From positions 310,001 through 374,000 of the forward strand of contig NZ_QWDE01000003.1 of the NCBI RefSeq assembly GCF_003432065.1: a DNA stretch of 64,000 nucleotides. The letters run 5' to 3'. Below, piece by piece: positions 1 to 64,000 of the stretch. Within the stretch, counting starts at the first letter, position 1, and the number at the start of each line of letters is the position of its first letter. The position numbers and the translations under genes were made by a program. The notes under the pieces were generated by a model. That model worked only from the letters and a program-made list of their open reading frames with translations, searched no databases and was not told the origin of the DNA. The stretch comes from Mucilaginibacter terrenus. Its GTDB lineage: Bacteria > Bacteroidota > Bacteroidia > Sphingobacteriales > Sphingobacteriaceae.

Positions 1-43
1 GAACGAATACCTTAACCAGGGACAGAAGGTCTTTACCATGTAA
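1..43 (+). CDS. 3' end of an upstream gene, probably acetolactate synthase small subunit
   Basis: An open frame enters from the left edge (codons from base 2) and ends with TAA at 41-43, giving the tail NEYLNQGQKVFTM. It lies 79 bases before ilvC on the same strand. In Bacteroidota ilv-leu operons the gene before ilvC is usually ilvN, so that identity is inferred from position. Thirteen residues are too few to identify the family. Confidence 0.5.
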   Translation, partial: NEYLNQGQKVFTM

Positions 44-122
44 TCGTAGTAAATAAATAAACGTTATAAATCACAATAAATTAGTGAAATCACCTTAACG
101 GGTGTAATCAAAAACAAAAACA

Positions 123-1181
123 ATGGCAAAATTAAATTTCGGCGGTACCGAAGAAAATGTAGTTACCCGCGACGAGTTCCCTTTATCAAAAGCGCAGGAA
201 GTATTGAAGGACGAAGTAGTAGCCGTTATTGGCTATGGCGTTCAGGGTCCGGGCCAGGCGCTTAATCAAAAAGACAACGGCATTAACGTAATTGTTGGCC
301 AGCGTAAAAATTCAAAAACCTGGGATAAAGCTGTAAGTGACGGCTTTGTACCGGGCGAAACCCTTTTTGAAATTGAAGAAGCCCTTGAAAAAGGTACCAT
401 CATCTGCTACCTGTTAAGCGATGCCGCTCAAATTGAACTTTGGCCAACTGTTAAAAAGCACCTTACCCCTGGTAAAGCGCTTTATTTCTCACATGGTTTT
501 GGTATTACCTTTAACGAGCAGACCGGCATAGTCCCTCCTGCTGATGTGGATGTGTTCCTGGTTGCCCCTAAAGGTTCAGGCACTTCATTGCGCCGTATGT
601 TCCTGCAGGGCCGTGGCTTAAATTCAAGCTACGCTATTTTCCAGGATGCTACAGGCAAAGCACAGGAGCGCGTTATTGCCTTGGGTATTGCTGTAGGCAG
701 CGGTTACCTGTTCGAAACCGATTTCAAAAAAGAAGTATTCAGTGACCTTACCGGCGAGCGTGGTACTTTAATGGGCTGTATCCAGGGTATTTTTGCTGCA
801 CAGTACGAAGTATTGCGCACCAACGGGCACTCTCCTTCAGAGGCATTTAACGAAACCGTTGAAGAACTTACACAGTCGCTTATGCCATTGGTTGCCGAGA
901 ACGGTATGGACTGGATGTACGCCAACTGCTCTACCACTGCACAGCGTGGTGCGCTGGACTGGTGGAAGAAATTCCGTGATGCTACCAAACCAGTGTTTGA
1001 AGACCTTTACAAGAGCGTAGCTACGGGTGTTGAGTCACAAAAATCTATCGACTCTAACAGCAAGTCTGACTACCGCGAAAAATTAAACGAAGAATTACGC
1101 GAACTACGCGAAAGCGAAATGTGGCAGGCAGGCAAAACTGTACGCAGTTTACGCCCTGAGAACCAGGCTGTAGAAGCGTAA
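123..1181 (+). CDS. ilvC: ketol-acid reductoisomerase (IlvC)
   Basis: NADPH-dependent isomerisation and reduction of acetolactate or acetohydroxybutyrate, second step of valine and isoleucine synthesis, cytoplasmic. The 352-residue protein has the Rossmann motif GYGVQG at residues 37-42, followed by the SHGF and APKGSG segments typical of KARI N-terminal domains; the helical C-terminal half carries the metal-binding acidic residues. Length fits a class I enzyme (about 330 residues) with a short C-terminal extension, not the 490-residue class II form of E. coli. The ATG follows an A-rich stretch with no Shine-Dalgarno, usual for this phylum. It is the first complete gene of the ilv-leu operon. 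Confidence 0.97.
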   Translation: MAKLNFGGTEENVVTRDEFPLSKAQEVLKDEVVAVIGYGVQGPGQALNQKDNGINVIVGQRKNSKTWDKAVSDGFVPGETLFEIEEALEKGTIICYLLSDAAQIELWPTVKKHLTPGKALYFSHGFGITFNEQTGIVPPADVDVFLVAPKGSGTSLRRMFLQGRGLNSSYAIFQDATGKAQERVIALGIAVGSGYLFETDFKKEVFSDLTGERGTLMGCIQGIFAAQYEVLRTNGHSPSEAFNETVEELTQSLMPLVAENGMDWMYANCSTTAQRGALDWWKKFRDATKPVFEDLYKSVATGVESQKSIDSNSKSDYREKLNEELRELRESEMWQAGKTVRSLRPENQAVEA

Positions 1182-1186
1182 TAAAT

Positions 1187-1246
1187 AGTAGCAGTGGTAG
1201 TTTCAGGTAGCAGTTATTAAGTGCTGCTGCAACCGCCACTGCTACT
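1187..1246. repeat. intergenic palindrome, GCAGTAGC-type
   Basis: Arms AGTAGCAGTGG (1187-1197) and CCACTGCTACT (1236-1246) are perfectly complementary and enclose further GTAGCAG/CTGCTGC segments. It fills almost the whole ilvC-leuC gap. A related palindrome lies between lpdA and crtZ (16459-16494). There is no T-run after it, so it is not a standard terminator. Confidence 0.7.
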
Positions 1247-1264
1247 TTCATAATTTGTAAGAAC

Positions 1265-2680
1265 ATGGCAAAAACATTATTCGATAAAATTTGGGATGCG
1301 CACGTCGTCAGCAGCGCTGAGGGCTTTCCCGACGTTTTATACATCGACACTCATTTCATTCATGAGGTAACCAGCCCGCAGGCATTTGACGGCTTGCGCC
1401 AGCGGGGCTTACCGGTTTTCAGGCCGAAACAAACCGTTGCCACGGCCGACCACAACGTCCCTACCTGGGACCAACACCTCCCAATTAAAGAAGAACTTTC
1501 GCGCTACCAGGTTGATATGCTCACCAAAAACTGTAAAGAGTTTGGCATCGAGCTATATGGCCTTGGGCACCCTTACCAGGGTATAGTGCACGTTATAGGC
1601 CCCGAACTGGGCATAACCCGCCCGGGCGGTACTTATGTTTGCGGCGACAGCCATACCTCAACACATGGCGCTTTTGGCGCTATTGCTTTTGGTATCGGCA
1701 CATCGCAGGTAGAACAGGTGCTGGCTACGCAGTGCTTACTGCAGTCGCGCCCTAAGCGCATGAAAATAGAAGTTAACGGCCAACTGCAAAAAGGCGTTGG
1801 CGCTAAAGATATCATCCTGTACATCATTGCGCAGATCTCTGCCGCGGGTGGGACAGGTTACGCGGTTGAATACGCCGGCGATACCATACGCTCCCTGAGC
1901 ATGGAAGGCCGCATGACCATCTGCAACATGAGCATTGAAATGGGTGCACGCTGCGGCTTGATCGCTCCGGACGAAACCACCGTTAACTATGTTAAAGGCC
2001 GCGAATTTGCGCCGAAAGGTGAAGATTGGGACAAAGCCGTTGCTTACTGGCAAACACTTTACTCCGACGCAGATGCGGAGTTTGACAGTGTATTAAGCTT
2101 TAATGCTGAAGATATTGAACCCATGATCACCTATGGTACCAATCCGGGTATGGGCATCGGCGTAACACAGCATGTGCCCGAAACAACATCGTTCGAAGCT
2201 AAAGAACAGGGCTCTTACAAAAAAGCGCTGGACTATATGGGCTTGCATGATGATGAGCAACTGCTTGGACACCCGATTGATTATGTATTTATCGGCAGCT
2301 GTACCAACTCCCGTATTGAAGATTTACGCGAAGTAGCCAAGTTTGTTAAAGGCAAACAAAAGGCCGACAATGTTACGGTTTGGGTAGTACCCGGCTCTAA
2401 ACAAGTTCAGCAGCAGGCGATAGCTGAAGGCCTGGATAAAGTTTTCGAGTCCGCGGGTTTCCCGTTGCGCGAACCGGGCTGCAGTGCTTGCCTGGGCATG
2501 AACGAGGATAAGATACCCGCAGGCAAATATTGCATCTCAACATCAAACAGAAACTTTGAAGGCCGTCAGGGCCCTAATAGCCGTACCTTCCTGGCAAGTC
2601 CGCTTACCGCGGCTGCCAGCGCCATTACGGGCGTGGTTACGGATATCAGGGAGATGTTGTCTGAAGAGGAATTAGTCTGA
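1265..2680 (+). CDS. leuC: 3-isopropylmalate dehydratase large subunit (LeuC)
   Basis: With LeuD it interconverts 2- and 3-isopropylmalate in leucine synthesis. The 471-residue protein is of normal length. The aconitase-family [4Fe-4S] ligands are visible: the first cysteine in GSCTNSR (about residue 344) and two in CSACLG (about 404 and 407). The substrate-binding [10 protein letters not shown] segment is near residue 130. The gene starts 83 bases after ilvC, across a palindrome. Its stop codon lies in GTCTGAACT, a 9-mer repeated 24 bases downstream at the start of the inverted repeat bordering the next gene. Confidence 0.97.
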
Positions 2681-2698
2681 ACTAATCACGCGTCATTG

Positions 2699-2739
2699 GT
2701 CTGAACTCGAATTAAAAGAATTACTTGAATTAGCAGAAT
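2699..2739. repeat. left inverted repeat of the GxxExxY unit
   Basis: This 41-base segment begins GTCTGAACTCGAATT and ends GAATTAGCAGAAT, running into the ATG of the GxxExxY gene. It is inverted relative to 3158-3199: outer ends (GTCTG, then AACTCGAATT) and inner ends (GAATTAnCAGAAT) match, about 30 of 41 positions overall. It also has short GAATT-rich internal repeats. Confidence 0.75.
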
Positions 2740-3142
2740 GGAAACGGGAAGACGGACACCTGAAGACTTTAAGGATTGCACCAGCAAGATAATTGGCTGT
2801 GCAATGCGTGTTCATTCTGCTTTAGGTAACGGTTTTCAGGAAGTAATCTATCAAAGAGCGCTTGAAATAGAAATGGCACGAGAAGGTCTTGTTTTTGAGA
2901 GAGAAATGGAGATGCCTATCTATTATCGGGGTGAGCAGATAGGGACGCGCCGGGTAGATTTCTTTGTAGATGGCGAAGTGATGGTTGAACTTAAAGCGTT
3001 ATTGATGCTGGAAAATGTTCATTTGGCGCAAGGGATTAATTACCTGGAAGCATACGGTATACAAACGGGCTTGTTAATTAACTTTGGAGCTACCAGCCTA
3101 CAGTTCAAACGACTACTAAATAATAAACTGGCAAGAGCTTAA
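2738..3142 (+). CDS. GxxExxY family protein (PD-(D/E)XK nuclease-like)
   Basis: This 134-residue protein carries the family signature as GFQEVIY (about residues 32-38), after the typical CAMRVHSALGN lead-in. A later VDFFVDGEVMVELKA segment has the spaced D...E-x-K of PD-(D/E)XK folds, so a nuclease or nuclease-derived function is inferred; none is established for the family. It interrupts the leuC-leuD pair, whose products form one enzyme, so it is a likely insertion. Inverted repeats of 41-42 bases flank it tightly on both sides, the left one reaching its start codon. Confidence 0.9.
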   Translation: METGRRTPEDFKDCTSKIIGCAMRVHSALGNGFQEVIYQRALEIEMAREGLVFEREMEMPIYYRGEQIGTRRVDFFVDGEVMVELKALLMLENVHLAQGINYLEAYGIQTGLLINFGATSLQFKRLLNNKLARA

Positions 3143-3157
3143 ATAACGAGATCAAGA

Positions 3158-3199
3158 ATTCTGGTAATTCTTCAATTCAATAAAATTCGAGTTCCAGAC
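3158..3199. repeat. right inverted repeat of the GxxExxY unit
   Basis: A 42-base segment starting ATTCTGGTAATTC and ending CGAGTTCCAGAC; its reverse complement aligns with 2699-2739. It starts 16 bases after the GxxExxY stop and ends 16 bases before leuD. The pair defines a unit of about 500 bases. Confidence 0.75.
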
Positions 3200-3214
3200 A
3201 AAAAATAAATTCAG

Positions 3215-3811
3215 ATGGCAACCAAAATATTTAAACATATACAAACCGGCGCGGTACCGCTGCCTATCGAGAACATCGATACCGACCAGATTATCCCTGC
3301 ACGGTTTTTAAAAGCCACTACCCGCGAAGGTTTTGGCAACAACCTGTTTCGCGACTGGCGTTTTGATAACGACGGCAACCCAAAACAGGACTTTGTTCTT
3401 AACGATCCTACCTATAGCGGGAAAGTACTTGTTGCAGGAAAAAACTTTGGCTGCGGCAGCAGCCGCGAGCACGCTGCATGGGCATTGGCCGACTATGGCT
3501 TTGATGCCGTAGTGAGCAGCTTTTTTGCCGACATATTTAAAGGCAATGCCCTTAACAACGGCTTGCTGCCTGTACAGGTAAGCGATGAGTTCCTGAAAAA
3601 GCTCTTCGATGCCATCTATCTTGATCCGCATGCAGAGATTGAGGTGAACCTGGTAGATCAGTTTATTAAAATAGTAGCCACCGGCGATCAGGAAAGCTTT
3701 GAGGTAAACCCTTACAAAAAAGCCTGCATGACCAACGGCTACGATGATATAGATTATATTCTGAGCAAGAAAGAACTAATAGAACAATTCGAAAACCCCC
3801 TAACCCCCTAA
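3215..3811 (+). CDS. leuD: 3-isopropylmalate dehydratase small subunit (LeuD)
   Basis: Swivelling small subunit that completes isopropylmalate isomerase with LeuC. The 198-residue protein has the conserved start ([13 protein letters not shown]) and the [11 protein letters not shown] motif near residue 80. The final residues NPLTP and the stop are read from the left arm of a C-rich/G-rich palindrome (3794-3885), so the native C-terminus appears to have been replaced or extended by the repeat. The catalytic parts are unaffected. Confidence 0.96.
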
Positions 3812-3885
3812 AGGGGGAACAGAAGGGTTTTAACACTAAAAAGTACACAATCAAAAGCTCCCCCTTTAGGGGGCTGGGGGGTTAA
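3794..3885. repeat. large CCCCCTAAAGGGGG palindrome between leuD and a methyltransferase
   Basis: Two copies of a C-rich/G-rich unit face each other: 3794-3820 (CCCCCTAAAGGGGG core) and 3856-3885 (CCCCCTTTAGGGGG core), about 35 bases apart. Each copy is itself a hairpin and the two also pair with each other. It overlaps the leuD stop and ends one base before the next ATG. Related units lie at 4676, 5770 and 22624. Confidence 0.8.
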
Positions 3886-4671
3886 ATGAACTTTCAAAAA
3901 CACATACAACGCGAAGGCAAGGGAACCGCTAAGTTATTTGATGAGCGGAGCCTTACGGCCGACTATGCTACCCTGCCGCCACTATTGCAGCAGGGCTGGC
4001 GCGTGTTGGATGTGGGCTGTGGTACCGGCGCTATCTCCAAAGACATTGCCGCTAAAGTGGCGCATGTTACAGGGATAGACAATACGGAATACTTTATACA
4101 AAGCGGAAAAGAAACTTACGCGGATGTAGATAATCTTGAGCTAATACACGCCGACCTGTTTAGCTATGAGCCGGAAGAAAAATTTGACCTGATTGTAGCT
4201 GCCCGGGTACTGCAATGGTTAAGCGACCCGCAAGCCGCCGTGGTAAAGTTGAAGAGTATGTTAAAGCCGGGAGGCATCCTGTCGGTTTTAGATTATAATC
4301 ATGAGTCGCTGGAGTGGCAACCGCTGCCGCCCGCCAGCATGCTCAAGTTTTATGCAACCTTTTTGAGATGGCGCGGTGATGCCGGCATGAACAATCACAT
4401 TGCTATGGACCTGCCCTGGTACTTTGAAGAAGCCGGGCTATCATCCATAGAGCTTTTAGATGCGCCTGAGTTTTATCAAAGGGGCTACGCCAACTTCGAG
4501 AAAAAAATAGGTATATGGTCGTCTGTAGCGCAGATGACGCAAATGGTAGACGAAGGTTACATCAGCAATGAGGACCGGCTGCAGGCAATAGAAGAATACA
4601 ACAACTGGATACAAACAGGCGCGCAATTGATGATCATGAAATTGGCTGAAGTGCGCGGAGTTAACAAATAA
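3886..4671 (+). CDS. class I SAM-dependent methyltransferase in the leu operon (first)
   Basis: A 261-residue Rossmann-type methyltransferase: motif I VLDVGCGTG at residues 40-48, an acidic residue in GIDNTEY for the SAM ribose, motif IV-like FDLIVAARVLQWL, and a KPGGILSVLD strand-turn. The C-terminal half is family-specific. It resembles trans-aconitate methyltransferase-like proteins in outline, but the substrate is not certain. It sits between leuD and leuB, bounded by C-rich/G-rich palindromes. A role on an isopropylmalate-type acid is a hypothesis from context. Confidence 0.85.
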   Translation: MNFQKHIQREGKGTAKLFDERSLTADYATLPPLLQQGWRVLDVGCGTGAISKDIAAKVAHVTGIDNTEYFIQSGKETYADVDNLELIHADLFSYEPEEKFDLIVAARVLQWLSDPQAAVVKLKSMLKPGGILSVLDYNHESLEWQPLPPASMLKFYATFLRWRGDAGMNNHIAMDLPWYFEEAGLSSIELLDAPEFYQRGYANFEKKIGIWSSVAQMTQMVDEGYISNEDRLQAIEEYNNWIQTGAQLMIMKLAEVRGVNK

Positions 4672-4675
4672 AAAT

Positions 4676-4701
4676 TTCCCCTTTAGGGGATTAAGGGGTT
4701 T
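4676..4701. repeat. single CCCCTTTAGGGG unit before leuB
   Basis: One copy of the C-rich/G-rich palindrome unit (CCCCTTTAGGGG core) fills the gap between the methyltransferase and leuB and ends at the base before the leuB ATG, so it forms the leuB translation initiation region. Confidence 0.7.
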
Positions 4702-5772
4702 ATGACAAAACACATTTTAGTAATACCGGGCGACGGCATTGGGCCGGAAGTAACCACCTGGGGAAAAGCCGTACTGGAGAAAATAGGCCAAAGCTACGGC
4801 CATGAATTTACGTTCGATGAGGCGTTGATGGGTCATGCTGGTATAGAAGCGACCGGTAGTCCGCTGCCAGACGAAACCCTGGAAAAAGCGAAAGCCAGCG
4901 ATGCTATACTATTTGGCGCAATCGGGCATATCAAATATGATAATGATCCGTCTGCAAAGGTTCGCCCGGAGCAGGGATTATTAAAAATACGTAAGGAGCT
5001 TGGGCTATATGCCAACCTGCGCCCGATCATGCTTTTTGATGAACTGCTGGATGCATCCAGCTTAAAGCCAGAGATACTGAAGGGAACGGATATTCTTTTC
5101 TTTAGGGAACTTACAGGCGACGTTTACTTCGGTGAAAAAAAACGCAGCGAAGACCGGAACACAGCTTCGGACCTGATGATCTATCATCGTTATGAGGTAG
5201 AGCGCATTGCTACCAAAGCTTTTGAGGCAGCAAGGGTTCGCGGTAAAAGGTTATGCTCGGTAGACAAAGCTAACGTGCTGGAAGCTTCCCGCCTATGGCG
5301 CGAGGTAGTGCAGGAATTAGCAAAACAATACCCTGACGTAGAGACCGAGCACATGTTTATTGATAACGCAGCCATGCAATTGGTTAAGAACCCTAAAAAG
5401 TTCGACGTGGTGCTTACCGCCAACCTTTTTGGCGATATCCTTACTGATGAAGCATCGCAAATTGCAGGTTCAATGGGTATGCTGGCGTCGGCATCTATAG
5501 GTGATGGTACCGGTTTCTTTGAACCTATTCACGGTTCGGCACATGATATCGCCGGGCAGGACAAAGCAAATCCGCTGGCCTCCATCCTATCCGTAGCATT
5601 AATGCTCGAGATAAGTTTTGGGCTAAAGGACGAAGCTAAGGCCATCACCACTGCAATTGACAAGGTACTTAAAGAAGGTTTCCGCACCGGCGACATTGCT
5701 GATGCAAATACTGATAAAAGCAAAATATTGGGTACAACGGCCATGGGCCAAAAAGTTTTGGAATACTTATAG
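4702..5772 (+). CDS. leuB: 3-isopropylmalate dehydrogenase (LeuB)
   Basis: NAD-dependent oxidative decarboxylation of 3-isopropylmalate to 2-oxoisocaproate. The 356-residue length is standard. It opens with IPGDGIGPEV and has the metal/substrate segment LFGDILTDEASQIAGSMGMLASASIG (about residues 239-264), including the conserved aspartates, and the GSAHDIAGQ loop. ATG is at 4702, directly after a palindrome unit. The stop codon abuts the next palindrome. Confidence 0.97.
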   Translation: MTKHILVIPGDGIGPEVTTWGKAVLEKIGQSYGHEFTFDEALMGHAGIEATGSPLPDETLEKAKASDAILFGAIGHIKYDNDPSAKVRPEQGLLKIRKELGLYANLRPIMLFDELLDASSLKPEILKGTDILFFRELTGDVYFGEKKRSEDRNTASDLMIYHRYEVERIATKAFEAARVRGKRLCSVDKANVLEASRLWREVVQELAKQYPDVETEHMFIDNAAMQLVKNPKKFDVVLTANLFGDILTDEASQIAGSMGMLASASIGDGTGFFEPIHGSAHDIAGQDKANPLASILSVALMLEISFGLKDEAKAITTAIDKVLKEGFRTGDIADANTDKSKILGTTAMGQKVLEYL

Positions 5773-5860
5773 CCCCCCGACCCCCTGAAGGGGGAGTTGG
5801 AGTGTGGTAATTTAATATAAAAAACAAATTCCCCCTTCAGGGGGGCAGGGGGTTGGAGCT
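5770..5860. repeat. large CCCCCTGAAGGGGG palindrome between leuB and a methyltransferase
   Basis: Two facing units (about 5772-5799 with core CCCCCTGAAGGGGG and 5830-5860 with core CCCCCTTCAGGGGG) separated by an AT-rich loop. The layout equals that at 3794-3885: it starts at a leu-gene stop codon and ends just before a methyltransferase ATG (5864). Confidence 0.8.
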
Positions 5861-5863
5861 ATT

Positions 5864-6619
5864 ATGAAATGGAACGCCGAATTATATGATCAGAAGCACG
5901 CGTTTGTTTACCAATTTGGTGAGAACGTGCTGGAGTTGCTGGCCGCACAACCGGGCGAACGTGTACTGGACCTTGGTTGCGGTACCGGTTATCTTACCGA
6001 CCAGATACGTATACAAGGTGCCAACGTGATTGGTGCAGACGCATCGCCTGAGATGATAAAAAAAGCTAAGGAAACTTATCCTGAAGTTGATTTTGTAGTT
6101 GCGGACGGCACCAATTTTCATTTCGATGAAAAGTTTGACGCCGTATTTTCCAACGCTACGCTGCACTGGATAAAAAAAGCCGATGCTGCCATTAAATGCG
6201 TTTACGACTCACTTAAACCTGGCGGCCGCTTTGTGGCAGAAATGGGCGGCAAAGGTAATGTACAGCACCTGATAGCAGCAACCCGCCAGGTACTGCGTAA
6301 GCATGGTTACCATAAACAAGCCGAAACCGAAATTTGGTATTTTCCATCTCTTGCCGATTATACATCGAGGCTGGAAGCACAGGGGTTCAGGGTAACTTAT
6401 GCATCGCACTTTGATCGTAAAACACCTTTGCAGGACGGCGACCAGGGTGTGGCTAAATGGATAAGCATGTTTGCGCCGTTATACCTCGTTGGCGTTCCAA
6501 AAGAAGAAAAGCAACAGCTACTGGAAGAGGTTACCGCATTGCTGGAGCCTATTTACAATGAGAACGGGCAATGGTATGCCGATTATGTGAGATTAAGGTT
6601 TATTGCTGTTAAACAATAA
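5864..6619 (+). CDS. Tam-like class I SAM-dependent methyltransferase in the leu operon (second)
   Basis: This 251-residue methyltransferase has the N-terminus WNAELYDQKH, motif I VLDLGCGTG (34-42), GADASPEMIKKA, and FDAVFSNATLHWI followed by LKPGGRFVAEMGG. The architecture matches trans-aconitate 2-methyltransferase-like proteins (E. coli Tam starts similarly and has a corresponding FANASLQWL segment). Yeast Tmt1, with the analogous activity, also methylates 3-isopropylmalate, an intermediate of the pathway encoded around this gene. The substrate here is inferred only. It is not a close duplicate of the methyltransferase at 3886; only the SAM-binding motifs are obviously shared. Confidence 0.88.
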   Translation: MKWNAELYDQKHAFVYQFGENVLELLAAQPGERVLDLGCGTGYLTDQIRIQGANVIGADASPEMIKKAKETYPEVDFVVADGTNFHFDEKFDAVFSNATLHWIKKADAAIKCVYDSLKPGGRFVAEMGGKGNVQHLIAATRQVLRKHGYHKQAETEIWYFPSLADYTSRLEAQGFRVTYASHFDRKTPLQDGDQGVAKWISMFAPLYLVGVPKEEKQQLLEEVTALLEPIYNENGQWYADYVRLRFIAVKQ

Positions 6620-6719
6620 GATTAAAGATTACCGGGTGACAAGATCATCCTCAAAAATAAAATGAATTAGCGGGCGATGTTAATCCACCGCTCAAGCCCC
6701 ACAACTAAAAAAGAGAGTT

Positions 6720-7886
6720 ATGTTACACGATCCCAACCGCGTTTACGTTTTTGACACCACCCTTCGTGATGGCGAGCAGGTACCGGGTTGCCAGCTGACA
6801 ACCCCAGAGAAGATAGAGATAGCCCGCGAACTGGAAAGGCTGGGCGTGGATATAATTGAAGCCGGTTTCCCGGTATCGAGCCCCGGGGATTTCCAAAGTG
6901 TTGTGGAAATATCCAAAGCGGTATCTGAGCCGACCGTGTGCGCGCTTACCCGTGCCAACAAAGGTGATATAGATGCGGCGATTGAAGCACTTAAGTATGC
7001 AAAACGCCCGCGTATACATACCGGCATAGGCTCGTCTGATCAGCACATTAAACACAAATTTAACAGCACACGCGAAGAGATACTGGAGCGCGCCGTAGAG
7101 GCGGTAAAGTACGCAAAGAAATCGGTAGAGGATATCGAGTTCTATGCTGAGGATGCCGGCCGTGCTGATATAGTTTTCCTGGCGCAGATGGTAGAAGCTG
7201 TAATTGGCGCGGGTGCTACCGTAGTAAACATCCCGGATACAAACGGATATTGCCTGCCCGATCAATACGGCAGCAAAATAAAGTTCCTTAAAGAGAACGT
7301 AAGCAATATTGATAAAGCCATTATATCGGTGCATTGCCATAACGACCTTGGCCTGGCTACCGCAAACTCTGTTGCAGGGCTGCAAAATGGCGCCCGCCAG
7401 ATAGAAGGCACTATAAACGGCATTGGCGAGCGTGCCGGTAACACTTCTATAGAAGAGGTGGTAATGATCCTGAAAACGCACCAGGCGCTTGGTTTATATA
7501 CCAACATCAACAGCAAAAACTTTTACGAGATGAGCCGCATGATTAGCACGCAGATGCGCATGCCGGTACAGCCTAACAAAGCCATAGTGGGCAGCAATGC
7601 TTTTGCGCATAGCTCGGGCATTCACCAGGACGGCTTTCTTAAGAACAGGGAAAATTACGAGATTATCCGCCCCGAAGATGTTGGTTTCCCAAGCGCCAGC
7701 ATCGTGTTAACCGCGCGCAGCGGCCGCCATGCGCTAAAGTTCCATTTAGAACGCCTTGGGCATACGCTTGACAAGGATGAACTATATGAAGTTTACCAGC
7801 GCTTTTTAACCCTGGCAGACAACAAGCTGGACATAAACGATAACGACTTGCAGGAACTGGTAGCCTACAAGTTGGTAAAGAACTAA
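6720..7886 (+). CDS. leuA: 2-isopropylmalate synthase, short form (LeuA)
   Basis: Condenses acetyl-CoA with 2-oxoisovalerate, the committed step to leucine. The DRE-TIM barrel is complete: DTTLRDGEQ (12-20), HCHNDLG (205-211) with the metal-binding histidines, and GIGERAGN near 238. At 388 residues it ends after the subdomains and lacks the roughly 120-residue C-terminal leucine-binding regulatory domain of the 500-520-residue enzymes. Feedback control may therefore be absent or different (inference). Homocitrate or citramalate synthase is the alternative by fold, but the operon argues for LeuA. Confidence 0.92.
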
Positions 7887-7887
7887 T

Positions 7888-9138
7888 ATGGATACTGTAA
7901 CGCAAAGCCAGCTGGATTTTGATGCCGCATACGAGAGGTTAAAAGGAGTTGTAAAACATACCCCGCTTGAATATAATGAGCGCCTTTCGGACAAGTACGA
8001 GTGCGAGATTTACCTGAAACGTGAGGACCTGCAGATAGTGCGTTCGTACAAGCTGCGGGGTGCTTATAACATGATAAGCAGGCTTAACACCGAGCAGCTG
8101 AGCCGCGGCGTGGTTTGCGCCAGCGCCGGCAACCATGCGCAGGGTGTTGCTTATTCATGCAAAAAGCTGGGGACTAAAGGCGTAATATTCATGCCGGAGA
8201 TCACCCCCAAGCAAAAAGTGAAACAAACAGAAATGTTTGGTAACGGCAACGTAGAACTGGTGTTGGTTGGCGATACTTTTGACGATTGCCTGCGCGAAGC
8301 GCTTGCTTATACTGAAGCACACAACATGACCTTTATACCGCCATTTGATAACGAACAGGTGATAGAAGGACAAGGCACGGTAGGTGTAGAGATATTGGAA
8401 GACCTGCCCGAAGTAGAGGCGGTGATAGTACCTGTTGGCGGCGGTGGTTTAGCAGCCGGCCTGGGTACCTACCTTAAACAACAGAAAGAAAATATTTTGC
8501 TGATAGGTGTTGAGCCGGATGGCGCACCATCTATGTGGACCGCTATTGAAAAAGGTGAGCCGGTAACACTTGGCCAGATAGACCGTTTTGTAGACGGCGC
8601 GGCCGTAAAGCGTGTGGGCGAGAAAACTTTCCGTATCTGCCGCGAGGTGTTAGATGACATGCTGACCGTACCCGAGGGTAAGGTTTGCACCACCATATTA
8701 AAGCTGTATAACGAAGATGCTATCGTGGTTGAACCGGCAGGCGCCTTATCAGTAACCGCGCTGGATAGCGTACGCGAACAGATAAAAGGCAAAACGGTGG
8801 TGTGCGTAGTAAGTGGCGGAAATAATGATATAGAGCGTATGGCCGAGATAAAAGAAAAATCGCTGCTATATGAAGGCCTGAAGCATTATTTTATCGTTCG
8901 GTTCCCGCAAAGGCCGGGTGCTTTAAAACTATTTGTAACCAACGTGTTAGGCCCCGGCGATGACATCACCCGTTTCGAGTTCATCAAGAAAACAGCAAAA
9001 GAGAACGGCCCCGCTCTGGTTGGCATAGAGCTGAAGAACGCGGAAGACTATCCTGCCCTGCTCCAGCGTATGGAAGAACACCGGTTTGAGGTGATAGAAA
9101 TCAACCGCGACCAAACGTTGTTTGAGTATTTGGTATAA
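7888..9138 (+). CDS. ilvA: threonine ammonia-lyase (IlvA)
   Basis: PLP-dependent deamination of threonine to 2-oxobutyrate, entry to isoleucine. The 416-residue protein has the PLP lysine K55 in SYKLRGA, the phosphate-cradling GGGGLAAG near residue 180, and one C-terminal ACT-like regulatory segment (about 330-410, starting YFIVRFPQRPGAL). That is the one-domain Bacillus-type arrangement, not the two-ACT E. coli form. It starts one base after the leuA stop, so translational coupling is likely, and a terminator follows it. Confidence 0.95.
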   Translation: MDTVTQSQLDFDAAYERLKGVVKHTPLEYNERLSDKYECEIYLKREDLQIVRSYKLRGAYNMISRLNTEQLSRGVVCASAGNHAQGVAYSCKKLGTKGVIFMPEITPKQKVKQTEMFGNGNVELVLVGDTFDDCLREALAYTEAHNMTFIPPFDNEQVIEGQGTVGVEILEDLPEVEAVIVPVGGGGLAAGLGTYLKQQKENILLIGVEPDGAPSMWTAIEKGEPVTLGQIDRFVDGAAVKRVGEKTFRICREVLDDMLTVPEGKVCTTILKLYNEDAIVVEPAGALSVTALDSVREQIKGKTVVCVVSGGNNDIERMAEIKEKSLLYEGLKHYFIVRFPQRPGALKLFVTNVLGPGDDITRFEFIKKTAKENGPALVGIELKNAEDYPALLQRMEEHRFEVIEINRDQTLFEYLV

Positions 9139-9165
9139 AGCAGCTTAACGGCTGTATAAGATTTT

Positions 9166-9190
9166 AAGGCTGCCTATGGGCGGCCTTTTT
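9166..9190 (+). terminator. rho-independent terminator after ilvA
   Basis: Arms AAGGCTGCC (9166-9174) and GGCGGCCTT (9179-9187) pair with one G-U, four-base loop, followed by a T-run. It ends the ilv-leu operon 28 bases after the ilvA stop. Confidence 0.85.
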
Positions 9191-9250
9191 GCTTTTAGTG
9201 TTGCCGTCGACTCTCTCTTCGCTAAGGACAAAGACGGTGATACAACAAAT

Positions 9251-9337
9251 CGTCATTGCGAGCGATAGCGTGGCAATCTCCCGACATGCTTGCGGAGACC
9301 TTTCTATCAGGAGAGTGCTTCGTACCTCGCAATGACG
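9251..9337. repeat. 87-base palindromic repeat, copy A
   Basis: Begins CGTCATTGCGAG and ends with its exact complement CTCGCAATGACG; exactly 87 bases, like three copies near 40 kb. The inner arms are imperfect and the centre is variable. It lies in the 426-base gene-free stretch 9139-9564, which otherwise holds the ilvA terminator and an inverted repeat at 9508; nothing was seen at 9338-9507 (AT-rich). Confidence 0.9.
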
Positions 9338-9507
9338 AACAAACAGAACATGCGCTTTTTCACCTGTTATTTAGGAGCTACTTGCAAATTTAATTTAAAA
9401 TAGCCCGCAATTTAAGTGTGGTTTTTGAAGAATGCTGAATAGAAATTCAGCAAAAAACAGCTTAATTGGTGTTATTGAAGCAGTTTTTTATGAGATTTAT
9501 ATAGGCC

Positions 9508-9561
9508 GTTCAAAAGTGTTCAAATTGGCACCGGCACAAAAAAAGCTGAACACTTTTGAAC
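9508..9561. repeat. 15-base inverted repeat downstream of crtI
   Basis: Perfect arms at 9508-9522 (GTTCAAAAGTGTTCA) and 9547-9561 (TGAACACTTTTGAAC) with a 24-base loop. It lies immediately beyond the crtI stop. Read with crtI, the loop starts with a T-run, so it may act in termination or mRNA protection. Confidence 0.7.
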
Positions 9562-9564
9562 ACT

Positions 9565-11049
9565 TCAGGACTTTTCGGTCATCATCTTCATGGCCTCTTT
9601 AGCGGCTATCTGCCCCGATATTAAAGCCGGTGGTACGCCAGGGCCAGGTACTGTAAGCTGACCGGTGTACAGCATATTTTTTACATGCTTTGCCCGCATA
9701 GATGGTTTAAAGAAAGCTGTCTGGGCCAGCGTATTTGCCAAGCCGTAAGCATTGCCTTTATAGGAGTGATAGTCTGCTTTAAAGTCATCCAGTGCATAAC
9801 TCCGTTTAAGTATGATACTCTCGCGGATGCTCTCCCCTGTTACCTGCTCAAATCGGTCAATCATCAGGTTAAAATACTTCTCGCGGGTGGCCTCGTTATC
9901 TTCTAACCCCGGTGCTATAGGCATCAGGAAGAAGATATTTTCGCAACCCTCAGGCGCGGCCGCAGGATCGGTTTTAGATGTGCAGCATACATAAAAAAGC
10001 GGCTTTGTAGGCCATTGCGGGTCTTTGTATATCTCGCGGGCATGCTGCTCAAAATCCTCGTCAAAAAAGAGGTTGTGGTGCTCTATTCCATTCAGCTTTT
10101 TGTTGGTGCCAATGTAAAACAACAGACTGGATGGCGACATGGTGCGCTTGTCCCAATACTTTTCGGAGTAGTTGCGGTGCGGCTTGTCCAGCAGGTGCTG
10201 GTCGGCATGTTCATAATCCGCACCGGTTATTACAAAGTCCGCAGTAAATATGCCGTTGTTGGTTTGTATGCTGCTTACCTGCTTATCGGCCACCTCTATC
10301 TTTGTTACTTCCGTATTCAGGCGGATGTCTACGCCATAACTTTCAGCAACGCTAACCATCGCCCTTACAATTTCATTCATCCCACCCATTGGGTACCAGG
10401 TACCGAGTGCCAGGTCGGCATAGTTCATCATGCTGTACATGGCTGGTGTATCCTTAGGCGTTGCACCCAGAAACAGCACCGGGAACTCCAGCATCTTTAC
10501 CAGCTTCGAATCTTTGAAATATTGCCTCACATGGCTGCTCATGCTGGTAAGCAGCTGCATGCTCATGCTTTTACGGATAAGGTTGAGATCGATAAACTCA
10601 GTTATGGAATGCGACGGACGGAACACATACTCTCCCATTCCGACTTTGTACTTATAAGCGGCTTGTTCCATAAAGGTCTGCAGCCCCTTGCTGCTGCCGG
10701 GGTCAATGGAATCGAATAGCTGCTCTAGTTGCTGCATATCGGCAGGCACATCCAGTACCTCGTCTTTACTGTAGTAAATGCGATAACCGGGATCCAGGCG
10801 TTTCAGATTGTAAAAATCAGCTGGCTTTTTACCAAATAGCGCGAAAAAGTTCTCAAACACATCTGGCATCCAATACCAGCTCGGGCCCATGTCAAACTTA
10901 AAGCCATCTTTCTCCCACACCCGCGCGCGGCCACCTGGCTGGTCGTTCTTTTCCAGCACAGTTACTTTGTAACCTTCTTTAGCCAGTATGCAAGCCGATG
11001 CTAATCCGGCAAATCCGGCACCAATAACTACTACATGTTTAGTATCCAT
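9565..11049 (-). CDS. crtI: phytoene desaturase (CrtI)
   Basis: FAD-dependent desaturation of phytoene to lycopene, membrane-associated. The N-terminal dinucleotide-binding motif is GAGFAG at residues 10-15, followed by VLEKNDQPGGRARVWE; the C-terminus has the CrtI-type GQLTVPGPGVPPALISGQIA segment. I start at ATG 11049 (MDTKHVVVIG, 494 residues); a TTG three codons upstream is possible but the glycine motif is already close to the start. Divergent from crtB with about 80 bases between. Confidence 0.95.
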   Translation of the reverse strand: MDTKHVVVIGAGFAGLASACILAKEGYKVTVLEKNDQPGGRARVWEKDGFKFDMGPSWYWMPDVFENFFALFGKKPADFYNLKRLDPGYRIYYSKDEVLDVPADMQQLEQLFDSIDPGSSKGLQTFMEQAAYKYKVGMGEYVFRPSHSITEFIDLNLIRKSMSMQLLTSMSSHVRQYFKDSKLVKMLEFPVLFLGATPKDTPAMYSMMNYADLALGTWYPMGGMNEIVRAMVSVAESYGVDIRLNTEVTKIEVADKQVSSIQTNNGIFTADFVITGADYEHADQHLLDKPHRNYSEKYWDKRTMSPSSLLFYIGTNKKLNGIEHHNLFFDEDFEQHAREIYKDPQWPTKPLFYVCCTSKTDPAAAPEGCENIFFLMPIAPGLEDNEATREKYFNLMIDRFEQVTGESIRESIILKRSYALDDFKADYHSYKGNAYGLANTLAQTAFFKPSMRAKHVKNMLYTGQLTVPGPGVPPALISGQIAAKEAMKMMTEKS

Positions 11050-11108
11050 CCGCGGCAAATTACTTAAATAGTTGTAAGGAGATAAAAAACATTCACAATA
11101 TCATTTTG

Positions 11109-11116
11109 TACTTTTG
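11109..11116 (+). promoter_or_regulatory. candidate -7 box for crtB
   Basis: TACTTTTG matches the Bacteroidota -7 consensus TAnnTTTG. No TTTG was found at the proper distance upstream, and the implied leader before ATG 11129 would be only a few bases, so this is tentative. Confidence 0.35.
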
Positions 11117-11128
11117 GGAACATAGCTT

Positions 11129-11962
11129 ATGAATTTATTTGACGAAACGTGTTTTGAATGCAGCAAACTTATCACCGAAAAGTACAGTACTTCTTTTAGT
11201 CTCGGCATAAGAGCATTTGAAAAGCGCTTTCAGTACCCTGTTTACGCCATATACGGCTTTGTTCGTTACGCAGATGAAATTGTAGATACCTTTTTTGACC
11301 ACGACCAACGTCAGTTAATAGACGACTTTACAGAAGAAACTTTTAAAGCTATTAGAGCTGGCATCAGCACCAACCCGATTTTGCAGGCTTTTCAGCAGGT
11401 GGTTAATCATTACGGTATTGACCATGAGCTAATTGAGGCTTTTCTCAACTCCATGAAAATGGACCTTGATAAAACCACATACGACAATGGTGGTTACCAA
11501 GTTTATATTTACGGCTCAGCAGAAGTAGTTGGTTTAATGTGTTTAAGGGTATTCAGTGAAAATAATACGGAGCTTTATAATCAGCTAGTGCCAAAAGCAA
11601 GAAGCCTTGGCGCAGCATTCCAGAAAATAAACTTTTTAAGAGATATCAAGTCAGACTATGAAGAACGGGGTCGAACTTACTTCCCGGGGGTAGATTTTAC
11701 TAACTTTACCTCTGTCGAAAAAAGCCTCATAGAAGCGGACATCAAAAAGGACTTTGATGACGCGTTAGAAGGAATAAAGCTGCTGCCACAAGGCAGCCGT
11801 TTAGGGGTGTACGTAGCTTATGTATATTACTTGCAGCTATTTAAAAAGATTCGCCGTATACCCGCTCATGTAATACAGCAGAAACGGGTCCGCGTGTCTG
11901 ACAGCGTTAAGATGGGGCTTTATTTTAAAGCTTTGCTGCACCGTAAAATGAACATGATTTAA
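11129..11962 (+). CDS. crtB: phytoene synthase (CrtB)
   Basis: Joins two geranylgeranyl diphosphates to phytoene, first committed carotenoid step. The 277-residue protein belongs to the squalene/phytoene synthase fold. Both aspartate-rich motifs are present: YADEIVD (D49, D53) and RDIKSDYEERGRTYFP (D172, D176). It is first in a tight operon: the next gene's ATG follows the stop with no spacer. Confidence 0.95.
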   Translation: MNLFDETCFECSKLITEKYSTSFSLGIRAFEKRFQYPVYAIYGFVRYADEIVDTFFDHDQRQLIDDFTEETFKAIRAGISTNPILQAFQQVVNHYGIDHELIEAFLNSMKMDLDKTTYDNGGYQVYIYGSAEVVGLMCLRVFSENNTELYNQLVPKARSLGAAFQKINFLRDIKSDYEERGRTYFPGVDFTNFTSVEKSLIEADIKKDFDDALEGIKLLPQGSRLGVYVAYVYYLQLFKKIRRIPAHVIQQKRVRVSDSVKMGLYFKALLHRKMNMI

Positions 11963-12544
11963 ATGGATGCTTTGTTGCAGATATCGAGATACAAAGGATG
12001 GCTATTTGGCATTGTGATGCTAATAGCTGTATCTGCGTTTAGTAAGCCATCAGCAAAATTGGATGATACGCCCGACTATAACCTGCATACCATACGTAAG
12101 TTACTTGTAAGCGCGCTGGAAAGTAAAAAGACTACAGATTCTCTTTATAAAAGCCTTGTTGCTATCAAGGGACCCTCATCGCTTGTTACGGGGTATATAG
12201 GCACACTTGAAGCAATAAAAGCTAAACACGCCTGGAACCCATATCTTAAAATTAAATACCTCAATAACTCGGAACGTACATTTAAAACCGCTATCGGTAA
12301 CGATCCACATAACATCGAGATCAGGTTTATGCGTTTTTCAATAGAACACAACGTACCCGGCTTTTTAGGGTACAACAAAAACCTTACTGCCGACCGCCAG
12401 GAGATCATTCATCAGCTTAATAAAAGTAACTACGCTGCGGCTGATAAGCCCCTGGTGAAAACAATTATCCGGTTCTTGCTGGACTCCAAACGCTGCACTA
12501 CGGCAGAACAACACCAGCTCACACAGCATTTGGCTGCCCTATAA
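11963..12544 (+). CDS. unknown exported or membrane-anchored protein in the carotenoid operon
   Basis: A 193-residue protein with a hydrophobic segment at about 13-27 (WLFGIVMLIAVSAF) that could be a signal peptide or anchor, then a helix-rich soluble part with a central NPHN-type stretch (IGNDPHNIEIRFMRFSIEHNVPGFLGYNKN). I recognise no domain. It starts directly after the crtB stop and two bases before the cyclase gene, so it is co-translated with the pathway; a part in carotenoid synthesis or placement is inferred from position only. Confidence 0.8.
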   Translation: MDALLQISRYKGWLFGIVMLIAVSAFSKPSAKLDDTPDYNLHTIRKLLVSALESKKTTDSLYKSLVAIKGPSSLVTGYIGTLEAIKAKHAWNPYLKIKYLNNSERTFKTAIGNDPHNIEIRFMRFSIEHNVPGFLGYNKNLTADRQEIIHQLNKSNYAAADKPLVKTIIRFLLDSKRCTTAEQHQLTQHLAAL

Positions 12545-12546
12545 GC

Positions 12547-13224
12547 ATGAAATATACTTATCTACTTATCAACTTTCTTACCATTGTATTCCCTATAGCA
12601 TTGTCTTTTGACAAGCGTGTCGCGTTTTATAAAAGCTGGAAGTACCTGTGGCAAGGCTTGTTAATAACTGGCTTGGTGTTCCTGTTCTGGGATGTACTTT
12701 TTACCATTTACGGTGTATGGAGCTTTAATCCAAATTATATAGTTGGTATAAAATTCTTTGGACTGCCTTTGGAGGAAATACTGTTTTTCCTTACGGTCCC
12801 CTTCTCTTGTATTTTCATTTACGCGTGCCTCAACTACTACGTAAAATGGCAGATCAGCAACGCTTTCGCACGGCAACTTTCAAATGTAATGATTGGTCTT
12901 TCCGTTGCATTGCTTGCCGTTAATTACACACGCTTGTATACCGTTGTTACATTTGGCTTGCTGGCTATATTGCTGCTAATACTGGTTTATGTAGTTAAAG
13001 CCGAATGGCTGGGCAGGTTTTATCTAGCCTTTCTGGTGTCGTTATTACCCTTTTATATCGTAAACGGAATCCTCACCTCCTTACCGGTTGTACTCTACAA
13101 TAATGCGCAGAACATGGGGGTTCGCGTTTACACCATACCTTTCGAAGATCACTTTTATAGCATGGCACTGCTAATGATGAACGTAGCTTTTCTGGAGTAT
13201 TTTAGAAAGCGTAAAACCGCATGA
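12547..13224 (+). CDS. lycopene cyclase, fused CrtYcd type
   Basis: A 225-residue polytopic membrane protein with about seven hydrophobic segments. The motif GLPLEEILFFLTVPFSCIFI (about residues 74-93, shortened PxEExxFF) marks the lycopene cyclase domain of the CrtYc/CrtYd and fungal/archaeal type, here as one fused chain. It should cyclise lycopene to beta-carotene, which fits crtZ in the same window. Its stop overlaps the next gene's ATG by four bases. Confidence 0.88.
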   Translation: MKYTYLLINFLTIVFPIALSFDKRVAFYKSWKYLWQGLLITGLVFLFWDVLFTIYGVWSFNPNYIVGIKFFGLPLEEILFFLTVPFSCIFIYACLNYYVKWQISNAFARQLSNVMIGLSVALLAVNYTRLYTVVTFGLLAILLLILVYVVKAEWLGRFYLAFLVSLLPFYIVNGILTSLPVVLYNNAQNMGVRVYTIPFEDHFYSMALLMMNVAFLEYFRKRKTA

Positions 13225-13457
13225 CAGAACTCCCCACCTATACCAGGTCTCAACTAGCGCTGCGAAACGGGCAGGACAAGCCACAAATATGGGTAGCCTT
13301 CAAAGGCACTATATACGACGTTACCGAAAGCCGGCTTTGGCGCAACGGGAAACATTATGAGCATTGGGCCGGGCAGGACCTTACCGAAGAACTTGCCGAT
13401 GCACCACACACTGCAGCTGTCTTCGAAAAATTTCCAGCTGTAGGCGTGTTGATGTGA
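13221..13457 (+). CDS. small cytochrome b5-like heme-binding protein
   Basis: A 78-residue protein spanning one cytochrome b5-like heme/steroid-binding domain: YTRSQLALRNG opening, WVAFKGTIYDVT, GKHYEHWAGQDLT and APHTAAVFEKFPAVG. Histidines in HYEHWAG and APHTA are the likely heme ligands. It has no membrane segment. The ATG overlaps the cyclase stop by four bases. Electron transfer to a carotenoid hydroxylase or desaturase is an inference; the family also includes non-redox heme or steroid binders. Confidence 0.85.
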   Translation: MTELPTYTRSQLALRNGQDKPQIWVAFKGTIYDVTESRLWRNGKHYEHWAGQDLTEELADAPHTAAVFEKFPAVGVLM

Positions 13458-13572
13458 TCTGTAGTAATTGCAGCAATGACTAGCTAAATTTTTTACATCT
13501 CTTAGAAATAGCTGCTGCTATCGCCAGCTAAAACTATCCTTTTAGCTTTAATCTACTTGACTAAGTGAAAAA

Positions 13573-13635
13573 TGTGCAAATAAATTTGCGCAACTAAAAA
13601 GTTGCATATATATTTGCAACTCACAAGTTGCACAT
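13573..13635 (+). promoter_or_regulatory. promoter with overlapping operator for the ArsR-type gene
   Basis: A full Bacteroidota promoter is visible: TTTG at 13585-13588, 20 bases, then TATATTTG at 13609-13616. Inverted repeats with TTGCA/TGCAA half-sites run through it; the clearest, AGTTGCA...TGCAACT (13600-13621), covers the -7 box, and further half-sites lie at 13574-13593 and 13626-13633. This suggests autorepression by the downstream regulator. Predicted transcription starts near 13622, which rules out an upstream start codon at 13602. Confidence 0.75.
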
Positions 13636-13646
13636 TAAACTGCGAA

Positions 13647-13970
13647 ATGAAACAAGACATCTTTCAGGCCATAGCCGATCCTACACGCAGAGCTATTTTA
13701 ACGTTGATTGCTATACAAGCACTCACTCCAAATGCAATGGCAGAAAAGTTTGACATGACCCGTCAGGCAGTATCCAAACACATCAAAGTACTGCACGAAT
13801 GCGAACTAATTAAACCGCAACAGCGCGGCCGGGAAATTTACTACCACTTTAATGCTAAGAAAATGCAGGAATTTGACCACTGGTTAGCTCAATTCAGACA
13901 GAACTGGGAAACTCAATTCAATCAACTCGATAACCTATTACAAACAATTAAAGAACAGAATAATGAATAA
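13647..13970 (+). CDS. ArsR/SmtB-family winged-helix transcriptional regulator
   Basis: A 107-residue repressor-like protein: [12 protein letters not shown] opening, helix-turn-helix [26 protein letters not shown] (about residues 31-57), wing GREIYYHF. There is no CxC metal site, so it is not a classic metal sensor; this type commonly pairs with SRPBCC (AHSA1) genes, as here. ATG 13647 was chosen because the promoter start point lies after the more upstream ATG. It overlaps the next gene by eight bases. Confidence 0.9.
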
Positions 13971-14463
13971 CGATTTGCTATTTGATTTCAACGTTGACAA
14001 AGCGGCTAAAACTGTTTACATAACCCGCGAATTTAATGCCGGATTATCCCTGGTGTGGGATGCCTTCACAAAAGCCGAGTTGCTGGACCAATGGGGCGCG
14101 CCTGCACCTATGCGTGCTAAAACCAAGTATATGGATTTCAAAGAAGGAGGCCGGAGGTTTTACGCTATGATTAGTCCCGATGGTGTGGAGCGTTGGGCGG
14201 TTCAGGAGTTTACATCTATCACGCCCAAAACCAATTTCAAGATGTACAATGCATTTTCAGATAAAGACGAAAATCGCGAGCTGCCGGGTTCTGACTGGGA
14301 CTACAACTTTAGCGAACAAGACAGCATAACTAAAGTAAATATTACCATTTACAACGAATCGTTTGAGCGACTGGAAAAACTACTGGAAGGCTTCAAGATA
14401 GGTTTCACTATGACGCTTAAAAACCTGGAAGAATTGCTGACAAGCTTATCGCAAGAATCTTAA
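13963..14463 (+). CDS. SRPBCC (AHSA1-like) domain protein
   Basis: A 166-residue protein of the START/Bet v1-like superfamily, AHSA1 subgroup: [30 protein letters not shown] near the N-terminus and [21 protein letters not shown] near the C-terminus. Such proteins bind hydrophobic ligands; the ligand here is unknown. The eight-base overlap with the ArsR-type gene shows one transcription unit, so the regulator may respond to the same compound. Confidence 0.88.
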
Positions 14464-14538
14464 ATACTATCAATCACTAACGGGAATGCTGAAAACCGAT
14501 AAAGAGTAAGCGAAACATTAACCATTTAAATCAAAATT

Positions 14539-14964
14539 ATGAGGACAATCAATCCATGGATCAACTTTAACGGCAATGCCGAAGAAGCATTTACTTTTTA
14601 CAAATCTGTTTTTGGCGGAGAGTTTACAAAGATCGTCCGCTTTAAAGAACTATCCAGTCCGGAGTTTCAAATACCCGAAAGCGAAGCAAATAAGATAATG
14701 CACATTGCCCTGCCCATTGGTAACCACAACGTGTTATTAGCCAATGATGTTCCGGAGTTTATGGGGCGGGTTAATGAAAATGAAAACCGTTCTAAAATAG
14801 CCTTGAGTACAGAAAGCCGTGAAGAGGCTGACAGGATATTTAACGGGTTATCAGCAGGTGGAGAAGTTGAAGGGCCAATTGGCGATAGTCCATGGGGTAC
14901 ATACGCCGGAATGTTCAGAGACAAATATGGCATTGAATGGATAGTAGAATTTGACGCCAAATAG
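14539..14964 (+). CDS. VOC family protein, PhnB/glyoxalase-like
   Basis: A 141-residue protein with the PhnB-type opening INPWINFNGNAEEAFTFYKSVFGG, a central MHIALPIGNHNVLLAND, and the closing WGTYAGMFRDKYGIEWIVEF. These are the paired beta-alpha-beta-beta-beta modules of the vicinal oxygen chelate fold. The substrate is unknown. It lies 75 bases after the SRPBCC gene and is likely co-transcribed. Confidence 0.9.
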   Translation: MRTINPWINFNGNAEEAFTFYKSVFGGEFTKIVRFKELSSPEFQIPESEANKIMHIALPIGNHNVLLANDVPEFMGRVNENENRSKIALSTESREEADRIFNGLSAGGEVEGPIGDSPWGTYAGMFRDKYGIEWIVEFDAK

Positions 14965-15009
14965 AAAAAGTGTGTGCTATAACTGTGAATTACTGTAAAG
15001 TATAATACT

Positions 15010-15017
15010 TAACTTTG
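15010..15017 (+). promoter_or_regulatory. candidate -7 box for lpdA
   Basis: TAACTTTG matches TAnnTTTG, 22 bases before the lpdA ATG. No clear TTTG at the -33 position. Confidence 0.45.
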
Positions 15018-15039
15018 GCGCTCAATTAAGTATACTACT

Positions 15040-16443
15040 ATGCAATATGATGTTATCGTTATAGGTTCGGGCCCGGGCGGGTACGTTGCGGCTATTCGCT
15101 GCGCGCAATTAGGTATGAAAACTGCCATTATTGAGAAATACAGCACACTTGGCGGCACTTGCCTTAATGTGGGCTGTATTCCTTCAAAGGCCCTGCTCGA
15201 TTCATCTGAGCACTACCATAACGCGGCACACGCTTTTAGCGATCATGGCATTAAGCTGGATAACCTTGCTTTTGATTTCGGACGCATGGTTGCCCGCAAG
15301 CAGGAAGTTGTAAATGCCAACACAAGCGGCATCAGCTTTTTAATGAAGAAGAACAAGATAGACGTACACACAGGCGTCGGTTCTTTTAAAGATAAAAACA
15401 CCATTGTTGTTACAAAAACCGACGGCACCAAAGCAGAACTTACAACCGAAAAGGTAATTATAGCTACCGGCTCAAAACCCAGCAGCCTGCCTTTTCTTAA
15501 GATTGATAAACAAAGGATTATAACCTCTACAGAAGCCTTGAGCTTACCAGAGGTACCTAAACACCTTATACTTATCGGTGGTGGTGTTATAGGCCTGGAA
15601 CTTGGCTCTGTTTACGCACGTTTAGGTGCTAAGGTATCTGTTATAGAGTTTATGGATGGTATTATCCCAACCATGGATAAAGCACTTGGCCGCGAATTGC
15701 TAAAGGTGCTTAAAAAACAAGGGATGGAGTTTTACCTTAACCACAAGGTAACTGGAGCTACTGTTGAAGGTGATGAAGTAACCGTTACTTTTGACAACGC
15801 CAAAGGTGAAAAACAAGAGCTTAAAGGCGATTATTGCATGGTAGCCGTAGGCCGTGTTGCTTATACCGACGGCTTAGGTCTTGAAAACATCGGCCTTACC
15901 GTTGAAGAGCGTGGACGGAAGATTACCGTCGACGAGCACTTGGAAACCAGCGTTAAAGGTGTGTATGCCATTGGCGATGTTATAAAAGGTGCCATGCTTG
16001 CCCACAAGGCAGAAGACGAAGGCACTTTTGTGGCAGAGATTATCGCGGGTCAAAAGCCGCACATTAACTACAACCTTATACCTGGTGTAGTATATACCTG
16101 GCCGGAAGTTGCTGCCGTAGGCTTTACCGAAGAGCAGTTGAAAGAACAAGGTGCCAAATACAAAGTGGGCTCATTTCCGTTTAAAGCAAGCGGTCGTGCA
16201 CGCGCCAGCGGTGATCTTGACGGTTTTGTAAAGGTACTTGCAGATGCTACTACTGATGAGATATTAGGCGTACATATGATAGGTCCACGCGCTGCCGACA
16301 TGATAGCTGAAGCCGTTGTTGCCATGGAGTTCCGCGCGTCGGCAGAGGATGTTACCCGCGCAAGCCATGCCCACCCTACCTATACAGAAGCCATGAGGGA
16401 AGCTTGTTTGGCAGCAACTGAAAACAGGGCGATACATATTTAA
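15040..16443 (+). CDS. lpdA: dihydrolipoyl dehydrogenase (E3)
   Basis: FAD flavoenzyme that reoxidises dihydrolipoamide for 2-oxo acid dehydrogenases and glycine cleavage. The 467-residue protein has FAD motif GSGPGG (9-14), the redox disulfide C41/C46 in GGTCLNVGCIPSK, the NAD-binding GGGVIGLELGSVYARLG near residue 186, and the C-terminal catalytic pair H445/E450 in HPTYTEAM. It stands alone with no E1/E2 genes nearby. Confidence 0.96.
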   Translation: MQYDVIVIGSGPGGYVAAIRCAQLGMKTAIIEKYSTLGGTCLNVGCIPSKALLDSSEHYHNAAHAFSDHGIKLDNLAFDFGRMVARKQEVVNANTSGISFLMKKNKIDVHTGVGSFKDKNTIVVTKTDGTKAELTTEKVIIATGSKPSSLPFLKIDKQRIITSTEALSLPEVPKHLILIGGGVIGLELGSVYARLGAKVSVIEFMDGIIPTMDKALGRELLKVLKKQGMEFYLNHKVTGATVEGDEVTVTFDNAKGEKQELKGDYCMVAVGRVAYTDGLGLENIGLTVEERGRKITVDEHLETSVKGVYAIGDVIKGAMLAHKAEDEGTFVAEIIAGQKPHINYNLIPGVVYTWPEVAAVGFTEEQLKEQGAKYKVGSFPFKASGRARASGDLDGFVKVLADATTDEILGVHMIGPRAADMIAEAVVAMEFRASAEDVTRASHAHPTYTEAMREACLAATENRAIHI

Positions 16444-16458
16444 AAAGCAGCAGTAAAT

Positions 16459-16494
16459 AGTTGCAGTAGCAGCAAGTTAACTGCTACTGCAACT
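16459..16494. repeat. intergenic palindrome, GCAGTAGC-type
   Basis: Perfect 14-base arms (AGTTGCAGTAGCAG at 16459-16472, complement at 16481-16494) with an eight-base loop. It fills the lpdA-crtZ gap and is related in sequence to 1187-1246. No T-run follows. Confidence 0.75.
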
Positions 16495-16506
16495 GCCGCT
16501 AATACC

Positions 16507-16947
16507 ATGCAAGTAATCATCAACATAGCTATTGTGCTTCTTACCATTTCAATAATGGAGCTGGCGTCGTGGGCTATGCATAAGTATTTTTTTCATGGGC
16601 CGCTCTGGTTCATACACAAGACACACCATCAGCAGCGCCACGGCTGGTTTGAGCTTAATGATCTTTTTAGCATCGGCTTTGCCGTCCTTGCTTTGTGGCT
16701 GATGTGGGTGGGCCACGTAAGCCTCGATTACCGTTTCTGGATCGGTGCCGGCATTAGCACCTATGGCACTATCTACTTCATCTTTCACGACTGGTTCATC
16801 CACAACCGCTTTAAGGCATTTAAAAGCAATAACCGTTACTTGTCAGCCATTCGGCGGGCGCATAAGATCCATCACAAATCAACAGAAAAGAACCCTTCAG
16901 AGGAGTTCGGGTTATTGGTGGTTGGTAAAAAGTGGTTTAAGCAGTAA
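16507..16947 (+). CDS. crtZ: beta-carotene hydroxylase (CrtZ)
   Basis: Di-iron membrane hydroxylase adding 3-hydroxyl groups to beta-ionone rings to give zeaxanthin. The 146-residue protein has the full histidine set: HKYFFHG, HKTHHQQRHG, HDWFIHNR and HKIHH, with hydrophobic stretches at the N-terminus and centre. It belongs to the fatty acid hydroxylase/sterol desaturase superfamily. It is separated by 3 kb from the other crt genes. Confidence 0.92.
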   Translation: MQVIINIAIVLLTISIMELASWAMHKYFFHGPLWFIHKTHHQQRHGWFELNDLFSIGFAVLALWLMWVGHVSLDYRFWIGAGISTYGTIYFIFHDWFIHNRFKAFKSNNRYLSAIRRAHKIHHKSTEKNPSEEFGLLVVGKKWFKQ

Positions 16948-16975
16948 AGGCCATTTTAATAATGGTACAGGCATT

Positions 16976-17614
16976 TTAAAGATTAGCGGGCCTTGTCCTG
17001 TTTATTTTAAATTTAGGGTACACGCGCTTTATAGGATTGCTTTTACTGATATTGTTCCACTCTTCAATTATAGCAGAGGCATTGTTAAATAGTTCTTCCC
17101 ATTGTGATGAATTGTCCAGAAACGCGTCAATCGGGTCATCTGCTGAATAAACGTCATGGTTAGTCAAAATATGAAATTTAATGTGACCCGGTAGTAACTC
17201 GCCTTTATTATTCCTTCGCATTCGTGCATAATGGTATTGTGCTGCAGTGATTGCAGCAAGGGCTGTTGTTGTTAAGCTGCTGTTTTCTTTATCAGAGACA
17301 TGTTTACGCGGGTTTATGCTGTTATAAAGCCAAACTTCACCAGTGCTAAAAGCTACAATCGATTGTATTGCAGTTCCGGTATGCATTTCCATGATTATTC
17401 CGAAAGCCGTTTCTGTGTTGGTTGGAAACATAACTCCAAGATCTGTCGGAGTTAAAGCAAAGGTTTGTTCTCGCAGGTCTAAATAAGTATCATAATTAAT
17501 ATCAGCAATCTCTTTATCCACCTGCCGGTATTTCCATTTAAGATAATAGTTATTTATAATCCTTCCGAAGTGGAAAAGCAATATGGCACCAATTGGCCAG
17601 TACTCTTCTTTCAT
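16976..17614 (-). CDS. uncharacterised protein, 212 residues
   Basis: I recognise no family. The N-terminus (PIGAILLFHFGRIINNYYL, about 6-24) is moderately hydrophobic and could be an anchor; the rest is soluble with a Thr/Ala-rich central region and a basic C-terminus. It is convergent with crtZ (28 bases apart) and divergent from the glycosyltransferase gene at 17709. Coding is supported by length and by fitting neatly between neighbours. Confidence 0.7.
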   Translation of the reverse strand: MKEEYWPIGAILLFHFGRIINNYYLKWKYRQVDKEIADINYDTYLDLREQTFALTPTDLGVMFPTNTETAFGIIMEMHTGTAIQSIVAFSTGEVWLYNSINPRKHVSDKENSSLTTTALAAITAAQYHYARMRRNNKGELLPGHIKFHILTNHDVYSADDPIDAFLDNSSQWEELFNNASAIIEEWNNISKSNPIKRVYPKFKINRTRPANL

Positions 17615-17708
17615 TACTAATACTGTTTAGAGTAGTAAACTAACAAAATATTGGCCTGAACATCCATTTATCTGCTTTTTTATTTGTGCGAAAACTACCT
17701 TTACTGCC

Positions 17709-18689
17709 ATGAATATCCTCCTGATAAACAACACCCGCATCCCTGCTACAAAGTATGGAGGCACCGAACGTATGGTGTGGTGGCTGGGCCGCGAACTGGT
17801 GAGATTGGGGCATAAAGTTACTTACCTGGTGGGAGCCGGTTCGCTATGTTCTTTCGCCAAAGTACTTACCTACAACCCGGCAGCAGACATAAACAGCCAG
17901 ATACCAGATGATGTAGACGTTGTGCACTTCCAGTTCCAGGTGCAGGGATTTACCAAAAAGCCGTACATAGTCACGGTGAACGATAATCCCGGCGGGCACC
18001 CGCTTGACAGAAACTCGGTATTTGTATCCGGCAATCACGCCGCACGGCACGGTGCAACTGCATTTGTTTATAATGGCTTAGATAGTGCTGATTATCCTAT
18101 ACCCGATCTTAAAGGCAAGCGCAACTATTTCCATTTTTTGGCAAAGGCAGCCTGGCGGGTCAAGAACGTGAAAGGAGCTATTGATGTTGCCACTATAAGC
18201 AAAAACAAACTGGTTGTATTGGGCGGGACACGGCTAAATATCAAAATGGGCTTCAGATTCACACCAAATCTAAATGTCAGCTTTAAAGGTATGGTGGATG
18301 ACCAACAAAAAGCTGCCTTGATGAACAATTCCAAAGGCCTTATCTACCCCGTGCGCTGGAACGAACCTTTTGGTATTGCTATTACCGAGAGCCTGTATTT
18401 TGGCTGCCCGGTTTTCGGCACGCCTTACGGCTCGCTGCCGGAGTTGGTGCCTTCGGATGTTGGTTTCCTTTCGAACAGCAAACACGAACTTGCAGAGGCA
18501 ATGAAGAACGCAGACAGTTACAACAGGCAACGTTGCCATCAGTACGTTATGGACAACTTTAACATCACCAAAATGGCCAATGAGTACCTGAAGCTTTATG
18601 AGGCAGTAGCACATGGTGCTACAATAAATAAAAACAATCCTGTTTTGCAGGAACAAAATCCGCCAAAGTTTTTGCCCTGGGTAGATTGA
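17709..18689 (+). CDS. glycosyltransferase, GT4-like (GT-B fold)
   Basis: A 326-residue GT-B protein. The N-terminal domain starts MNILLINNTRIPATKYGGTE with a glycine-rich acceptor-side loop; the C-terminal donor domain has PVRWNEPFGIAITESLYFGCPVFGTPYGSLPELV (about residues 213-246), the E-x7-E motif of family 4. Donor and acceptor are unknown. It lies alone upstream of murB (49 bases). Confidence 0.88.
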   Translation: MNILLINNTRIPATKYGGTERMVWWLGRELVRLGHKVTYLVGAGSLCSFAKVLTYNPAADINSQIPDDVDVVHFQFQVQGFTKKPYIVTVNDNPGGHPLDRNSVFVSGNHAARHGATAFVYNGLDSADYPIPDLKGKRNYFHFLAKAAWRVKNVKGAIDVATISKNKLVVLGGTRLNIKMGFRFTPNLNVSFKGMVDDQQKAALMNNSKGLIYPVRWNEPFGIAITESLYFGCPVFGTPYGSLPELVPSDVGFLSNSKHELAEAMKNADSYNRQRCHQYVMDNFNITKMANEYLKLYEAVAHGATINKNNPVLQEQNPPKFLPWVD

Positions 18690-18738
18690 TTGTAGGCTAA
18701 GGCATTGCCATATCTTATATTTTTCCGAAATTCGGCCC

Positions 18739-19758
18739 ATGCTGCAAATACAGGAAAACGTCTCGCTAAAAAATTTCAACACCTTTGGTATAGAGGCAAG
18801 CGCCCGCTACTTTGCAGAGATAAGCCACCCTGAAGAACTTACAGAGCTTTTTGCCGACCCGCAATGGCATACAGTTCCGCGCCTGGTTATGGGCGGTGGC
18901 AGCAATATGCTTTTAGTAAACAACTTTGATGGCATTGTTATCCGCCTGAACATTCGTGGTATTGAACACCGCATCAGCCATGATGATGTTGTTGTTGAAG
19001 CCGGCGCAGGCGAGGTTTGGAATGACCTCGTTAACTACTGCGTAGATCATGGCTTTGCCGGAATGGAAAACCTCAGTCTTATTCCTGGTTCGGTGGGCGC
19101 ATCCCCTATCCAAAATATTGGCGCATATGGAATAGAGTTAAAAGATATATTTGAGAGCTGCACTGCATTCGAGCTATCAACAGGCGAGTTTCGCAACTTT
19201 ACTAAGAAAGAATGCAAGTTCGGTTATCGCGAAAGTGTTTTTAAGGGTGAGTTGGCTGGGCAATTCATTATTACTTCCGTTAAGTTCGGGCTTTCCCTCA
19301 TACCAAACCTCAACCTAAAGTATGGTGCTATCGAGCAGGAGTTGGCAGCTCGCGGCATCATTTCGCCAACACTTAAAGATGTATCCCAGGTAGTATCGCA
19401 CATTCGGGTTTCTAAACTGCCGGATCCGTCTACCATTGGTAACGCAGGCAGCTTTTTTAAAAACCCGGTGATCAGCGCGGAGGCTTTCGGTCCGATTCAG
19501 CAAAAATTTCCGAATATCGTAAATTTTCCAGCAGGTGACGGACAGGTTAAACTTGCTGCTGGCTGGTTAATAGAACAGTGCGGATGGAAGGGTAAAACAG
19601 TTGGGCATACAGGCACCTGGAAGAACCAAGCCCTTGTGCTGGTTAACCACGGCGGAGCCACAGGCAACGAAGTGTACAACCTTTCGTCGCAAATCATAGA
19701 CAGTGTGTACACTAAATTTGGCGTTACGCTACAACGCGAAGTCAATATTATTAGTTAA
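18739..19758 (+). CDS. murB: UDP-N-acetylenolpyruvoylglucosamine reductase (MurB)
   Basis: FAD/NADPH enzyme making UDP-MurNAc for peptidoglycan. The 339-residue protein is the type I (E. coli-like) form: VMGGGSNMLL FAD-binding loop, LSLIPGSVGASPIQNIGAYG, the GYRESVFK loop, and NAGSFFKNP containing the catalytic serine. A C-terminal substrate domain follows. Confidence 0.96.
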   Translation: MLQIQENVSLKNFNTFGIEASARYFAEISHPEELTELFADPQWHTVPRLVMGGGSNMLLVNNFDGIVIRLNIRGIEHRISHDDVVVEAGAGEVWNDLVNYCVDHGFAGMENLSLIPGSVGASPIQNIGAYGIELKDIFESCTAFELSTGEFRNFTKKECKFGYRESVFKGELAGQFIITSVKFGLSLIPNLNLKYGAIEQELAARGIISPTLKDVSQVVSHIRVSKLPDPSTIGNAGSFFKNPVISAEAFGPIQQKFPNIVNFPAGDGQVKLAAGWLIEQCGWKGKTVGHTGTWKNQALVLVNHGGATGNEVYNLSSQIIDSVYTKFGVTLQREVNIIS

Positions 19759-19943
19759 TAACTTTACCCTGAAAGATATTTAACTAAATACCTGTGTCAT
19801 AATGCATTAAATTGCATCTTTTTTAAAACAAATTCAATTTCTCCAAAAAAGATTTATTTGTCGCTTGTTAAGCATTTTTAAACCTGTTTATCAGTCACTT
19901 ACGCCGCAGCCACAAGCTTTTCTTTTGCAAGAACTCAATCCCT

Positions 19944-19961
19944 AACAAGCAGTAGCTTGTT
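19944..19961. repeat. small inverted repeat upstream of the sigma factor gene
   Basis: AACAAGC-AGTA-GCTTGTT, perfect seven-base arms, in the 272-base murB-sigma gap about 70 bases before the sigma factor ATG. It has no T-run; an operator or mRNA hairpin are both possible. Confidence 0.4.
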
Positions 19962-20030
19962 CATCTTATTGTACACGGTTGGCATAATGGTATCATGTTT
20001 GAATAAAACTTAATACAAAACATTAACAGA

Positions 20031-20570
20031 ATGACAAAGATTGAGTTTAACACCCTGGTATTACGTCAAGCAAGTTCATTAAGGTCTTATGCCTTACACT
20101 TCACACATGACGCCGACGACGCAAACGACCTTGTTCAGGATACAATGTTGAAAGCCATCACTTATTACAATAAGTTTAAAGAAGGCACAAACCTGAAAGG
20201 CTGGTTGTATACCATTATGAAGAACACCTTCATAAACAACTACCGCCGTTTTGTTAAAATGAGCACTTTTGTTACCAAGAGCGACGAGATCTCTTCTCCA
20301 AACCTTGTTTTCAGTTCAACTAAAAATCAAGGCGAATCAAAGTTTGTGATGGATGATATTAAAAGAGCGCTGGACCGCTTGCCATCTGATTACTACGTGC
20401 CGTTTACAATGTATTTTGAAGGCCACAAATATCATGAGATTGCAGACCACTTAACTATCCCTATTGGTACTGTAAAAACCCGTATCCACGTTGCACGCAA
20501 GCTGCTTAAGAAAAATTTGAAAGCTTATGACAACGGTGTTGCAAAGCCGGTTTACGCAGAAAACGAATAA
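20031..20570 (+). CDS. ECF-type RNA polymerase sigma factor
   Basis: A 179-residue sigma-70 family protein with region 2 (HDADDANDLVQDTMLKAI, then GWLYTIMKNTFINNYR, about residues 25-75) and region 4 helix-turn-helix (EIADHLTIPIGTVKTRIHVARKLLKK, about 138-163). No anti-sigma factor gene is adjacent; the gene is monocistronic with its own terminator. This form is widespread and often single in Bacteroidota. Confidence 0.93.
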   Translation: MTKIEFNTLVLRQASSLRSYALHFTHDADDANDLVQDTMLKAITYYNKFKEGTNLKGWLYTIMKNTFINNYRRFVKMSTFVTKSDEISSPNLVFSSTKNQGESKFVMDDIKRALDRLPSDYYVPFTMYFEGHKYHEIADHLTIPIGTVKTRIHVARKLLKKNLKAYDNGVAKPVYAENE

Positions 20571-20597
20571 GCAAATAAACTCAACATATATATAAAG

Positions 20598-20624
20598 AAC
20601 CCGCCCTACGGCGGGTTTCTTTGT
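20598..20624 (+). terminator. rho-independent terminator after the sigma factor gene
   Basis: AACCCGCC-CTAC-GGCGGGTT perfect stem followed by a T-rich tail. Confidence 0.88.
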
Positions 20625-20750
20625 TTTACACCTGCCTATTTTCTATCCGCTTATAGCTACATTCTACCCTGTTTGTAACAGCTTTATACGCCATTGGCAT
20701 ATTGCTGATATAATTTTTAAATTACGCTCGTTAATCAACATCGCAGCGAA

Positions 20751-22616
20751 ATGAAAAAACTCTTCTCATTACTTTTATTAATAGTCGGCGTATACAGCAG
20801 CACTTTTGCGCAAAGCAGCTGGGTGCAGGAACATTACACTAAAAAGGACGTGTATATCACCATGCGCGATGGTGTCAAACTCTTTACATCTATCTACACG
20901 CCAAAAGACGCTTCGGCGAAAACAAAGTACCCAATGATGATGCAGCGTACCTGCTACAGCATTGCGCCTTATGGCGAGGGTAAATACCCGGGTTCTCTGG
21001 GGCCATCAAAATACATGATGAACGAGGGTTACATTTTTGTTTACCAGGATGTACGCGGTCGGTACAAAAGCGAAGGCACCTGGACCAACATGACCCCGGT
21101 TATAGATAACAAGAAAGGCAAAACCGATGTTGATGAAGGATCTGACACTTACGACACTATCGACTGGTTGGTAAAAAACGTTCAGTTTAACAACGGCCGG
21201 GTTGGCCAGTGGGGTATTAGCTATCCGGGCTTTTACACTGCGGCAGGCATCCTAAGCAACCACCCTGCTCTAAAAGCATCATCGCCACAGGCTCCTATAT
21301 CAGATTTCTTCTTTGATGATTTTCACCATAATGGCGCGTTGCTTGAAAGCTATTTCTTTACTTACCCTGTATTTGGTGTACAAAAGAAAGATACCACAAG
21401 CAAAGCATGGTACACCAGCCAGATGTTCAACGCGGGTACCAAAGACGGATACCAATTCCTGCTGGATATGGGCCCGTTGAGCAATGCAGATAAATACTAT
21501 AAAGACAATTTTTACTGGCAGGAAACCATTAATCATCCCAGCTATGATGAGTTTTGGCAGAAACGCGGCTTATTGAAACACTATAACAAAGTTAAGCCTG
21601 CAGTAATGCTGGTAGGCGGCTGGTTTGATGCAGAGGACCTTACAGGGCCTCTGGCTATTTATAAAACCATCGAGAAGAAAGATCCGAGTGCTTATAACAC
21701 CATTGTAATGGGTCCTTTCGGTCATGGTCGCTGGTCGCGCGAAACCGGGCACACCATGCACAGCAATGTGTACTTTGGCGATAGCATTGCTACTTTCTAC
21801 CAAACCAACATCGAACAAAAATTCTTTAACCACTTCCTGAAAGGCAATGGCGATAAAAATAGCGGCCTGCCCGAAGCATATATGTTTAATACCGGCAGTA
21901 AGGAATGGAAAACATTTGACAAATGGCCCTCTCCTGCCGCTGCACACGTAAAGTTCTATTTAAACAATGATGGCAAACTGGCCAGCACCGCCCCTGCAGC
22001 ACAAGGATCGGTAAGCTATGTAAGTGATCCTTTAAAACCAGTACCGTATACTGAGGACAACAGCACCACCATGGGCTTTACTCCGCACAATTATATGAGT
22101 GAGGACCAGCGTTTTGCCGGTCGCCGACCCGATGTATTAGTGTACCAAACAGACGTATTAACGGAGGACATGACCCTCGGCGGCGAGATCATGGCTAATC
22201 TTAAAATTGCCAGCACAACCACTGATGCAGATTTCTTCGTAAAGCTTATAGACGTATATCCGCCAAATGAGCCTAACAACCCCTACATGCCTAATAAGAG
22301 TATTATCCTGAGCAACTACCAGCAAATGGTACGTAGCGAGATAATGCCGGCGCGTTTCCGAAAAAGCTTCGAAAAACCTGAAGCCTTGGTCGCTAACCAA
22401 AAAACGGATGTTAACTTCCGGCTGCAGGATGTGCTGCATACCTTTAAAAAGGGACACCGTATTATGATACAGGTACAAAGCACCGCGTTCCCTCTGTTTG
22501 CCCGTAACCCACAGAAGTTTGTTGACAACCCGTACAAAGCTGCTGAAAGCGACTACATTAAAGCAACAGAAACCGTTTACAACGATAGCTTTATTGATGT
22601 GGAGGTGTTGAAGTAA
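20751..22616 (+). CDS. secreted CocE/NonD-family hydrolase (S15-like)
   Basis: A 621-residue exported alpha/beta-hydrolase with signal peptide MKKLFSLLLLIVGVYSSTFA-Q (cleavage about 20/21). The triad is visible: S157 in WGISYPG, D293 in GGWFDAED, H325 in FGHGRWSR. A cap lies inside the hydrolase domain and a C-terminal jelly-roll (about 400-620) completes the X-Pro dipeptidyl-peptidase/CocE layout. Alpha-amino-acid ester hydrolases and glutaryl acylases share this form; the substrate cannot be read from sequence. Periplasmic or secreted. Confidence 0.93.
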   Translation: MKKLFSLLLLIVGVYSSTFAQSSWVQEHYTKKDVYITMRDGVKLFTSIYTPKDASAKTKYPMMMQRTCYSIAPYGEGKYPGSLGPSKYMMNEGYIFVYQDVRGRYKSEGTWTNMTPVIDNKKGKTDVDEGSDTYDTIDWLVKNVQFNNGRVGQWGISYPGFYTAAGILSNHPALKASSPQAPISDFFFDDFHHNGALLESYFFTYPVFGVQKKDTTSKAWYTSQMFNAGTKDGYQFLLDMGPLSNADKYYKDNFYWQETINHPSYDEFWQKRGLLKHYNKVKPAVMLVGGWFDAEDLTGPLAIYKTIEKKDPSAYNTIVMGPFGHGRWSRETGHTMHSNVYFGDSIATFYQTNIEQKFFNHFLKGNGDKNSGLPEAYMFNTGSKEWKTFDKWPSPAAAHVKFYLNNDGKLASTAPAAQGSVSYVSDPLKPVPYTEDNSTTMGFTPHNYMSEDQRFAGRRPDVLVYQTDVLTEDMTLGGEIMANLKIASTTTDADFFVKLIDVYPPNEPNNPYMPNKSIILSNYQQMVRSEIMPARFRKSFEKPEALVANQKTDVNFRLQDVLHTFKKGHRIMIQVQSTAFPLFARNPQKFVDNPYKAAESDYIKATETVYNDSFIDVEVLK

Positions 22617-22623
22617 ACTTGTC

Positions 22624-22649
22624 TAACCCTCCCCTAAAGGGGAGGGTTA
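22624..22649. repeat. perfect CCCCTAAAGGGG palindrome
   Basis: Twelve-base arms TAACCCTCCCCT and AGGGGAGGGTTA around AA; same family as the palindromes in the leu operon. It starts eight bases after the hydrolase stop and could serve as its terminator, though the tail has few T's. Confidence 0.8.
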
Positions 22650-22660
22650 AAACACCTGCC

Positions 22661-23277
22661 ATGTCAAAAATACTCTGTTCATTAATAACACTACTATTTT
22701 TGCAAACATTATCTGCACAGGTAAAAACAACTGTTATCAGTAAAAATGCTATACCTGCTTCCATCAAGTATTCAGGCCATGTTATAAATGCCGTAAACTT
22801 TACAGATGAAGCTGGCCGACATTTAGTGATAACCACAGAAACAGGAGAAAAGCAGGCCAAATCAGGTGAGGAAAGCTACCGGGAGGCTGCTTTATACGCT
22901 TATGGCTATACTTTAAACAAAGGTGCTTATCATCTTGATTGGAAAGTACAAGACTTTGTAATGAATGCCCGGTAGACATTAGTGCAAACTACGTTCCCGG
23001 AAGCTTTTCAGTTACTGATCTGGACAAGGACAACATTGCTGAAGTATGGCTGATGTACAAAACCGCCTGCCGCGGCGATGTAAGCCCGAGCGATATGAAA
23101 ATCATCATGTATGAGGGCGGCAAGAAATATGCCGTCAGGGGTACCAACAAAATTAAAGTGGGCGAAAAAATTTATGAAGGCGGCGCATACACTACAGACG
23201 AGGCCTTCAAAACTGGTCCGCTGGTATTTGCGAAATATGCTGCTACTCTTTGGAAAAAGAATTTATTATCGAATTGA
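22661..23277 (+). pseudogene. frameshifted exported protein, M949_RS01915-like
   Basis: The first frame starts MSKILCSLITLLFLQTLSAQ (signal peptide) and stops at 22973-22975 after HLDWKVQDFVMNAR. The second frame continues the family: CPVDISANYVPG, SVTDLDKDNIAEVWLMYKTACRGDVSPSDMKIIMYEGG, to 23277. Adding one base after ...GACTTTGT would read D-F-V-N-E-C-P, so a one-base deletion in an A-run near 22960 is the simplest explanation. The second part resembles the M949_RS01915 surface-polysaccharide-related family (recognised from memory, moderate certainty). A sequencing error is possible. Confidence 0.75.
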
Positions 23278-23296
23278 AAATAGTACATCAATAAGA

Positions 23297-24964
23297 ATGA
23301 AAATTAAGAATATAGTAGCTGCGCTGGCCCTTTTAATTGCTGGTATCAACTTTACGGCCCATGCCCAGCTCGGCACGAAAAAAGAAGTGTTTACCCGAGC
23401 CGACACGTTGAGGGGATCGCTTACTACACCACTGCGTACCTGTTACGACATTAACTATTATCACCTGGATATTAAGTTTGATATCCCGAACAAATTCATC
23501 AGTGGCAACGTATTGTTCAAATTTACAGCAGTGAGTGACTTTACCAAACTGCAGTTTGATCTTTGGAACAATCTTAAGCTGGAGAAGGTGGTGTATAAAG
23601 GAAAAGAGTTGCCATTTACCCGGGAGTTCAACGCCGTTTTTATAACCTTTCCACAAACGGTAAGTAAGGGCAGTAAAGAACAGTTTACCGTGTACTATTC
23701 AGGCAATCCGGTGGTTGCTAAACGCGCCCCCTGGGACGGCGGTATACAATGGGCAATCGATTCGCTTGGCAAGCCGCAGGTTGCAACTGCCTGCCAGGGT
23801 ATGGGTGCCAGTGTATGGTGGCCTACCAAAGATGTGCAGGATGATGAAGTTGACAGCGCACTCATCAGTATAACAGCTCCCGCTGAGTTGAAGGATGTAT
23901 CAAACGGTCGCCTGCGTAAAGTAACCAAGTTAAAAGACGGCTCTTCTCGGTTCGACTGGTTTGTTTCACAACCCATAAACAACTACAACATTGAAGCTAA
24001 TATTGGCGACTATGCACATTATTCCAGTGTTTACCAGGGGGAAAAAGGAAAGCTTACAATGGACTTTTGGCCGCTTAGCTACAACCTGGAGAAAGCTAAG
24101 AAACAATGGGGCCTGGATGCGCCAAGAATGCTGAAATCTTTTGAGTATTGGTTTGGGCCTTACCCTTTTTATGAGGACGGCTACAAGTTGATAGAAACAC
24201 CTCACCTGGGTATGGAGCACCAAAGCGGCACCGCTTACGGTAACCATTACCGCAATGGTTACTTGGGGCGCGACCTATCCGGAACCGGCTGGGGAATGAA
24301 ATGGGATTTTATTGTAGTGCACGAGAGCGGCCACGAGTGGTTTGGCAACAACATCACCAGTAAAGATCTCGCCGATATGTGGATACACGAAAGCTTTACC
24401 AACTATAGCGAATCGTTGTTTATTGAGACGTTTTACGGTAAGCCTGCCGGGCAGGAATACGTGCACGGCACGCGCATGAACATCCAGAACGATGCGCCTA
24501 TCCTCGGAGCTTACGGCGTTAATAAAGAAGGCAGTGGCGACATGTACTACAAGGGTGGCAACATGCTCAACATGATCCGCACCATTATCAATGATGACGA
24601 AAAATGGCGCGGCATCCTTCGGGGGCTTAACAAAACTTTTTACCATCAAACCGTTACTTACGACCAAATTGTCAACTACATAAACCAGGAAAGCGGCATC
24701 AATCTAACGCCTGTATTTGAGCAGTACCTGAAGCACCCTAAGCTGCCAATACTTGAGTTCATGACCTTACAAGGCAAGCTCACCGCCCGCTGGATAGCAG
24801 ACGTTGATACATTTAACATGCCGGTGCGCGTACGCGTTAAAGGCGGCGAGTACAAGTTTATTAAGCCGCGCACGCGCTTCACCCCTGTCGATCTTGATGG
24901 AGCCACTAAAGACAATATTGAAGTGGATACTTTCAACTTCTATATCGGCACATTGGTGGAATAA
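23297..24964 (+). CDS. secreted M1-family metallopeptidase
   Basis: A 555-residue zinc aminopeptidase-like protein. The signal peptide is MKIKNIVAALALLIAGINFTAHA-Q; this fixes the start at 23297 rather than an upstream ATG inside the preceding frame. The N-terminal beta domain is followed by GMEHQSGTAYG (exopeptidase-like GAMEN position, altered) and the zinc site H342-E343-x2-H346 with E365 (HExxH-x18-E). The C-terminal HEAT-like domain of large M1 enzymes is absent, usual for this Bacteroidota form. A terminator follows. Confidence 0.93.
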   Translation: MKIKNIVAALALLIAGINFTAHAQLGTKKEVFTRADTLRGSLTTPLRTCYDINYYHLDIKFDIPNKFISGNVLFKFTAVSDFTKLQFDLWNNLKLEKVVYKGKELPFTREFNAVFITFPQTVSKGSKEQFTVYYSGNPVVAKRAPWDGGIQWAIDSLGKPQVATACQGMGASVWWPTKDVQDDEVDSALISITAPAELKDVSNGRLRKVTKLKDGSSRFDWFVSQPINNYNIEANIGDYAHYSSVYQGEKGKLTMDFWPLSYNLEKAKKQWGLDAPRMLKSFEYWFGPYPFYEDGYKLIETPHLGMEHQSGTAYGNHYRNGYLGRDLSGTGWGMKWDFIVVHESGHEWFGNNITSKDLADMWIHESFTNYSESLFIETFYGKPAGQEYVHGTRMNIQNDAPILGAYGVNKEGSGDMYYKGGNMLNMIRTIINDDEKWRGILRGLNKTFYHQTVTYDQIVNYINQESGINLTPVFEQYLKHPKLPILEFMTLQGKLTARWIADVDTFNMPVRVRVKGGEYKFIKPRTRFTPVDLDGATKDNIEVDTFNFYIGTLVE

Positions 24965-24983
24965 CTGCTATATTTTGATAAAC

Positions 24984-25023
24984 ACGACCCGTAAGATCCC
25001 CATTTTACGGGTCGTGCTTTTTT
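24984..25023 (+). terminator. rho-independent terminator after the M1 peptidase gene
   Basis: Perfect 11-base arms ACGACCCGTAA (24984-24994) and TTACGGGTCGT (25005-25015), then GCTTTTTTA. Confidence 0.88.
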
Positions 25024-25152
25024 AGTGTGGTTTCTGCAGGTTTCGGACAGGCGTATAACTCTCCGGATATTAGCTTGTTCAAATATATTTTAGCCGGGGG
25101 TGCAACTAATTGTATGTAGCCGGCGTCTAATACATCAAACAACACTAAAACC

Positions 25153-25851
25153 ATGAGATCAATAAAAAAACTAATACTGGCAGCCGCGTTGGTTGCTGTA
25201 AACGGCCTTGCAATGGCCAATACCGAAGATCGTCATCTGTCTGGCTTCAACGGAGTTAACGTAGGCGGATCATTTGATGTTTATATCACTCAGGGCTCTA
25301 CTGAATCAGTTAAGGTAGATGCGCCTTCAGATATCATCGGTCGCATTGTAACCGAAGTTGAAGGCGGCACTTTAAAAATATACACTAAGCGTGACGAGAA
25401 CAACAATTGGAGCTGGCACAATAAGAAGGTGGTTGTTTATGTGTCGATAAAAGATATAAATAATATTACATTGGCAGGCTCCGGAGATGTGTTCTTTAAA
25501 GAAGGCATCCGTGCTAACAACTTAAAAATCAGGCTAAGTGGCTCTGGTGACATTACCGGTAAACTTGACGTTAGTAACCTGGAGAGCAGCATAGCCGGCA
25601 GTGGTGACATTACCGTAAGCGGCAGCGCTGATGTATCATCAGTAAGTGTAGTTGGTAGCGGCGATTATACTGGTCAGAACCTGGTAACTAAAAATACATC
25701 GGTAAAAGTTGCCGGCAGCGGCGATGCACGGGTAAATGTATCTGAAAAGTTAGATGCCTCTGTAGTTGGAAGCGGTGATGTACACTACACCGGTTCTGTA
25801 AAGAATATTAACAGCTCAAAAGCTGGAAGTGGCAGTGTAAGCCGTATGTAA
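25153..25851 (+). CDS. exported DUF2807 (head GIN domain) protein with GSGD repeats
   Basis: A 232-residue protein with signal peptide (1-22, ending LAMA) and a DUF2807 auto-transporter-adhesin-like domain (FNGVNVGGSFDVYITQG...). The tetrapeptide GSGD recurs at residues 109, 130, 149, 168, 188 and 206, with GSGS at 225: a period of 18-21 residues, as expected for rungs of a beta-helix. The function of the family is unknown; periplasmic or surface location is inferred. Confidence 0.92.
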   Translation: MRSIKKLILAAALVAVNGLAMANTEDRHLSGFNGVNVGGSFDVYITQGSTESVKVDAPSDIIGRIVTEVEGGTLKIYTKRDENNNWSWHNKKVVVYVSIKDINNITLAGSGDVFFKEGIRANNLKIRLSGSGDITGKLDVSNLESSIAGSGDITVSGSADVSSVSVVGSGDYTGQNLVTKNTSVKVAGSGDARVNVSEKLDASVVGSGDVHYTGSVKNINSSKAGSGSVSRM

Positions 25852-25870
25852 CAGCTTTTTAGCTATAAAA

Positions 25871-25913
25871 AGAAAGGCCCTTCGAAATTTCGAAGGGCCT
25901 TTCTTTTTATTTT
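25871..25913. terminator. bidirectional terminator between the DUF2807 gene and trxA
   Basis: A perfect 34-base palindrome (25871-25904; arms start AGAAAGGCCCTTCG) with a T-run on the + side and A's on the other, placed between two convergent genes. Confidence 0.9.
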
Positions 25914-25920
25914 ATGTGGG

Positions 25921-26241
25921 TTATGCTAATTGCTTAACCAACTTGTCTGCAAGTACTGATTTTGGTACAGCACCGATTTGTTTGTCAACAATCTCGCCGT
26001 CTTTGAAAAATAACAAAGCAGGGATGTTACGGATTCCGTATTTCATTGATATACCTGGGTTATTATCTACGTTTACTTTACCTACAAGGGCTTTGCCTTC
26101 GTATTCTTTAGCAATATCTTCTACTACCGGGCCTACCATACGACAAGGACCGCACCACTCTGCCCAAAAATCAACAAGTACTGGCTTGTCTGATTTAAGG
26201 ACAAGTTCTTCGAAGTTTGCATCAGTTATTTCTAAAGCCAT
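25921..26241 (-). CDS. trxA: thioredoxin
   Basis: A 106-residue thioredoxin with active site WCGPC (C30, C33), the buried aspartate in VLVDFWAEW, and the cis-proline loop NIPALLFFKDGE. Cytoplasmic disulfide reductant. It has a well-formed promoter (26271-26302) and shares a terminator with the convergent DUF2807 gene. Confidence 0.96.
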   Translation of the reverse strand: MALEITDANFEELVLKSDKPVLVDFWAEWCGPCRMVGPVVEDIAKEYEGKALVGKVNVDNNPGISMKYGIRNIPALLFFKDGEIVDKQIGAVPKSVLADKLVKQLA

Positions 26242-26270
26242 GATATTTTTTATTTAAATTTTTTCGTGTA

Positions 26271-26302
26271 CAAATATATACTATTCAAATAGCTTGCCAC
26301 AA
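26271..26302 (-). promoter_or_regulatory. promoter of trxA
   Basis: On the minus strand TTG (26302-26300), 21 bases, then TATATTTG (26278-26271): the Bacteroidota -33/-7 pair at normal spacing, about 30 bases before the trxA ATG. Confidence 0.7.
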
Positions 26303-26424
26303 GTAGCTGCATGACAATGTGACAATGAGATTATCCACACCTAACACATTGACTTAAAGATTGACTTAGCAGGGTTACTTTTTGTGTTGAAAACGTATAA
26401 AGATAAACTTGTCAAGAAAAAGCT

Positions 26425-26739
26425 ATGGGAGCGATTACGTTAATCTTACTCTTTGTGGCACCGGCCATACAAATAGCATGGTCGATAAAAAGTGTAAAAT
26501 CCAACTCGAAAACCCGTTTACGTATAGCTACAATAGCCAGCTTTTTCTTGGGGATCTTACTTCCCATAATCGCAACATTTTGTTTCCTGTACAGCATTCC
26601 GCCGGATGTAAAGTGTATAACCGGCATTGAAGGTGTAGCTATTATTGGGTGGGGAATTACAATACTTAGCAACCCAACAATAGCTCTTTGTTTTTACTGG
26701 CACCGCCGCAAAAAACAACACGCAATACTAATAAGATAG
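26425..26739 (+). CDS. small membrane protein of unknown function
   Basis: A 104-residue protein with three probable membrane segments (about 3-20, 35-57 and 70-90) and a basic C-terminus (WHRRKKQHAILIR). No family recognised. It lies between trxA and the duplicated dnaE-tail sequence at 26749; before the SDR/HxlR insertion it would have been directly convergent with dnaE. Confidence 0.6.
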   Translation: MGAITLILLFVAPAIQIAWSIKSVKSNSKTRLRIATIASFFLGILLPIIATFCFLYSIPPDVKCITGIEGVAIIGWGITILSNPTIALCFYWHRRKKQHAILIR

Positions 26740-26748
26740 TTGCACTTC

Positions 26749-26787
26749 TTAATTCAGCATTACCGGGGTATTCGTCAAACTAAGGAT
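26749..26787 (-). repeat. copy of the dnaE 3' end (39 bases)
   Basis: This stretch matches 28071-28109, the last codons and stop of dnaE, at 37 of 39 positions and in the same orientation. Read on the minus strand it still encodes SLTNTPVML-N-stop, against SLTNTPAMLN in DnaE. Similarity ends abruptly on both sides. It lies two bases from the SDR stop codon. Confidence 0.9.
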
Positions 26788-26788
26788 A

Positions 26789-27544
26789 TTACAAATTGTA
26801 CATTCCGCCGTCAGCTATTAATTCTGAACCAAGCAGAAAGGTGGAATCATCAGAGGCGAAGAACGTAACAATTTTCGCCAATTCTTCCATTGTACCGAAA
26901 CGGCCAATAGGTACTTGTTTAATGATACCCTCTCCCATTTGTTGTAGCTGCTCGTCGGTAAGACCAAGTTTATCAGTGCTGTGGAATGGTGTACCCACCG
27001 GCCCCGGACTAACAGAGTTTACCCTTATTTTACGCGGCAGCAGCTCTATGGCCAAGTTTTTTGTAAGTGAAAGCAGTGCGGCTTTACTTGCAGCGTAAAC
27101 GCTGGCACCTGCCATGCCGATGTGCGCATTTATAGAAGTGTTGAATACAATTGAACCACCATCATTCACAAGCGGTAATATTTGCTGAAGGCTGAAATAA
27201 GCGCCTTTGAAGTTGATGTCCATAATTTCGTCAAACATCTCTTCGCTCATCTGCTCAACCGAATTGAATTTACCTACTCCGGCATTGATAAATACGATAT
27301 CTATTTTCTGGCTAATGGCTTTTATCTGCTCGCGTAAGGTGTTAATAGATGCTATGCTACCACTATCTGCTATTACGCCGTAAGCGTTCTCTCCAAGGTC
27401 AGCAACGGCCTCGTCTACCGCTTTACGATTACGGCCGGTAATTATTACCGTTGCACCCTGGTTTATAAATTCCTTTGCTGTGGCCAGGCCTATACCGCTG
27501 TTACCGCCTGTTATTACTGCTGTTTTGTTCGCTAACTTTTTCAT
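26789..27544 (-). CDS. short-chain dehydrogenase/reductase
   Basis: A 251-residue classical SDR: cofactor motif TGGNSGIG (12-19), NAG at 88-90, catalytic S137, Y150 and K154 (YAASK), and the typical SPGPVGTPF C-terminal loop. TGRNR after strand 2 suggests NADPH preference. Substrate unknown. Divergent from an HxlR-type regulator, a common pairing in which the regulator controls the reductase in response to reactive carbonyls or quinones. Confidence 0.93.
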   Translation of the reverse strand: MKKLANKTAVITGGNSGIGLATAKEFINQGATVIITGRNRKAVDEAVADLGENAYGVIADSGSIASINTLREQIKAISQKIDIVFINAGVGKFNSVEQMSEEMFDEIMDINFKGAYFSLQQILPLVNDGGSIVFNTSINAHIGMAGASVYAASKAALLSLTKNLAIELLPRKIRVNSVSPGPVGTPFHSTDKLGLTDEQLQQMGEGIIKQVPIGRFGTMEELAKIVTFFASDDSTFLLGSELIADGGMYNL

Positions 27545-27563
27545 TATCTTTGTTTTGATAGAT

Positions 27564-27612
27564 CAAATGTACTGTGCAAAGCAGGGCGTGTCAAGAATGC
27601 ACCATTTGGTGC
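27564..27612 (-). promoter_or_regulatory. SDR promoter with adjacent palindromic operator
   Basis: On the minus strand TTG (27594-27592), 20 bases, then TACATTTG (27571-27564). Just upstream is the palindrome GCACCA-TT-TGGTGC (27599-27612), five bases from the -33 element, a likely binding site for the divergent HxlR-type regulator. Confidence 0.65.
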
Positions 27613-27675
27613 GCCACGCACTAAAAAGTAGGTTATGGGTCCTTTTACCCCAAACACATTTCGGCCGTTTACAAG

Positions 27676-28074
27676 ATGACAAAACAAAGACAGACTGATT
27701 ACACCTGCAGCATGGCAGCCGCACTTGCTGTGATTAGCGGTAAATGGAAACTGAAGATACTTAATCAGTTGTTAACTGGCCCTAGGCGTTATAGCGAAAT
27801 AAACCGCAACATAGACGGCATGACCGAGAAAATGTTGTCCCAGCAGCTTCGTGAGCTGGAAGAGGACGGTATTGTGGCCCGCAAAGTATACCCTGAAGTA
27901 CCACCACGTGTAGAATACACTTTTACTGACCTCGGCGCCGAGTTGTCTGATATCTTTTACGCCCTCGAAAAATGGGGCAGTCACTTCCTTACTGCACAAA
28001 CTGGTACTATTATTAAAGAAGATGCCAGCTGCTATGTAAATATTAAAGACGCTGTAGATGTAATAAACAATTAA
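27676..28074 (+). CDS. HxlR-family transcriptional regulator
   Basis: A 132-residue winged-helix regulator: GKWKLKILNQLLTGPRRYSEINRNIDGMTEKMLSQQLRELEEDGIV is the HxlR core. Cys11 (YTCSM) sits at the position used for redox or aldehyde/quinone sensing in HxlR and YodB relatives. Its stop codon overlaps that of the convergent dnaE within TTAA and lies inside the sequence duplicated at 26749, so the end of this gene is built from dnaE-tail DNA. Confidence 0.93.
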   Translation: MTKQRQTDYTCSMAAALAVISGKWKLKILNQLLTGPRRYSEINRNIDGMTEKMLSQQLRELEEDGIVARKVYPEVPPRVEYTFTDLGAELSDIFYALEKWGSHFLTAQTGTIIKEDASCYVNIKDAVDVINN

Positions 28075-28109
28075 TTCAGCATTGCCGGGGTATTCGTCAA
28101 ACTCAGGAT
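28071..28109 (-). repeat. dnaE 3' end, source copy of the duplication at 26749
   Basis: Functional C-terminal codons of dnaE; direct-repeat partner of 26749-26787. The two copies bracket the 1.28-kb SDR/HxlR module (26788-28070). Confidence 0.9.
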
Positions 28110-31100
28110 GTCAGCCATAAGGTCATCACTTGGGCTTACCTTGAATTGCTTTGATGACAAGTTTACCGACATCGACTCTTCTCCATCCATTATCTTAAAC
28201 TTAAGCTGGCAATTCCTTGACGGATAGCGTTGATTGTTATTATTGATCACTTCCAACAAGTTGTTCATCAACCCATCGCTTAGTGCCCGTACATCCAGGC
28301 AAACCGTTAATGATTTGGTAAACTTATCCCGCATCTCTGATAGCAGGCTCATGGTAGCTACCCTTAAATCCCAGTTATCTTTCTGGCGGAACTTTTCTTC
28401 AATGGTGCCTTTTACATGCAGGAAGTAGCCTTCTACCATGAGGTTGCGGAATTTAACGTAGTCCTCACCAAAAAAAGCAAACTCGTAAGACTCGTTATAG
28501 TCTTCCAACACAAAGGTGCCAAAAGGCTTGCCCATCTTGGTCATCTTATGTTGAACACTGGATACTAAGCCGCCCACACATATCTCACCCCGCTTACGCA
28601 GGTTTGCCAATATATTTACAGCTTCTTCGCCTCCCTCTCCAGATTTGGCTTTTTGAATATTCTTTAGCTCACTAACCGTGGTATTGCAAAATTTGTCCAG
28701 CTCCAGCTTATAGTTATCAAGCGGGTGGCCGGTAAGATAAATACCGATAACATCTTTTTCGTACTTCAGCTTTTCAATCAGCGGCCACTCCTCTGCTGTC
28801 GGCAAAGTTGGTTCGGGGATATAGGATGCAACCGATCCACCAAAAAGCGAAGATTGTGAGCTGCTTTGCGTATTCTGATAATCATTGCTGTATTTTATCA
28901 GTCGTTCTACACCGGTAAGCAATCCATTCTCCGTTTTAGCGAAGAACTGGGCACGGTTTAATCCAAAACCATCAAACGCCCCACCCATCACCAGGTTCTC
29001 GTAAGCCTTGCGGTTAACTGACCGGGTGTTAGATCGCTGAGCGAAATCGTAAACAGTTTTATAGGGACCGTTGGCATTACGCTCTTCAATAATGCTCTCC
29101 ACCGCCTTCTCGCCTACGCCTTTTACCCCAGCCATTCCAAAGCGGATAACCCCACGCTTACTCGCCGTGAATGACATTTCACTCTCATTGATATCTGGGC
29201 CCAAAACTTCAACCCCCATGCGCCGACATTCTTCCATAAAGAAGGTTATCTTTTCCATGTTATTCTGGTTATTCAATACCGCAGCCATGTACTCAGCGGG
29301 GTAATGCGCTTTTAAGTATGCGGTTTGATACGCAACAAACGCGTAACAGGTAGAGTGCGATTTATTGAACGCGTACTGGGCGAACGCTTTCCAGTCGTTC
29401 CATATTTTGGTAAGCTTATCTTTAGGGTGCCCTTTTGCCATAGCGCCGTCCATAAACTGCGCCTCCATTTTATTAAGCACCTCAATCTGCTTTTTACCCA
29501 TTGCCTTACGCAACACGTCGGCATCGCCTTTACTAAAGCCTGCCAGTTTTTGCGATAAAAGCATCACCTGTTCCTGGTACACGGTAATACCGTAGGTCTC
29601 GCCCAGGTACTCCTCCATATCGTCCAGGTCAAAAACAATAGGTTCCTGCCCGTGCTTACGCTTAATAAAGTTTGGTATGTACTCTATTGGACCCGGGCGA
29701 TAAAGGGCGTTCATGGCAATAAGGTCCTCAAACTTATCCGGCTTAAGATCGCGCAGGTACATTTGCATACCGTCACTTTCAAACTGGAACGTACCATTGG
29801 TATCGCCGCGCTGGTAAAGCTCATAGGTTTCCTGGTCATCCAGCGGGATGTAATCTATGTCGATTTCAACATCATGATTATGCTTGATCATCCGCAAGGC
29901 GTCCTTGATAATGGTAAGGGTCTTTAACCCCAGAAAGTCCATCTTTATAACACCTGCGTCTTCAATCACCCGGCCATCATACTGGGTTACCAACAAGTCG
30001 GAGTCCTTTGCCGTAGCAACCGGAACAATCTCGGTAAGGTCATAGGGCGCTATAATTATACCAGCAGCGTGTACACCGGTATTACGTACAGATCCCTCCA
30101 GCTTTTCGGCTTCGCGAAGCACTACCCCTTTAAGGTCTTCAGATTTGTATATCTGCTGCAACTCCGGCACCTGCTCTATAGCAGTTTTAAGGTTGATACC
30201 AAGCGTTTCCGGCACCAGCTTCTTCAGCGCGTTCACGTCCGAAAGCGGCATATCAAGTACCCGGCCTACGTCCTGTATACTGGTACGGGCAGCCATGGAG
30301 CCGTAGGTTATGATCTGTGCTACCTGGTTCTTGCCATATTTATCTACCACGTAATCTATCACCTTCTGTCGGCCGGCGTCATCAAAGTCCGTATCAATAT
30401 CGGGCATACTCTTACGATCCGGGTTGAGGAAACGTTCGAACAGGAGGTTATACTTAAGCGGATCTATATTGGTGATGCCGGTACAGTAAGCAACTACCGA
30501 CCCCGCTGCAGAACCACGGCCGGGACCGATAAACACACCCATATCTCGCCCGGCTTTTATAAAGTCGGCTACAATAAGGAAGTAACCCGCAAACCCCATA
30601 GTACGGATAGTGAAGAGCTCAAAGTTTATGCGCTCTTCGGCTTCAGGGCTTATATCTTTATAGCGCTCCTTCGCCCCCATAAAGGTGAGGTGCTTCAAGT
30701 ACTCCCACTGGTTTAGCGTGTCGGCATCGGGAGTAAGGTCACTGTGTATTTTAAATTCTTCGGGAATAACATAGTTGGGCAGCAGGATGTCGCGCTTCAG
30801 CTTAAGCGTTTCTACCTTGTCAACTATCTCGTTGGTATTATCTAATGATTCGGGAATATCATGGAACAGCTTGCCCATTTCTTCCTGCGACTTAAAGTAA
30901 AACTGGTCGTTAGGGAAGCCAAACCGGTACCCTTTGCCACCTTCCTCGTCAGTAGCTATCGGGGTGCTTTGCATATCGCCGGTGTTTACGCAAAGCAAAA
31001 TGTCGTGCGCGTTAGAGTCCTGCTGATCCACGTAGTGGGAATCGTTGGAGCAGATAACCTTCACGCCGTATTTTTTGGCAAACTTTAGCAATACGTTGTT

Positions 31101-31661
31101 GATGATCTCCTGCTCGGGTATCTCATGACGCTGTACCTCAATGTAGTAGTCCTCGCCAAAAATATCCAGCCACCATTTAAATTCCGCCTCGGCAGCTTCT
31201 TCGCCGTCGCGCAGGATAGCCTGCGGTACCGATGCTCCTATGCAGCAGGTAGTAGCAATAAGGCCTTTATGGTATTTAAGAATGAGCTCCTTATCAATTC
31301 GCGGCCACTTGCTGTACAAGCCCTCCATGTAGCCCAACGAGCAAAGTTTAACCAGGTTCTTGTACCCTTCGGGGTTCTTAGCCAGTAGAAGCTGGTGGTA
31401 ACGCTTGTCTTTTTTCTCTTTGGTGAATTGTTTAACGTGCCTGTCGTTTACCACGTAAAACTCGCAGCCAACAATAGGTTTCACGTTATGCTTACCCGCT
31501 TCTGCAACAAATTTAAACACACCAAACATGTTACCATGGTCGGTAATGGCAAGCGCTTTCATTCCATCCTTTGCTGCTTTTTTATACAGTTTGGATATAT
31601 CGGCGGCGCCGTCGAGCAAGGAGAATTGGGTGTGTACGTGCAGGTGCGAAAATTCGGGCAT
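28071..31661 (-). CDS. dnaE: DNA polymerase III subunit alpha (DnaE)
   Basis: Replicative polymerase catalytic subunit. The 1196-residue protein has the N-terminal PHP domain (HLHVHTQFSLLDG from residue 6), the palm with catalytic aspartates in PDIDTDFDD (D421, D423), the fingers and beta-binding regions, helix-hairpin-helix (about 880-930) and an OB-fold (about 1000-1080). No intein is seen. Length is similar to the E. coli enzyme. It stands alone on the minus strand. Confidence 0.97.
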   Translation of the reverse strand: MPEFSHLHVHTQFSLLDGAADISKLYKKAAKDGMKALAITDHGNMFGVFKFVAEAGKHNVKPIVGCEFYVVNDRHVKQFTKEKKDKRYHQLLLAKNPEGYKNLVKLCSLGYMEGLYSKWPRIDKELILKYHKGLIATTCCIGASVPQAILRDGEEAAEAEFKWWLDIFGEDYYIEVQRHEIPEQEIINNVLLKFAKKYGVKVICSNDSHYVDQQDSNAHDILLCVNTGDMQSTPIATDEEGGKGYRFGFPNDQFYFKSQEEMGKLFHDIPESLDNTNEIVDKVETLKLKRDILLPNYVIPEEFKIHSDLTPDADTLNQWEYLKHLTFMGAKERYKDISPEAEERINFELFTIRTMGFAGYFLIVADFIKAGRDMGVFIGPGRGSAAGSVVAYCTGITNIDPLKYNLLFERFLNPDRKSMPDIDTDFDDAGRQKVIDYVVDKYGKNQVAQIITYGSMAARTSIQDVGRVLDMPLSDVNALKKLVPETLGINLKTAIEQVPELQQIYKSEDLKGVVLREAEKLEGSVRNTGVHAAGIIIAPYDLTEIVPVATAKDSDLLVTQYDGRVIEDAGVIKMDFLGLKTLTIIKDALRMIKHNHDVEIDIDYIPLDDQETYELYQRGDTNGTFQFESDGMQMYLRDLKPDKFEDLIAMNALYRPGPIEYIPNFIKRKHGQEPIVFDLDDMEEYLGETYGITVYQEQVMLLSQKLAGFSKGDADVLRKAMGKKQIEVLNKMEAQFMDGAMAKGHPKDKLTKIWNDWKAFAQYAFNKSHSTCYAFVAYQTAYLKAHYPAEYMAAVLNNQNNMEKITFFMEECRRMGVEVLGPDINESEMSFTASKRGVIRFGMAGVKGVGEKAVESIIEERNANGPYKTVYDFAQRSNTRSVNRKAYENLVMGGAFDGFGLNRAQFFAKTENGLLTGVERLIKYSNDYQNTQSSSQSSLFGGSVASYIPEPTLPTAEEWPLIEKLKYEKDVIGIYLTGHPLDNYKLELDKFCNTTVSELKNIQKAKSGEGGEEAVNILANLRKRGEICVGGLVSSVQHKMTKMGKPFGTFVLEDYNESYEFAFFGEDYVKFRNLMVEGYFLHVKGTIEEKFRQKDNWDLRVATMSLLSEMRDKFTKSLTVCLDVRALSDGLMNNLLEVINNNNQRYPSRNCQLKFKIMDGEESMSVNLSSKQFKVSPSDDLMADILSLTNTPAMLN

Positions 31662-31971
31662 GGGCTATCTCTTTCAACTAATCCGGTGAGATACAAAATT
31701 ACCAAAAAAGGCAAAGCGGCGAAGCAAGCCAGGATAATATTATTATCAACATAATACCTTCAACAGCTTTTGCCTCATTACGCTCCGGCACGGCTGGCAC
31801 GCTTTTTAGTTGTAAAGAATATATTACACTGCTGCCCACAGCTATGTTTATTAGCCGATACTGCTATAATAAAAAACAATCCTCTCCTTTTCGGTGTTGA
31901 AAAAACATCCGGAATGCGGTAAAAACAATCATTTTACACAACTATAGGTACTATTCATAACTTCTACTAAT
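31662..31971. other. 310-base divergent intergenic region, dnaE and tamB
   Basis: AT-rich, no gene. On the minus strand TAATTTTG (31701-31694) is a good -7 box for dnaE, with TTG 23 bases upstream. Towards tamB there is CTAATTTG (31967-31974) at the start codon itself. No repeat or RNA structure was recognised. Confidence 0.5.
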
Positions 31972-34900
31972 TTGGAACGATTTGGACGCATTGCCCTCAA
32001 AACTATCCTTTGGATTATTGCGAGTGTTATATTTTTGATATTGCTTGTAGTGATTTTGATACAGGTTCCCGCCGTACAAAACTTCGCTAAGAATAAAGCT
32101 GTAACTTTTCTACAAAACAAGATCCACACCAAAGTGGAGATCGGTCACATCAGCCTTGGCTTGCCTAAATTACTGGTGTTGGAAGATGTTTACTTTGAAG
32201 ATCAGCAGAAAGACACGCTTATAGCAGGCGACAAGCTAAAGGTAGATATTACGTTGATGAAGCTCCTAAAAAACAAGGTAGAGATTAACGAGATAAACCT
32301 GCAAGGCATTACCGCTAAAGTTAGCCGCAGGGCAGACAGCACCTTCAACTTTGATTATATTTTAAAAGCCTTTGCCGGCGAACAAAAGAAAGAGCCCAAA
32401 CCTGAGGACACTACTTCTACCATGCAGTTCTCGGTGGATAAGATAAACCTGGATAGGATAAACGTAGCGTATAAGGATGTAACTACAGGTAACGATGTAA
32501 AGTTCCTGCTAGGTCACCTTGACACACGTATAAAGGACTTTGATCTGGACAAGATGAAGTTCACCATACCAAAAATTAACTTAAGTGGGGTTAATGCTAA
32601 GATCATCCAGACTCCGGCAGGTTCAACTATTGCACAAGCAGCTACAGTTGATACTGCTGTAACGCCGCTGAATATGGACCTTACCCTCGGCGAGATAGAT
32701 GTAGATAAGGTAAAGGTTGATTACCGCAGCAACGAAATGGACGCTAGTGTCGATCTCGGTAAGTTCCTGGTGAACATGGATAAGATAGACCTTAAAAACC
32801 AGTTTGTAGGTGTAAAGTCCATTACGCTGAATGATACTAAAGCAGGCGTAAGGTTTGCAAAACCGAAAACGGTAGTAAAGGCAGCTGTTAATGCCGTTAA
32901 AAAGCTGGACACACTGGTGTCGGTACGTCAGACAGCAAAGGGGTGGACGGCCGCCTTAGGAAAAATCACCTTAGCTAATGATGATATTAAATTTGATAAT
33001 GATGCACAGGCACCTATCCGTCGCGGTCTGGACTTTGCCCACATGCATATTCAAAACCTGAATACCAACATTGAAAACCTGAAGTACAATCCCGACAGCT
33101 TATCCGGTCGGGTAAATACTTTAACTTTCAATGATAAAAGCGGCTTAAAGATAAACACCTTCCATACTAACTTCTTTTATGGTGCTCATGGCGCTTACCT
33201 TAAAGACCTGCTGGTGGAAACACCTGGCTCGACTATCCAAAAAGAACTGATAGTTGGCTACCCGTCTATCGAGTCGCTTACTAAAAACCTGGGTGCGCTA
33301 AGCATAAACGCCAATCTTGACGGTAGCAAGTTGAGCTTACGCGATGTACTGTTATTGATGCCAACCATGTCGTCAATGGAGCCGTTCAAATCATCACCAA
33401 ATACGGTATTAAAGATTAACGGCAGGGTTGCAGGCACAGTTGGTAATCTTCGTATCCCTAACCTGGAGCTAAGCGGCTTTGGCAATACTTATGTAAAAGC
33501 ATCCGCAATTGCCCGCGGCCTTCCCGATGTGGAAAAGGCGTACATCGATCTTAATATCACAGATTTCCGTACTAGCCGTCGTGATATAGTGCGCCTGGTA
33601 CCTAAAGGTACTATTCCGCCAAACGTGAGTATCCCCGAGAACATGGACCTTAAAGGCACCTTCAAAGGCACCATGAAGAACTTTAACACCCGCATGAACC
33701 TGCGCAGCAGTTACGGCGCGGTTGATCTAATTGCAGCCATGAAGAGCGGCAGGCGCAAAGGCAGTGAAACCTATACTGCTAACATCAAAGCCAACAACTT
33801 AAACGTAGGCGCCTTAACCAAACAGCCGCAAATGGTAGGTATGGTTACCATGAGTGCAAACATCAGCGGTGCAGGGCTTGATCCTAAAACGGCCAACCTT
33901 AAATTTAATGGCAATGTTGCACGGGCTTATGTAAAAGGCTACAACTACCACAATCTGGTGGTTAAAGGTACAGCGCGTAACGGCAGTTATGTGGCCAACG
34001 CATTTATGGGCGATCCTAACATCCACTTCAGCCTGGATGCTAAAGCAAACATGAACAAGAAATACCCGGCGGTAAATGCAACGCTGATGGTAGATAGCAT
34101 AGATTTGCAAAAACTCGGCTTTACTAAAGATGTAATGCGTTTTCATGGGAAAATTGTGGCTGATGTGCCTACTGCCGACCCTGACTACCTAAACGCTAAT
34201 ATCCTGGCAACCGAACTGGTGATAAACAATGCCGGTCAACGCATTAACCTGGATACCGTAAGCCTGATCTCAACCGCAAATGCAGATAGCAGCAGCCTGC
34301 GCCTTAAAACACCAATGTTTTACGCGCATTTGGGCGGTAAGTATACCCTTACCGGCATAGCCCCCGCCATTACAGATGTAATTAACAAATACTACAATAC
34401 TGGTTTGGTAAGCAAAACACCGGCAGTAAAGACCAAATACTCGCCGCAGCAATTCATTTTTGATGCACGGTTGGTTAAAACTCCGCTGGTAGAAAAATTT
34501 GTTCCGGACCTAAAGCGGCTTGACCCAGTTTTGTTCAATGGCCGCTTTAACAGCACAACCGGCGAGCTACTGGTAAATGGCTCGGTGCCAACGGTAGTAT
34601 ATGGCACCAACACCGTTAACAACATGAAACTAGCCGTAAACACCGGCAACAACGCGCTTAACTACAACCTTACTGTTGATGAAGTTAAAGTAGGCTCATC
34701 GCTTGACCTGCTGTACACCAGCATTTCCGGTGCTGCACAAAACAACAAGCTCGGCATCAGTTTACAAGTGCGCGATCAGGCTAAGAAGGAGCGCTACCGC
34801 GTAGCAGGTACTTTCAGCGTAATACCTGACGAATACCAGTTCAGCTTTGCACAGGACGGCTTATTGCTGGATTACACAAATTGGGCGGTAAGTGCAGATA

Positions 34901-37095
34901 ACTTCCTGCAGTTTGGCAACAAAGGTATATTAGCACACAACTTCAGCATTACCAATGCCAACCAGGTTTTGAGTGCTAATACCACATCCGGCCAGTACAA
35001 CTCGCCAATAACGGTAGATTTCCGCAACTTCAAAATAGAGACACTTACCAAACTAGCTAAACAAGATTCGCTGCTTGTAGGCGGTACAATAAACGGTAAT
35101 GCGGTGGTTGGTAACTTCCAGAAGTCGCCAACATTTACCGCGGCCATGAACATCAGCGACTTTAACTTCAAGCAAGATACAGTCGGCAACATAGCCATTA
35201 AGGTGAATAATCAAACTGCCAACGCCTACGCTGCACAAGTAAGCATCACCGGCAAAGGCAACCAGGTAGACCTTAATGGTATGTATTACACCACCCCCGA
35301 AAGCCGCTTTGATCTCAATCTGAATATTGTCAACCTGGGCATGAAGAGTATTGAAGGTTTCAGCTTTGGGGCATTAAAGAATGCAAGTGGCAATATCACG
35401 GGCCAGCTGCGCATTACAGGTACAACAACAGCGCCGGCAGTGCGGGGTAATATCAACTTTAACAAGGTTGCGTTTAACGTGGCAATGCTTAACTCCTACT
35501 TTACTATGCCGCAGGAAAGCATCACCTTTAACGACGAAGGTATCCGCTTTAACGACTTTACCCTTGTGGACTCCACCGGCAACAAAGCCATTGTTACCGG
35601 CGCGGTTTATACAAAAACCTATACAGACTTTAAGTTTGGTATGGATATCCGTACCGATAACTTCCGTGTGATTAACTCAACCAAAGCAGATAACCAGCTA
35701 TTCTACGGTAAGCTGTTCCTGAACAGTAATATTAAGATACGCGGCGACATGGCTAAGCCTGTGGTTGATGCAACACTTACCGTTAACGACAAAACCGACC
35801 TCACCATCGTTCTGCCTACTGCGGACCCCGGCGTAGAAGACCGAAAAGGTGTGGTAGAATTTGTTGACAAGGACGCACCAAAGCTCGACTCTATCCTGAT
35901 TGCGCGGCAGCTTGATTCGCTTAAACAATCTGAGATCACCGGGCTGGATGTAAATGCTACTGTTAACGTGGATAAGAATGCCAACTTTAACATTGTTATT
36001 GACGAGCGCAACGGCGACGTAGTAAACCTTAAAGGTGAGGCCCACCTCAGCGGTGGTATCGACCCAAGCGGCAAAACCAGCTTAACTGGTACCTACGTGG
36101 TTAACCAGGGATCGTACAACTTATCGTACGCAACAGTAAGCCGTAAGTTTAACTTCAAACAAGGCAGCACCATTACCTGGACCGGCGACCCAACCAGCGC
36201 AAATATCGACCTTACTGCTATTTACGTGGCCAACGTCCCTCCTATAGATCTTGTAGCTAACCAGTTGCCGGATGCAAGCGCGGGACAGTACAAGCAAAAA
36301 CTACCGTTCAACGTAAACCTGAAGCTGCGTAACGAGTTAATGAAACCGGATATCAGTTTTGACATTGTATTGCCGGACAGCAACTACAACGTTTCTGCAG
36401 ATGTTACCAATACCGTTGCTACCAGACTAAACCAAATAAGGCAGGACCCCAACGAGCTGAACAAGCAAGTACTGGGTGTGTTGATACTGGGCCACTTTAT
36501 TGGCGACAACCCACTGCAAAGCCAGGGCGGCAGCGCCGGCGTAGAAGGTGCTATCCGCAGCAGCGTGAGTGGTTTACTTACCGATCAGCTGAACAACCTT
36601 GCAGGCAGCCTTATTTCCGGTGTCGACCTTAACTTTGGGCTAACCTCCGGGCAGGATTACTCCACCGGTACGGCGCAGAACCGAACGGACCTGAACGTAG
36701 GGCTTTCCAAGCGGTTCCTGAACGACAGGCTTACTGTTACTGTAGGTAACAACTTTAACCTGGAAGGAGCGCAGCAGGGCCAGAAAACGTCGAATATTGC
36801 GGGCAACCTGTCGGTGAATTATAAGCTGACAAAAGATGGCCGCTTCGCAATCCGAGGTTACCGCAAGGATGAATACATCGTTATACAGGGACAGGTAATA
36901 GAGACCGGCATCGGTTTTACCCTGACGGTAGACTATAACCGTTTCCGCGAGATATTCCGCAAACGCACGCCGGAAGAACGCGAAATGCGCAGGCGCTACA
37001 AGCAAGAACAAAAACAGAAAGACGAACAGGAAAAGGAGTCTCAGCAAAAAGATAAAGACGACAGGACCAAGACCCAGACCACAACCATACAATGA
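31972..37095 (+). CDS. tamB: TamB-like translocation/assembly module protein
   Basis: A 1707-residue periplasm-spanning protein: one N-terminal membrane anchor (about residues 9-32), a very long beta-rich AsmA-like body, and a C-terminal TamB (DUF490) domain (about 1250-1640), then a charged Lys/Gln/Glu tail. It is thought to carry lipids between membranes or assist outer membrane proteins. The start is TTG: the upstream in-frame stop is at 31945 and the anchor begins within ten codons, leaving no ATG or GTG. It overlaps tamL by four bases. Confidence 0.93.
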   Translation: MERFGRIALKTILWIIASVIFLILLVVILIQVPAVQNFAKNKAVTFLQNKIHTKVEIGHISLGLPKLLVLEDVYFEDQQKDTLIAGDKLKVDITLMKLLKNKVEINEINLQGITAKVSRRADSTFNFDYILKAFAGEQKKEPKPEDTTSTMQFSVDKINLDRINVAYKDVTTGNDVKFLLGHLDTRIKDFDLDKMKFTIPKINLSGVNAKIIQTPAGSTIAQAATVDTAVTPLNMDLTLGEIDVDKVKVDYRSNEMDASVDLGKFLVNMDKIDLKNQFVGVKSITLNDTKAGVRFAKPKTVVKAAVNAVKKLDTLVSVRQTAKGWTAALGKITLANDDIKFDNDAQAPIRRGLDFAHMHIQNLNTNIENLKYNPDSLSGRVNTLTFNDKSGLKINTFHTNFFYGAHGAYLKDLLVETPGSTIQKELIVGYPSIESLTKNLGALSINANLDGSKLSLRDVLLLMPTMSSMEPFKSSPNTVLKINGRVAGTVGNLRIPNLELSGFGNTYVKASAIARGLPDVEKAYIDLNITDFRTSRRDIVRLVPKGTIPPNVSIPENMDLKGTFKGTMKNFNTRMNLRSSYGAVDLIAAMKSGRRKGSETYTANIKANNLNVGALTKQPQMVGMVTMSANISGAGLDPKTANLKFNGNVARAYVKGYNYHNLVVKGTARNGSYVANAFMGDPNIHFSLDAKANMNKKYPAVNATLMVDSIDLQKLGFTKDVMRFHGKIVADVPTADPDYLNANILATELVINNAGQRINLDTVSLISTANADSSSLRLKTPMFYAHLGGKYTLTGIAPAITDVINKYYNTGLVSKTPAVKTKYSPQQFIFDARLVKTPLVEKFVPDLKRLDPVLFNGRFNSTTGELLVNGSVPTVVYGTNTVNNMKLAVNTGNNALNYNLTVDEVKVGSSLDLLYTSISGAAQNNKLGISLQVRDQAKKERYRVAGTFSVIPDEYQFSFAQDGLLLDYTNWAVSADNFLQFGNKGILAHNFSITNANQVLSANTTSGQYNSPITVDFRNFKIETLTKLAKQDSLLVGGTINGNAVVGNFQKSPTFTAAMNISDFNFKQDTVGNIAIKVNNQTANAYAAQVSITGKGNQVDLNGMYYTTPESRFDLNLNIVNLGMKSIEGFSFGALKNASGNITGQLRITGTTTAPAVRGNINFNKVAFNVAMLNSYFTMPQESITFNDEGIRFNDFTLVDSTGNKAIVTGAVYTKTYTDFKFGMDIRTDNFRVINSTKADNQLFYGKLFLNSNIKIRGDMAKPVVDATLTVNDKTDLTIVLPTADPGVEDRKGVVEFVDKDAPKLDSILIARQLDSLKQSEITGLDVNATVNVDKNANFNIVIDERNGDVVNLKGEAHLSGGIDPSGKTSLTGTYVVNQGSYNLSYATVSRKFNFKQGSTITWTGDPTSANIDLTAIYVANVPPIDLVANQLPDASAGQYKQKLPFNVNLKLRNELMKPDISFDIVLPDSNYNVSADVTNTVATRLNQIRQDPNELNKQVLGVLILGHFIGDNPLQSQGGSAGVEGAIRSSVSGLLTDQLNNLAGSLISGVDLNFGLTSGQDYSTGTAQNRTDLNVGLSKRFLNDRLTVTVGNNFNLEGAQQGQKTSNIAGNLSVNYKLTKDGRFAIRGYRKDEYIVIQGQVIETGIGFTLTVDYNRFREIFRKRTPEEREMRRRYKQEQKQKDEQEKESQQKDKDDRTKTQTTTIQ

Positions 37096-39344
37096 TTAAA
37101 CGTATAAAATATCTGTTGCTATTAACTGCATTTATATCAGCATGCAGTACTACTAAGTACATCCCCCCTACCGAAAAATTGTACACCGGCAGTTCGGTGA
37201 AAATTGCAGACAAGGACATTAAAAAAAGCGATGCAAAGGCATTAAGCAGTGAAATGCAGGCGCTTGTGCGCCCAAAACCAAACTCCAAAATCTTAGGTTT
37301 AAGGTATAAGCTCTGGTTCTATTACAAGACCAAAGCACGTAAAGGATTCATCCAAAAGTTCTTCAGCAAATTTGGCGAGCCACCAGTATTTGTAAGCCAG
37401 GTAAACCTGGAAAAGAATAGCGAAATAATGCAGAACCGCCTGCAGAATGAAAGCTATTTCCAGGCGACAGTTAGTGGTGACACCATTGGTAAAGCAAGAA
37501 CCGCCAGAGCTGAATTCACGGTGAATGCAGGCCCGTCTTACACCATTCGCAACATCGAATTCCCGCTGGCAACAGATAACAGTTTGGACACCGCCGTACG
37601 CGGCACCATGAAAGAGACGCTATTAAAGAAAGGCGATAAGTACAACCTGGATGTGATCAAGTCTGAACGTATACGTATTGACGCCCGTCTAAAAGAAAAA
37701 GGCTTTTTCTACTTTGCACCAGAGCAATTGATCATCAGGGTTGACAGCACTGTGGCAACACACCAGGTGGATCTTACTGTGCGCATCAAACCGGAAACAC
37801 CTGAACGTGCCCGCGAGATCTATACCATCCGCAACCTGTATGTTTATCCAAATTACTCATTGCGCGATACATCATTAAAACTGGACCAAGCAAAACCTTA
37901 CCGCTGGTACAACGTGGTAGACCCACGCAAAACGGTTAAGCCTTATCTGTTTGCCAACACCGTATTGCTGCATCCTAACGATACTTACAGCCGCACTACG
38001 CACAACAACTCGCTTAACAGGTTTATCAACCTTGGACCTTTCCAATATGTAAAAAATCGCTTTGAGGATGTAACGCCTGATTCGCCAAAGCTGGATGTGT
38101 ACTACTTCCTTACTCCATACAAAAAGAAATCGCTGCAACTGGAGCTTTTAGGCCGCACAACATCCGCAAACTACACCGGCTCGCAGGTTAACCTTAATTG
38201 GCGCAACCGCAATGCCTTTAAAGGTGGCGAGCTGCTTACCGTTACGTTGTTTGCCAGTACCGACGTGCAGATTGGCGGCAACAACGGAGGGTATAACGTA
38301 TTCCAGTATGGTATACAGCCGTCCATATCATGGCCACGAATAATCAGTCCGTTTAACTTTAATTCTGATAACGCCTACATACCGCGTACAACGCTAACGC
38401 TTAACTACACCTCGGTTGTTCGTTCTAAACTATACTCGCTTAACTCGTTCAGCGGTTCATTTGGCTATAGCTTTAAAACCAACGTACATAAGCTGAACGA
38501 ACTTAACCTGCTGGAGATCACTTACGTAAAACCACGTAATGTACAGCAGCTGTACCTGGACAGTATTGCTAAAACGCCAAACCCGGCATTAAAGCACGTT
38601 ATCGATCCGCAGTTCACCTGGGGACCGAGCTATGCGTACACATACGATAACACAACAGAAGATTACCGCACCAACAGTTTCTTTTACAGAGGCAAGCTAA
38701 GCTTATCAAACAATATTTATGGTTTAGTTACAGGTGCCGATACACTCGGCGGAAAAGTTAAAAAGCTTTTCGGTACACCGTTCAATCAGTACATTAAACT
38801 TGAGAATGAGATCAGGTACTTCCACAAGCTTGGGCTGGGCAGCAAGTTTGCAGCAAGGTTCCTGGTAGGTCTTGGTCAGCCTTATGGCAACTCCACCATC
38901 CTGCCATACAGCCAGCAGTTCTTTATTGGCGGCCCTAACAGCTTAAGAGGTTTCAGAGCACGCTCTGTAGGACCAGGCAGCGTAGATGCAAGCGCATTAA
39001 ACGGCGGTTTTATTGCTGACCAATCGGGTGATATAAAGATAGAGGCCAACCTGGAATACCGGGTTAAGCTTTTCAGCATAGTTTATGGCGCACTGTTTAC
39101 GGATGCCGGTAACGTTTGGAACGCCAAACCGCACCAGGCAGGCGGTACATTCGGACCCAATTTCCTGAAACAGATGGCTGTTGATGCCGGGTTTGGCTTA
39201 AGGTTCGATGCTACCATACTGGTATTTCGTGCCGACATGGGCTTTCCGCTGCTAACGCCTTATCCACAGGCAAACGGCAGCCGGTCTATTCCGTTAAGTT
39301 TTGATAAAGCCATATTGAACATTGCTATTGGCTACCCGTTCTAG
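37092..39344 (+). CDS. tamL: TamL: TamA/BamA-like outer membrane lipoprotein
   Basis: A 750-residue Omp85-superfamily protein with POTRA-like repeats (about 90-350) and a C-terminal barrel ending in IAIGYPF. The barrel includes the FFIGGPNSLRGFR loop, with the conserved Omp85 RGF. Unlike TamA it has a lipobox (AFISAC, C18), giving a lipid-anchored N-terminus; this TamL form is known from Bacteroidota as the partner of TamB, and the four-base overlap with tamB agrees. A terminator follows. Confidence 0.93.
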   Translation: MIKRIKYLLLLTAFISACSTTKYIPPTEKLYTGSSVKIADKDIKKSDAKALSSEMQALVRPKPNSKILGLRYKLWFYYKTKARKGFIQKFFSKFGEPPVFVSQVNLEKNSEIMQNRLQNESYFQATVSGDTIGKARTARAEFTVNAGPSYTIRNIEFPLATDNSLDTAVRGTMKETLLKKGDKYNLDVIKSERIRIDARLKEKGFFYFAPEQLIIRVDSTVATHQVDLTVRIKPETPERAREIYTIRNLYVYPNYSLRDTSLKLDQAKPYRWYNVVDPRKTVKPYLFANTVLLHPNDTYSRTTHNNSLNRFINLGPFQYVKNRFEDVTPDSPKLDVYYFLTPYKKKSLQLELLGRTTSANYTGSQVNLNWRNRNAFKGGELLTVTLFASTDVQIGGNNGGYNVFQYGIQPSISWPRIISPFNFNSDNAYIPRTTLTLNYTSVVRSKLYSLNSFSGSFGYSFKTNVHKLNELNLLEITYVKPRNVQQLYLDSIAKTPNPALKHVIDPQFTWGPSYAYTYDNTTEDYRTNSFFYRGKLSLSNNIYGLVTGADTLGGKVKKLFGTPFNQYIKLENEIRYFHKLGLGSKFAARFLVGLGQPYGNSTILPYSQQFFIGGPNSLRGFRARSVGPGSVDASALNGGFIADQSGDIKIEANLEYRVKLFSIVYGALFTDAGNVWNAKPHQAGGTFGPNFLKQMAVDAGFGLRFDATILVFRADMGFPLLTPYPQANGSRSIPLSFDKAILNIAIGYPF

Positions 39345-39368
39345 TATAACAATGTAAACACACTTTAG

Positions 39369-39394
39369 AAGGGGCGCTTATGGTGCCCCTTTTT
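39369..39394 (+). terminator. terminator after tamL
   Basis: AAGGGGC (39369-39375) pairs with GCCCCTT (39385-39391), followed by TTT. Confidence 0.75.
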
Positions 39395-39411
39395 GTATAT
39401 TGAGCATACTT

Positions 39412-39837
39412 ATGAGCGAAGCATACATTCCACTTCAAATTATAGACTTGCATGAAGACGGGTTTCATCCGTTATTAAATATTAAACTGTTCGATAAGAA
39501 CTTTAAAGTGGTGTTAGACACAGGTGCTTCACGTACCGCCTTTGATCGACAGTTACTTTTAGAAGCCAACTCCTTAGCCGATATTATTGCCAGCGAGCGC
39601 CTCTCCACGGGGTTGGGCACCAACAGTATGGAGTCGGCAACAGCGCTAATTAAACAATTACAGATAGGGACATTTATAATCCCCGAGATTGAAGTAGCGG
39701 TACTTGACCTTTCCACCATTAACGTAGCCTACCGCGAGCTGGGTCACCCCGAAGTACTGGGTGTTATCGGCAGCGACATTTTAATGAGATACAATGCTGT
39801 AATTGATTTTGGACAGCAGGTGTTGATATTGAAATAA
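39412..39837 (+). CDS. retropepsin-like aspartyl protease domain protein
   Basis: A 141-residue protein with the catalytic VVLDTGASRTAFD (D36-T37-G38) and a later hydrophobic-hydrophobic-glycine segment LGVIGSDIL, the pattern of single-domain retroviral-type aspartyl proteases, which act as dimers. No signal peptide. I use ATG 39412; a TTG four codons upstream lies in the terminator region. Substrate unknown. Confidence 0.85.
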   Translation: MSEAYIPLQIIDLHEDGFHPLLNIKLFDKNFKVVLDTGASRTAFDRQLLLEANSLADIIASERLSTGLGTNSMESATALIKQLQIGTFIIPEIEVAVLDLSTINVAYRELGHPEVLGVIGSDILMRYNAVIDFGQQVLILK

Positions 39838-39854
39838 TGCCGGACTTTTACCAG

Positions 39855-39916
39855 CGTCATTACGAGCGATAGCGTGGCAATCCTTACATGCACGGCGACG
39901 GAAGTTATTTCTTCGG
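39855..39916. repeat. 87-base repeat, copy B, truncated
   Basis: The first 62 bases of the 87-base repeat (CGTCATTACGAGCGATAGCG start); the last 25 bases are missing and the next full copy begins at the very next base. Part of the 366-base gene-free stretch 39838-40203. Confidence 0.85.
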
Positions 39917-40003
39917 CGTCATTGCGAGCAACAGCGCGGCAATCATCGACATGCATGTTAAGCTACCTTTCTATCGAAGATTGCTTCGTTCCTTGCAATG
40001 ACG
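39917..40003. repeat. 87-base palindromic repeat, copy C
   Basis: Exactly 87 bases, from CGTCATTGCGAG to CTTGCAATGACG, with the variable centre and the GATTGCTTCGTTCC inner 3' arm. Confidence 0.9.
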
Positions 40004-40027
40004 CGTGGGGTTGAAACAGAACTTAAA

Positions 40028-40114
40028 CGTCATTGCAAGCGATAGCGTGGCAATGATCGACCTGCATGGCGAATTACCTATTCCTTAAGGATTGCTTCGT
40101 TCCTCGCAATGACG
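40028..40114. repeat. 87-base palindromic repeat, copy D
   Basis: Exactly 87 bases, ends CGTCATTGCAAG and CTCGCAATGACG. It lies 90 bases before the GIY-YIG start codon; nothing else was seen in 40115-40203. Confidence 0.9.
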
Positions 40115-40203
40115 CGGTAGATCTTGTAAGAGCTGGCAACATGCCTCTTCTCAGAAATTCAACTTTTATTTAGCAAAGCAAATTCCTGTCACTAAATTGC
40201 TGC

Positions 40204-40509
40204 ATGGTATTCGGAAAAGGTGGATGCGTTTACATCATTACAAACAAGGAGCACTCAGTCCTGTACACAGGTGTCACATCCGACTTGAGAGCCAGGGTCT
40301 GGCAGCATCAAAATCACCAGCATCCCAGTAGCTTCTCCGCAAAGTATAACTGTAATAAATTAGTTTACTACTATAGCTATGCTCATATTGAAGACGCCAT
40401 AGCGGCTGAAAAGAGTATTAAAGCCGGTAACAGGAACCGTAAGATTACTCTTGTAAATTCGATTAATCCGGAATGGAGAGATTTATCGATAGAGCTATTA
40501 TCGGAGTAG
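40204..40509 (+). CDS. GIY-YIG nuclease family protein
   Basis: A 101-residue single-domain GIY-YIG protein: CVYIITN (8-14) and LYTGV (20-24) are the two halves of the signature, followed by TSDLRARVWQH with the catalytic arginine (R31), the usual HPSSFSAKYN loop, and the acidic residue in AAEKSIK. C-terminus INPEWRDL is typical. Such small proteins are structure-related to homing and UvrC nucleases; their role is not established. Full 87-base repeats lie on both sides (40028-40114 and 40530-40616), the latter starting 20 bases after the stop. Confidence 0.92.
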   Translation: MVFGKGGCVYIITNKEHSVLYTGVTSDLRARVWQHQNHQHPSSFSAKYNCNKLVYYYSYAHIEDAIAAEKSIKAGNRNRKITLVNSINPEWRDLSIELLSE

Positions 40510-40529
40510 TCGCCGAATACAGATATCAG

Positions 40530-40616
40530 CGTCGTTACGAGCGATAGCGTGGCAATCCTCTAGATTTATGGCGGACTACCTATCCCTCCAGGATTGCTTC
40601 GTTCCTCGCAATGACG
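40530..40616. repeat. 87-base palindromic repeat, copy E
   Basis: Exactly 87 bases (CGTCGTTACGAG to CTCGCAATGACG), between the GIY-YIG gene and the gyrB terminator. Confidence 0.9.
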
Positions 40617-40628
40617 CGGTGGCCCTAC

Positions 40629-40657
40629 AAAAAAGCCCCGCCAAATCGGCAGGGCTT
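40629..40657 (-). terminator. terminator of gyrB
   Basis: On the minus strand AAGCCCTGCC-GATTT-GGCGGGGCTT followed by a T-run (A-run on the + strand at 40629-40634). Confidence 0.85.
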
Positions 40658-40677
40658 ACTATTTCTAAGGATAACTA

Positions 40678-42639
<1,962 letters not shown>

Positions 42640-42682
42640 TCAATTAAAAAATACCTGTCCCTGCAGGTGGGATTTTTATATA

Positions 42683-42690
42683 CAAAAATA
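42683..42690 (-). promoter_or_regulatory. candidate -7 box for gyrB
   Basis: TATTTTTG on the minus strand matches TAnnTTTG, about 47 bases before the gyrB ATG. No -33 match was found. Confidence 0.4.
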
Positions 42691-42792
42691 CGATTTTAAC
42701 GCCACATATCCATCATAATGAGCGCCATTGTGGATAAATATGACCCTTGTGGAACATCTTAATTTAGGGTTAGGAAACTTGCCCCGAAAGCT

Positions 42793-42800
42793 TATCTTTG
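42793..42800 (+). promoter_or_regulatory. candidate -7 box for the OmpH-like gene
   Basis: TATCTTTG matches TAnnTTTG, 26 bases before the ATG at 42827; -33 element not clear. Confidence 0.45.
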
Positions 42801-42826
42801 TCAAAATTTTTTAGAAAATATTACAA

Positions 42827-43429
42827 ATGAAGATCAACGCGCCAATTGTTAAAACTGCTGTTTTGGCATTAGCTGTTGCAGCCGGAATTACCGCTTGCAA
42901 CCAGAATAAACCTGCCGATAAACCAGCTGCTGCTGCCGGTACCACTACTGCTGCATCTGCCACTCCCGAGATCGTGTTCGTAAACCAGGATTCGCTTGTT
43001 TCTCAGTACGAGTACATTAAGGATATGGACAAACGCCTGGACAGTAAAGGTAAAGCCGCGCAAAGCGATGTGGCTTCACGCCAGCAGGCTATACAGCGCG
43101 AGATTGCCGATTATCAGCGCAGCGCAGCTACCATGAGCGCAGACCAGCGTGCAGCTACCGAGCAGCGTTTACAGCGTAAAGGCCAGGAATTTCAGCAATA
43201 CCAGCAAAATGCCGGTGCGCAGGTACAAAACGACCAGGTGACTGAGCAAACCAAACTTTACGAAAAATTGGTTGATTTCACCAAAACCTACGCTAAAGAA
43301 AAAGGCTACAAAATGGTACTTACCTTTAAAAAAGGCGACCCTACAATGCTTTATGGCGATGCTAGCCTTGACGTTACTGCTGATGTAATTAAACGTTTGA
43401 ACGAAGCTTACACCAAAGACAAGAAATAA
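42827..43429 (+). CDS. OmpH/Skp-family periplasmic chaperone-like lipoprotein
   Basis: A 200-residue protein with a lipoprotein signal (lipobox GITAC, C24), an Ala/Pro/Thr-rich linker (26-45), then the OmpH layout: IVFVNQDSLVSQYEY, a long Gln/Ala-rich coiled coil (about 65-150) and the closing KGYKMVLTFKKG. Skp binds unfolded outer membrane proteins in the periplasm; here the lipid anchor would tether it. Followed by a terminator, then guaD. Confidence 0.9.
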   Translation: MKINAPIVKTAVLALAVAAGITACNQNKPADKPAAAAGTTTAASATPEIVFVNQDSLVSQYEYIKDMDKRLDSKGKAAQSDVASRQQAIQREIADYQRSAATMSADQRAATEQRLQRKGQEFQQYQQNAGAQVQNDQVTEQTKLYEKLVDFTKTYAKEKGYKMVLTFKKGDPTMLYGDASLDVTADVIKRLNEAYTKDKK

Positions 43430-43478
43430 ACACCTGCCTGGTGATGTGCTGGGCGTGTACAAGAAATAAATAGAAATG

Positions 43479-43507
43479 AAAACCCCGGCCCATGGTTGGG
43501 GTTTTTT
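43479..43507 (+). terminator. terminator after the OmpH-like gene
   Basis: AAAACCCC (43479-43486) and GGGGTTTT (43498-43505) with GGCCCATGGTT between, then T's; 16 bases before the next ATG. Confidence 0.8.
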
Positions 43508-43522
43508 AATGGAACAACATTT

Positions 43523-43993
43523 ATGAAGCACAAAGATTTTATGCAGATGGCCATTGAGCTGTCGGAGTATAACGTAAGGCAGGGACTAGGCGGCCCGTTT
43601 GGAGCGGTAATAGTTAAGGACGGCATGGTAGTGGCACGCAGCGCTAACAAAGTAGTGCCGACTAACGACCCTACCGCCCATGCAGAAGTCTCGGCAATAC
43701 GCATGGCCTGTACCGAACTAGGCACCTTTAGCCTGGAGGGTTGCGAGATATACACCAGTTGCGAGCCCTGCCCGATGTGCCTGGGTGCCATCTATTGGGC
43801 ACGCATCAGCAAAGTATATTATGCCAACACCAAGGCAGACGCAGCCGCTATTGGCTTTGACGATCACTTTATTTATGATGAGCTGGAACTACCGATGGAG
43901 AAACGCAAAATGCCATTTGAACAACTTTTGCGAGATGAGGCACAACAAGCTTTTAAGCACTGGCAGCAGTCGGAAAATAAGGCCGAGTACTAG
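43523..43993 (+). CDS. guaD: guanine deaminase (GuaD), CDA fold
   Basis: Hydrolyses guanine to xanthine. The 156-residue length and layout equal B. subtilis GuaD: GGPFGAVIVKDG, TAHAEV (H53, E55), CEPCPMCLGAIYWAR (C83, C86 zinc ligands), FDDHFIYDE, and the end in ...EY, which forms part of the domain-swapped active site. This distinguishes it from the tRNA deaminase TadA. ATG 43523 was chosen by homology; a nine-codon upstream extension would run through the terminator hairpin. Confidence 0.9.
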   Translation: MKHKDFMQMAIELSEYNVRQGLGGPFGAVIVKDGMVVARSANKVVPTNDPTAHAEVSAIRMACTELGTFSLEGCEIYTSCEPCPMCLGAIYWARISKVYYANTKADAAAIGFDDHFIYDELELPMEKRKMPFEQLLRDEAQQAFKHWQQSENKAEY

Positions 43994-44112
43994 TTTGGAA
44001 CAGTGTTTTTAATAACAACTAAAAACCCGTTTATAAAAATGTGTTTTTTGCAGATTCTTGCTCACCGACCAAGCTTTTTCGGTCCTGATCGGTGCAGTTT
44101 TTAAAGGATATC

Positions 44113-44892
44113 TTAGTTGATCAGAGATTTGATCAGCTCTTCAAGATCACTTAGGAAAAGCATGTTTGGACCATCGCTCAGAGCATGGTCCGGGTCGGGA
44201 TGAGTCTCTATAAAATAGCCGCTTGCACCAAAGGCACGTGCAGCATGGGCCATAGCCGGAACGAACTTACGGTCGCCCCCTGTCTTGCCGTTTGCACCTC
44301 CTGGACGCTGTACTGAATGGGTACAATCCATACAAACCGGGTAACCGAACCCACTCATATCCTGTATGTTGCGGAAGTCTACCACCAGGTTGTTGTACCC
44401 AAATGAGTTGCCCCTTTCAGTTAAAATGATCTGCTCGTTACCGGCTTCCTTTACCTTTTGGGCCGGGTAAAACATATCTTGTCCTGAAAGGAACTGCGCT
44501 TTCTTTACATTCACCACCTTACCGGTCTCCGCGGCAGCCACCAACAGGTCTGTTTGGCGGCACAAGAAAGCCGGAATCTGCAGTATATCAACTATTTCTG
44601 CCGCAACTGCAGCCTGAAATGGCTCGTGAATATCGGTAGTAACATCCAGCCCAAACTTCTCTTTTACGTTGTTCAGCATCTCCATACCCTTGCCTATTCC
44701 CGGCCCACGATAAGAATGTATGCTGGTACGATTAGCTTTATCGAATGAAGACTTAAATGCCAATGTAACAGGGTACTTAGCTTTTATTTCGGCAACTTTC
44801 TCAGCCACGGTGTAAAGCAGTTCCTGGTTTTCCATTACACAAGGGCCAACAATAAAAAAGGGCTTAGTGGTAATATCGTTATATAATGCCAT
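44113..44892 (-). CDS. kdsA: 3-deoxy-8-phosphooctulonate synthase (KdsA)
   Basis: Condenses arabinose 5-phosphate and PEP to Kdo 8-phosphate for LPS. The 259-residue barrel has FFIVGPCVMEN, FKSSFDKANRTS (PEP site), FLCRQTDLL and GDRKFVPAMA. Starting at 44892 gives MALYNDITTK; eight further upstream codons are open but lie inside kdsB. It overlaps the kdsB end by 14 bases. An imperfect hairpin (44063-44094) lies downstream. Confidence 0.95.
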   Translation of the reverse strand: MALYNDITTKPFFIVGPCVMENQELLYTVAEKVAEIKAKYPVTLAFKSSFDKANRTSIHSYRGPGIGKGMEMLNNVKEKFGLDVTTDIHEPFQAAVAAEIVDILQIPAFLCRQTDLLVAAAETGKVVNVKKAQFLSGQDMFYPAQKVKEAGNEQIILTERGNSFGYNNLVVDFRNIQDMSGFGYPVCMDCTHSVQRPGGANGKTGGDRKFVPAMAHAARAFGASGYFIETHPDPDHALSDGPNMLFLSDLEELIKSLIN

Positions 44893-45619
44893 GTTCTTGT
44901 ATCTTTTTACGTGCAAGTTCCAGATCCTCAGGAGTATCTATGCCCTTTTCGAAACCTGAAACCTCAATCATTTTTATTTTATAGCCATTCTCTATGGCCC
45001 TTAATTGTTCTAATTTCTCAAACCCCTCTAAAAAAGACACGGGTAGCTGCACAAAGGTCTTTAAAAACACTGATTTATAAGCGTATACACCCATGTGCTT
45101 TTTATAGCCTGCCGCATTTTCCAGTATCTTGTCTCTTGAGTATGGCACCGGGTGGCGGGAAAAGTAAACAGCGAAGCCATTTACATCCGTTATTACCTTT
45201 ACCAGGTTGGGGTTGTGCAGCTCATCAATGGTTTCTACCGGGGCACATACACTGGCCATGACAGCATTATTATCCTGCATAGCTGCTATCAGCCGATCTA
45301 TTATACCTGCATCAAAAAAAGGTTCATCACCCTGTACATTAATGATGACATCTGCTGATACATGTTCCGCCACTTCAGCTATACGATCTGTCCCACTTGG
45401 ATGATCTTCTCGCGTCATCAACACATTGGGAGTAAATTGCTTACATAAATCAAAAACAACTTCGCTGTCAGCTGCTATCCAAACTTCCTGATGCAATTTT
45501 GACTTCAGGCAAGATTCATAAACACGCTGAATCACCGGTTTTCCGCCAAGGTCAAGCATTACCTTGTTGGGTAACCTGGTTGATTTTAATCGTGCGGGTA
45601 TAACTATATTTGCCTTCAT
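44879..45619 (-). CDS. kdsB: CMP-Kdo synthetase (KdsB)
   Basis: 3-deoxy-manno-octulosonate cytidylyltransferase, activating Kdo with CTP. The 246-residue protein starts IVIPARLKSTRLPNKVMLDLGGKP and has NVQGDEPF and FSRHPVPYSRD motifs. It overlaps kdsD by four bases and kdsA by 14, so the three genes are translated as a unit. Confidence 0.96.
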   Translation of the reverse strand: MKANIVIPARLKSTRLPNKVMLDLGGKPVIQRVYESCLKSKLHQEVWIAADSEVVFDLCKQFTPNVLMTREDHPSGTDRIAEVAEHVSADVIINVQGDEPFFDAGIIDRLIAAMQDNNAVMASVCAPVETIDELHNPNLVKVITDVNGFAVYFSRHPVPYSRDKILENAAGYKKHMGVYAYKSVFLKTFVQLPVSFLEGFEKLEQLRAIENGYKIKMIEVSGFEKGIDTPEDLELARKKIQEHGII

Positions 45620-46560
45620 CCCGCTTGTAATTGATTGAATATCTGGTAAACACCACTTACATGTCCTAAGGCGTTCTGTACCAACAGCGTAGTTATCTTC
45701 CGGTTCAACATTAGCTCTTCAGCATCATATATGGGCATATCTTCACTTACCATTATGGGTGCAGGGCTCATTATGATTGATAATGGCTGTTGCTGGAGGT
45801 CGGGATATTTGATCAATCCCCTCCGGAGATCGCCGTCGGTGATAACTCCTTTTACATCTTCTGCGTCGCCCACTATCACCATGCCTAGCTTACCTTCCGA
45901 CATACGGATAAGCAATTGCGTAAAAGTAGCCTCAGGTTGTATAAACGGCAGATTATCAGTACGCATCAGGTCTTTAACCTTCACCAGCAGCTTACGACCC
46001 AAACGGCCTCCCGGGTGAAAACGTGCAAAATCATCAGGACTAAATCCTCTTTCTGTCATCAAAGCTACGGCCAGTGCATCGCCCATAACTAATGTTGCGG
46101 TTGTTGATGAGGTTGGCGCCAGTTCTAGCGGACAAGCCTCCTGCTTTATAGCAACGTTTAGATGGAACGTTGCGTTTTTGGCAAGTGTAGACTCCGGATT
46201 ACCTGTAATTGCCACCGACTGATTTTTGTGCCACTTCAAAAATGGCATCAGCTTTAACAGCTCTTCGGTTTCACCAGAATAAGATATAATCAGCACCACA
46301 TCATGTTCGCCTATCATCCCCAGATCGCCATGGAAAGCTTCGGCAGGGTGCATAAAAAAGCTTTGAGTACCCGTACTGGTGAGCGTAGCAGATATTTTTC
46401 GGGCTATGTGGCCAGATTTACCCATACCGCAAACCACAACTTTACCCTTGCAAGCCATAATAGCATCAACTGCTTGCTGAAACTGCTCGTCTATCAGGGT
46501 AGCGACGTGTTGAAGCGACTCTATCTCAATATTAAAAACTTTATGGGCTATACTATTCAT
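45616..46560 (-). CDS. kdsD: arabinose-5-phosphate isomerase (KdsD/KpsF family)
   Basis: Converts ribulose 5-phosphate to arabinose 5-phosphate, first step to Kdo. The 314-residue protein has an N-terminal SIS domain (VCGMGKSGHIARKISATLTSTG, about 44-65; AFHGDLG; SGETEEL) and two CBS domains (about 205-314). First gene of kdsD-kdsB-kdsA. The Kdo-8-phosphate phosphatase gene (kdsC) is not in the window. Confidence 0.95.
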   Translation of the reverse strand: MNSIAHKVFNIEIESLQHVATLIDEQFQQAVDAIMACKGKVVVCGMGKSGHIARKISATLTSTGTQSFFMHPAEAFHGDLGMIGEHDVVLIISYSGETEELLKLMPFLKWHKNQSVAITGNPESTLAKNATFHLNVAIKQEACPLELAPTSSTTATLVMGDALAVALMTERGFSPDDFARFHPGGRLGRKLLVKVKDLMRTDNLPFIQPEATFTQLLIRMSEGKLGMVIVGDAEDVKGVITDGDLRRGLIKYPDLQQQPLSIIMSPAPIMVSEDMPIYDAEELMLNRKITTLLVQNALGHVSGVYQIFNQLQAG

Positions 46561-46620
46561 ATATGCGGAGCCGCTGTTTTATAGTGTGCAAAAGTACGTA
46601 AAAGGTTGATTAATGCTTTG

Positions 46621-47907
46621 CTACAATCGGGCATCTACCAAAGTACGGTCAAGGAATGCCTTAGTGTCGTAAATAACGCTGCTCTTGCTTTTAATTATAT
46701 CCTGTAGGTGAAGTGTTGCAAATTCTTTATGAGCTACCGCCAGTATTATTGCGTCATAGCGGCTGTCAATAGTTTTTATCAGATCCAGGCCGTACTCATT
46801 CTTCACCTTATCATTATCGGCCCAAGGATCATAAACATCTACGTTAACGCCGAATTCTGTAAGCGAAGTACATATGTCAACCACCTTACTATTACGCACA
46901 TCGGAACAGTTTTCCTTGAAGGTGATACCAAGTACAAGCGCCTTGGCTTTACTGATATCGTGCCCCTTGGCCACGAGCAACTTTACCACTTTACCGGCTA
47001 CAAACTCGCCCATAACGTCGTTCACGCGACGGCCACTTAAAATCACCTGGGGTTGATAGCCGAGTGATTCTGCCTTGTGTGCCAGGTAATATGGGTCTAC
47101 CCCTATGCAATGGCCGCCTACTAAGCCCGGTTTATATTTCAGGAAGTTCCATTTGGTACCGGCGGCTTCTAAAACATCATTGGTGTCTATACCCATCCGG
47201 TCAAAAATCAAGGCTAATTCGTTTACAAAAGAAATGTTAACATCGCGCTGGGCATTTTCAATTGCTTTTGACGCTTCAGCTACGCGGATGCTGGGTGCCT
47301 TGTAAGTACCGGCCTCTATTATCGATGCATAAAGATCGTCCACCCGTTGTGCTACTTCAGGTGTCGATCCGCTGGTTACTTTTCTAATTTTTGTAACTGT
47401 ATTCACCTTATCACCGGGGTTGATACGCTCAGGAGAATATCCTGCAAAAAAGCCTTGATTTAGCTTCAGACCCGATACTTTCTCGAGTACAGGTACACAG
47501 TCCTCTTCGGTACATCCAGGATAAACAGTCGACTCATAAATAACCAGGTCGCCTTGTTTTAAAACTTTCCCAAGCATTTCCGAAGCTGCCAATAGCGGTC
47601 CAAGATCAGGAGCCTTAAACTGGTCTATCGGCGTAGGTACGGTAACTATGTAGGTATTACGCGACTTAAGGTCTTCTGTGTTGCTGGAAATTTGAAGTGA
47701 ACGGTTCTCAATTGCAGCACGCAACTCATCAGCATCAGCTTCCTGGGTACGATCGTTAGCAATCTTAAGCTCGTCTACGCGTTGCTGATTAATATCGAAC
47801 CCTAAAACGTTATATTTTTTAGCGAAAGCTATTGCAAGCGGAAGGCCTACATAGCCCAAACCGATAATAGCTATATTAAATGGAGTGTTTGGATAGGTGT
47901 TGTTCAT
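46621..47907 (-). CDS. nucleotide-sugar 6-dehydrogenase (TviB/WbpA-like)
   Basis: NAD-dependent four-electron oxidation of a UDP-sugar to the uronic acid. The 428-residue protein has GLGYVG (16-21), FFAGYSPERINPGDK, and the catalytic C267 in GGHCIGVDPYYL. FxxGYSPERINPGD is the pattern of UDP-GlcNAc/GalNAc dehydrogenases (WbpA, TviB/VipA) rather than UDP-glucose dehydrogenase. I start at ATG 47907; 15 upstream codons are open but unlike the family. Used for a surface polysaccharide. Confidence 0.9.
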   Translation of the reverse strand: MNNTYPNTPFNIAIIGLGYVGLPLAIAFAKKYNVLGFDINQQRVDELKIANDRTQEADADELRAAIENRSLQISSNTEDLKSRNTYIVTVPTPIDQFKAPDLGPLLAASEMLGKVLKQGDLVIYESTVYPGCTEEDCVPVLEKVSGLKLNQGFFAGYSPERINPGDKVNTVTKIRKVTSGSTPEVAQRVDDLYASIIEAGTYKAPSIRVAEASKAIENAQRDVNISFVNELALIFDRMGIDTNDVLEAAGTKWNFLKYKPGLVGGHCIGVDPYYLAHKAESLGYQPQVILSGRRVNDVMGEFVAGKVVKLLVAKGHDISKAKALVLGITFKENCSDVRNSKVVDICTSLTEFGVNVDVYDPWADNDKVKNEYGLDLIKTIDSRYDAIILAVAHKEFATLHLQDIIKSKSSVIYDTKAFLDRTLVDARL

Positions 47908-47998
47908 GAACAAGTAACACATGCCGCTACTACGCGCAGCTGTACACTGCAAAAATAGCTATAATAGTTGGTTAAGGTGCTGACACAACAGTGTCACT

Positions 47999-48418
47999 TC
48001 ACTCATCTGTAGCGCCATCTTCCTTTTCATCAAAAAAAGTGTCTTTCAATTCGTCTGTTTCGCGACGGTCGCGTTTGGTTGGCCTACCCGTGCCCCGATC
48101 TCGTTTTAAAACAGGTGAGTGAAACATTGATTTAAAAGCAGGCGTGTGTTCTACAGGTGTTTGATCCTCATAAAAACCTACTGCTGTTTTGGCGTCCACG
48201 CGATTTTCCAGCAAACCTGTAACCTTTATAACCCTGCGATCAGGCCCTTTAGACACCTGGTAAACTTCGTTTAAGCGCACCTCGTGGGAAGGTTTTATGT
48301 TTTGGCTATTCAGCTTCACCCGGCCTGCTTTGCAGGCTTCTGAAGCCATAGTACGTGTTTTAAAAACGCGTATTGCCCACAGGTATTTATCTATTCTTAA
48401 CTTTTCTTTTTCAGCCAT
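47999..48418 (-). CDS. hslR: S4-domain RNA-binding protein, Hsp15 (HslR)-like
   Basis: A 139-residue protein with an N-terminal S4 domain (RIDKYLWAIRVFKTRTMASEACKAGRVKLN) and a basic/acidic C-terminal tail. Hsp15 of E. coli binds stalled 50S-peptidyl-tRNA complexes. The gene is divergent from the membrane protein gene at 48514. Confidence 0.88.
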   Translation of the reverse strand: MAEKEKLRIDKYLWAIRVFKTRTMASEACKAGRVKLNSQNIKPSHEVRLNEVYQVSKGPDRRVIKVTGLLENRVDAKTAVGFYEDQTPVEHTPAFKSMFHSPVLKRDRGTGRPTKRDRRETDELKDTFFDEKEDGATDE

Positions 48419-48513
48419 GGCAGCATAGTGCGTATTAGTAAACGCAAATTAATTTATTAAAACCCTTATTAACTAATTTCGCTTATTAATATTGCACTTG
48501 ATTTCTGAAAAAC

Positions 48514-48942
48514 ATGGATCCTGAAGAAAACGAACAATATAACGAGGACAAAGATTATGTGGAGCTCTACTCCAAAAATGCGATAAGGGGCTTTTCTCTT
48601 TTCTTCTCACCAATATTCGGCGGGGTGCTACTGTCTCTTAACTTATGGCGGGCAGGTTTTAAACAGGCGGTAATTGGTGTTATGGCCTTCTGCGTGGGGT
48701 GGATGTTAGTGTCTTCCTTAATTCTAACTCAGATTGGCGGTAAAAGCAATTCGATCTCGGTAGTTCTCAACCTTATAGGCGGATTTATCCTAAGCGACTA
48801 TTTTTTCCGGAAGTATTTTCCTGAAGAAGACTACTACCCCCGCAGTATATGGAAGCCTTTGATCGTGTCGCTGCTTATTGTGGTACCAATTGTGTGGTTC
48901 ACGTTAAAATATGCCGGCCCGGAGGCGCTGGGCTTACAATAG
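48514..48942 (+). CDS. polytopic membrane protein of unknown function
   Basis: A 142-residue protein with an acidic N-terminus and about four membrane segments (near 30-47, 50-72, 77-95 and 112-132). No family recognised. It lies upstream of dapD with 77 bases between. Confidence 0.75.
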   Translation: MDPEENEQYNEDKDYVELYSKNAIRGFSLFFSPIFGGVLLSLNLWRAGFKQAVIGVMAFCVGWMLVSSLILTQIGGKSNSISVVLNLIGGFILSDYFFRKYFPEEDYYPRSIWKPLIVSLLIVVPIVWFTLKYAGPEALGLQ

Positions 48943-49019
48943 ACATTGTGGGGAGGTTGAGCTTACGGCTTAAAATCTCCTTAAAAATCACTTAATTTGA
49001 CAAATTTTATTTAGCACTG

Positions 49020-49835
49020 ATGATAAACCTGAAAAAACTTATCGAAGACGCCTGGGACGACAGGAACCTTTTGAATTTTAACGAATATACAAATGCGATT
49101 GAAACTGTTATTGACCGCCTGGATAAGGGTGAGATAAGGGTTTCAGAACAAATTGGCACCCGCTGGCACACCAACGACTGGATAAAGAAAGCTGTTATCT
49201 TGTACTTTCCTACCCGCCAGATGCAGGAAGAAAAGGTTGGTCCGTTTGTGTTTTACGATAAGATGAAGCTTAAAACCAACTACAAAGAGCTGGGTGTACG
49301 CGTAGTACCGCACGGTATTGCACGATATGGCGCTTACCTTGCAAAAGGTGTTATTATGATGCCATCTTATGTAAACATTGGCGCTTATGTAGATGAGGGC
49401 ACTATGGTTGATACCTGGGCTACAGTTGGCTCATGTGCGCAAATAGGCAAGCATGTTCACCTGAGTGGCGGTGTTGGTATTGGCGGCGTTTTAGAGCCCG
49501 TACAAGCTTCTCCTGTTATCATAGAAGACAATTGCTTCCTTGGTTCACGCGCGATTGTTGTAGAAGGTGTTCACGTGGAATCTGAAGCGGTATTAGGTGC
49601 CAATGTTGTACTTACCGCATCAACAAAAATAATTGACGTTACCGGTTCTACTCCGGTAGAGTATAAAGGCCGTGTACCTGCGCGTTCTGTAGTTATTCCG
49701 GGTTCATACGCTAAGAAGTTTGCAGCTGGTGAATACCAGGTTCCTTGTGCACTTATTATTGGAAAACGTAAAGAATCTACTGATAAGAAGACATCTCTTA
49801 ACGATGCATTAAGAGAGAACAACGTGGCTGTTTAG
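49020..49835 (+). CDS. dapD: tetrahydrodipicolinate N-succinyltransferase (DapD)
   Basis: Succinyl-CoA-dependent step of lysine/diaminopimelate synthesis. The 271-residue protein (E. coli 274) has the helical N-terminal domain and left-handed beta-helix hexapeptide repeats: MMPSYVNIGAYVDEGTMVDTWATVGSCAQIGKHVHLSGGVGIGGVLEP (residues about 117-164). An alternative acetyl form would lack this exact signature. Confidence 0.96.
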   Translation: MINLKKLIEDAWDDRNLLNFNEYTNAIETVIDRLDKGEIRVSEQIGTRWHTNDWIKKAVILYFPTRQMQEEKVGPFVFYDKMKLKTNYKELGVRVVPHGIARYGAYLAKGVIMMPSYVNIGAYVDEGTMVDTWATVGSCAQIGKHVHLSGGVGIGGVLEPVQASPVIIEDNCFLGSRAIVVEGVHVESEAVLGANVVLTASTKIIDVTGSTPVEYKGRVPARSVVIPGSYAKKFAAGEYQVPCALIIGKRKESTDKKTSLNDALRENNVAV

Positions 49836-49849
49836 TATATTGTTGTGCT

Positions 49850-49883
49850 GGGTTATAAACGCCGCGTCCGGCGTTCATAACCC
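49850..49883. repeat. strong palindrome between dapD and a glycosyltransferase
   Basis: Arms GGGTTATAAACGCCG (49850-49864) and CGGCGTTCATAACCC (49869-49883), 14 of 15 pairs plus a G-T-type mismatch, four-base loop, extended by GC on the outside. No T-run, so more like a REP element than a terminator. Confidence 0.75.
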
Positions 49884-49907
49884 GGCATTATAGTAACTTA
49901 AAACCAA

Positions 49908-51035
49908 ATGAAGATAGGATATGATGCCAAACGTGCTTTTCTCAACAACACGGGCCTCGGCAACTACAGCCGCTGGCTTATAAAAACTACGGCAGAACAT
50001 TATCCAGACAACTCTTACCTTCTTTACACACCAAAGCTTAAACATAATAAGTGGCGGGATTTCTTCCATGCTTTCGCAAATATCAAAGTAATCACACCTG
50101 CGAGTAAGTTTCTTACAGCTTTATGGCGCAGTAAAGGCGTTGTAACAGATCTGAAAAACGATGGTGTGCACATTTACCACGGCTTAAGTTATGAACTGCC
50201 ATCCGGTATTCAGACCACCGGAATAAGAACAGTAGTGAGCATACACGACCTGATATTCCTGCGCTTTCCTCAATATTATAACGCTATTGACCGCTGGATA
50301 TACACGGCTAAAACAAAAAAGGCCTGTGATACTGCGCACCGCATAATAGCAATAAGCGACCGTACCAAACAAGACCTGGTGCAACTACTTGGCGCGGATC
50401 CGGATAAAATAGAGGTGATATACCAGGGTTGCTCGCCCGAGTTTGGCATGCCTATACCTACCGACAGACTTGAGGCTGTCAGAGCCAAATACAGCCTGCC
50501 AGATGAATTTTTACTCACAGTAGGCACCATAGAAGAGCGCAAGAACTTAATGCTTCTCGCCAAAGCTTTAACGCATCTTAAAAGCAGTGTACCACTAGTG
50601 GTTGTTGGTAAAGCCACCAAATATTTGGATGAAGTAAAAGCTTACCTCACCCAAAAGGAATTATTGGACAAAGTAACGTTCCTCCACAACGTACCTTTTG
50701 AAGACCTTACAGCTATTTATAAGTTGGCCAGCTTGTTTATATATCCATCGCGGTATGAAGGTTTTGGCATACCCATACTGGAGGCGCTAACATCCTGCTT
50801 ACCTGTAATTGCTTCAACAGGTTCTTGCCTGGAAGAAGCGGGTGGCCCCGTGAGCCGTTACGTGCACCCGGATGATGATAAAGAACTTGCCACACAAATT
50901 GAGCTGGTATTAACAAACACAGAATTGCGTGATCACATGATAAAAGCGGGGCATATTTATGCCGAACGGTTTAAAGACGCTACCTTAGCTGCGCAATTAA
51001 TGGACATTTATAAGCAGCTTATCCAATATGCTTAA
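49908..51035 (+). CDS. glycosyltransferase family 4 protein
   Basis: A 375-residue GT-B enzyme: N-terminal MKIGYDAKRAFLNNTGLGNYSRWL with the glycine loop, hinge, then VGTIEERKNL and PSRYEGFGIPILEALTSCLPVIASTGSCLEEAGG (about 275-309; E-x7-E motif). Mannosyl- or rhamnosyltransferase-type by resemblance; sugar and acceptor unknown. It overlaps tsaC by eight bases. Confidence 0.9.
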   Translation: MKIGYDAKRAFLNNTGLGNYSRWLIKTTAEHYPDNSYLLYTPKLKHNKWRDFFHAFANIKVITPASKFLTALWRSKGVVTDLKNDGVHIYHGLSYELPSGIQTTGIRTVVSIHDLIFLRFPQYYNAIDRWIYTAKTKKACDTAHRIIAISDRTKQDLVQLLGADPDKIEVIYQGCSPEFGMPIPTDRLEAVRAKYSLPDEFLLTVGTIEERKNLMLLAKALTHLKSSVPLVVVGKATKYLDEVKAYLTQKELLDKVTFLHNVPFEDLTAIYKLASLFIYPSRYEGFGIPILEALTSCLPVIASTGSCLEEAGGPVSRYVHPDDDKELATQIELVLTNTELRDHMIKAGHIYAERFKDATLAAQLMDIYKQLIQYA

Positions 51036-51594
51036 AGACGAAGTAAACAAAGCGTTGAAAGTTATACAGGATGGAGGTATTATCCTTTATCCTACTGACA
51101 CTATTTGGGGTGTAGGTTGCGATGCAACTAACAGTGAAGCTGTTAAAAAGATATATGCTCTAAAGCAGCGTGCTGAAAGCAAAAGCATGATCATTTTGGT
51201 GGATGTAGACAACAAATTGCAAAATTACATCACCGAAGTACCTGAAATTGCCTATCAATTGATAGAGTTTGCAGAGAACCCGCTGACGTTAGTGATGCCC
51301 GGAGCTAAAAACGTTGCCCCCGAGCTCATTGCAGAAGACGGCAGCATAGGTGTAAGGGTTACCAATAACCAATTTTGCCAGCAGTTAATACAACGCTTGC
51401 GCAAACCTATTGTATCTACATCGGCCAATATCAGCGGGCAGCCATCCCCCGAATACTTTGATAAAGTCGATCAGGCCATAATTGATGGTGTTGATTATGT
51501 GGTGGATATAGATCAGCACAGCCACGAAAAACGCAAGCCATCTACCATAATGCGTTTGGCACCAAACGGCAGTTTCGAATTTATTCGCCGTTAA
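51028..51594 (+). CDS. tsaC: L-threonylcarbamoyladenylate synthase (TsaC/Sua5/YrdC)
   Basis: Makes threonylcarbamoyl-AMP for the t6A modification at tRNA position 37. The 188-residue single YrdC domain has LYPTDTIWGVGCDA, LKQR, ENPLTLVMPG and STSANISGQPSP. No C-terminal Sua5 domain. It overlaps the glycosyltransferase gene and is followed by a short hairpin with T-run. Confidence 0.94.
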   Translation: MLKDEVNKALKVIQDGGIILYPTDTIWGVGCDATNSEAVKKIYALKQRAESKSMIILVDVDNKLQNYITEVPEIAYQLIEFAENPLTLVMPGAKNVAPELIAEDGSIGVRVTNNQFCQQLIQRLRKPIVSTSANISGQPSPEYFDKVDQAIIDGVDYVVDIDQHSHEKRKPSTIMRLAPNGSFEFIRR

Positions 51595-51608
51595 ATTTTA
51601 TATATTTC

Positions 51609-51648
51609 TAAATTTGTCATTTCAGTAAAGCCGCAATGTGGCTTTTTT
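51609..51648 (+). promoter_or_regulatory. tsaC terminator and candidate cca -7 box
   Basis: TAAATTTG (51609-51616) matches TAnnTTTG. Just after it, AAAGCC-GCAATGT-GGCTTT plus T-run (51627-51648) is a terminator-like hairpin ending three bases before the cca ATG. The two lie in this order, so the hairpin would also sit in the cca leader. Confidence 0.5.
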
Positions 51649-51651
51649 CGC

Positions 51652-53064
51652 ATGAAACAACACCTGCAGCACCCGGTATTTTCTGTTATATCTAAACTGG
51701 CAACAGAGCTGGATGTGCATGCTTATGCAATTGGTGGCTATGTTCGTGATATTTTTCTGAAACGTCCATCTAAAGATATCGACATTGTAGTGCTGGGTAA
51801 CGGGATAGATTTCGCCGAGGCTGTAGCTGCTAAGTTAGGTATCAAAGTATCCGTGTTTAAAAACTTTGGTACTGCTATGTTGCGTTACCAGGATGTAGAA
51901 GTAGAGTTTGTAGGTGCCCGGAAGGAAAGTTACCGATCTGAATCACGCAAGCCGATAGTGGAGAACGGCACACTAGAAGATGACCAGAAACGCCGTGATT
52001 TTACCATCAATGCATTGGCTATTGCGTTGAACAGTGAAAATTATGGCGAGTTACTTGACCCGTTTGGCGGTACTGAAGACATGCAGAACAAGCTCATTCG
52101 CACTCCGCTGAATCCTGTAGAAACGTTCTCTGATGATCCTCTAAGAATGATGCGTGCTATTCGGTTTGCTGCCCAGCTTAACTTTAAGATAGATGATAAC
52201 GCACTCGCAGCTATAAAGGCCAATCTCAGCCGCATCAAAATTGTATCTCAGGAGCGCATTACGGATGAGCTGAACAAAATTATACTGTCGCCTAAGCCTT
52301 CAACAGGGTTCAATTACCTTTTCGACACAGGATTGCTGCACATCATCTTTCCGCAGATGGTTGCCTTACATGGCGTAGAGATCATTAACGGTAAAGGACA
52401 CAAGGACAACTTTTATCATACCTTACAAGTACTGGACAACATCTGTGAGACTACCGATGACCTTTGGTTGCGCTGGGCTGCTATTTTACATGATATTGCC
52501 AAGCCCGCCACCAAAAGGTTTGAACCGGCTCACGGTTGGACGTTCCACGGGCATGAGGATAAAGGTGCACGTATGGTACCCAAGATTTTTGCGCAGCTTA
52601 AACTTCCATTAAATGAAAAGATGAAGTTTGTTCAAAAGCTGGTGCAGCTACATTTGAGGCCGATAGTATTGTCGCAGTCCATTGTTACTGATTCGGCAGT
52701 AAGACGGCTACTGTTTGAGGCAGGTGACGACATTGAAGCACTCATGCTGTTGTGTAAAGCAGACGTGACTACTAAAAATGAGTACAAGGTTAAAAAGTAT
52801 CGTAACAATTTTGAGCTTGTTCAACAAAAACTTAAAGATGTTGAAGAACGCGATAACATCAGAAATTGGCAGCCCCCAGTTACAGGAACCGATATTATGC
52901 TGATTTTTGGCATTAAAGAAGGGCGTGAAGTAGGTATTATCAAGAACAAGATACGGGAAGCCATACTTGAAGGCGAAATACCTAACGACAGGGAGGCTGC
53001 AATTGCTTACACAATAGAAAAAGGCCTAGAAATTGGCTTGAAAGTTGCGGCAAGCACAAATTAA
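51652..53064 (+). CDS. cca: CCA tRNA nucleotidyltransferase / poly(A) polymerase family, with HD domain
   Basis: Adds or repairs the 3' CCA of tRNAs. The 470-residue protein has the class II head: GGYVRD (28-33), catalytic D42/D44 in KDIDIVVLG, RRDFTINALA, and the DDPLRMMRAIRFAAQL neck. A C-terminal HD domain (H280-D281 in LHDIAKPA) could give phosphatase activity. Family members without CCA activity exist, but with tsaC and miaA nearby tRNA maturation is well supported. Confidence 0.92.
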   Translation: MKQHLQHPVFSVISKLATELDVHAYAIGGYVRDIFLKRPSKDIDIVVLGNGIDFAEAVAAKLGIKVSVFKNFGTAMLRYQDVEVEFVGARKESYRSESRKPIVENGTLEDDQKRRDFTINALAIALNSENYGELLDPFGGTEDMQNKLIRTPLNPVETFSDDPLRMMRAIRFAAQLNFKIDDNALAAIKANLSRIKIVSQERITDELNKIILSPKPSTGFNYLFDTGLLHIIFPQMVALHGVEIINGKGHKDNFYHTLQVLDNICETTDDLWLRWAAILHDIAKPATKRFEPAHGWTFHGHEDKGARMVPKIFAQLKLPLNEKMKFVQKLVQLHLRPIVLSQSIVTDSAVRRLLFEAGDDIEALMLLCKADVTTKNEYKVKKYRNNFELVQQKLKDVEERDNIRNWQPPVTGTDIMLIFGIKEGREVGIIKNKIREAILEGEIPNDREAAIAYTIEKGLEIGLKVAASTN

Positions 53065-53089
53065 AATTCAAAACATTATTATTTTTGAC

Positions 53090-53097
53090 AAAATCTA
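53090..53097 (+). promoter_or_regulatory. candidate -7 box before the pRiA4b ORF-3 family gene
   Basis: TATTTTTG matches TAnnTTTG, seven bases before the ATG at 53104; with so short a leader it is weak evidence. Confidence 0.3.
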
Positions 53098-53103
53098 CTA
53101 AAA

Positions 53104-53760
53104 ATGGCATTATATAGGTTTAGGGTTACTTTTGAGGACTATGATGACGTAAGCCGCGACATCGATGTGAAATCGAATCAAACGTTCGAGGATCTTCATC
53201 GCGCTATACATCAGAGTACCGGCTACAATCCTGAATTTCCATCTTCTTTTTATATCAGTAACGACCAGTGGATGAAGGGTGAAGAGATCACCTATCTGCC
53301 TAACCAAAAACGGATAGATAGAAAAATACCGTTAATGGAGAAAATAAGGCTGAGCAGTTACATCGACGATCCGCACCAGAAATTCTATTATACATTCAAC
53401 TTTGACAAGCCATTTGACTTTCATGTAGAGTTAATGAAGATAATTTTGGATGAAACACCTGGTGCAACTTATCCACTCGTAGTACGCTCAGTTGGAGAAG
53501 CACCGAAACAATTCGGTAATGTATTTAATCCAACTGTTGTATCGTCAGCTGATGAGGATTTTGATTTCTTAAACGAGATGCAGTACAACCCAGAGGATAC
53601 GGAAGACTTTTCTGAAGTAACTGACACGGACGAGGTTAGCGGTGTACCGGCTGCGCGGGTAGTTGATGATGAGGAAACAGAAGAAGAAGACGAATTTGGC
53701 TTTGGCGATGACGAGGGCTTCGAAGATGACGAAAAGCAGGGTCGCGAGGATGATTATTAA
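53104..53760 (+). CDS. pRiA4b ORF-3 family protein (IS1096 TnpR-like) with acidic tail
   Basis: A 218-residue protein. The N-terminal part (ALYRFRVTFEDYDDVSRDIDVKSNQTFEDLHRAIHQSTGY, then SFYISNDQWMKG) is the fold named after plasmid pRiA4b ORF-3; function unknown. From about residue 145 it is strongly acidic, ending in a run rich in Asp/Glu (about 185-218), likely disordered. It lies between cca and miaA, so a tRNA- or RNA-linked role is a context-based guess. No transposon sequence surrounds it. Confidence 0.85.
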   Translation: MALYRFRVTFEDYDDVSRDIDVKSNQTFEDLHRAIHQSTGYNPEFPSSFYISNDQWMKGEEITYLPNQKRIDRKIPLMEKIRLSSYIDDPHQKFYYTFNFDKPFDFHVELMKIILDETPGATYPLVVRSVGEAPKQFGNVFNPTVVSSADEDFDFLNEMQYNPEDTEDFSEVTDTDEVSGVPAARVVDDEETEEEDEFGFGDDEGFEDDEKQGREDDY

Positions 53761-53851
53761 TTTGGCTTAATATATTGAATGATGAATTATGTATGCTGAG
53801 CTCCGGCATATAAATTCATTTTGCATTGGTGTTCATTATTGAAAATATCCT

Positions 53852-54766
53852 ATGGACACTTTTAATAAAAAGACTCTTATAGTAGTAGCCGGGCCAACTG
53901 CTTCCGGCAAAACAGCAGCGGCGATAGACATTGCCAGGCACTTTGATACTGTTGTGGTATCTGCTGACTCCAGACAGTTTTTTAGAGAAATGTCCATTGG
54001 GACGGCTAAACCAACACCATTAGAGCTAGCCGCGGCCCCTCATTACTTTATTAACTCCCACTCCATTACAGAAAGCTTTTCTGTTGGCGACTTTGAACGG
54101 GACTGCATTGCGCTTTTGGACGAACTTTTTAAAAAGCACGATGTAGTAATTCTTGCCGGTGGTTCGGGATTATATATAAAAGCTGTTTGTGAAGGTTTTG
54201 ATGATTTACCTACCGCTAGCACAGAGCTGCGGGTAAAGCTCAATAACAGTTTAGAAGAGAATGGCATTAAGGCTTTACAAGCAAGATTGAAGGAAGTCGA
54301 TCCTGTATATTATGCGGAAGTAGACCTTGACAACCCAAGGCGGCTTATACGAGCACTGGAAGTATACGAGACCTCCGGACAACCATTCTCATCATTTCAT
54401 AAAGCCCATCTGAATAAAAGGCCGTTCAACATCATAAAGCTCGGATTAGAGATGCCACGGGACGTGTTGTATAATCGCATCAATTTAAGGGTTGATCAAA
54501 TGTTTCAAGATGGACTGTTGGCAGAAGCACGAGCACTTCTACCGTATCGTAACCTTAATGCCTTAAATACTGTAGGTTATACCGAGCTGTTTAAGTACTT
54601 TGATGGCAAGATTTCATTGCACGATGCAATATCCCTTATAAAACAAAATACCAGGCGATTTGCTAAAAGGCAAATGACCTGGTTTCGTAAGGATAAAAAC
54701 ATTATATGGGTAAATGCTACCACAGCTAAGCTCCTCGAAGCTATAGCGGGCAAAATGACCCTTTGA
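53852..54766 (+). CDS. miaA: tRNA dimethylallyltransferase (MiaA)
   Basis: Prenylates A37 of tRNAs reading UNN codons. The 304-residue protein has the P-loop GPTASGKT (14-21), SADSRQFFREMSIGTAKP, the DNPRRLIRALEV helix and the C-terminal TRRFAKRQMTWFRKD. Convergent with rfbA, five bases between stops. Confidence 0.96.
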   Translation: MDTFNKKTLIVVAGPTASGKTAAAIDIARHFDTVVVSADSRQFFREMSIGTAKPTPLELAAAPHYFINSHSITESFSVGDFERDCIALLDELFKKHDVVILAGGSGLYIKAVCEGFDDLPTASTELRVKLNNSLEENGIKALQARLKEVDPVYYAEVDLDNPRRLIRALEVYETSGQPFSSFHKAHLNKRPFNIIKLGLEMPRDVLYNRINLRVDQMFQDGLLAEARALLPYRNLNALNTVGYTELFKYFDGKISLHDAISLIKQNTRRFAKRQMTWFRKDKNIIWVNATTAKLLEAIAGKMTL

Positions 54767-54771
54767 TATTG

Positions 54772-55635
54772 TTACTGATCCAGCAAGCTTTGCAGATAAG
54801 CGCCGTAACCACTTTTTATGTATTTCTGAACCAAAACCTTAAGCTGATCGTCATCTATAAAGCCCATTAAATAAGCAACTTCCTCTATGCAACCAATTTT
54901 TTTAGCCTGACGCTTTTCTATCACTCGTACAAATTCGGTAGCGTCACTAAGAGAATCAAATGTTCCGGTGTCCAGCCATGCAGTACCACGATCCATTACC
55001 CCCACCTTTAGGTTGCCTTGCTCCAGGTAAACCCGGTTAACGTCTGTTATCTCGTACTCGCCACGTGGAGATGGTTGTATATTTTTTGCTATCTCTACCA
55101 CGGTATTATCATAAAAATACAACCCAGGTACAGCGAATTTAGATTTTGGCTTTAAAGGCTTTTCTTCGATAGATACCGCTTTAAAATCCTCATTAAACTC
55201 AACCACACCATAACGTTCCGGATCGGCCACTGGGTAAGCGAATATTGCAGCACCCTCAACATCGTTAAAGCTTTGTATCAGCCTGCTAAAACCAGACCCA
55301 TAAAATATGTTATCACCTAAAACCAAGGCGACTTTATCATTGCCGATGAAATCTGCCCCTATGACAAAGGCCTGAGCCAACCCATTTGGCTTTTCCTGAA
55401 TGGCATATTCAAAGCGGCAGCCAAGTTCCTCACCTGTCCCCAAAAGACGTTTAAAGCCTGGATTATCCTCCGCAGTGGTAATAATTAGTACTTCGCTTAT
55501 TCCCGCCAGCATCAAAACCGAAAGCGGATAATAAATCATGGGCTTATCATATATTGGCATCAGTTGCTTACTGATTGCCTTTGTTATTGGATATAGCCTT
55601 GTGCCAGATCCTCCTGCTAGTATTATACCTTTCAT
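54772..55635 (-). CDS. rfbA: glucose-1-phosphate thymidylyltransferase (RfbA/RmlA)
   Basis: Makes dTDP-glucose for dTDP-rhamnose. The 287-residue protein has [11 protein letters not shown] (6-16), the LIQSFN and [13 protein letters not shown] segments, and the typical RmlA C-terminus. Last gene of fcl-rfbD-rfbA; the genes for the two middle steps (rfbB, rfbC) are not in the window. Confidence 0.96.
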
Positions 55636-55645
55636 TGTCGTCGGT

Positions 55646-56509
55646 TTAGTTCTGTTGATTGATCTTGCTTAAACAAGTTTTCAGGCTCTCTCTCCAATAT
55701 GGTATTTGTAAGCCAAATGTAGTTTTGATCTTCGTCTTATCCATTACTGAGTAGGCTGGCCTCACTGCAGGTGTAGGATATTCGCTTGTAGGTATAGGGA
55801 TAACCCTGGTGCTAATGTCTGAAAGGTCGAATATTGCTTTTGTAAAATCGTACCAGGATGCTATGCCCTCATTACTGTAATGGTAAATACCGTATGCTGT
55901 GCTACCAGACGTAATTATACTGATAATGCATTCGGCTAAATCAATAGCATAGGTTGGTGTACCTGCCTGATCTGCAATAACCTTTAATTCATTGCGAGTT
56001 GATGCGAGCTTTAGCATGGTTTTTACAAAATTATTAGCGAACTCTGAATACAGCCAGGCGGTGCGTATAATAAAGTATTTGTCGGTAGCTTCAATAACCG
56101 CCCTCTCACCATCAAGCTTGGTTTGTCCATACACGCTTATTGGTGATGCTTCGTCCTCCTCTTTTAGCGGACTGGCCTTATCTCCTTTAAAAACAAAATC
56201 AGTAGATACCTGGATAAGCGTAACGTTAAATTTACTACATAAATCGGCGATATTCTTAGCTCCTTCAACATTTACCTTTGTAGCAAGTTCAACATCTGTT
56301 TCAGCTTTGTCCACAGCGGTATAAGCCGCGCAGTTAATTGCATAAACAGGTCTGTGAAATTGAAAGAGCCTTTCCAATCCTTCTACGTCAAGTATATTCC
56401 CTTCCGTTTCATCGGGGAAAATAAAAATGTCGAGGTTCATTTCGGCTGATATTCTTTTGAAACACTGGCCAAGTTGACCGGACGCTCCAAATACTATAGT
56501 GTTGCTCAT
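55646..56509 (-). CDS. rfbD: dTDP-4-dehydrorhamnose reductase (RfbD/RmlD)
   Basis: Final NAD(P)H reduction to dTDP-L-rhamnose. The 287-residue extended SDR has GASGQLGQ (8-15), [22 protein letters not shown], and catalytic YGQTK. Ten bases separate it from rfbA. Confidence 0.94.
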
Positions 56510-56560
56510 GCAGGTGATGTAAATACTAAATGTGTTTTGGCAGGTATTTGTTTAGGTTGT

Positions 56561-57496
56561 TTATCGTTCAACATGCTTTTTTTGGAAGTCCTCGTAAGCT
56601 AGCTTAATTCCATCTTCTAATTCCGTAGAATAACTCCAACCTTTATCGGCCAGTTTGCTAACATCCATTAATTTACGCGGAGTACCATCCGGCTTTGAAG
56701 TATCAAAATCAATGCTTCCCTCAAAGCCAACTACCTTTTTAACTAAATTAGCCAGGTCCTTTATAGATATCTCCTTACCGCTGCCAATGTTTACAAGACC
56801 GGGTTCGTCATAGTTCTGCATAAGGTAATAACAGGCATCAGCCAAGTCATCAGCAAACAAAAACTCTCTTAATGGCGAACCTGTACCCCAAATAGTAACG
56901 TTCGGCAGCCCCTGTTCTTTAGCTTCATGGAAGCGTCGTATCATTGCCGGCAAAACATGTGAATTCTGCGGATGATAATTATCGTTATAGCCGTAAAGGT
57001 TTGTTGGCATTACCGATATGAAATTACAGCCATACTGGTCGCGGTAAGCATCGCAGGTTTTTATACCGGCAATTTTAGCTATTGCGTAAGGTTCATTTGT
57101 TGGTTCCAGCGGTCCTGTTAGCAAATAATCCTCTTTTAATGGCTGAGGTGCAAGCTTTGGATAGATACAGCTAGATCCCAAAAACATAAGCTTTGTAACG
57201 CCATTGAGATAAGCGTTGTGTATTACGTTATTTTGTATTTGTAAGTTCTCATACAAGAAATCTGCGCGGTAAGTATTGTTAGCAACAATACCACCCACTT
57301 TAGCTGCTGCCAAAAAAACGTAATCAGGCTTTTCTTTTGAGAAAAAATCAGTGACCTGCTGCTGATCACGAAGGTCTAATTCCGCCGATGTACGTACGAT
57401 TAAATTTGAAAATCCCTCTTGTTCAAGCTTACGGAGAATGGCAGAACCCACCATTCCGCGATGTCCGGCAATGTAAATTTTAGCGTCTTTTTTCAT
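56561..57496 (-). CDS. fcl: GDP-L-fucose synthase (Fcl/WcaG)
   Basis: Epimerase/reductase converting GDP-4-keto-6-deoxymannose to GDP-L-fucose. The 311-residue protein has [10 protein letters not shown] (11-20), [14 protein letters not shown], the YAIAK catalytic pair, and the [19 protein letters not shown] substrate segment. The preceding enzyme gene, gmd, is not in the window. Confidence 0.95.
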
Positions 57497-57571
57497 GTAG
57501 GGGTAAATGTTATTTTATTTATTAAAACTGTTAAGAAGTTATCACGATTTGATCTCTTGATGATCAATAAA

Positions 57572-57889
57572 CTACGCCTGTCCTACCGGTCCACCAAAAT
57601 TCATCGGAAAACCCGCTGGTGGCAAATCGTTGCCAACTTTAATACGACCGTTAGCCGCTTCAAATTTTTCTATATTTTCTTCAAGCGCAGCCAGCAACCG
57701 TTTTGCATGTTCTGGCGTTAAAATCACCCTTGACTTTACTTTCGCCTTCGGCACACCAGGCATCACTCTTATGAAGTCTAACACAAACTCAGATGTGGAG
57801 TGTGTGATAATGGCAAGATTAGCGTAAACACCTTCGGCAACTTCTTCCGAAAGTTCAATGTTCAACTGATTTTCAATCTGTTCTTCCAT
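57572..57889 (-). CDS. DUF3467 family protein
   Basis: A 105-residue soluble protein of unknown function: acidic start (MEEQIENQLNIELSEE), then GVYANLAIITHSTSEFVLDFIRVMPGV and RVILTPEHAKRLLAALEENIEKFE, which define DUF3467. It lies directly downstream of rpoC with a hairpin between, a neighbourhood I recall as common in Bacteroidota. Confidence 0.9.
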   Translation of the reverse strand: MEEQIENQLNIELSEEVAEGVYANLAIITHSTSEFVLDFIRVMPGVPKAKVKSRVILTPEHAKRLLAALEENIEKFEAANGRIKVGNDLPPAGFPMNFGGPVGQA

Positions 57890-57901
57890 AGTGTAAAAAT
57901 A

Positions 57902-57933
57902 GTAAAGCCTCCCGTTTTCACAGAAGGCTTTAC
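57902..57933 (-). terminator. hairpin after rpoC
   Basis: On the minus strand GTAAAGCCT (57933-57925) pairs with AGGCTTTAC (57910-57902), loop of 14, then TATTTTTAC. It may end or attenuate rpoC transcription before the DUF3467 gene 13 bases on. Confidence 0.6.
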
Positions 57934-57955
57934 AAAATTATTAAAAAAGATGAGC

Positions 57956-60900
57956 TTACGCTTCTACTTCTTCAGATTTAGACGCCATCAGACGATCAAA
58001 TTCTTCCTGAGATCCTACGCGAATGTTTTCGTATTCGCGTAAACCGGTACCTGAAGGAATTAAGTGACCAACAATAACGTTCTCTTTAAGACCAAGCATA
58101 TTGTCTTTCTTACCTGCTATAGCCGCTTCGTTAAGGACCTTAGTAGTTTCCTGGAACGATGCCGCAGAGATGAACGACTTGGTACCTAATGATGCTCTGG
58201 TTATACCTTGCAGCATTGGGCTTGAAGTTGCAGGGATTGCGTCCCTTACTTCTACCAGCTTCATATCACGACGTTTTAGCACAGAGTTCTCATCGCGCAG
58301 TTTGCGTAATGAAATGATTTGACCAGCTTTAAGTGTAGTAGAGTCCCCTGGTTCAACAACAACTTTCTTGTCGTATATCTCGTCGTTCTCCATCATGAAG
58401 TCCCAGCTATCAACAGCTTCCCTTTCAAGGAAACGGGTGTCGCCGGCATCTTCAATTGCCACTTTCTGCATCATCTGGTGAACAATTACCTCAAAATGCT
58501 TATCGTTTATCTTTACACCCTGTAAACGGTAAACCTCTTGTATACCGTTTACCAGGTACTCCTGTACTGCAGCAGGACCTTTAATTGCAAGGATGTCTGC
58601 CGGAGAGATAGAACCATCTGACAACGGCATACCTGCTTTAACAAAGTCGTTGTCTTGTACAAGGATGTGTTTAGACAATGGTACAAGGTATTTTTTCACC
58701 TGTCCGTCTTTACTTTCAATGGTGATCTCGCGGTTACCACGTTTTACGCCACCTAAAGTTACCACACCATCAATCTCGGTAACAACAGCCGGGTTAGACG
58801 GGTTACGTGCTTCGAATAACTCGGTTACACGTGGAAGACCACCTGTAATATCTCGCGTTTTACCAGTTGAACGAGGTATTTTAGCAATAACCTGACCGGT
58901 TTGTAGCTTCTCACCTTCTTCAACAGAGATGTGGGCACCTACCGGGATATTGTATCCTTTAATGATATTACCTTTATTGTCAGCTATCTGGATAACAGGG
59001 TTTTTGGTTTTATCCCTTGTATCAATGATAACTTTCTCACGGTGACCTGTCTGCTCGTCACTTTCTTCGCGGAAGGTAATACCTTCTAATACTGCTTCAA
59101 AAGTAGCTTTACCTGCAAACTCTGATATGATCACCGCGTTATACGGATCCCATGAACAGATACGGTCACCTTTAGTGATAGTGCTGCCATCTTTTACATA
59201 CAGGTATGAACCGTATGGAATGTTGTTGGTAACAATAACCTTATTGGTGCCTGGTTCGATGATACGGAACTCGCCTGAACGACCCAATACCACTTCAACC
59301 TGTCCATCTTCTGTAGTTTCGAAAGGTACAGTACGTACGTTTTCGAATTCGATAACGCCATCATATTTCGCGCTTATCTGTGATTCAGCAGCGATGTTTG
59401 ATGCGGTACCACCCACGTGGAATGTACGAAGTGTTAACTGTGTACCCGGCTCACCAATAGACTGTGCAGCAATTACACCCACTGCCTCACCCATCTGCAC
59501 GCGTTTACCACTTGCAAGGTTACGGCCGTAGCATAATGTACATACACCACGTTTGCTTTCGCAGGTGAGCACCGAGCGTATTTCAACACCTTCCAAAGGC
59601 GAATTTTCTATCTTCTTAGCTATTTCTTCAGTAATGTCCTCACCGGCAGATACCAACAGTTCGTTAGTGATAGGGTCATGAACATCATGAAGGGTTGTAC
59701 GGCCCAAAATACGATCGTATAATGGCTCTACTATATCCTCATTATCTTTCAAGGCAGTAGTGTAGATACCACGCAGGGTACCGCAATCTGTCTCTCCAAC
59801 AATCATATCCTGTGCAACGTCATGTAAACGACGTGTCAAGTAACCAGCATCCGCTGTCTTCAATGCCGTATCCGCAAGACCTTTACGGGCACCGTGGGTA
59901 GAGATGAAGTACTCGAGTACTGATAGTCCTTCCTTAAAGTTAGATAAAATCGGGTTTTCGATGATCTCGCCACCTGAACCCGATTTTTGAGGTTTGGCCA
60001 TCAAACCACGCATACCTGCAAGCTGACGGATTTGCTCTTTTGAACCACGTGCACCAGAGTCTAGCATCATGTAAACAGAGTTAAAGCCCTGGTTATCGTT
60101 GCTCAGGATGTCCATTACATTCGCGGTCAAACGGTTGTTGATACGAGTCCAGATATCGATGATTTGATTGTAACGTTCGTTGTTGGTGATGAAACCCATG
60201 TTATAGTTGTTCATCACTTCCTCAACCTCTTTAGACGCCTGCTCAATCAGTTTAACTTTTTGCTCAGGAATATTAATGTCTTTAAGGTTGAACGATAAAC
60301 CACCACGGAATGCCATCTGGAAACCTAATTCTTTGATATCATCAAGGAACTGGGCAGCACGTGCCATCCCGGTTGTTTTTACCACTTCACCAATGATATC
60401 ACGAAGTGACTTTTTGGTAAGCAGTTCGTTTATATAACCAACTTCTTCAGGTACGTGCTGGTTAAACAGTACGCGACCCACAGTAGTGTCTATAATCTTT
60501 GTTACGATGCTGCCATCGCGTTCTTTAACTCTGCCTTTTACTTTTATAAAAGCGTGCAGGTCAATTTTCTTCTCGTTGTAAGCAATAATTACTTCTTCCG
60601 CAGAGTAGAAAGTTAATCCCTGGCCTTTAACAACACGTGTTTCGTCAGTTTTACGGCCTTTGGTTATGTAGTACAAACCAAGCACCATGTCCTGAGATGG
60701 TACTGTAATAGGCGTACCATTAGCAGGGTTCAAGATGTTGTGCGACGCAAGCATCAATACCTGGGCTTCTAAAATTGCTGCATTACCAAGCGGTACGTGA
60801 ACAGCCATCTGGTCACCGTCAAAGTCGGCGTTGAATGCGGTACAAGTTAATGGGTGCAACTGTATAGCTTTACCTTCTACCAACTTAGGTTGGAAAGCCT

Positions 60901-62245
60901 GGATACCCAAACGGTGCAACGTAGGCGCACGGTTTAGTAATACAGGATGGCCTTTAAGTACGTTCTCCAATATATCCCAAACCAACGGGTCCTTGCGGTC
61001 AACTATTTTCTTTGCAGATTTTACAGTTTTAACAACACCACGCTCTATCATCTTGCGAATGATAAATGGTTTGAATAGTTCGGCAGCCATATCTTTCGGC
61101 AAGCCGCACTCGTGCAATTTCAAGTTAGGGCCTACAACAATTACCGAACGCGCAGAGTAGTCAACACGTTTACCCAGTAAGTTCTGACGGAAACGGCCTT
61201 GCTTACCTTTCAGAATGTCTGAAAGTGATTTTAATGCGCGGTTACCTTCAGTTTTCACTGCGTTCACCTTACGTGAGTTATCGAACAACGAATCTACAGC
61301 TTCCTGCAGCATACGTTTTTCGTTACGTAAGATTACTTCTGGTGCCTTAATCTCGATCAAACGTTTTAAACGGTTGTTACGGATAATTACACGACGGTAA
61401 AGGTCGTTCAAATCGGAGGTAGCAAAACGTCCACCTTCAAGTGGTACCAACGGACGCAACTCAGGCGGGATAACAGGAACGATCTTAACAATCATCCACT
61501 CAGGGTTATTCTCAATCCTGGTTCTTGCATCACGGAAAGCCTCAACAACCTGTAAGCGCTTTAAAGCTTCGTTCTTACGTTGCTGTGAAGTTTCATTAGC
61601 AGCCTGGTGACGCAGGTTATATGATAACTGGTCAAGGTCAAGCCGTTTCAGAAGATCTTCTAAAGCCTCAGCACCCATCTTAGCTACAAACTTCTGCGGG
61701 TCTTTATCGTCTAAGTATTGGTTTTCCTTTGGTAAGGTATCCAATATATCAAGGTATTCTTCTTCAGTCAGAAAATCCATTTTAGAGATCCCGTCAGCTT
61801 CTTTAATACCTGGTTGTATAACTACATATCTTTCGTAGTAAATAATTAGGTCCAGCCTTTTTGTAGGTAAGCCCAGCAGATAACCTATTTTATTAGGTAA
61901 CGAGCGGAAATACCATATGTGCGCAACAGGTACCACCAAATTGATGTGGCCCATACGCTCACGGCGTACTTTCTTTTCGGTTACTTCAACACCGCAGCGG
62001 TCGCAAACGATACCTTTGTAACGGATGCGTTTATATTTACCGCAATGGCACTCGTAATCCTTCACCGGACCAAAAATACGCTCGCAAAACAAACCATCAC
62101 GTTCAGGCTTGTAAGTACGGTAGTTAATAGTCTCGGGTTTTAAAACCTCACCGCTCGAACGCTCCAGGATAGACTCCGGAGAGGCTAAGCTGATGGTAAT
62201 GGTGGTGAAGTTACTCTTGATCTTATTATCCTTTTTGTAAGACAT
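57956..62245 (-). CDS. rpoC: RNA polymerase beta' subunit
   Basis: The 1429-residue largest subunit of RNA polymerase. N-terminal zinc ribbon cysteines C66, C68, C81 and C84; catalytic magnesium motif NADFDGD at 472-478 (D474, D476, D478); second zinc site [14 protein letters not shown] near 890-905; trigger-loop and C-terminal regions intact, ending in an acidic SKSEEVEA tail. Length is normal for Bacteroidota. Preceded by a repeat-filled 135-base spacer after rpoB. Confidence 0.98.
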
Positions 62246-62259
62246 AGTCTCCTTAATTT

Positions 62260-62380
62260 TAATTGTTGAATTAGCGATTTAGCGAATTAGTGACTAAACA
62301 ATCACCCTCTTACTATACTTGAATTAGTGAGTAAGTAAATCGCGATTAATCACTAATTCACTCACTCACTAAATCACTAA
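62260..62380. repeat. AATTAGTGA-type repeats in the rpoB-rpoC spacer
   Basis: Many copies of a TTAGTGA/TCACTAA word in both orientations; one clear palindrome has arms AATTAGTGA (62322-62330) and TCACTAATT (62350-62358), and further TCACTAA and GAATTAGTGA copies surround it. It fills the spacer between two co-transcribed genes. Confidence 0.75.
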
Positions 62381-64000
62381 TTATTCTAACGTGATATCCA
62401 AACCTAAGCCGCGTAACTCATGAACCAATACGTTGAATGATTCAGGAACTGATGGCGTTGGAAGGTTCTCACCCTTAACAATAGCCTCGTAGGTTTTAGC
62501 ACGGCCGATAACATCATCCGACTTAACGGTAAGTATCTCCTGTAGAATGTTTGCTGCACCAAATGCTTCCAGTGCCCAAACCTCCATCTCACCAAAACGC
62601 TGACCACCAAACTGTGCTTTACCACCCAATGGCTGCTGTGTAATAAGAGAGTACGGTCCGATAGAACGGGCGTGCATCTTATCATCAACCATGTGGCCCA
62701 GTTTAAGCATGTAGATGATACCTACAGTTGTCTGCTGATCAAAACGATCGCCAGTTAAACCATTATACAGATAAGTACGGCCTGATTCTGGTAAGCCTGC
62801 CTTCTTGATCCACTCTTCTACTTCTCCGTGGCTTGCACCATCAAAAATAGGAGTAGCAAACTTAACGCCCAACTCTTTACCAGCCCAGCCTAATACAGTT
62901 TCATATATTTGGCCAAGGTTCATACGTGAAGGTACACCCAGTGGGTTCAACACAATATCAACCGGTGTACCATCTTCTAGGAATGGCATATCCTCATCGC
63001 GAACGATGCGGGCAACAATACCCTTGTTACCGTGGCGGCCTGCCATCTTATCACCCACCTTAAGCTTACGCTTTTTAGCGATGTAAACTTTAGCCATTTG
63101 CACTATACCTGATGGAAGTTCATCACCTACACTTATCGCGAATTTATCGCGACGGTAAGCGCCCAGTTCCTCATTTACCTTGATGTTGTAGTTATGCAGC
63201 AAAGTTTTGATCTGCTCATTCTTATCATCATCGGTGGTCCACTTAGCAGGATTGATATTCTCGTAGTTAAGTTCAGTAAGTATTTTCTGAGTGAACTTAA
63301 CACCTTTGGCTACGTAAAGCTCTTTGTAAATGTTGTAAACACCTTGTGATGTCTTACCATTTACAATCTCGAACAACTTGTCTATAAGCGTTTCTTTAAG
63401 CTCTTTAACGGCTTTGTTGTGCTTAGCGTCAAGTTTCTCAAGCTGTGCTTTTTCTTCAGCTTTAGTGGTCTTTTTAGCACGGCTGAACAGTTTTGTATCA
63501 ATAACCACACCTGCTATTGAAGGAGGTGTTTTTAATGATGCATCCTTAACGTCGCCTGCTTTGTCACCAAATATTGCACGTAATAGCTTTTCTTCGGGTG
63601 ATGGGTCAGATTCTCCTTTTGGAGTGATCTTACCAATCAAGATATCGCCTTCTTTAACCTCGGCACCTACACGGATGATACCATCTTCGTCAAGGTCCTT
63701 AGTTGCTTCTTCCGAAACGTTAGGGATATCTGGTGTCAATTCCTCTTCGCCACGTTTTGTATCACGTACTTCAAGCTCAAACTCTTCTACGTGAAGCGAA
63801 GTAAATATATCCTGCGATACAACACGCTCAGATATAACAATCGCATCCTCGAAGTTGTAACCCTGCCAAGGCATGAATGCCACTTTAAGGTTACGGCCTA
63901 AGGCAAGCTCACCATTTTGTGTAGCGTAGCCTTCGCAAAGCACCTCACCTTTTGTTACCCTTTGGCCTTTTTTAACAATTGGCTTAAGGTTAATGGTAGT
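62381..64000 (-). CDS. rpoB: RNA polymerase beta subunit, C-terminal part (runs off the window)
   Basis: Frame open to the right edge; the 539 residues here cover the C-terminal two-fifths. Visible features: the flexible segment with [36 protein letters not shown] (about residues 296-323 of this fragment), the conserved [18 protein letters not shown], and the [24 protein letters not shown] clamp/beta'-contact region. The true start lies beyond 64000. Confidence 0.98.

Follow-up and report, generated by a model that had tools for sequence, protein, structure and literature searches.

GxxExxY nuclease genes often lie between inverted arms that also recur as gene-less palindromes

Most of the GxxExxY genes that we tested, which encode a small Cas4/RecB-like protein, lie between two inverted arms made of short, regularly spaced units. 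This anatomy is firm and general, and it recurs across phyla. The class of arm follows the protein tree, and the same arms are found scattered over genomes without any gene. The best single reading, which we put forward tentatively and at somewhat less than even confidence, is that gene and arms form a selfish palindromic element whose nuclease would act on its own arms and so make the unit mobile.

The unit described here lies in the window, the 64,000-nucleotide stretch of DNA that we analyzed, which is part of a 4.6-Mb genome. It sits between two ORFs of the forward strand that we take to be leuC, encoding the large subunit of 3-isopropylmalate dehydratase (1265–2680), and leuD, encoding the small subunit (3215–3811; orthologues occur in relatives). 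The left arm, GTCTGAACTCGAATTAAAAGAATTACTTGAATTAGCAGAATG (2699–2740, forward strand), consists of the head GTCTGAAC and the units GAATT/GAATT/GAATT/GAAT about 9 nt apart, and its inner end is the start codon (ATG, 2738–2740) of the GxxExxY gene (2738–3142, forward strand). The right arm (3157–3199, reverse strand), with the head GTCTGGAAC, is an inverted copy of the left one: the reverse complement of 3157–3199, GTCTGGAACTCGAATTTTATTGAATTGAAGAATTACCAGAATT, aligns with 2699–2740, with several mismatches and gaps. When both flanks were dinucleotide-shuffled 5000 times, the pairing score of 19 was never reached (best shuffle, 16.2), so the inverted repeats noted in the first-pass annotation are real. 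Their placement, however, had to be corrected. The left repeat, said to begin at the start codon, ends there instead, and the right one begins 14 rather than 16 bases after the stop codon. Two extra head-like copies, absent from that annotation, lie upstream of the left arm on the forward strand: a degenerate one, GTCTGAAGAGGAATT, inside the 3’ end of leuC (2659–2673; two mismatches relative to GTCTGAACYSGAATT), and a copy of GTCTGAAC (2675–2682) over the leuC stop codon (TGA, 2678–2680) that is part of a direct repeat (2671–2683 / 2695–2707).

GxxExxY is the sole ORF of at least 60 aa between the arms, and the unit holds no transposase or recombinase ORF of that size; unlike an insertion sequence, it has no transposase between its terminal inverted repeats. 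In particular, we found no Y1 (HUH) transposase in the unit, whose ORF matches PDDEXK_3/GxxExxY only. Rfam gave two matches in 2600–3300 of the window, both far below the gathering score, PADLOC gave no match, and PHROGs gave one weak match (E 0.025) of unknown function.

The encoded protein (134 aa) is assigned to the PD-(D/E)XK fold of the Cas4/RecB kind by profile matches, alignment and a structural model. It scored 133.8 bits against TIGR04256 GxxExxY (cut-off 35) and 128.2 bits against PF13366 PDDEXK_3 (cut-off 22). Its closest named relatives (the best 80 of 575) are mostly from Mucilaginibacter and other Bacteroidota. Of the 100 genus genomes sampled, 79 have a member of the family, and the window genome has a single copy. 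In an alignment of 36 GxxExxY proteins from several phyla, mean column identity was 72% and seven residues were invariant (E35, Y38, D74, E84, K86, Q98 and Y102). RecB/Cas4-like nucleases are marked by the residue set E...D...ExK...QxxxY, and the invariant positions can be read as such an active site, which would give them a catalytic role. The AlphaFold model had a mean pLDDT of 91. Top Foldseek matches were SSO0001 (4ic1), which we take to be a Cas4, MGME1, LHK-Exo and lambda exonuclease. VIA-align gave 4ic1 as the best fold match (Z 9.2, rmsd 3.8 over 102), with 4r5q, labelled Cas4, at Z 6.1 and rmsd 3.6 over 107; the chains below 4ic1 were mostly restriction-enzyme-like, at Z about 6 to 7.7, and little informative. 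Two PDB matches by sequence (E 0.44 and 1.3) were not taken as relatives. Among leuC-leuD orthologues dS was usable in 22 of 171 pairs, and the median dN/dS of these was 0.07. Purifying selection thus acts on GxxExxY, a conserved nuclease that shares its fold and its E...D...ExK...QxxxY residues with Cas4, RecB and lambda exonuclease. Cas4 proteins hold an Fe-S cluster by conserved cysteines, whereas no invariant or near-invariant Cys was found among the 36 aligned GxxExxY proteins, and the window protein is about the bare domain. The unit also differs from Cas4/RecB systems in having no helicase or CRISPR partner inside it. According to an excerpt of PMC8934634, a pipeline reported a GxxExxY domain at the expected cas4 position.

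Inverted arms accompany most of the GxxExxY genes that we examined. For each locus, the 200 nt before the gene were aligned with the reverse-complemented 200 nt after it, the same was done for 100 dinucleotide shuffles, and a locus passed if no shuffle equalled the real score. The loci were 91 taken from the best-scoring of 205 matches in the genus and the best 80 of 575 named relatives, and so were the better-scoring family members rather than a random sample. Removal of four loci with short flanks reduced the 171 to 167, of which 162 were distinct by ORF. The test was passed by 80 of 90 genus loci and 50 of 77 named loci, and it detected inverted arms at 125 of the 162 distinct genes and none at the other 37. 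In 15 genomes that their record titles place in other groups, 20 of 28 loci passed with 200 shuffles, including 10 of 15 previously unused loci; the 28 are what remained of 30 loci, from 40 matches, after two with short flanks were dropped. These groups were Ignavibacteriales, Calditrichota/Calditrichia, Chlorobiaceae, Thermochlorobacteriaceae, Desulfobulbus, Desulfobacteraceae, Desulfurellaceae, Spirochaetia, Leptospiraceae, Poribacteria, Chloroflexi, a gammaproteobacterium and Fibrobacter. Gene and arms recur together as a unit in these loci, within the genus and well outside it, which supports this part of the first-pass proposal. Control ORFs passed in 2 of 50 cases in a first set and 5 of 140 in a wider one. 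Two of the five passes were weak, two lay between other repeat families (GTCATTGCGAGC palindromes; CCCCCTAAAGGGGG) and one was RAYT-like, so the test also detects what appears to be a known gene-plus-palindrome system. The ORF at this last locus (L195) starts with MPGTFTQIYIQVVFAVKGRE, presumably RAYT-like, and has inverted repeats on both flanks, the picture expected of REP-RAYT. Among the papers listed in searches of the open-access literature, none describes such arms or repeats for GxxExxY, and a search of papers for the letters of the arms returned no such element among the matches listed.

The arms have a regular internal structure. In 138 arms headed by GTCTGAAC, GA(A/T)T units occur at offsets 10/11, 19/20, 28/29 and 36/37, which amounts to about four units at a spacing of ~9 nt. 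Where the head TCTGAAC was present on both sides, its orientation was correct at 38 and wrong at 2 of the 77 named loci, and correct at 27 and wrong at 2 of the 90 genus loci. Arms of different sequence share this layout (ACCACAGAG..CACAGAG.., ACCGCTGATT.., CGCAAAG..). A rough three-way classification of the 125 rows with arms gave 32 GAATT, 74 GATT and 19 CAGAG/CAAAG. On a FastTree protein tree with few columns and many open forks, arm class required 5 changes, compared with 40 or more (mean 45) in 200 shuffles; with the 37 rows without arms as a fourth state, 36 changes were required, compared with a shuffled mean of 77. Shared repeats in the flanks of other GxxExxY genes, whose absence would have spoken against the first-pass proposal, are therefore present and sorted by protein lineage. 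A shared ancestry of gene and arms would be enough to account for this pattern, which by itself is no demonstration that the protein recognizes the arms.

Among leuC-leuD orthologues, an arm resembles the same arm in other species (27.7, 27.6) more than the opposite arm (21.1). Hairpin covariation was assessed in the 11 of 19 loci that were usable, with the right arm of the window row mis-picked by the head pattern: own pairing beat crossed pairing weakly when the head was included (196 of 5000 permutations as high), and the inner part of the arms gave no support (785 of 5000). A comparison of matched with permuted arms favored pairing in all three classes; we give this result no weight because the loci had been preselected for a good own match. 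It appears, then, to be the arm units rather than their pairing that are conserved in these orthologues. This bears on the idea of an RNA-level element, in which the arms would pair in the transcript, RNase III would cut the stem and the protein would work on RNA. The S23 intervening sequence (IVS) of 23S rRNA in Coxiella, as described in an excerpt of PMC4990558, has the same anatomy, with an ORF between terminal inverted repeats, excision by RNase III, and heptameric tandem repeats before the ORF; moreover, the solitary palindromes described below form good RNA folds (median z –6.4, n=19). We nevertheless consider such an element improbable, given that the units and not the pairing seem to be conserved, that the GxxExxY unit lies between protein genes and not in rRNA, and that the nearest folds are those of DNA nucleases.

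The arms also occur without the gene. The left arm of the window recurs at five further places in the window genome: two gene-less palindromes of 102 bp (L004) and 79 bp (L006), a tandem group that accounts for two places (L003), and a lone half (L005). The exact head GTCTGAACYSGAATT is found in 70 of 100 genus genomes. Among the matches listed for nine genomes, 212 half-sites were typed, a set from which contigs bearing just one half-site are mostly absent. Convergent pairs within 1.5 kb numbered 69, of which 62 spanned 81–122 bp and three 143–318 bp; of the four pairs longer than 500 bp, three enclosed a GxxExxY gene and one (L322) did not. Divergent (2) and tandem (3) pairs were rare among the matches listed. 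Sixteen of 19 solitary palindromes lay outside ORFs of at least 100 aa. The first-pass annotation would have counted it as a refutation if the repeat were equally common beside unrelated genes, and the repeat is indeed mostly located away from the gene, as solitary palindromes of ~90 bp.

Such palindromes could also be terminators or regulatory sites, and the arms operators through which a host-useful nuclease gene is regulated by its own product. Purifying selection on GxxExxY and the coincidence of the window copy’s start codon with the end of the left arm fit this explanation. We think it very doubtful, since an operator has no need for a mirror-image copy beyond the gene’s end. Moreover, the class of the arms shifts from one protein lineage to another, the arms are found again in palindromes that lack a gene and vary little in size, and at leuC-leuD the gene has a patchy distribution among relatives.

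To compare palindromes among close relatives, we took genome G031 and its relatives G090 and/or G017, covering 15 of 20 palindrome loci in 28 comparisons; of the other five loci, one gave no tag and four had no usable match, and one match at a contig end of G017 was left aside. We read the palindrome as shared in 20 of the comparisons, as replaced by another palindrome family in five (GTCATTGCGAGC at L294, L300 and L317; GATT class at L293 and L307), and as partly different or nested in three (L310, L312 and L315). The 28 comparisons at these 15 sites show turnover and hot spots, but in none of them was a solitary palindrome cleanly present in one genome and absent from the other. At L294, L300 and L317, the same orthologous intergenic site holds a GTCTGAAC palindrome in one genome and a GTCATTGCGAGC palindrome in the relative.

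The selfish-element reading would connect these observations as follows. The elements would form a family with two inverted arms, each with a fixed outer head and about four short units ~9 nt apart; the full-length form would carry the GxxExxY gene between the arms, and the short form, of ~90 bp, would be arms alone. The Cas4/RecB-like nuclease would recognize, within palindromes, the units typical of its own class of arm and cut or trim them, probably when they are extruded or single-stranded, after which repair or replication could copy the palindrome, or the whole gene-bearing unit, to the cut place or a similar one. Gene-less palindromes may have spread in trans or may be empty docking sites; taking them as copies or docking sites of the same element is one reading of them, beside that of a passenger gene discussed below. 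We infer the recognition of the arms, the cutting and the copying, as well as the involvement of GxxExxY rather than other machinery.

If the nuclease drives the palindromes, their number might be expected to follow the gene. The 25 genomes with the gene at leuC-leuD have a median of 17 class-A half-sites and none has zero, compared with a median of 1 and zero in 30 among the 75 other genomes (Mann-Whitney p = 5e-9, ignoring kinship). Within the 75, a GxxExxY gene elsewhere had no visible effect on class-A half-sites (p = 0.33). When kinship was considered, using supported branches in 30 genomes, there were five independent pairs, of which 0–3 agreed depending on the threshold and none opposed, too few for significance. 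The link from gene to palindromes is thus one of association. Class-A half-sites were also found in genomes without any GxxExxY gene (36 in G013, 13 in G081, 10 in G046, 9 each in G001 and G099, and 4 in G011). Three of the 25 genomes (G042, G067 and G070) have a leuC-leuD gene of a second group, with the head GTCTGAATCAGAATT or only its inner part, which the counted class-A pattern does not match, yet they hold 20, 96 and 18 class-A half-sites; this abundance despite another head counts against the selfish-element reading. So do the half-sites in genomes that lack the gene, the outcome with kinship considered, the 37 genes at which the flank test detected no arms, the weak signal for arm pairing among leuC-leuD orthologues, the comparisons among relatives that yielded no clean empty site, and the unit’s lack of a transposase or recombinase ORF of 60 aa or more.

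These last two observations would be expected if the palindromes owed their movement or amplification to something unrelated, either a transposase encoded at another locus or slippage of replication at hairpins, and GxxExxY were cargo caught between them and kept for a host function. The same explanation would accommodate the similar arms around S23 genes, which belong to a different family, and the swapping of palindrome families at orthologous sites, including GTCATTGCGAGC palindromes without any gene seen. Still, we regard it as unlikely. Random cargo would not be expected between arms at three quarters of the tested genes, the S23 loci lack arms of the GTCTGAAC or CAGAG kind by eye, and arm class follows the GxxExxY phylogeny, with 5 changes compared with about 45 after shuffling.

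The leuC-leuD spacer illustrates how such a unit is distributed. At least 25 of 100 genus genomes have GxxExxY between leuC and leuD, as do 13 of the 30 leuD loci examined. The first-pass annotation held that the unit splits the two genes. It does lie between them, but this is no fresh disruption: both reading frames are open in the window, and a recent insertion in the window genome alone was rejected because so many relatives have the gene there. On a leuC/leuD tree of 30 genomes, unsupported forks included, presence at this site required 9 parsimony changes, and therefore the gene seems to have been repeatedly gained or lost here, as an occupant of a hot spot. The remaining spacers consist of 6 nt (L245), of palindromes of the GTCATTGCGAGC or the AGATTTGAGAC type, or of a small ORF starting MILEVA, and in genomes without GxxExxY the spacer (L243–L271) is a hot spot with varied occupants. 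The empty site sought in the first-pass annotation exists as the 6-nt spacer of L245; its comparison with filled sites revealed no clear target-site duplication. Most leuC-leuD copies examined are 74–83% identical to the window protein. The second group (L269, L325 and L326; head GTCTGAATCAGAATT in L325 and L326) is 58–61% identical to it. Mapping of the leuC-leuD label on the protein tree gave six changes, of which only two were forced by supported branches, which suggests but does not prove two separate origins at this site. In 10 of 13 filled sites the leuC stop codon is the TGA of GTCTGA, and in L251, L269 and L270 leuC reads into the arm, whose units encode SEPELSELMN-like C-termini. In L253 a copy of GTCTGAAC overlaps the end of leuC, stop codon included, and GxxExxY is absent. 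An arm can therefore provide leuC, a core metabolic gene, with its stop codon or its C-terminus.

Several known systems resemble this unit. In REP-RAYT, a Y1 tyrosine transposase gene lies between inverted copies of a short palindromic repeat, which is also dispersed over the genome with no gene attached. The GxxExxY unit likewise has a gene between inverted repeat copies and gene-less palindromes over the genome, but it encodes a PD-(D/E)XK nuclease instead of an HUH transposase, and its arms are ~40 nt long with about four spaced units. Its head is GTCTGAAC, and not the GTAG/CGTC tags that the title of PMC3733652 names. Like Rickettsia palindromic elements (RPEs) and MITEs, it involves short palindromic repeats, and an arm can form the C-terminus of a host protein, as for leuC above. 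The RPEs described in PMC10969869, however, were found inside ORFs and in frame, whereas most solitary palindromes here (the 16 of 19 noted above) are outside ORFs and a gene-bearing form exists.

A further parallel was unexpected. When the same genus was examined for S23 four-helix-bundle genes (TIGR02436; L212–L241, the 30 best-scoring, one clipped locus dropped), 27 of 29 loci had inverted arms, with sequences unlike those of GxxExxY (AGATTTGAGAC, GTATCAAGTAGCAAG, AAAGTTGAAAGT and TTGTACGTTTTACG) and a period of ~8 nt by eye; none of the tested loci had GTCTGAAC or CAGAG arms, again by eye. As in the S23 IVS, a small ORF of unknown function lies between inverted arms with short tandem units in the GxxExxY unit, but the protein family (PDDEXK) and the arm sequences are different, and the location is between leuC and leuD instead of in rRNA. 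Because the defining protein of each system was looked for and is absent, the GxxExxY unit belongs to neither REP-RAYT nor S23; it is a gene-in-palindrome system beside them. It is conceivable, though on balance we would rather bet against it, that the common orphan families GxxExxY and S23 arrived separately at a single design, in which a small gene lies between inverted arms of units spaced 8–9 nt apart and its product, by recognizing these units, causes palindromes with and without the gene to spread. Were this so, a large part of the palindromic DNA between genes in Bacteroidota would consist of non-autonomous copies, with a Cas4-like nuclease as their driver instead of a transposase. A nuclease that moves or maintains a palindrome without a transposase would represent a mode of spreading of selfish DNA that we know from no described system. 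In any event, an uncharacterized nuclease family of many bacterial groups gains a candidate cognate sequence, and it is linked to dispersed palindromes and to S23 genes.

Another ORF of the window has repeats of its own. The ORF at 3886–4671, after leuD, is flanked by CCCCCTAAAGGGGG-type repeats at 3793–3819 and about 4677–4701, and it scored as a control match in the flank test, via L242.
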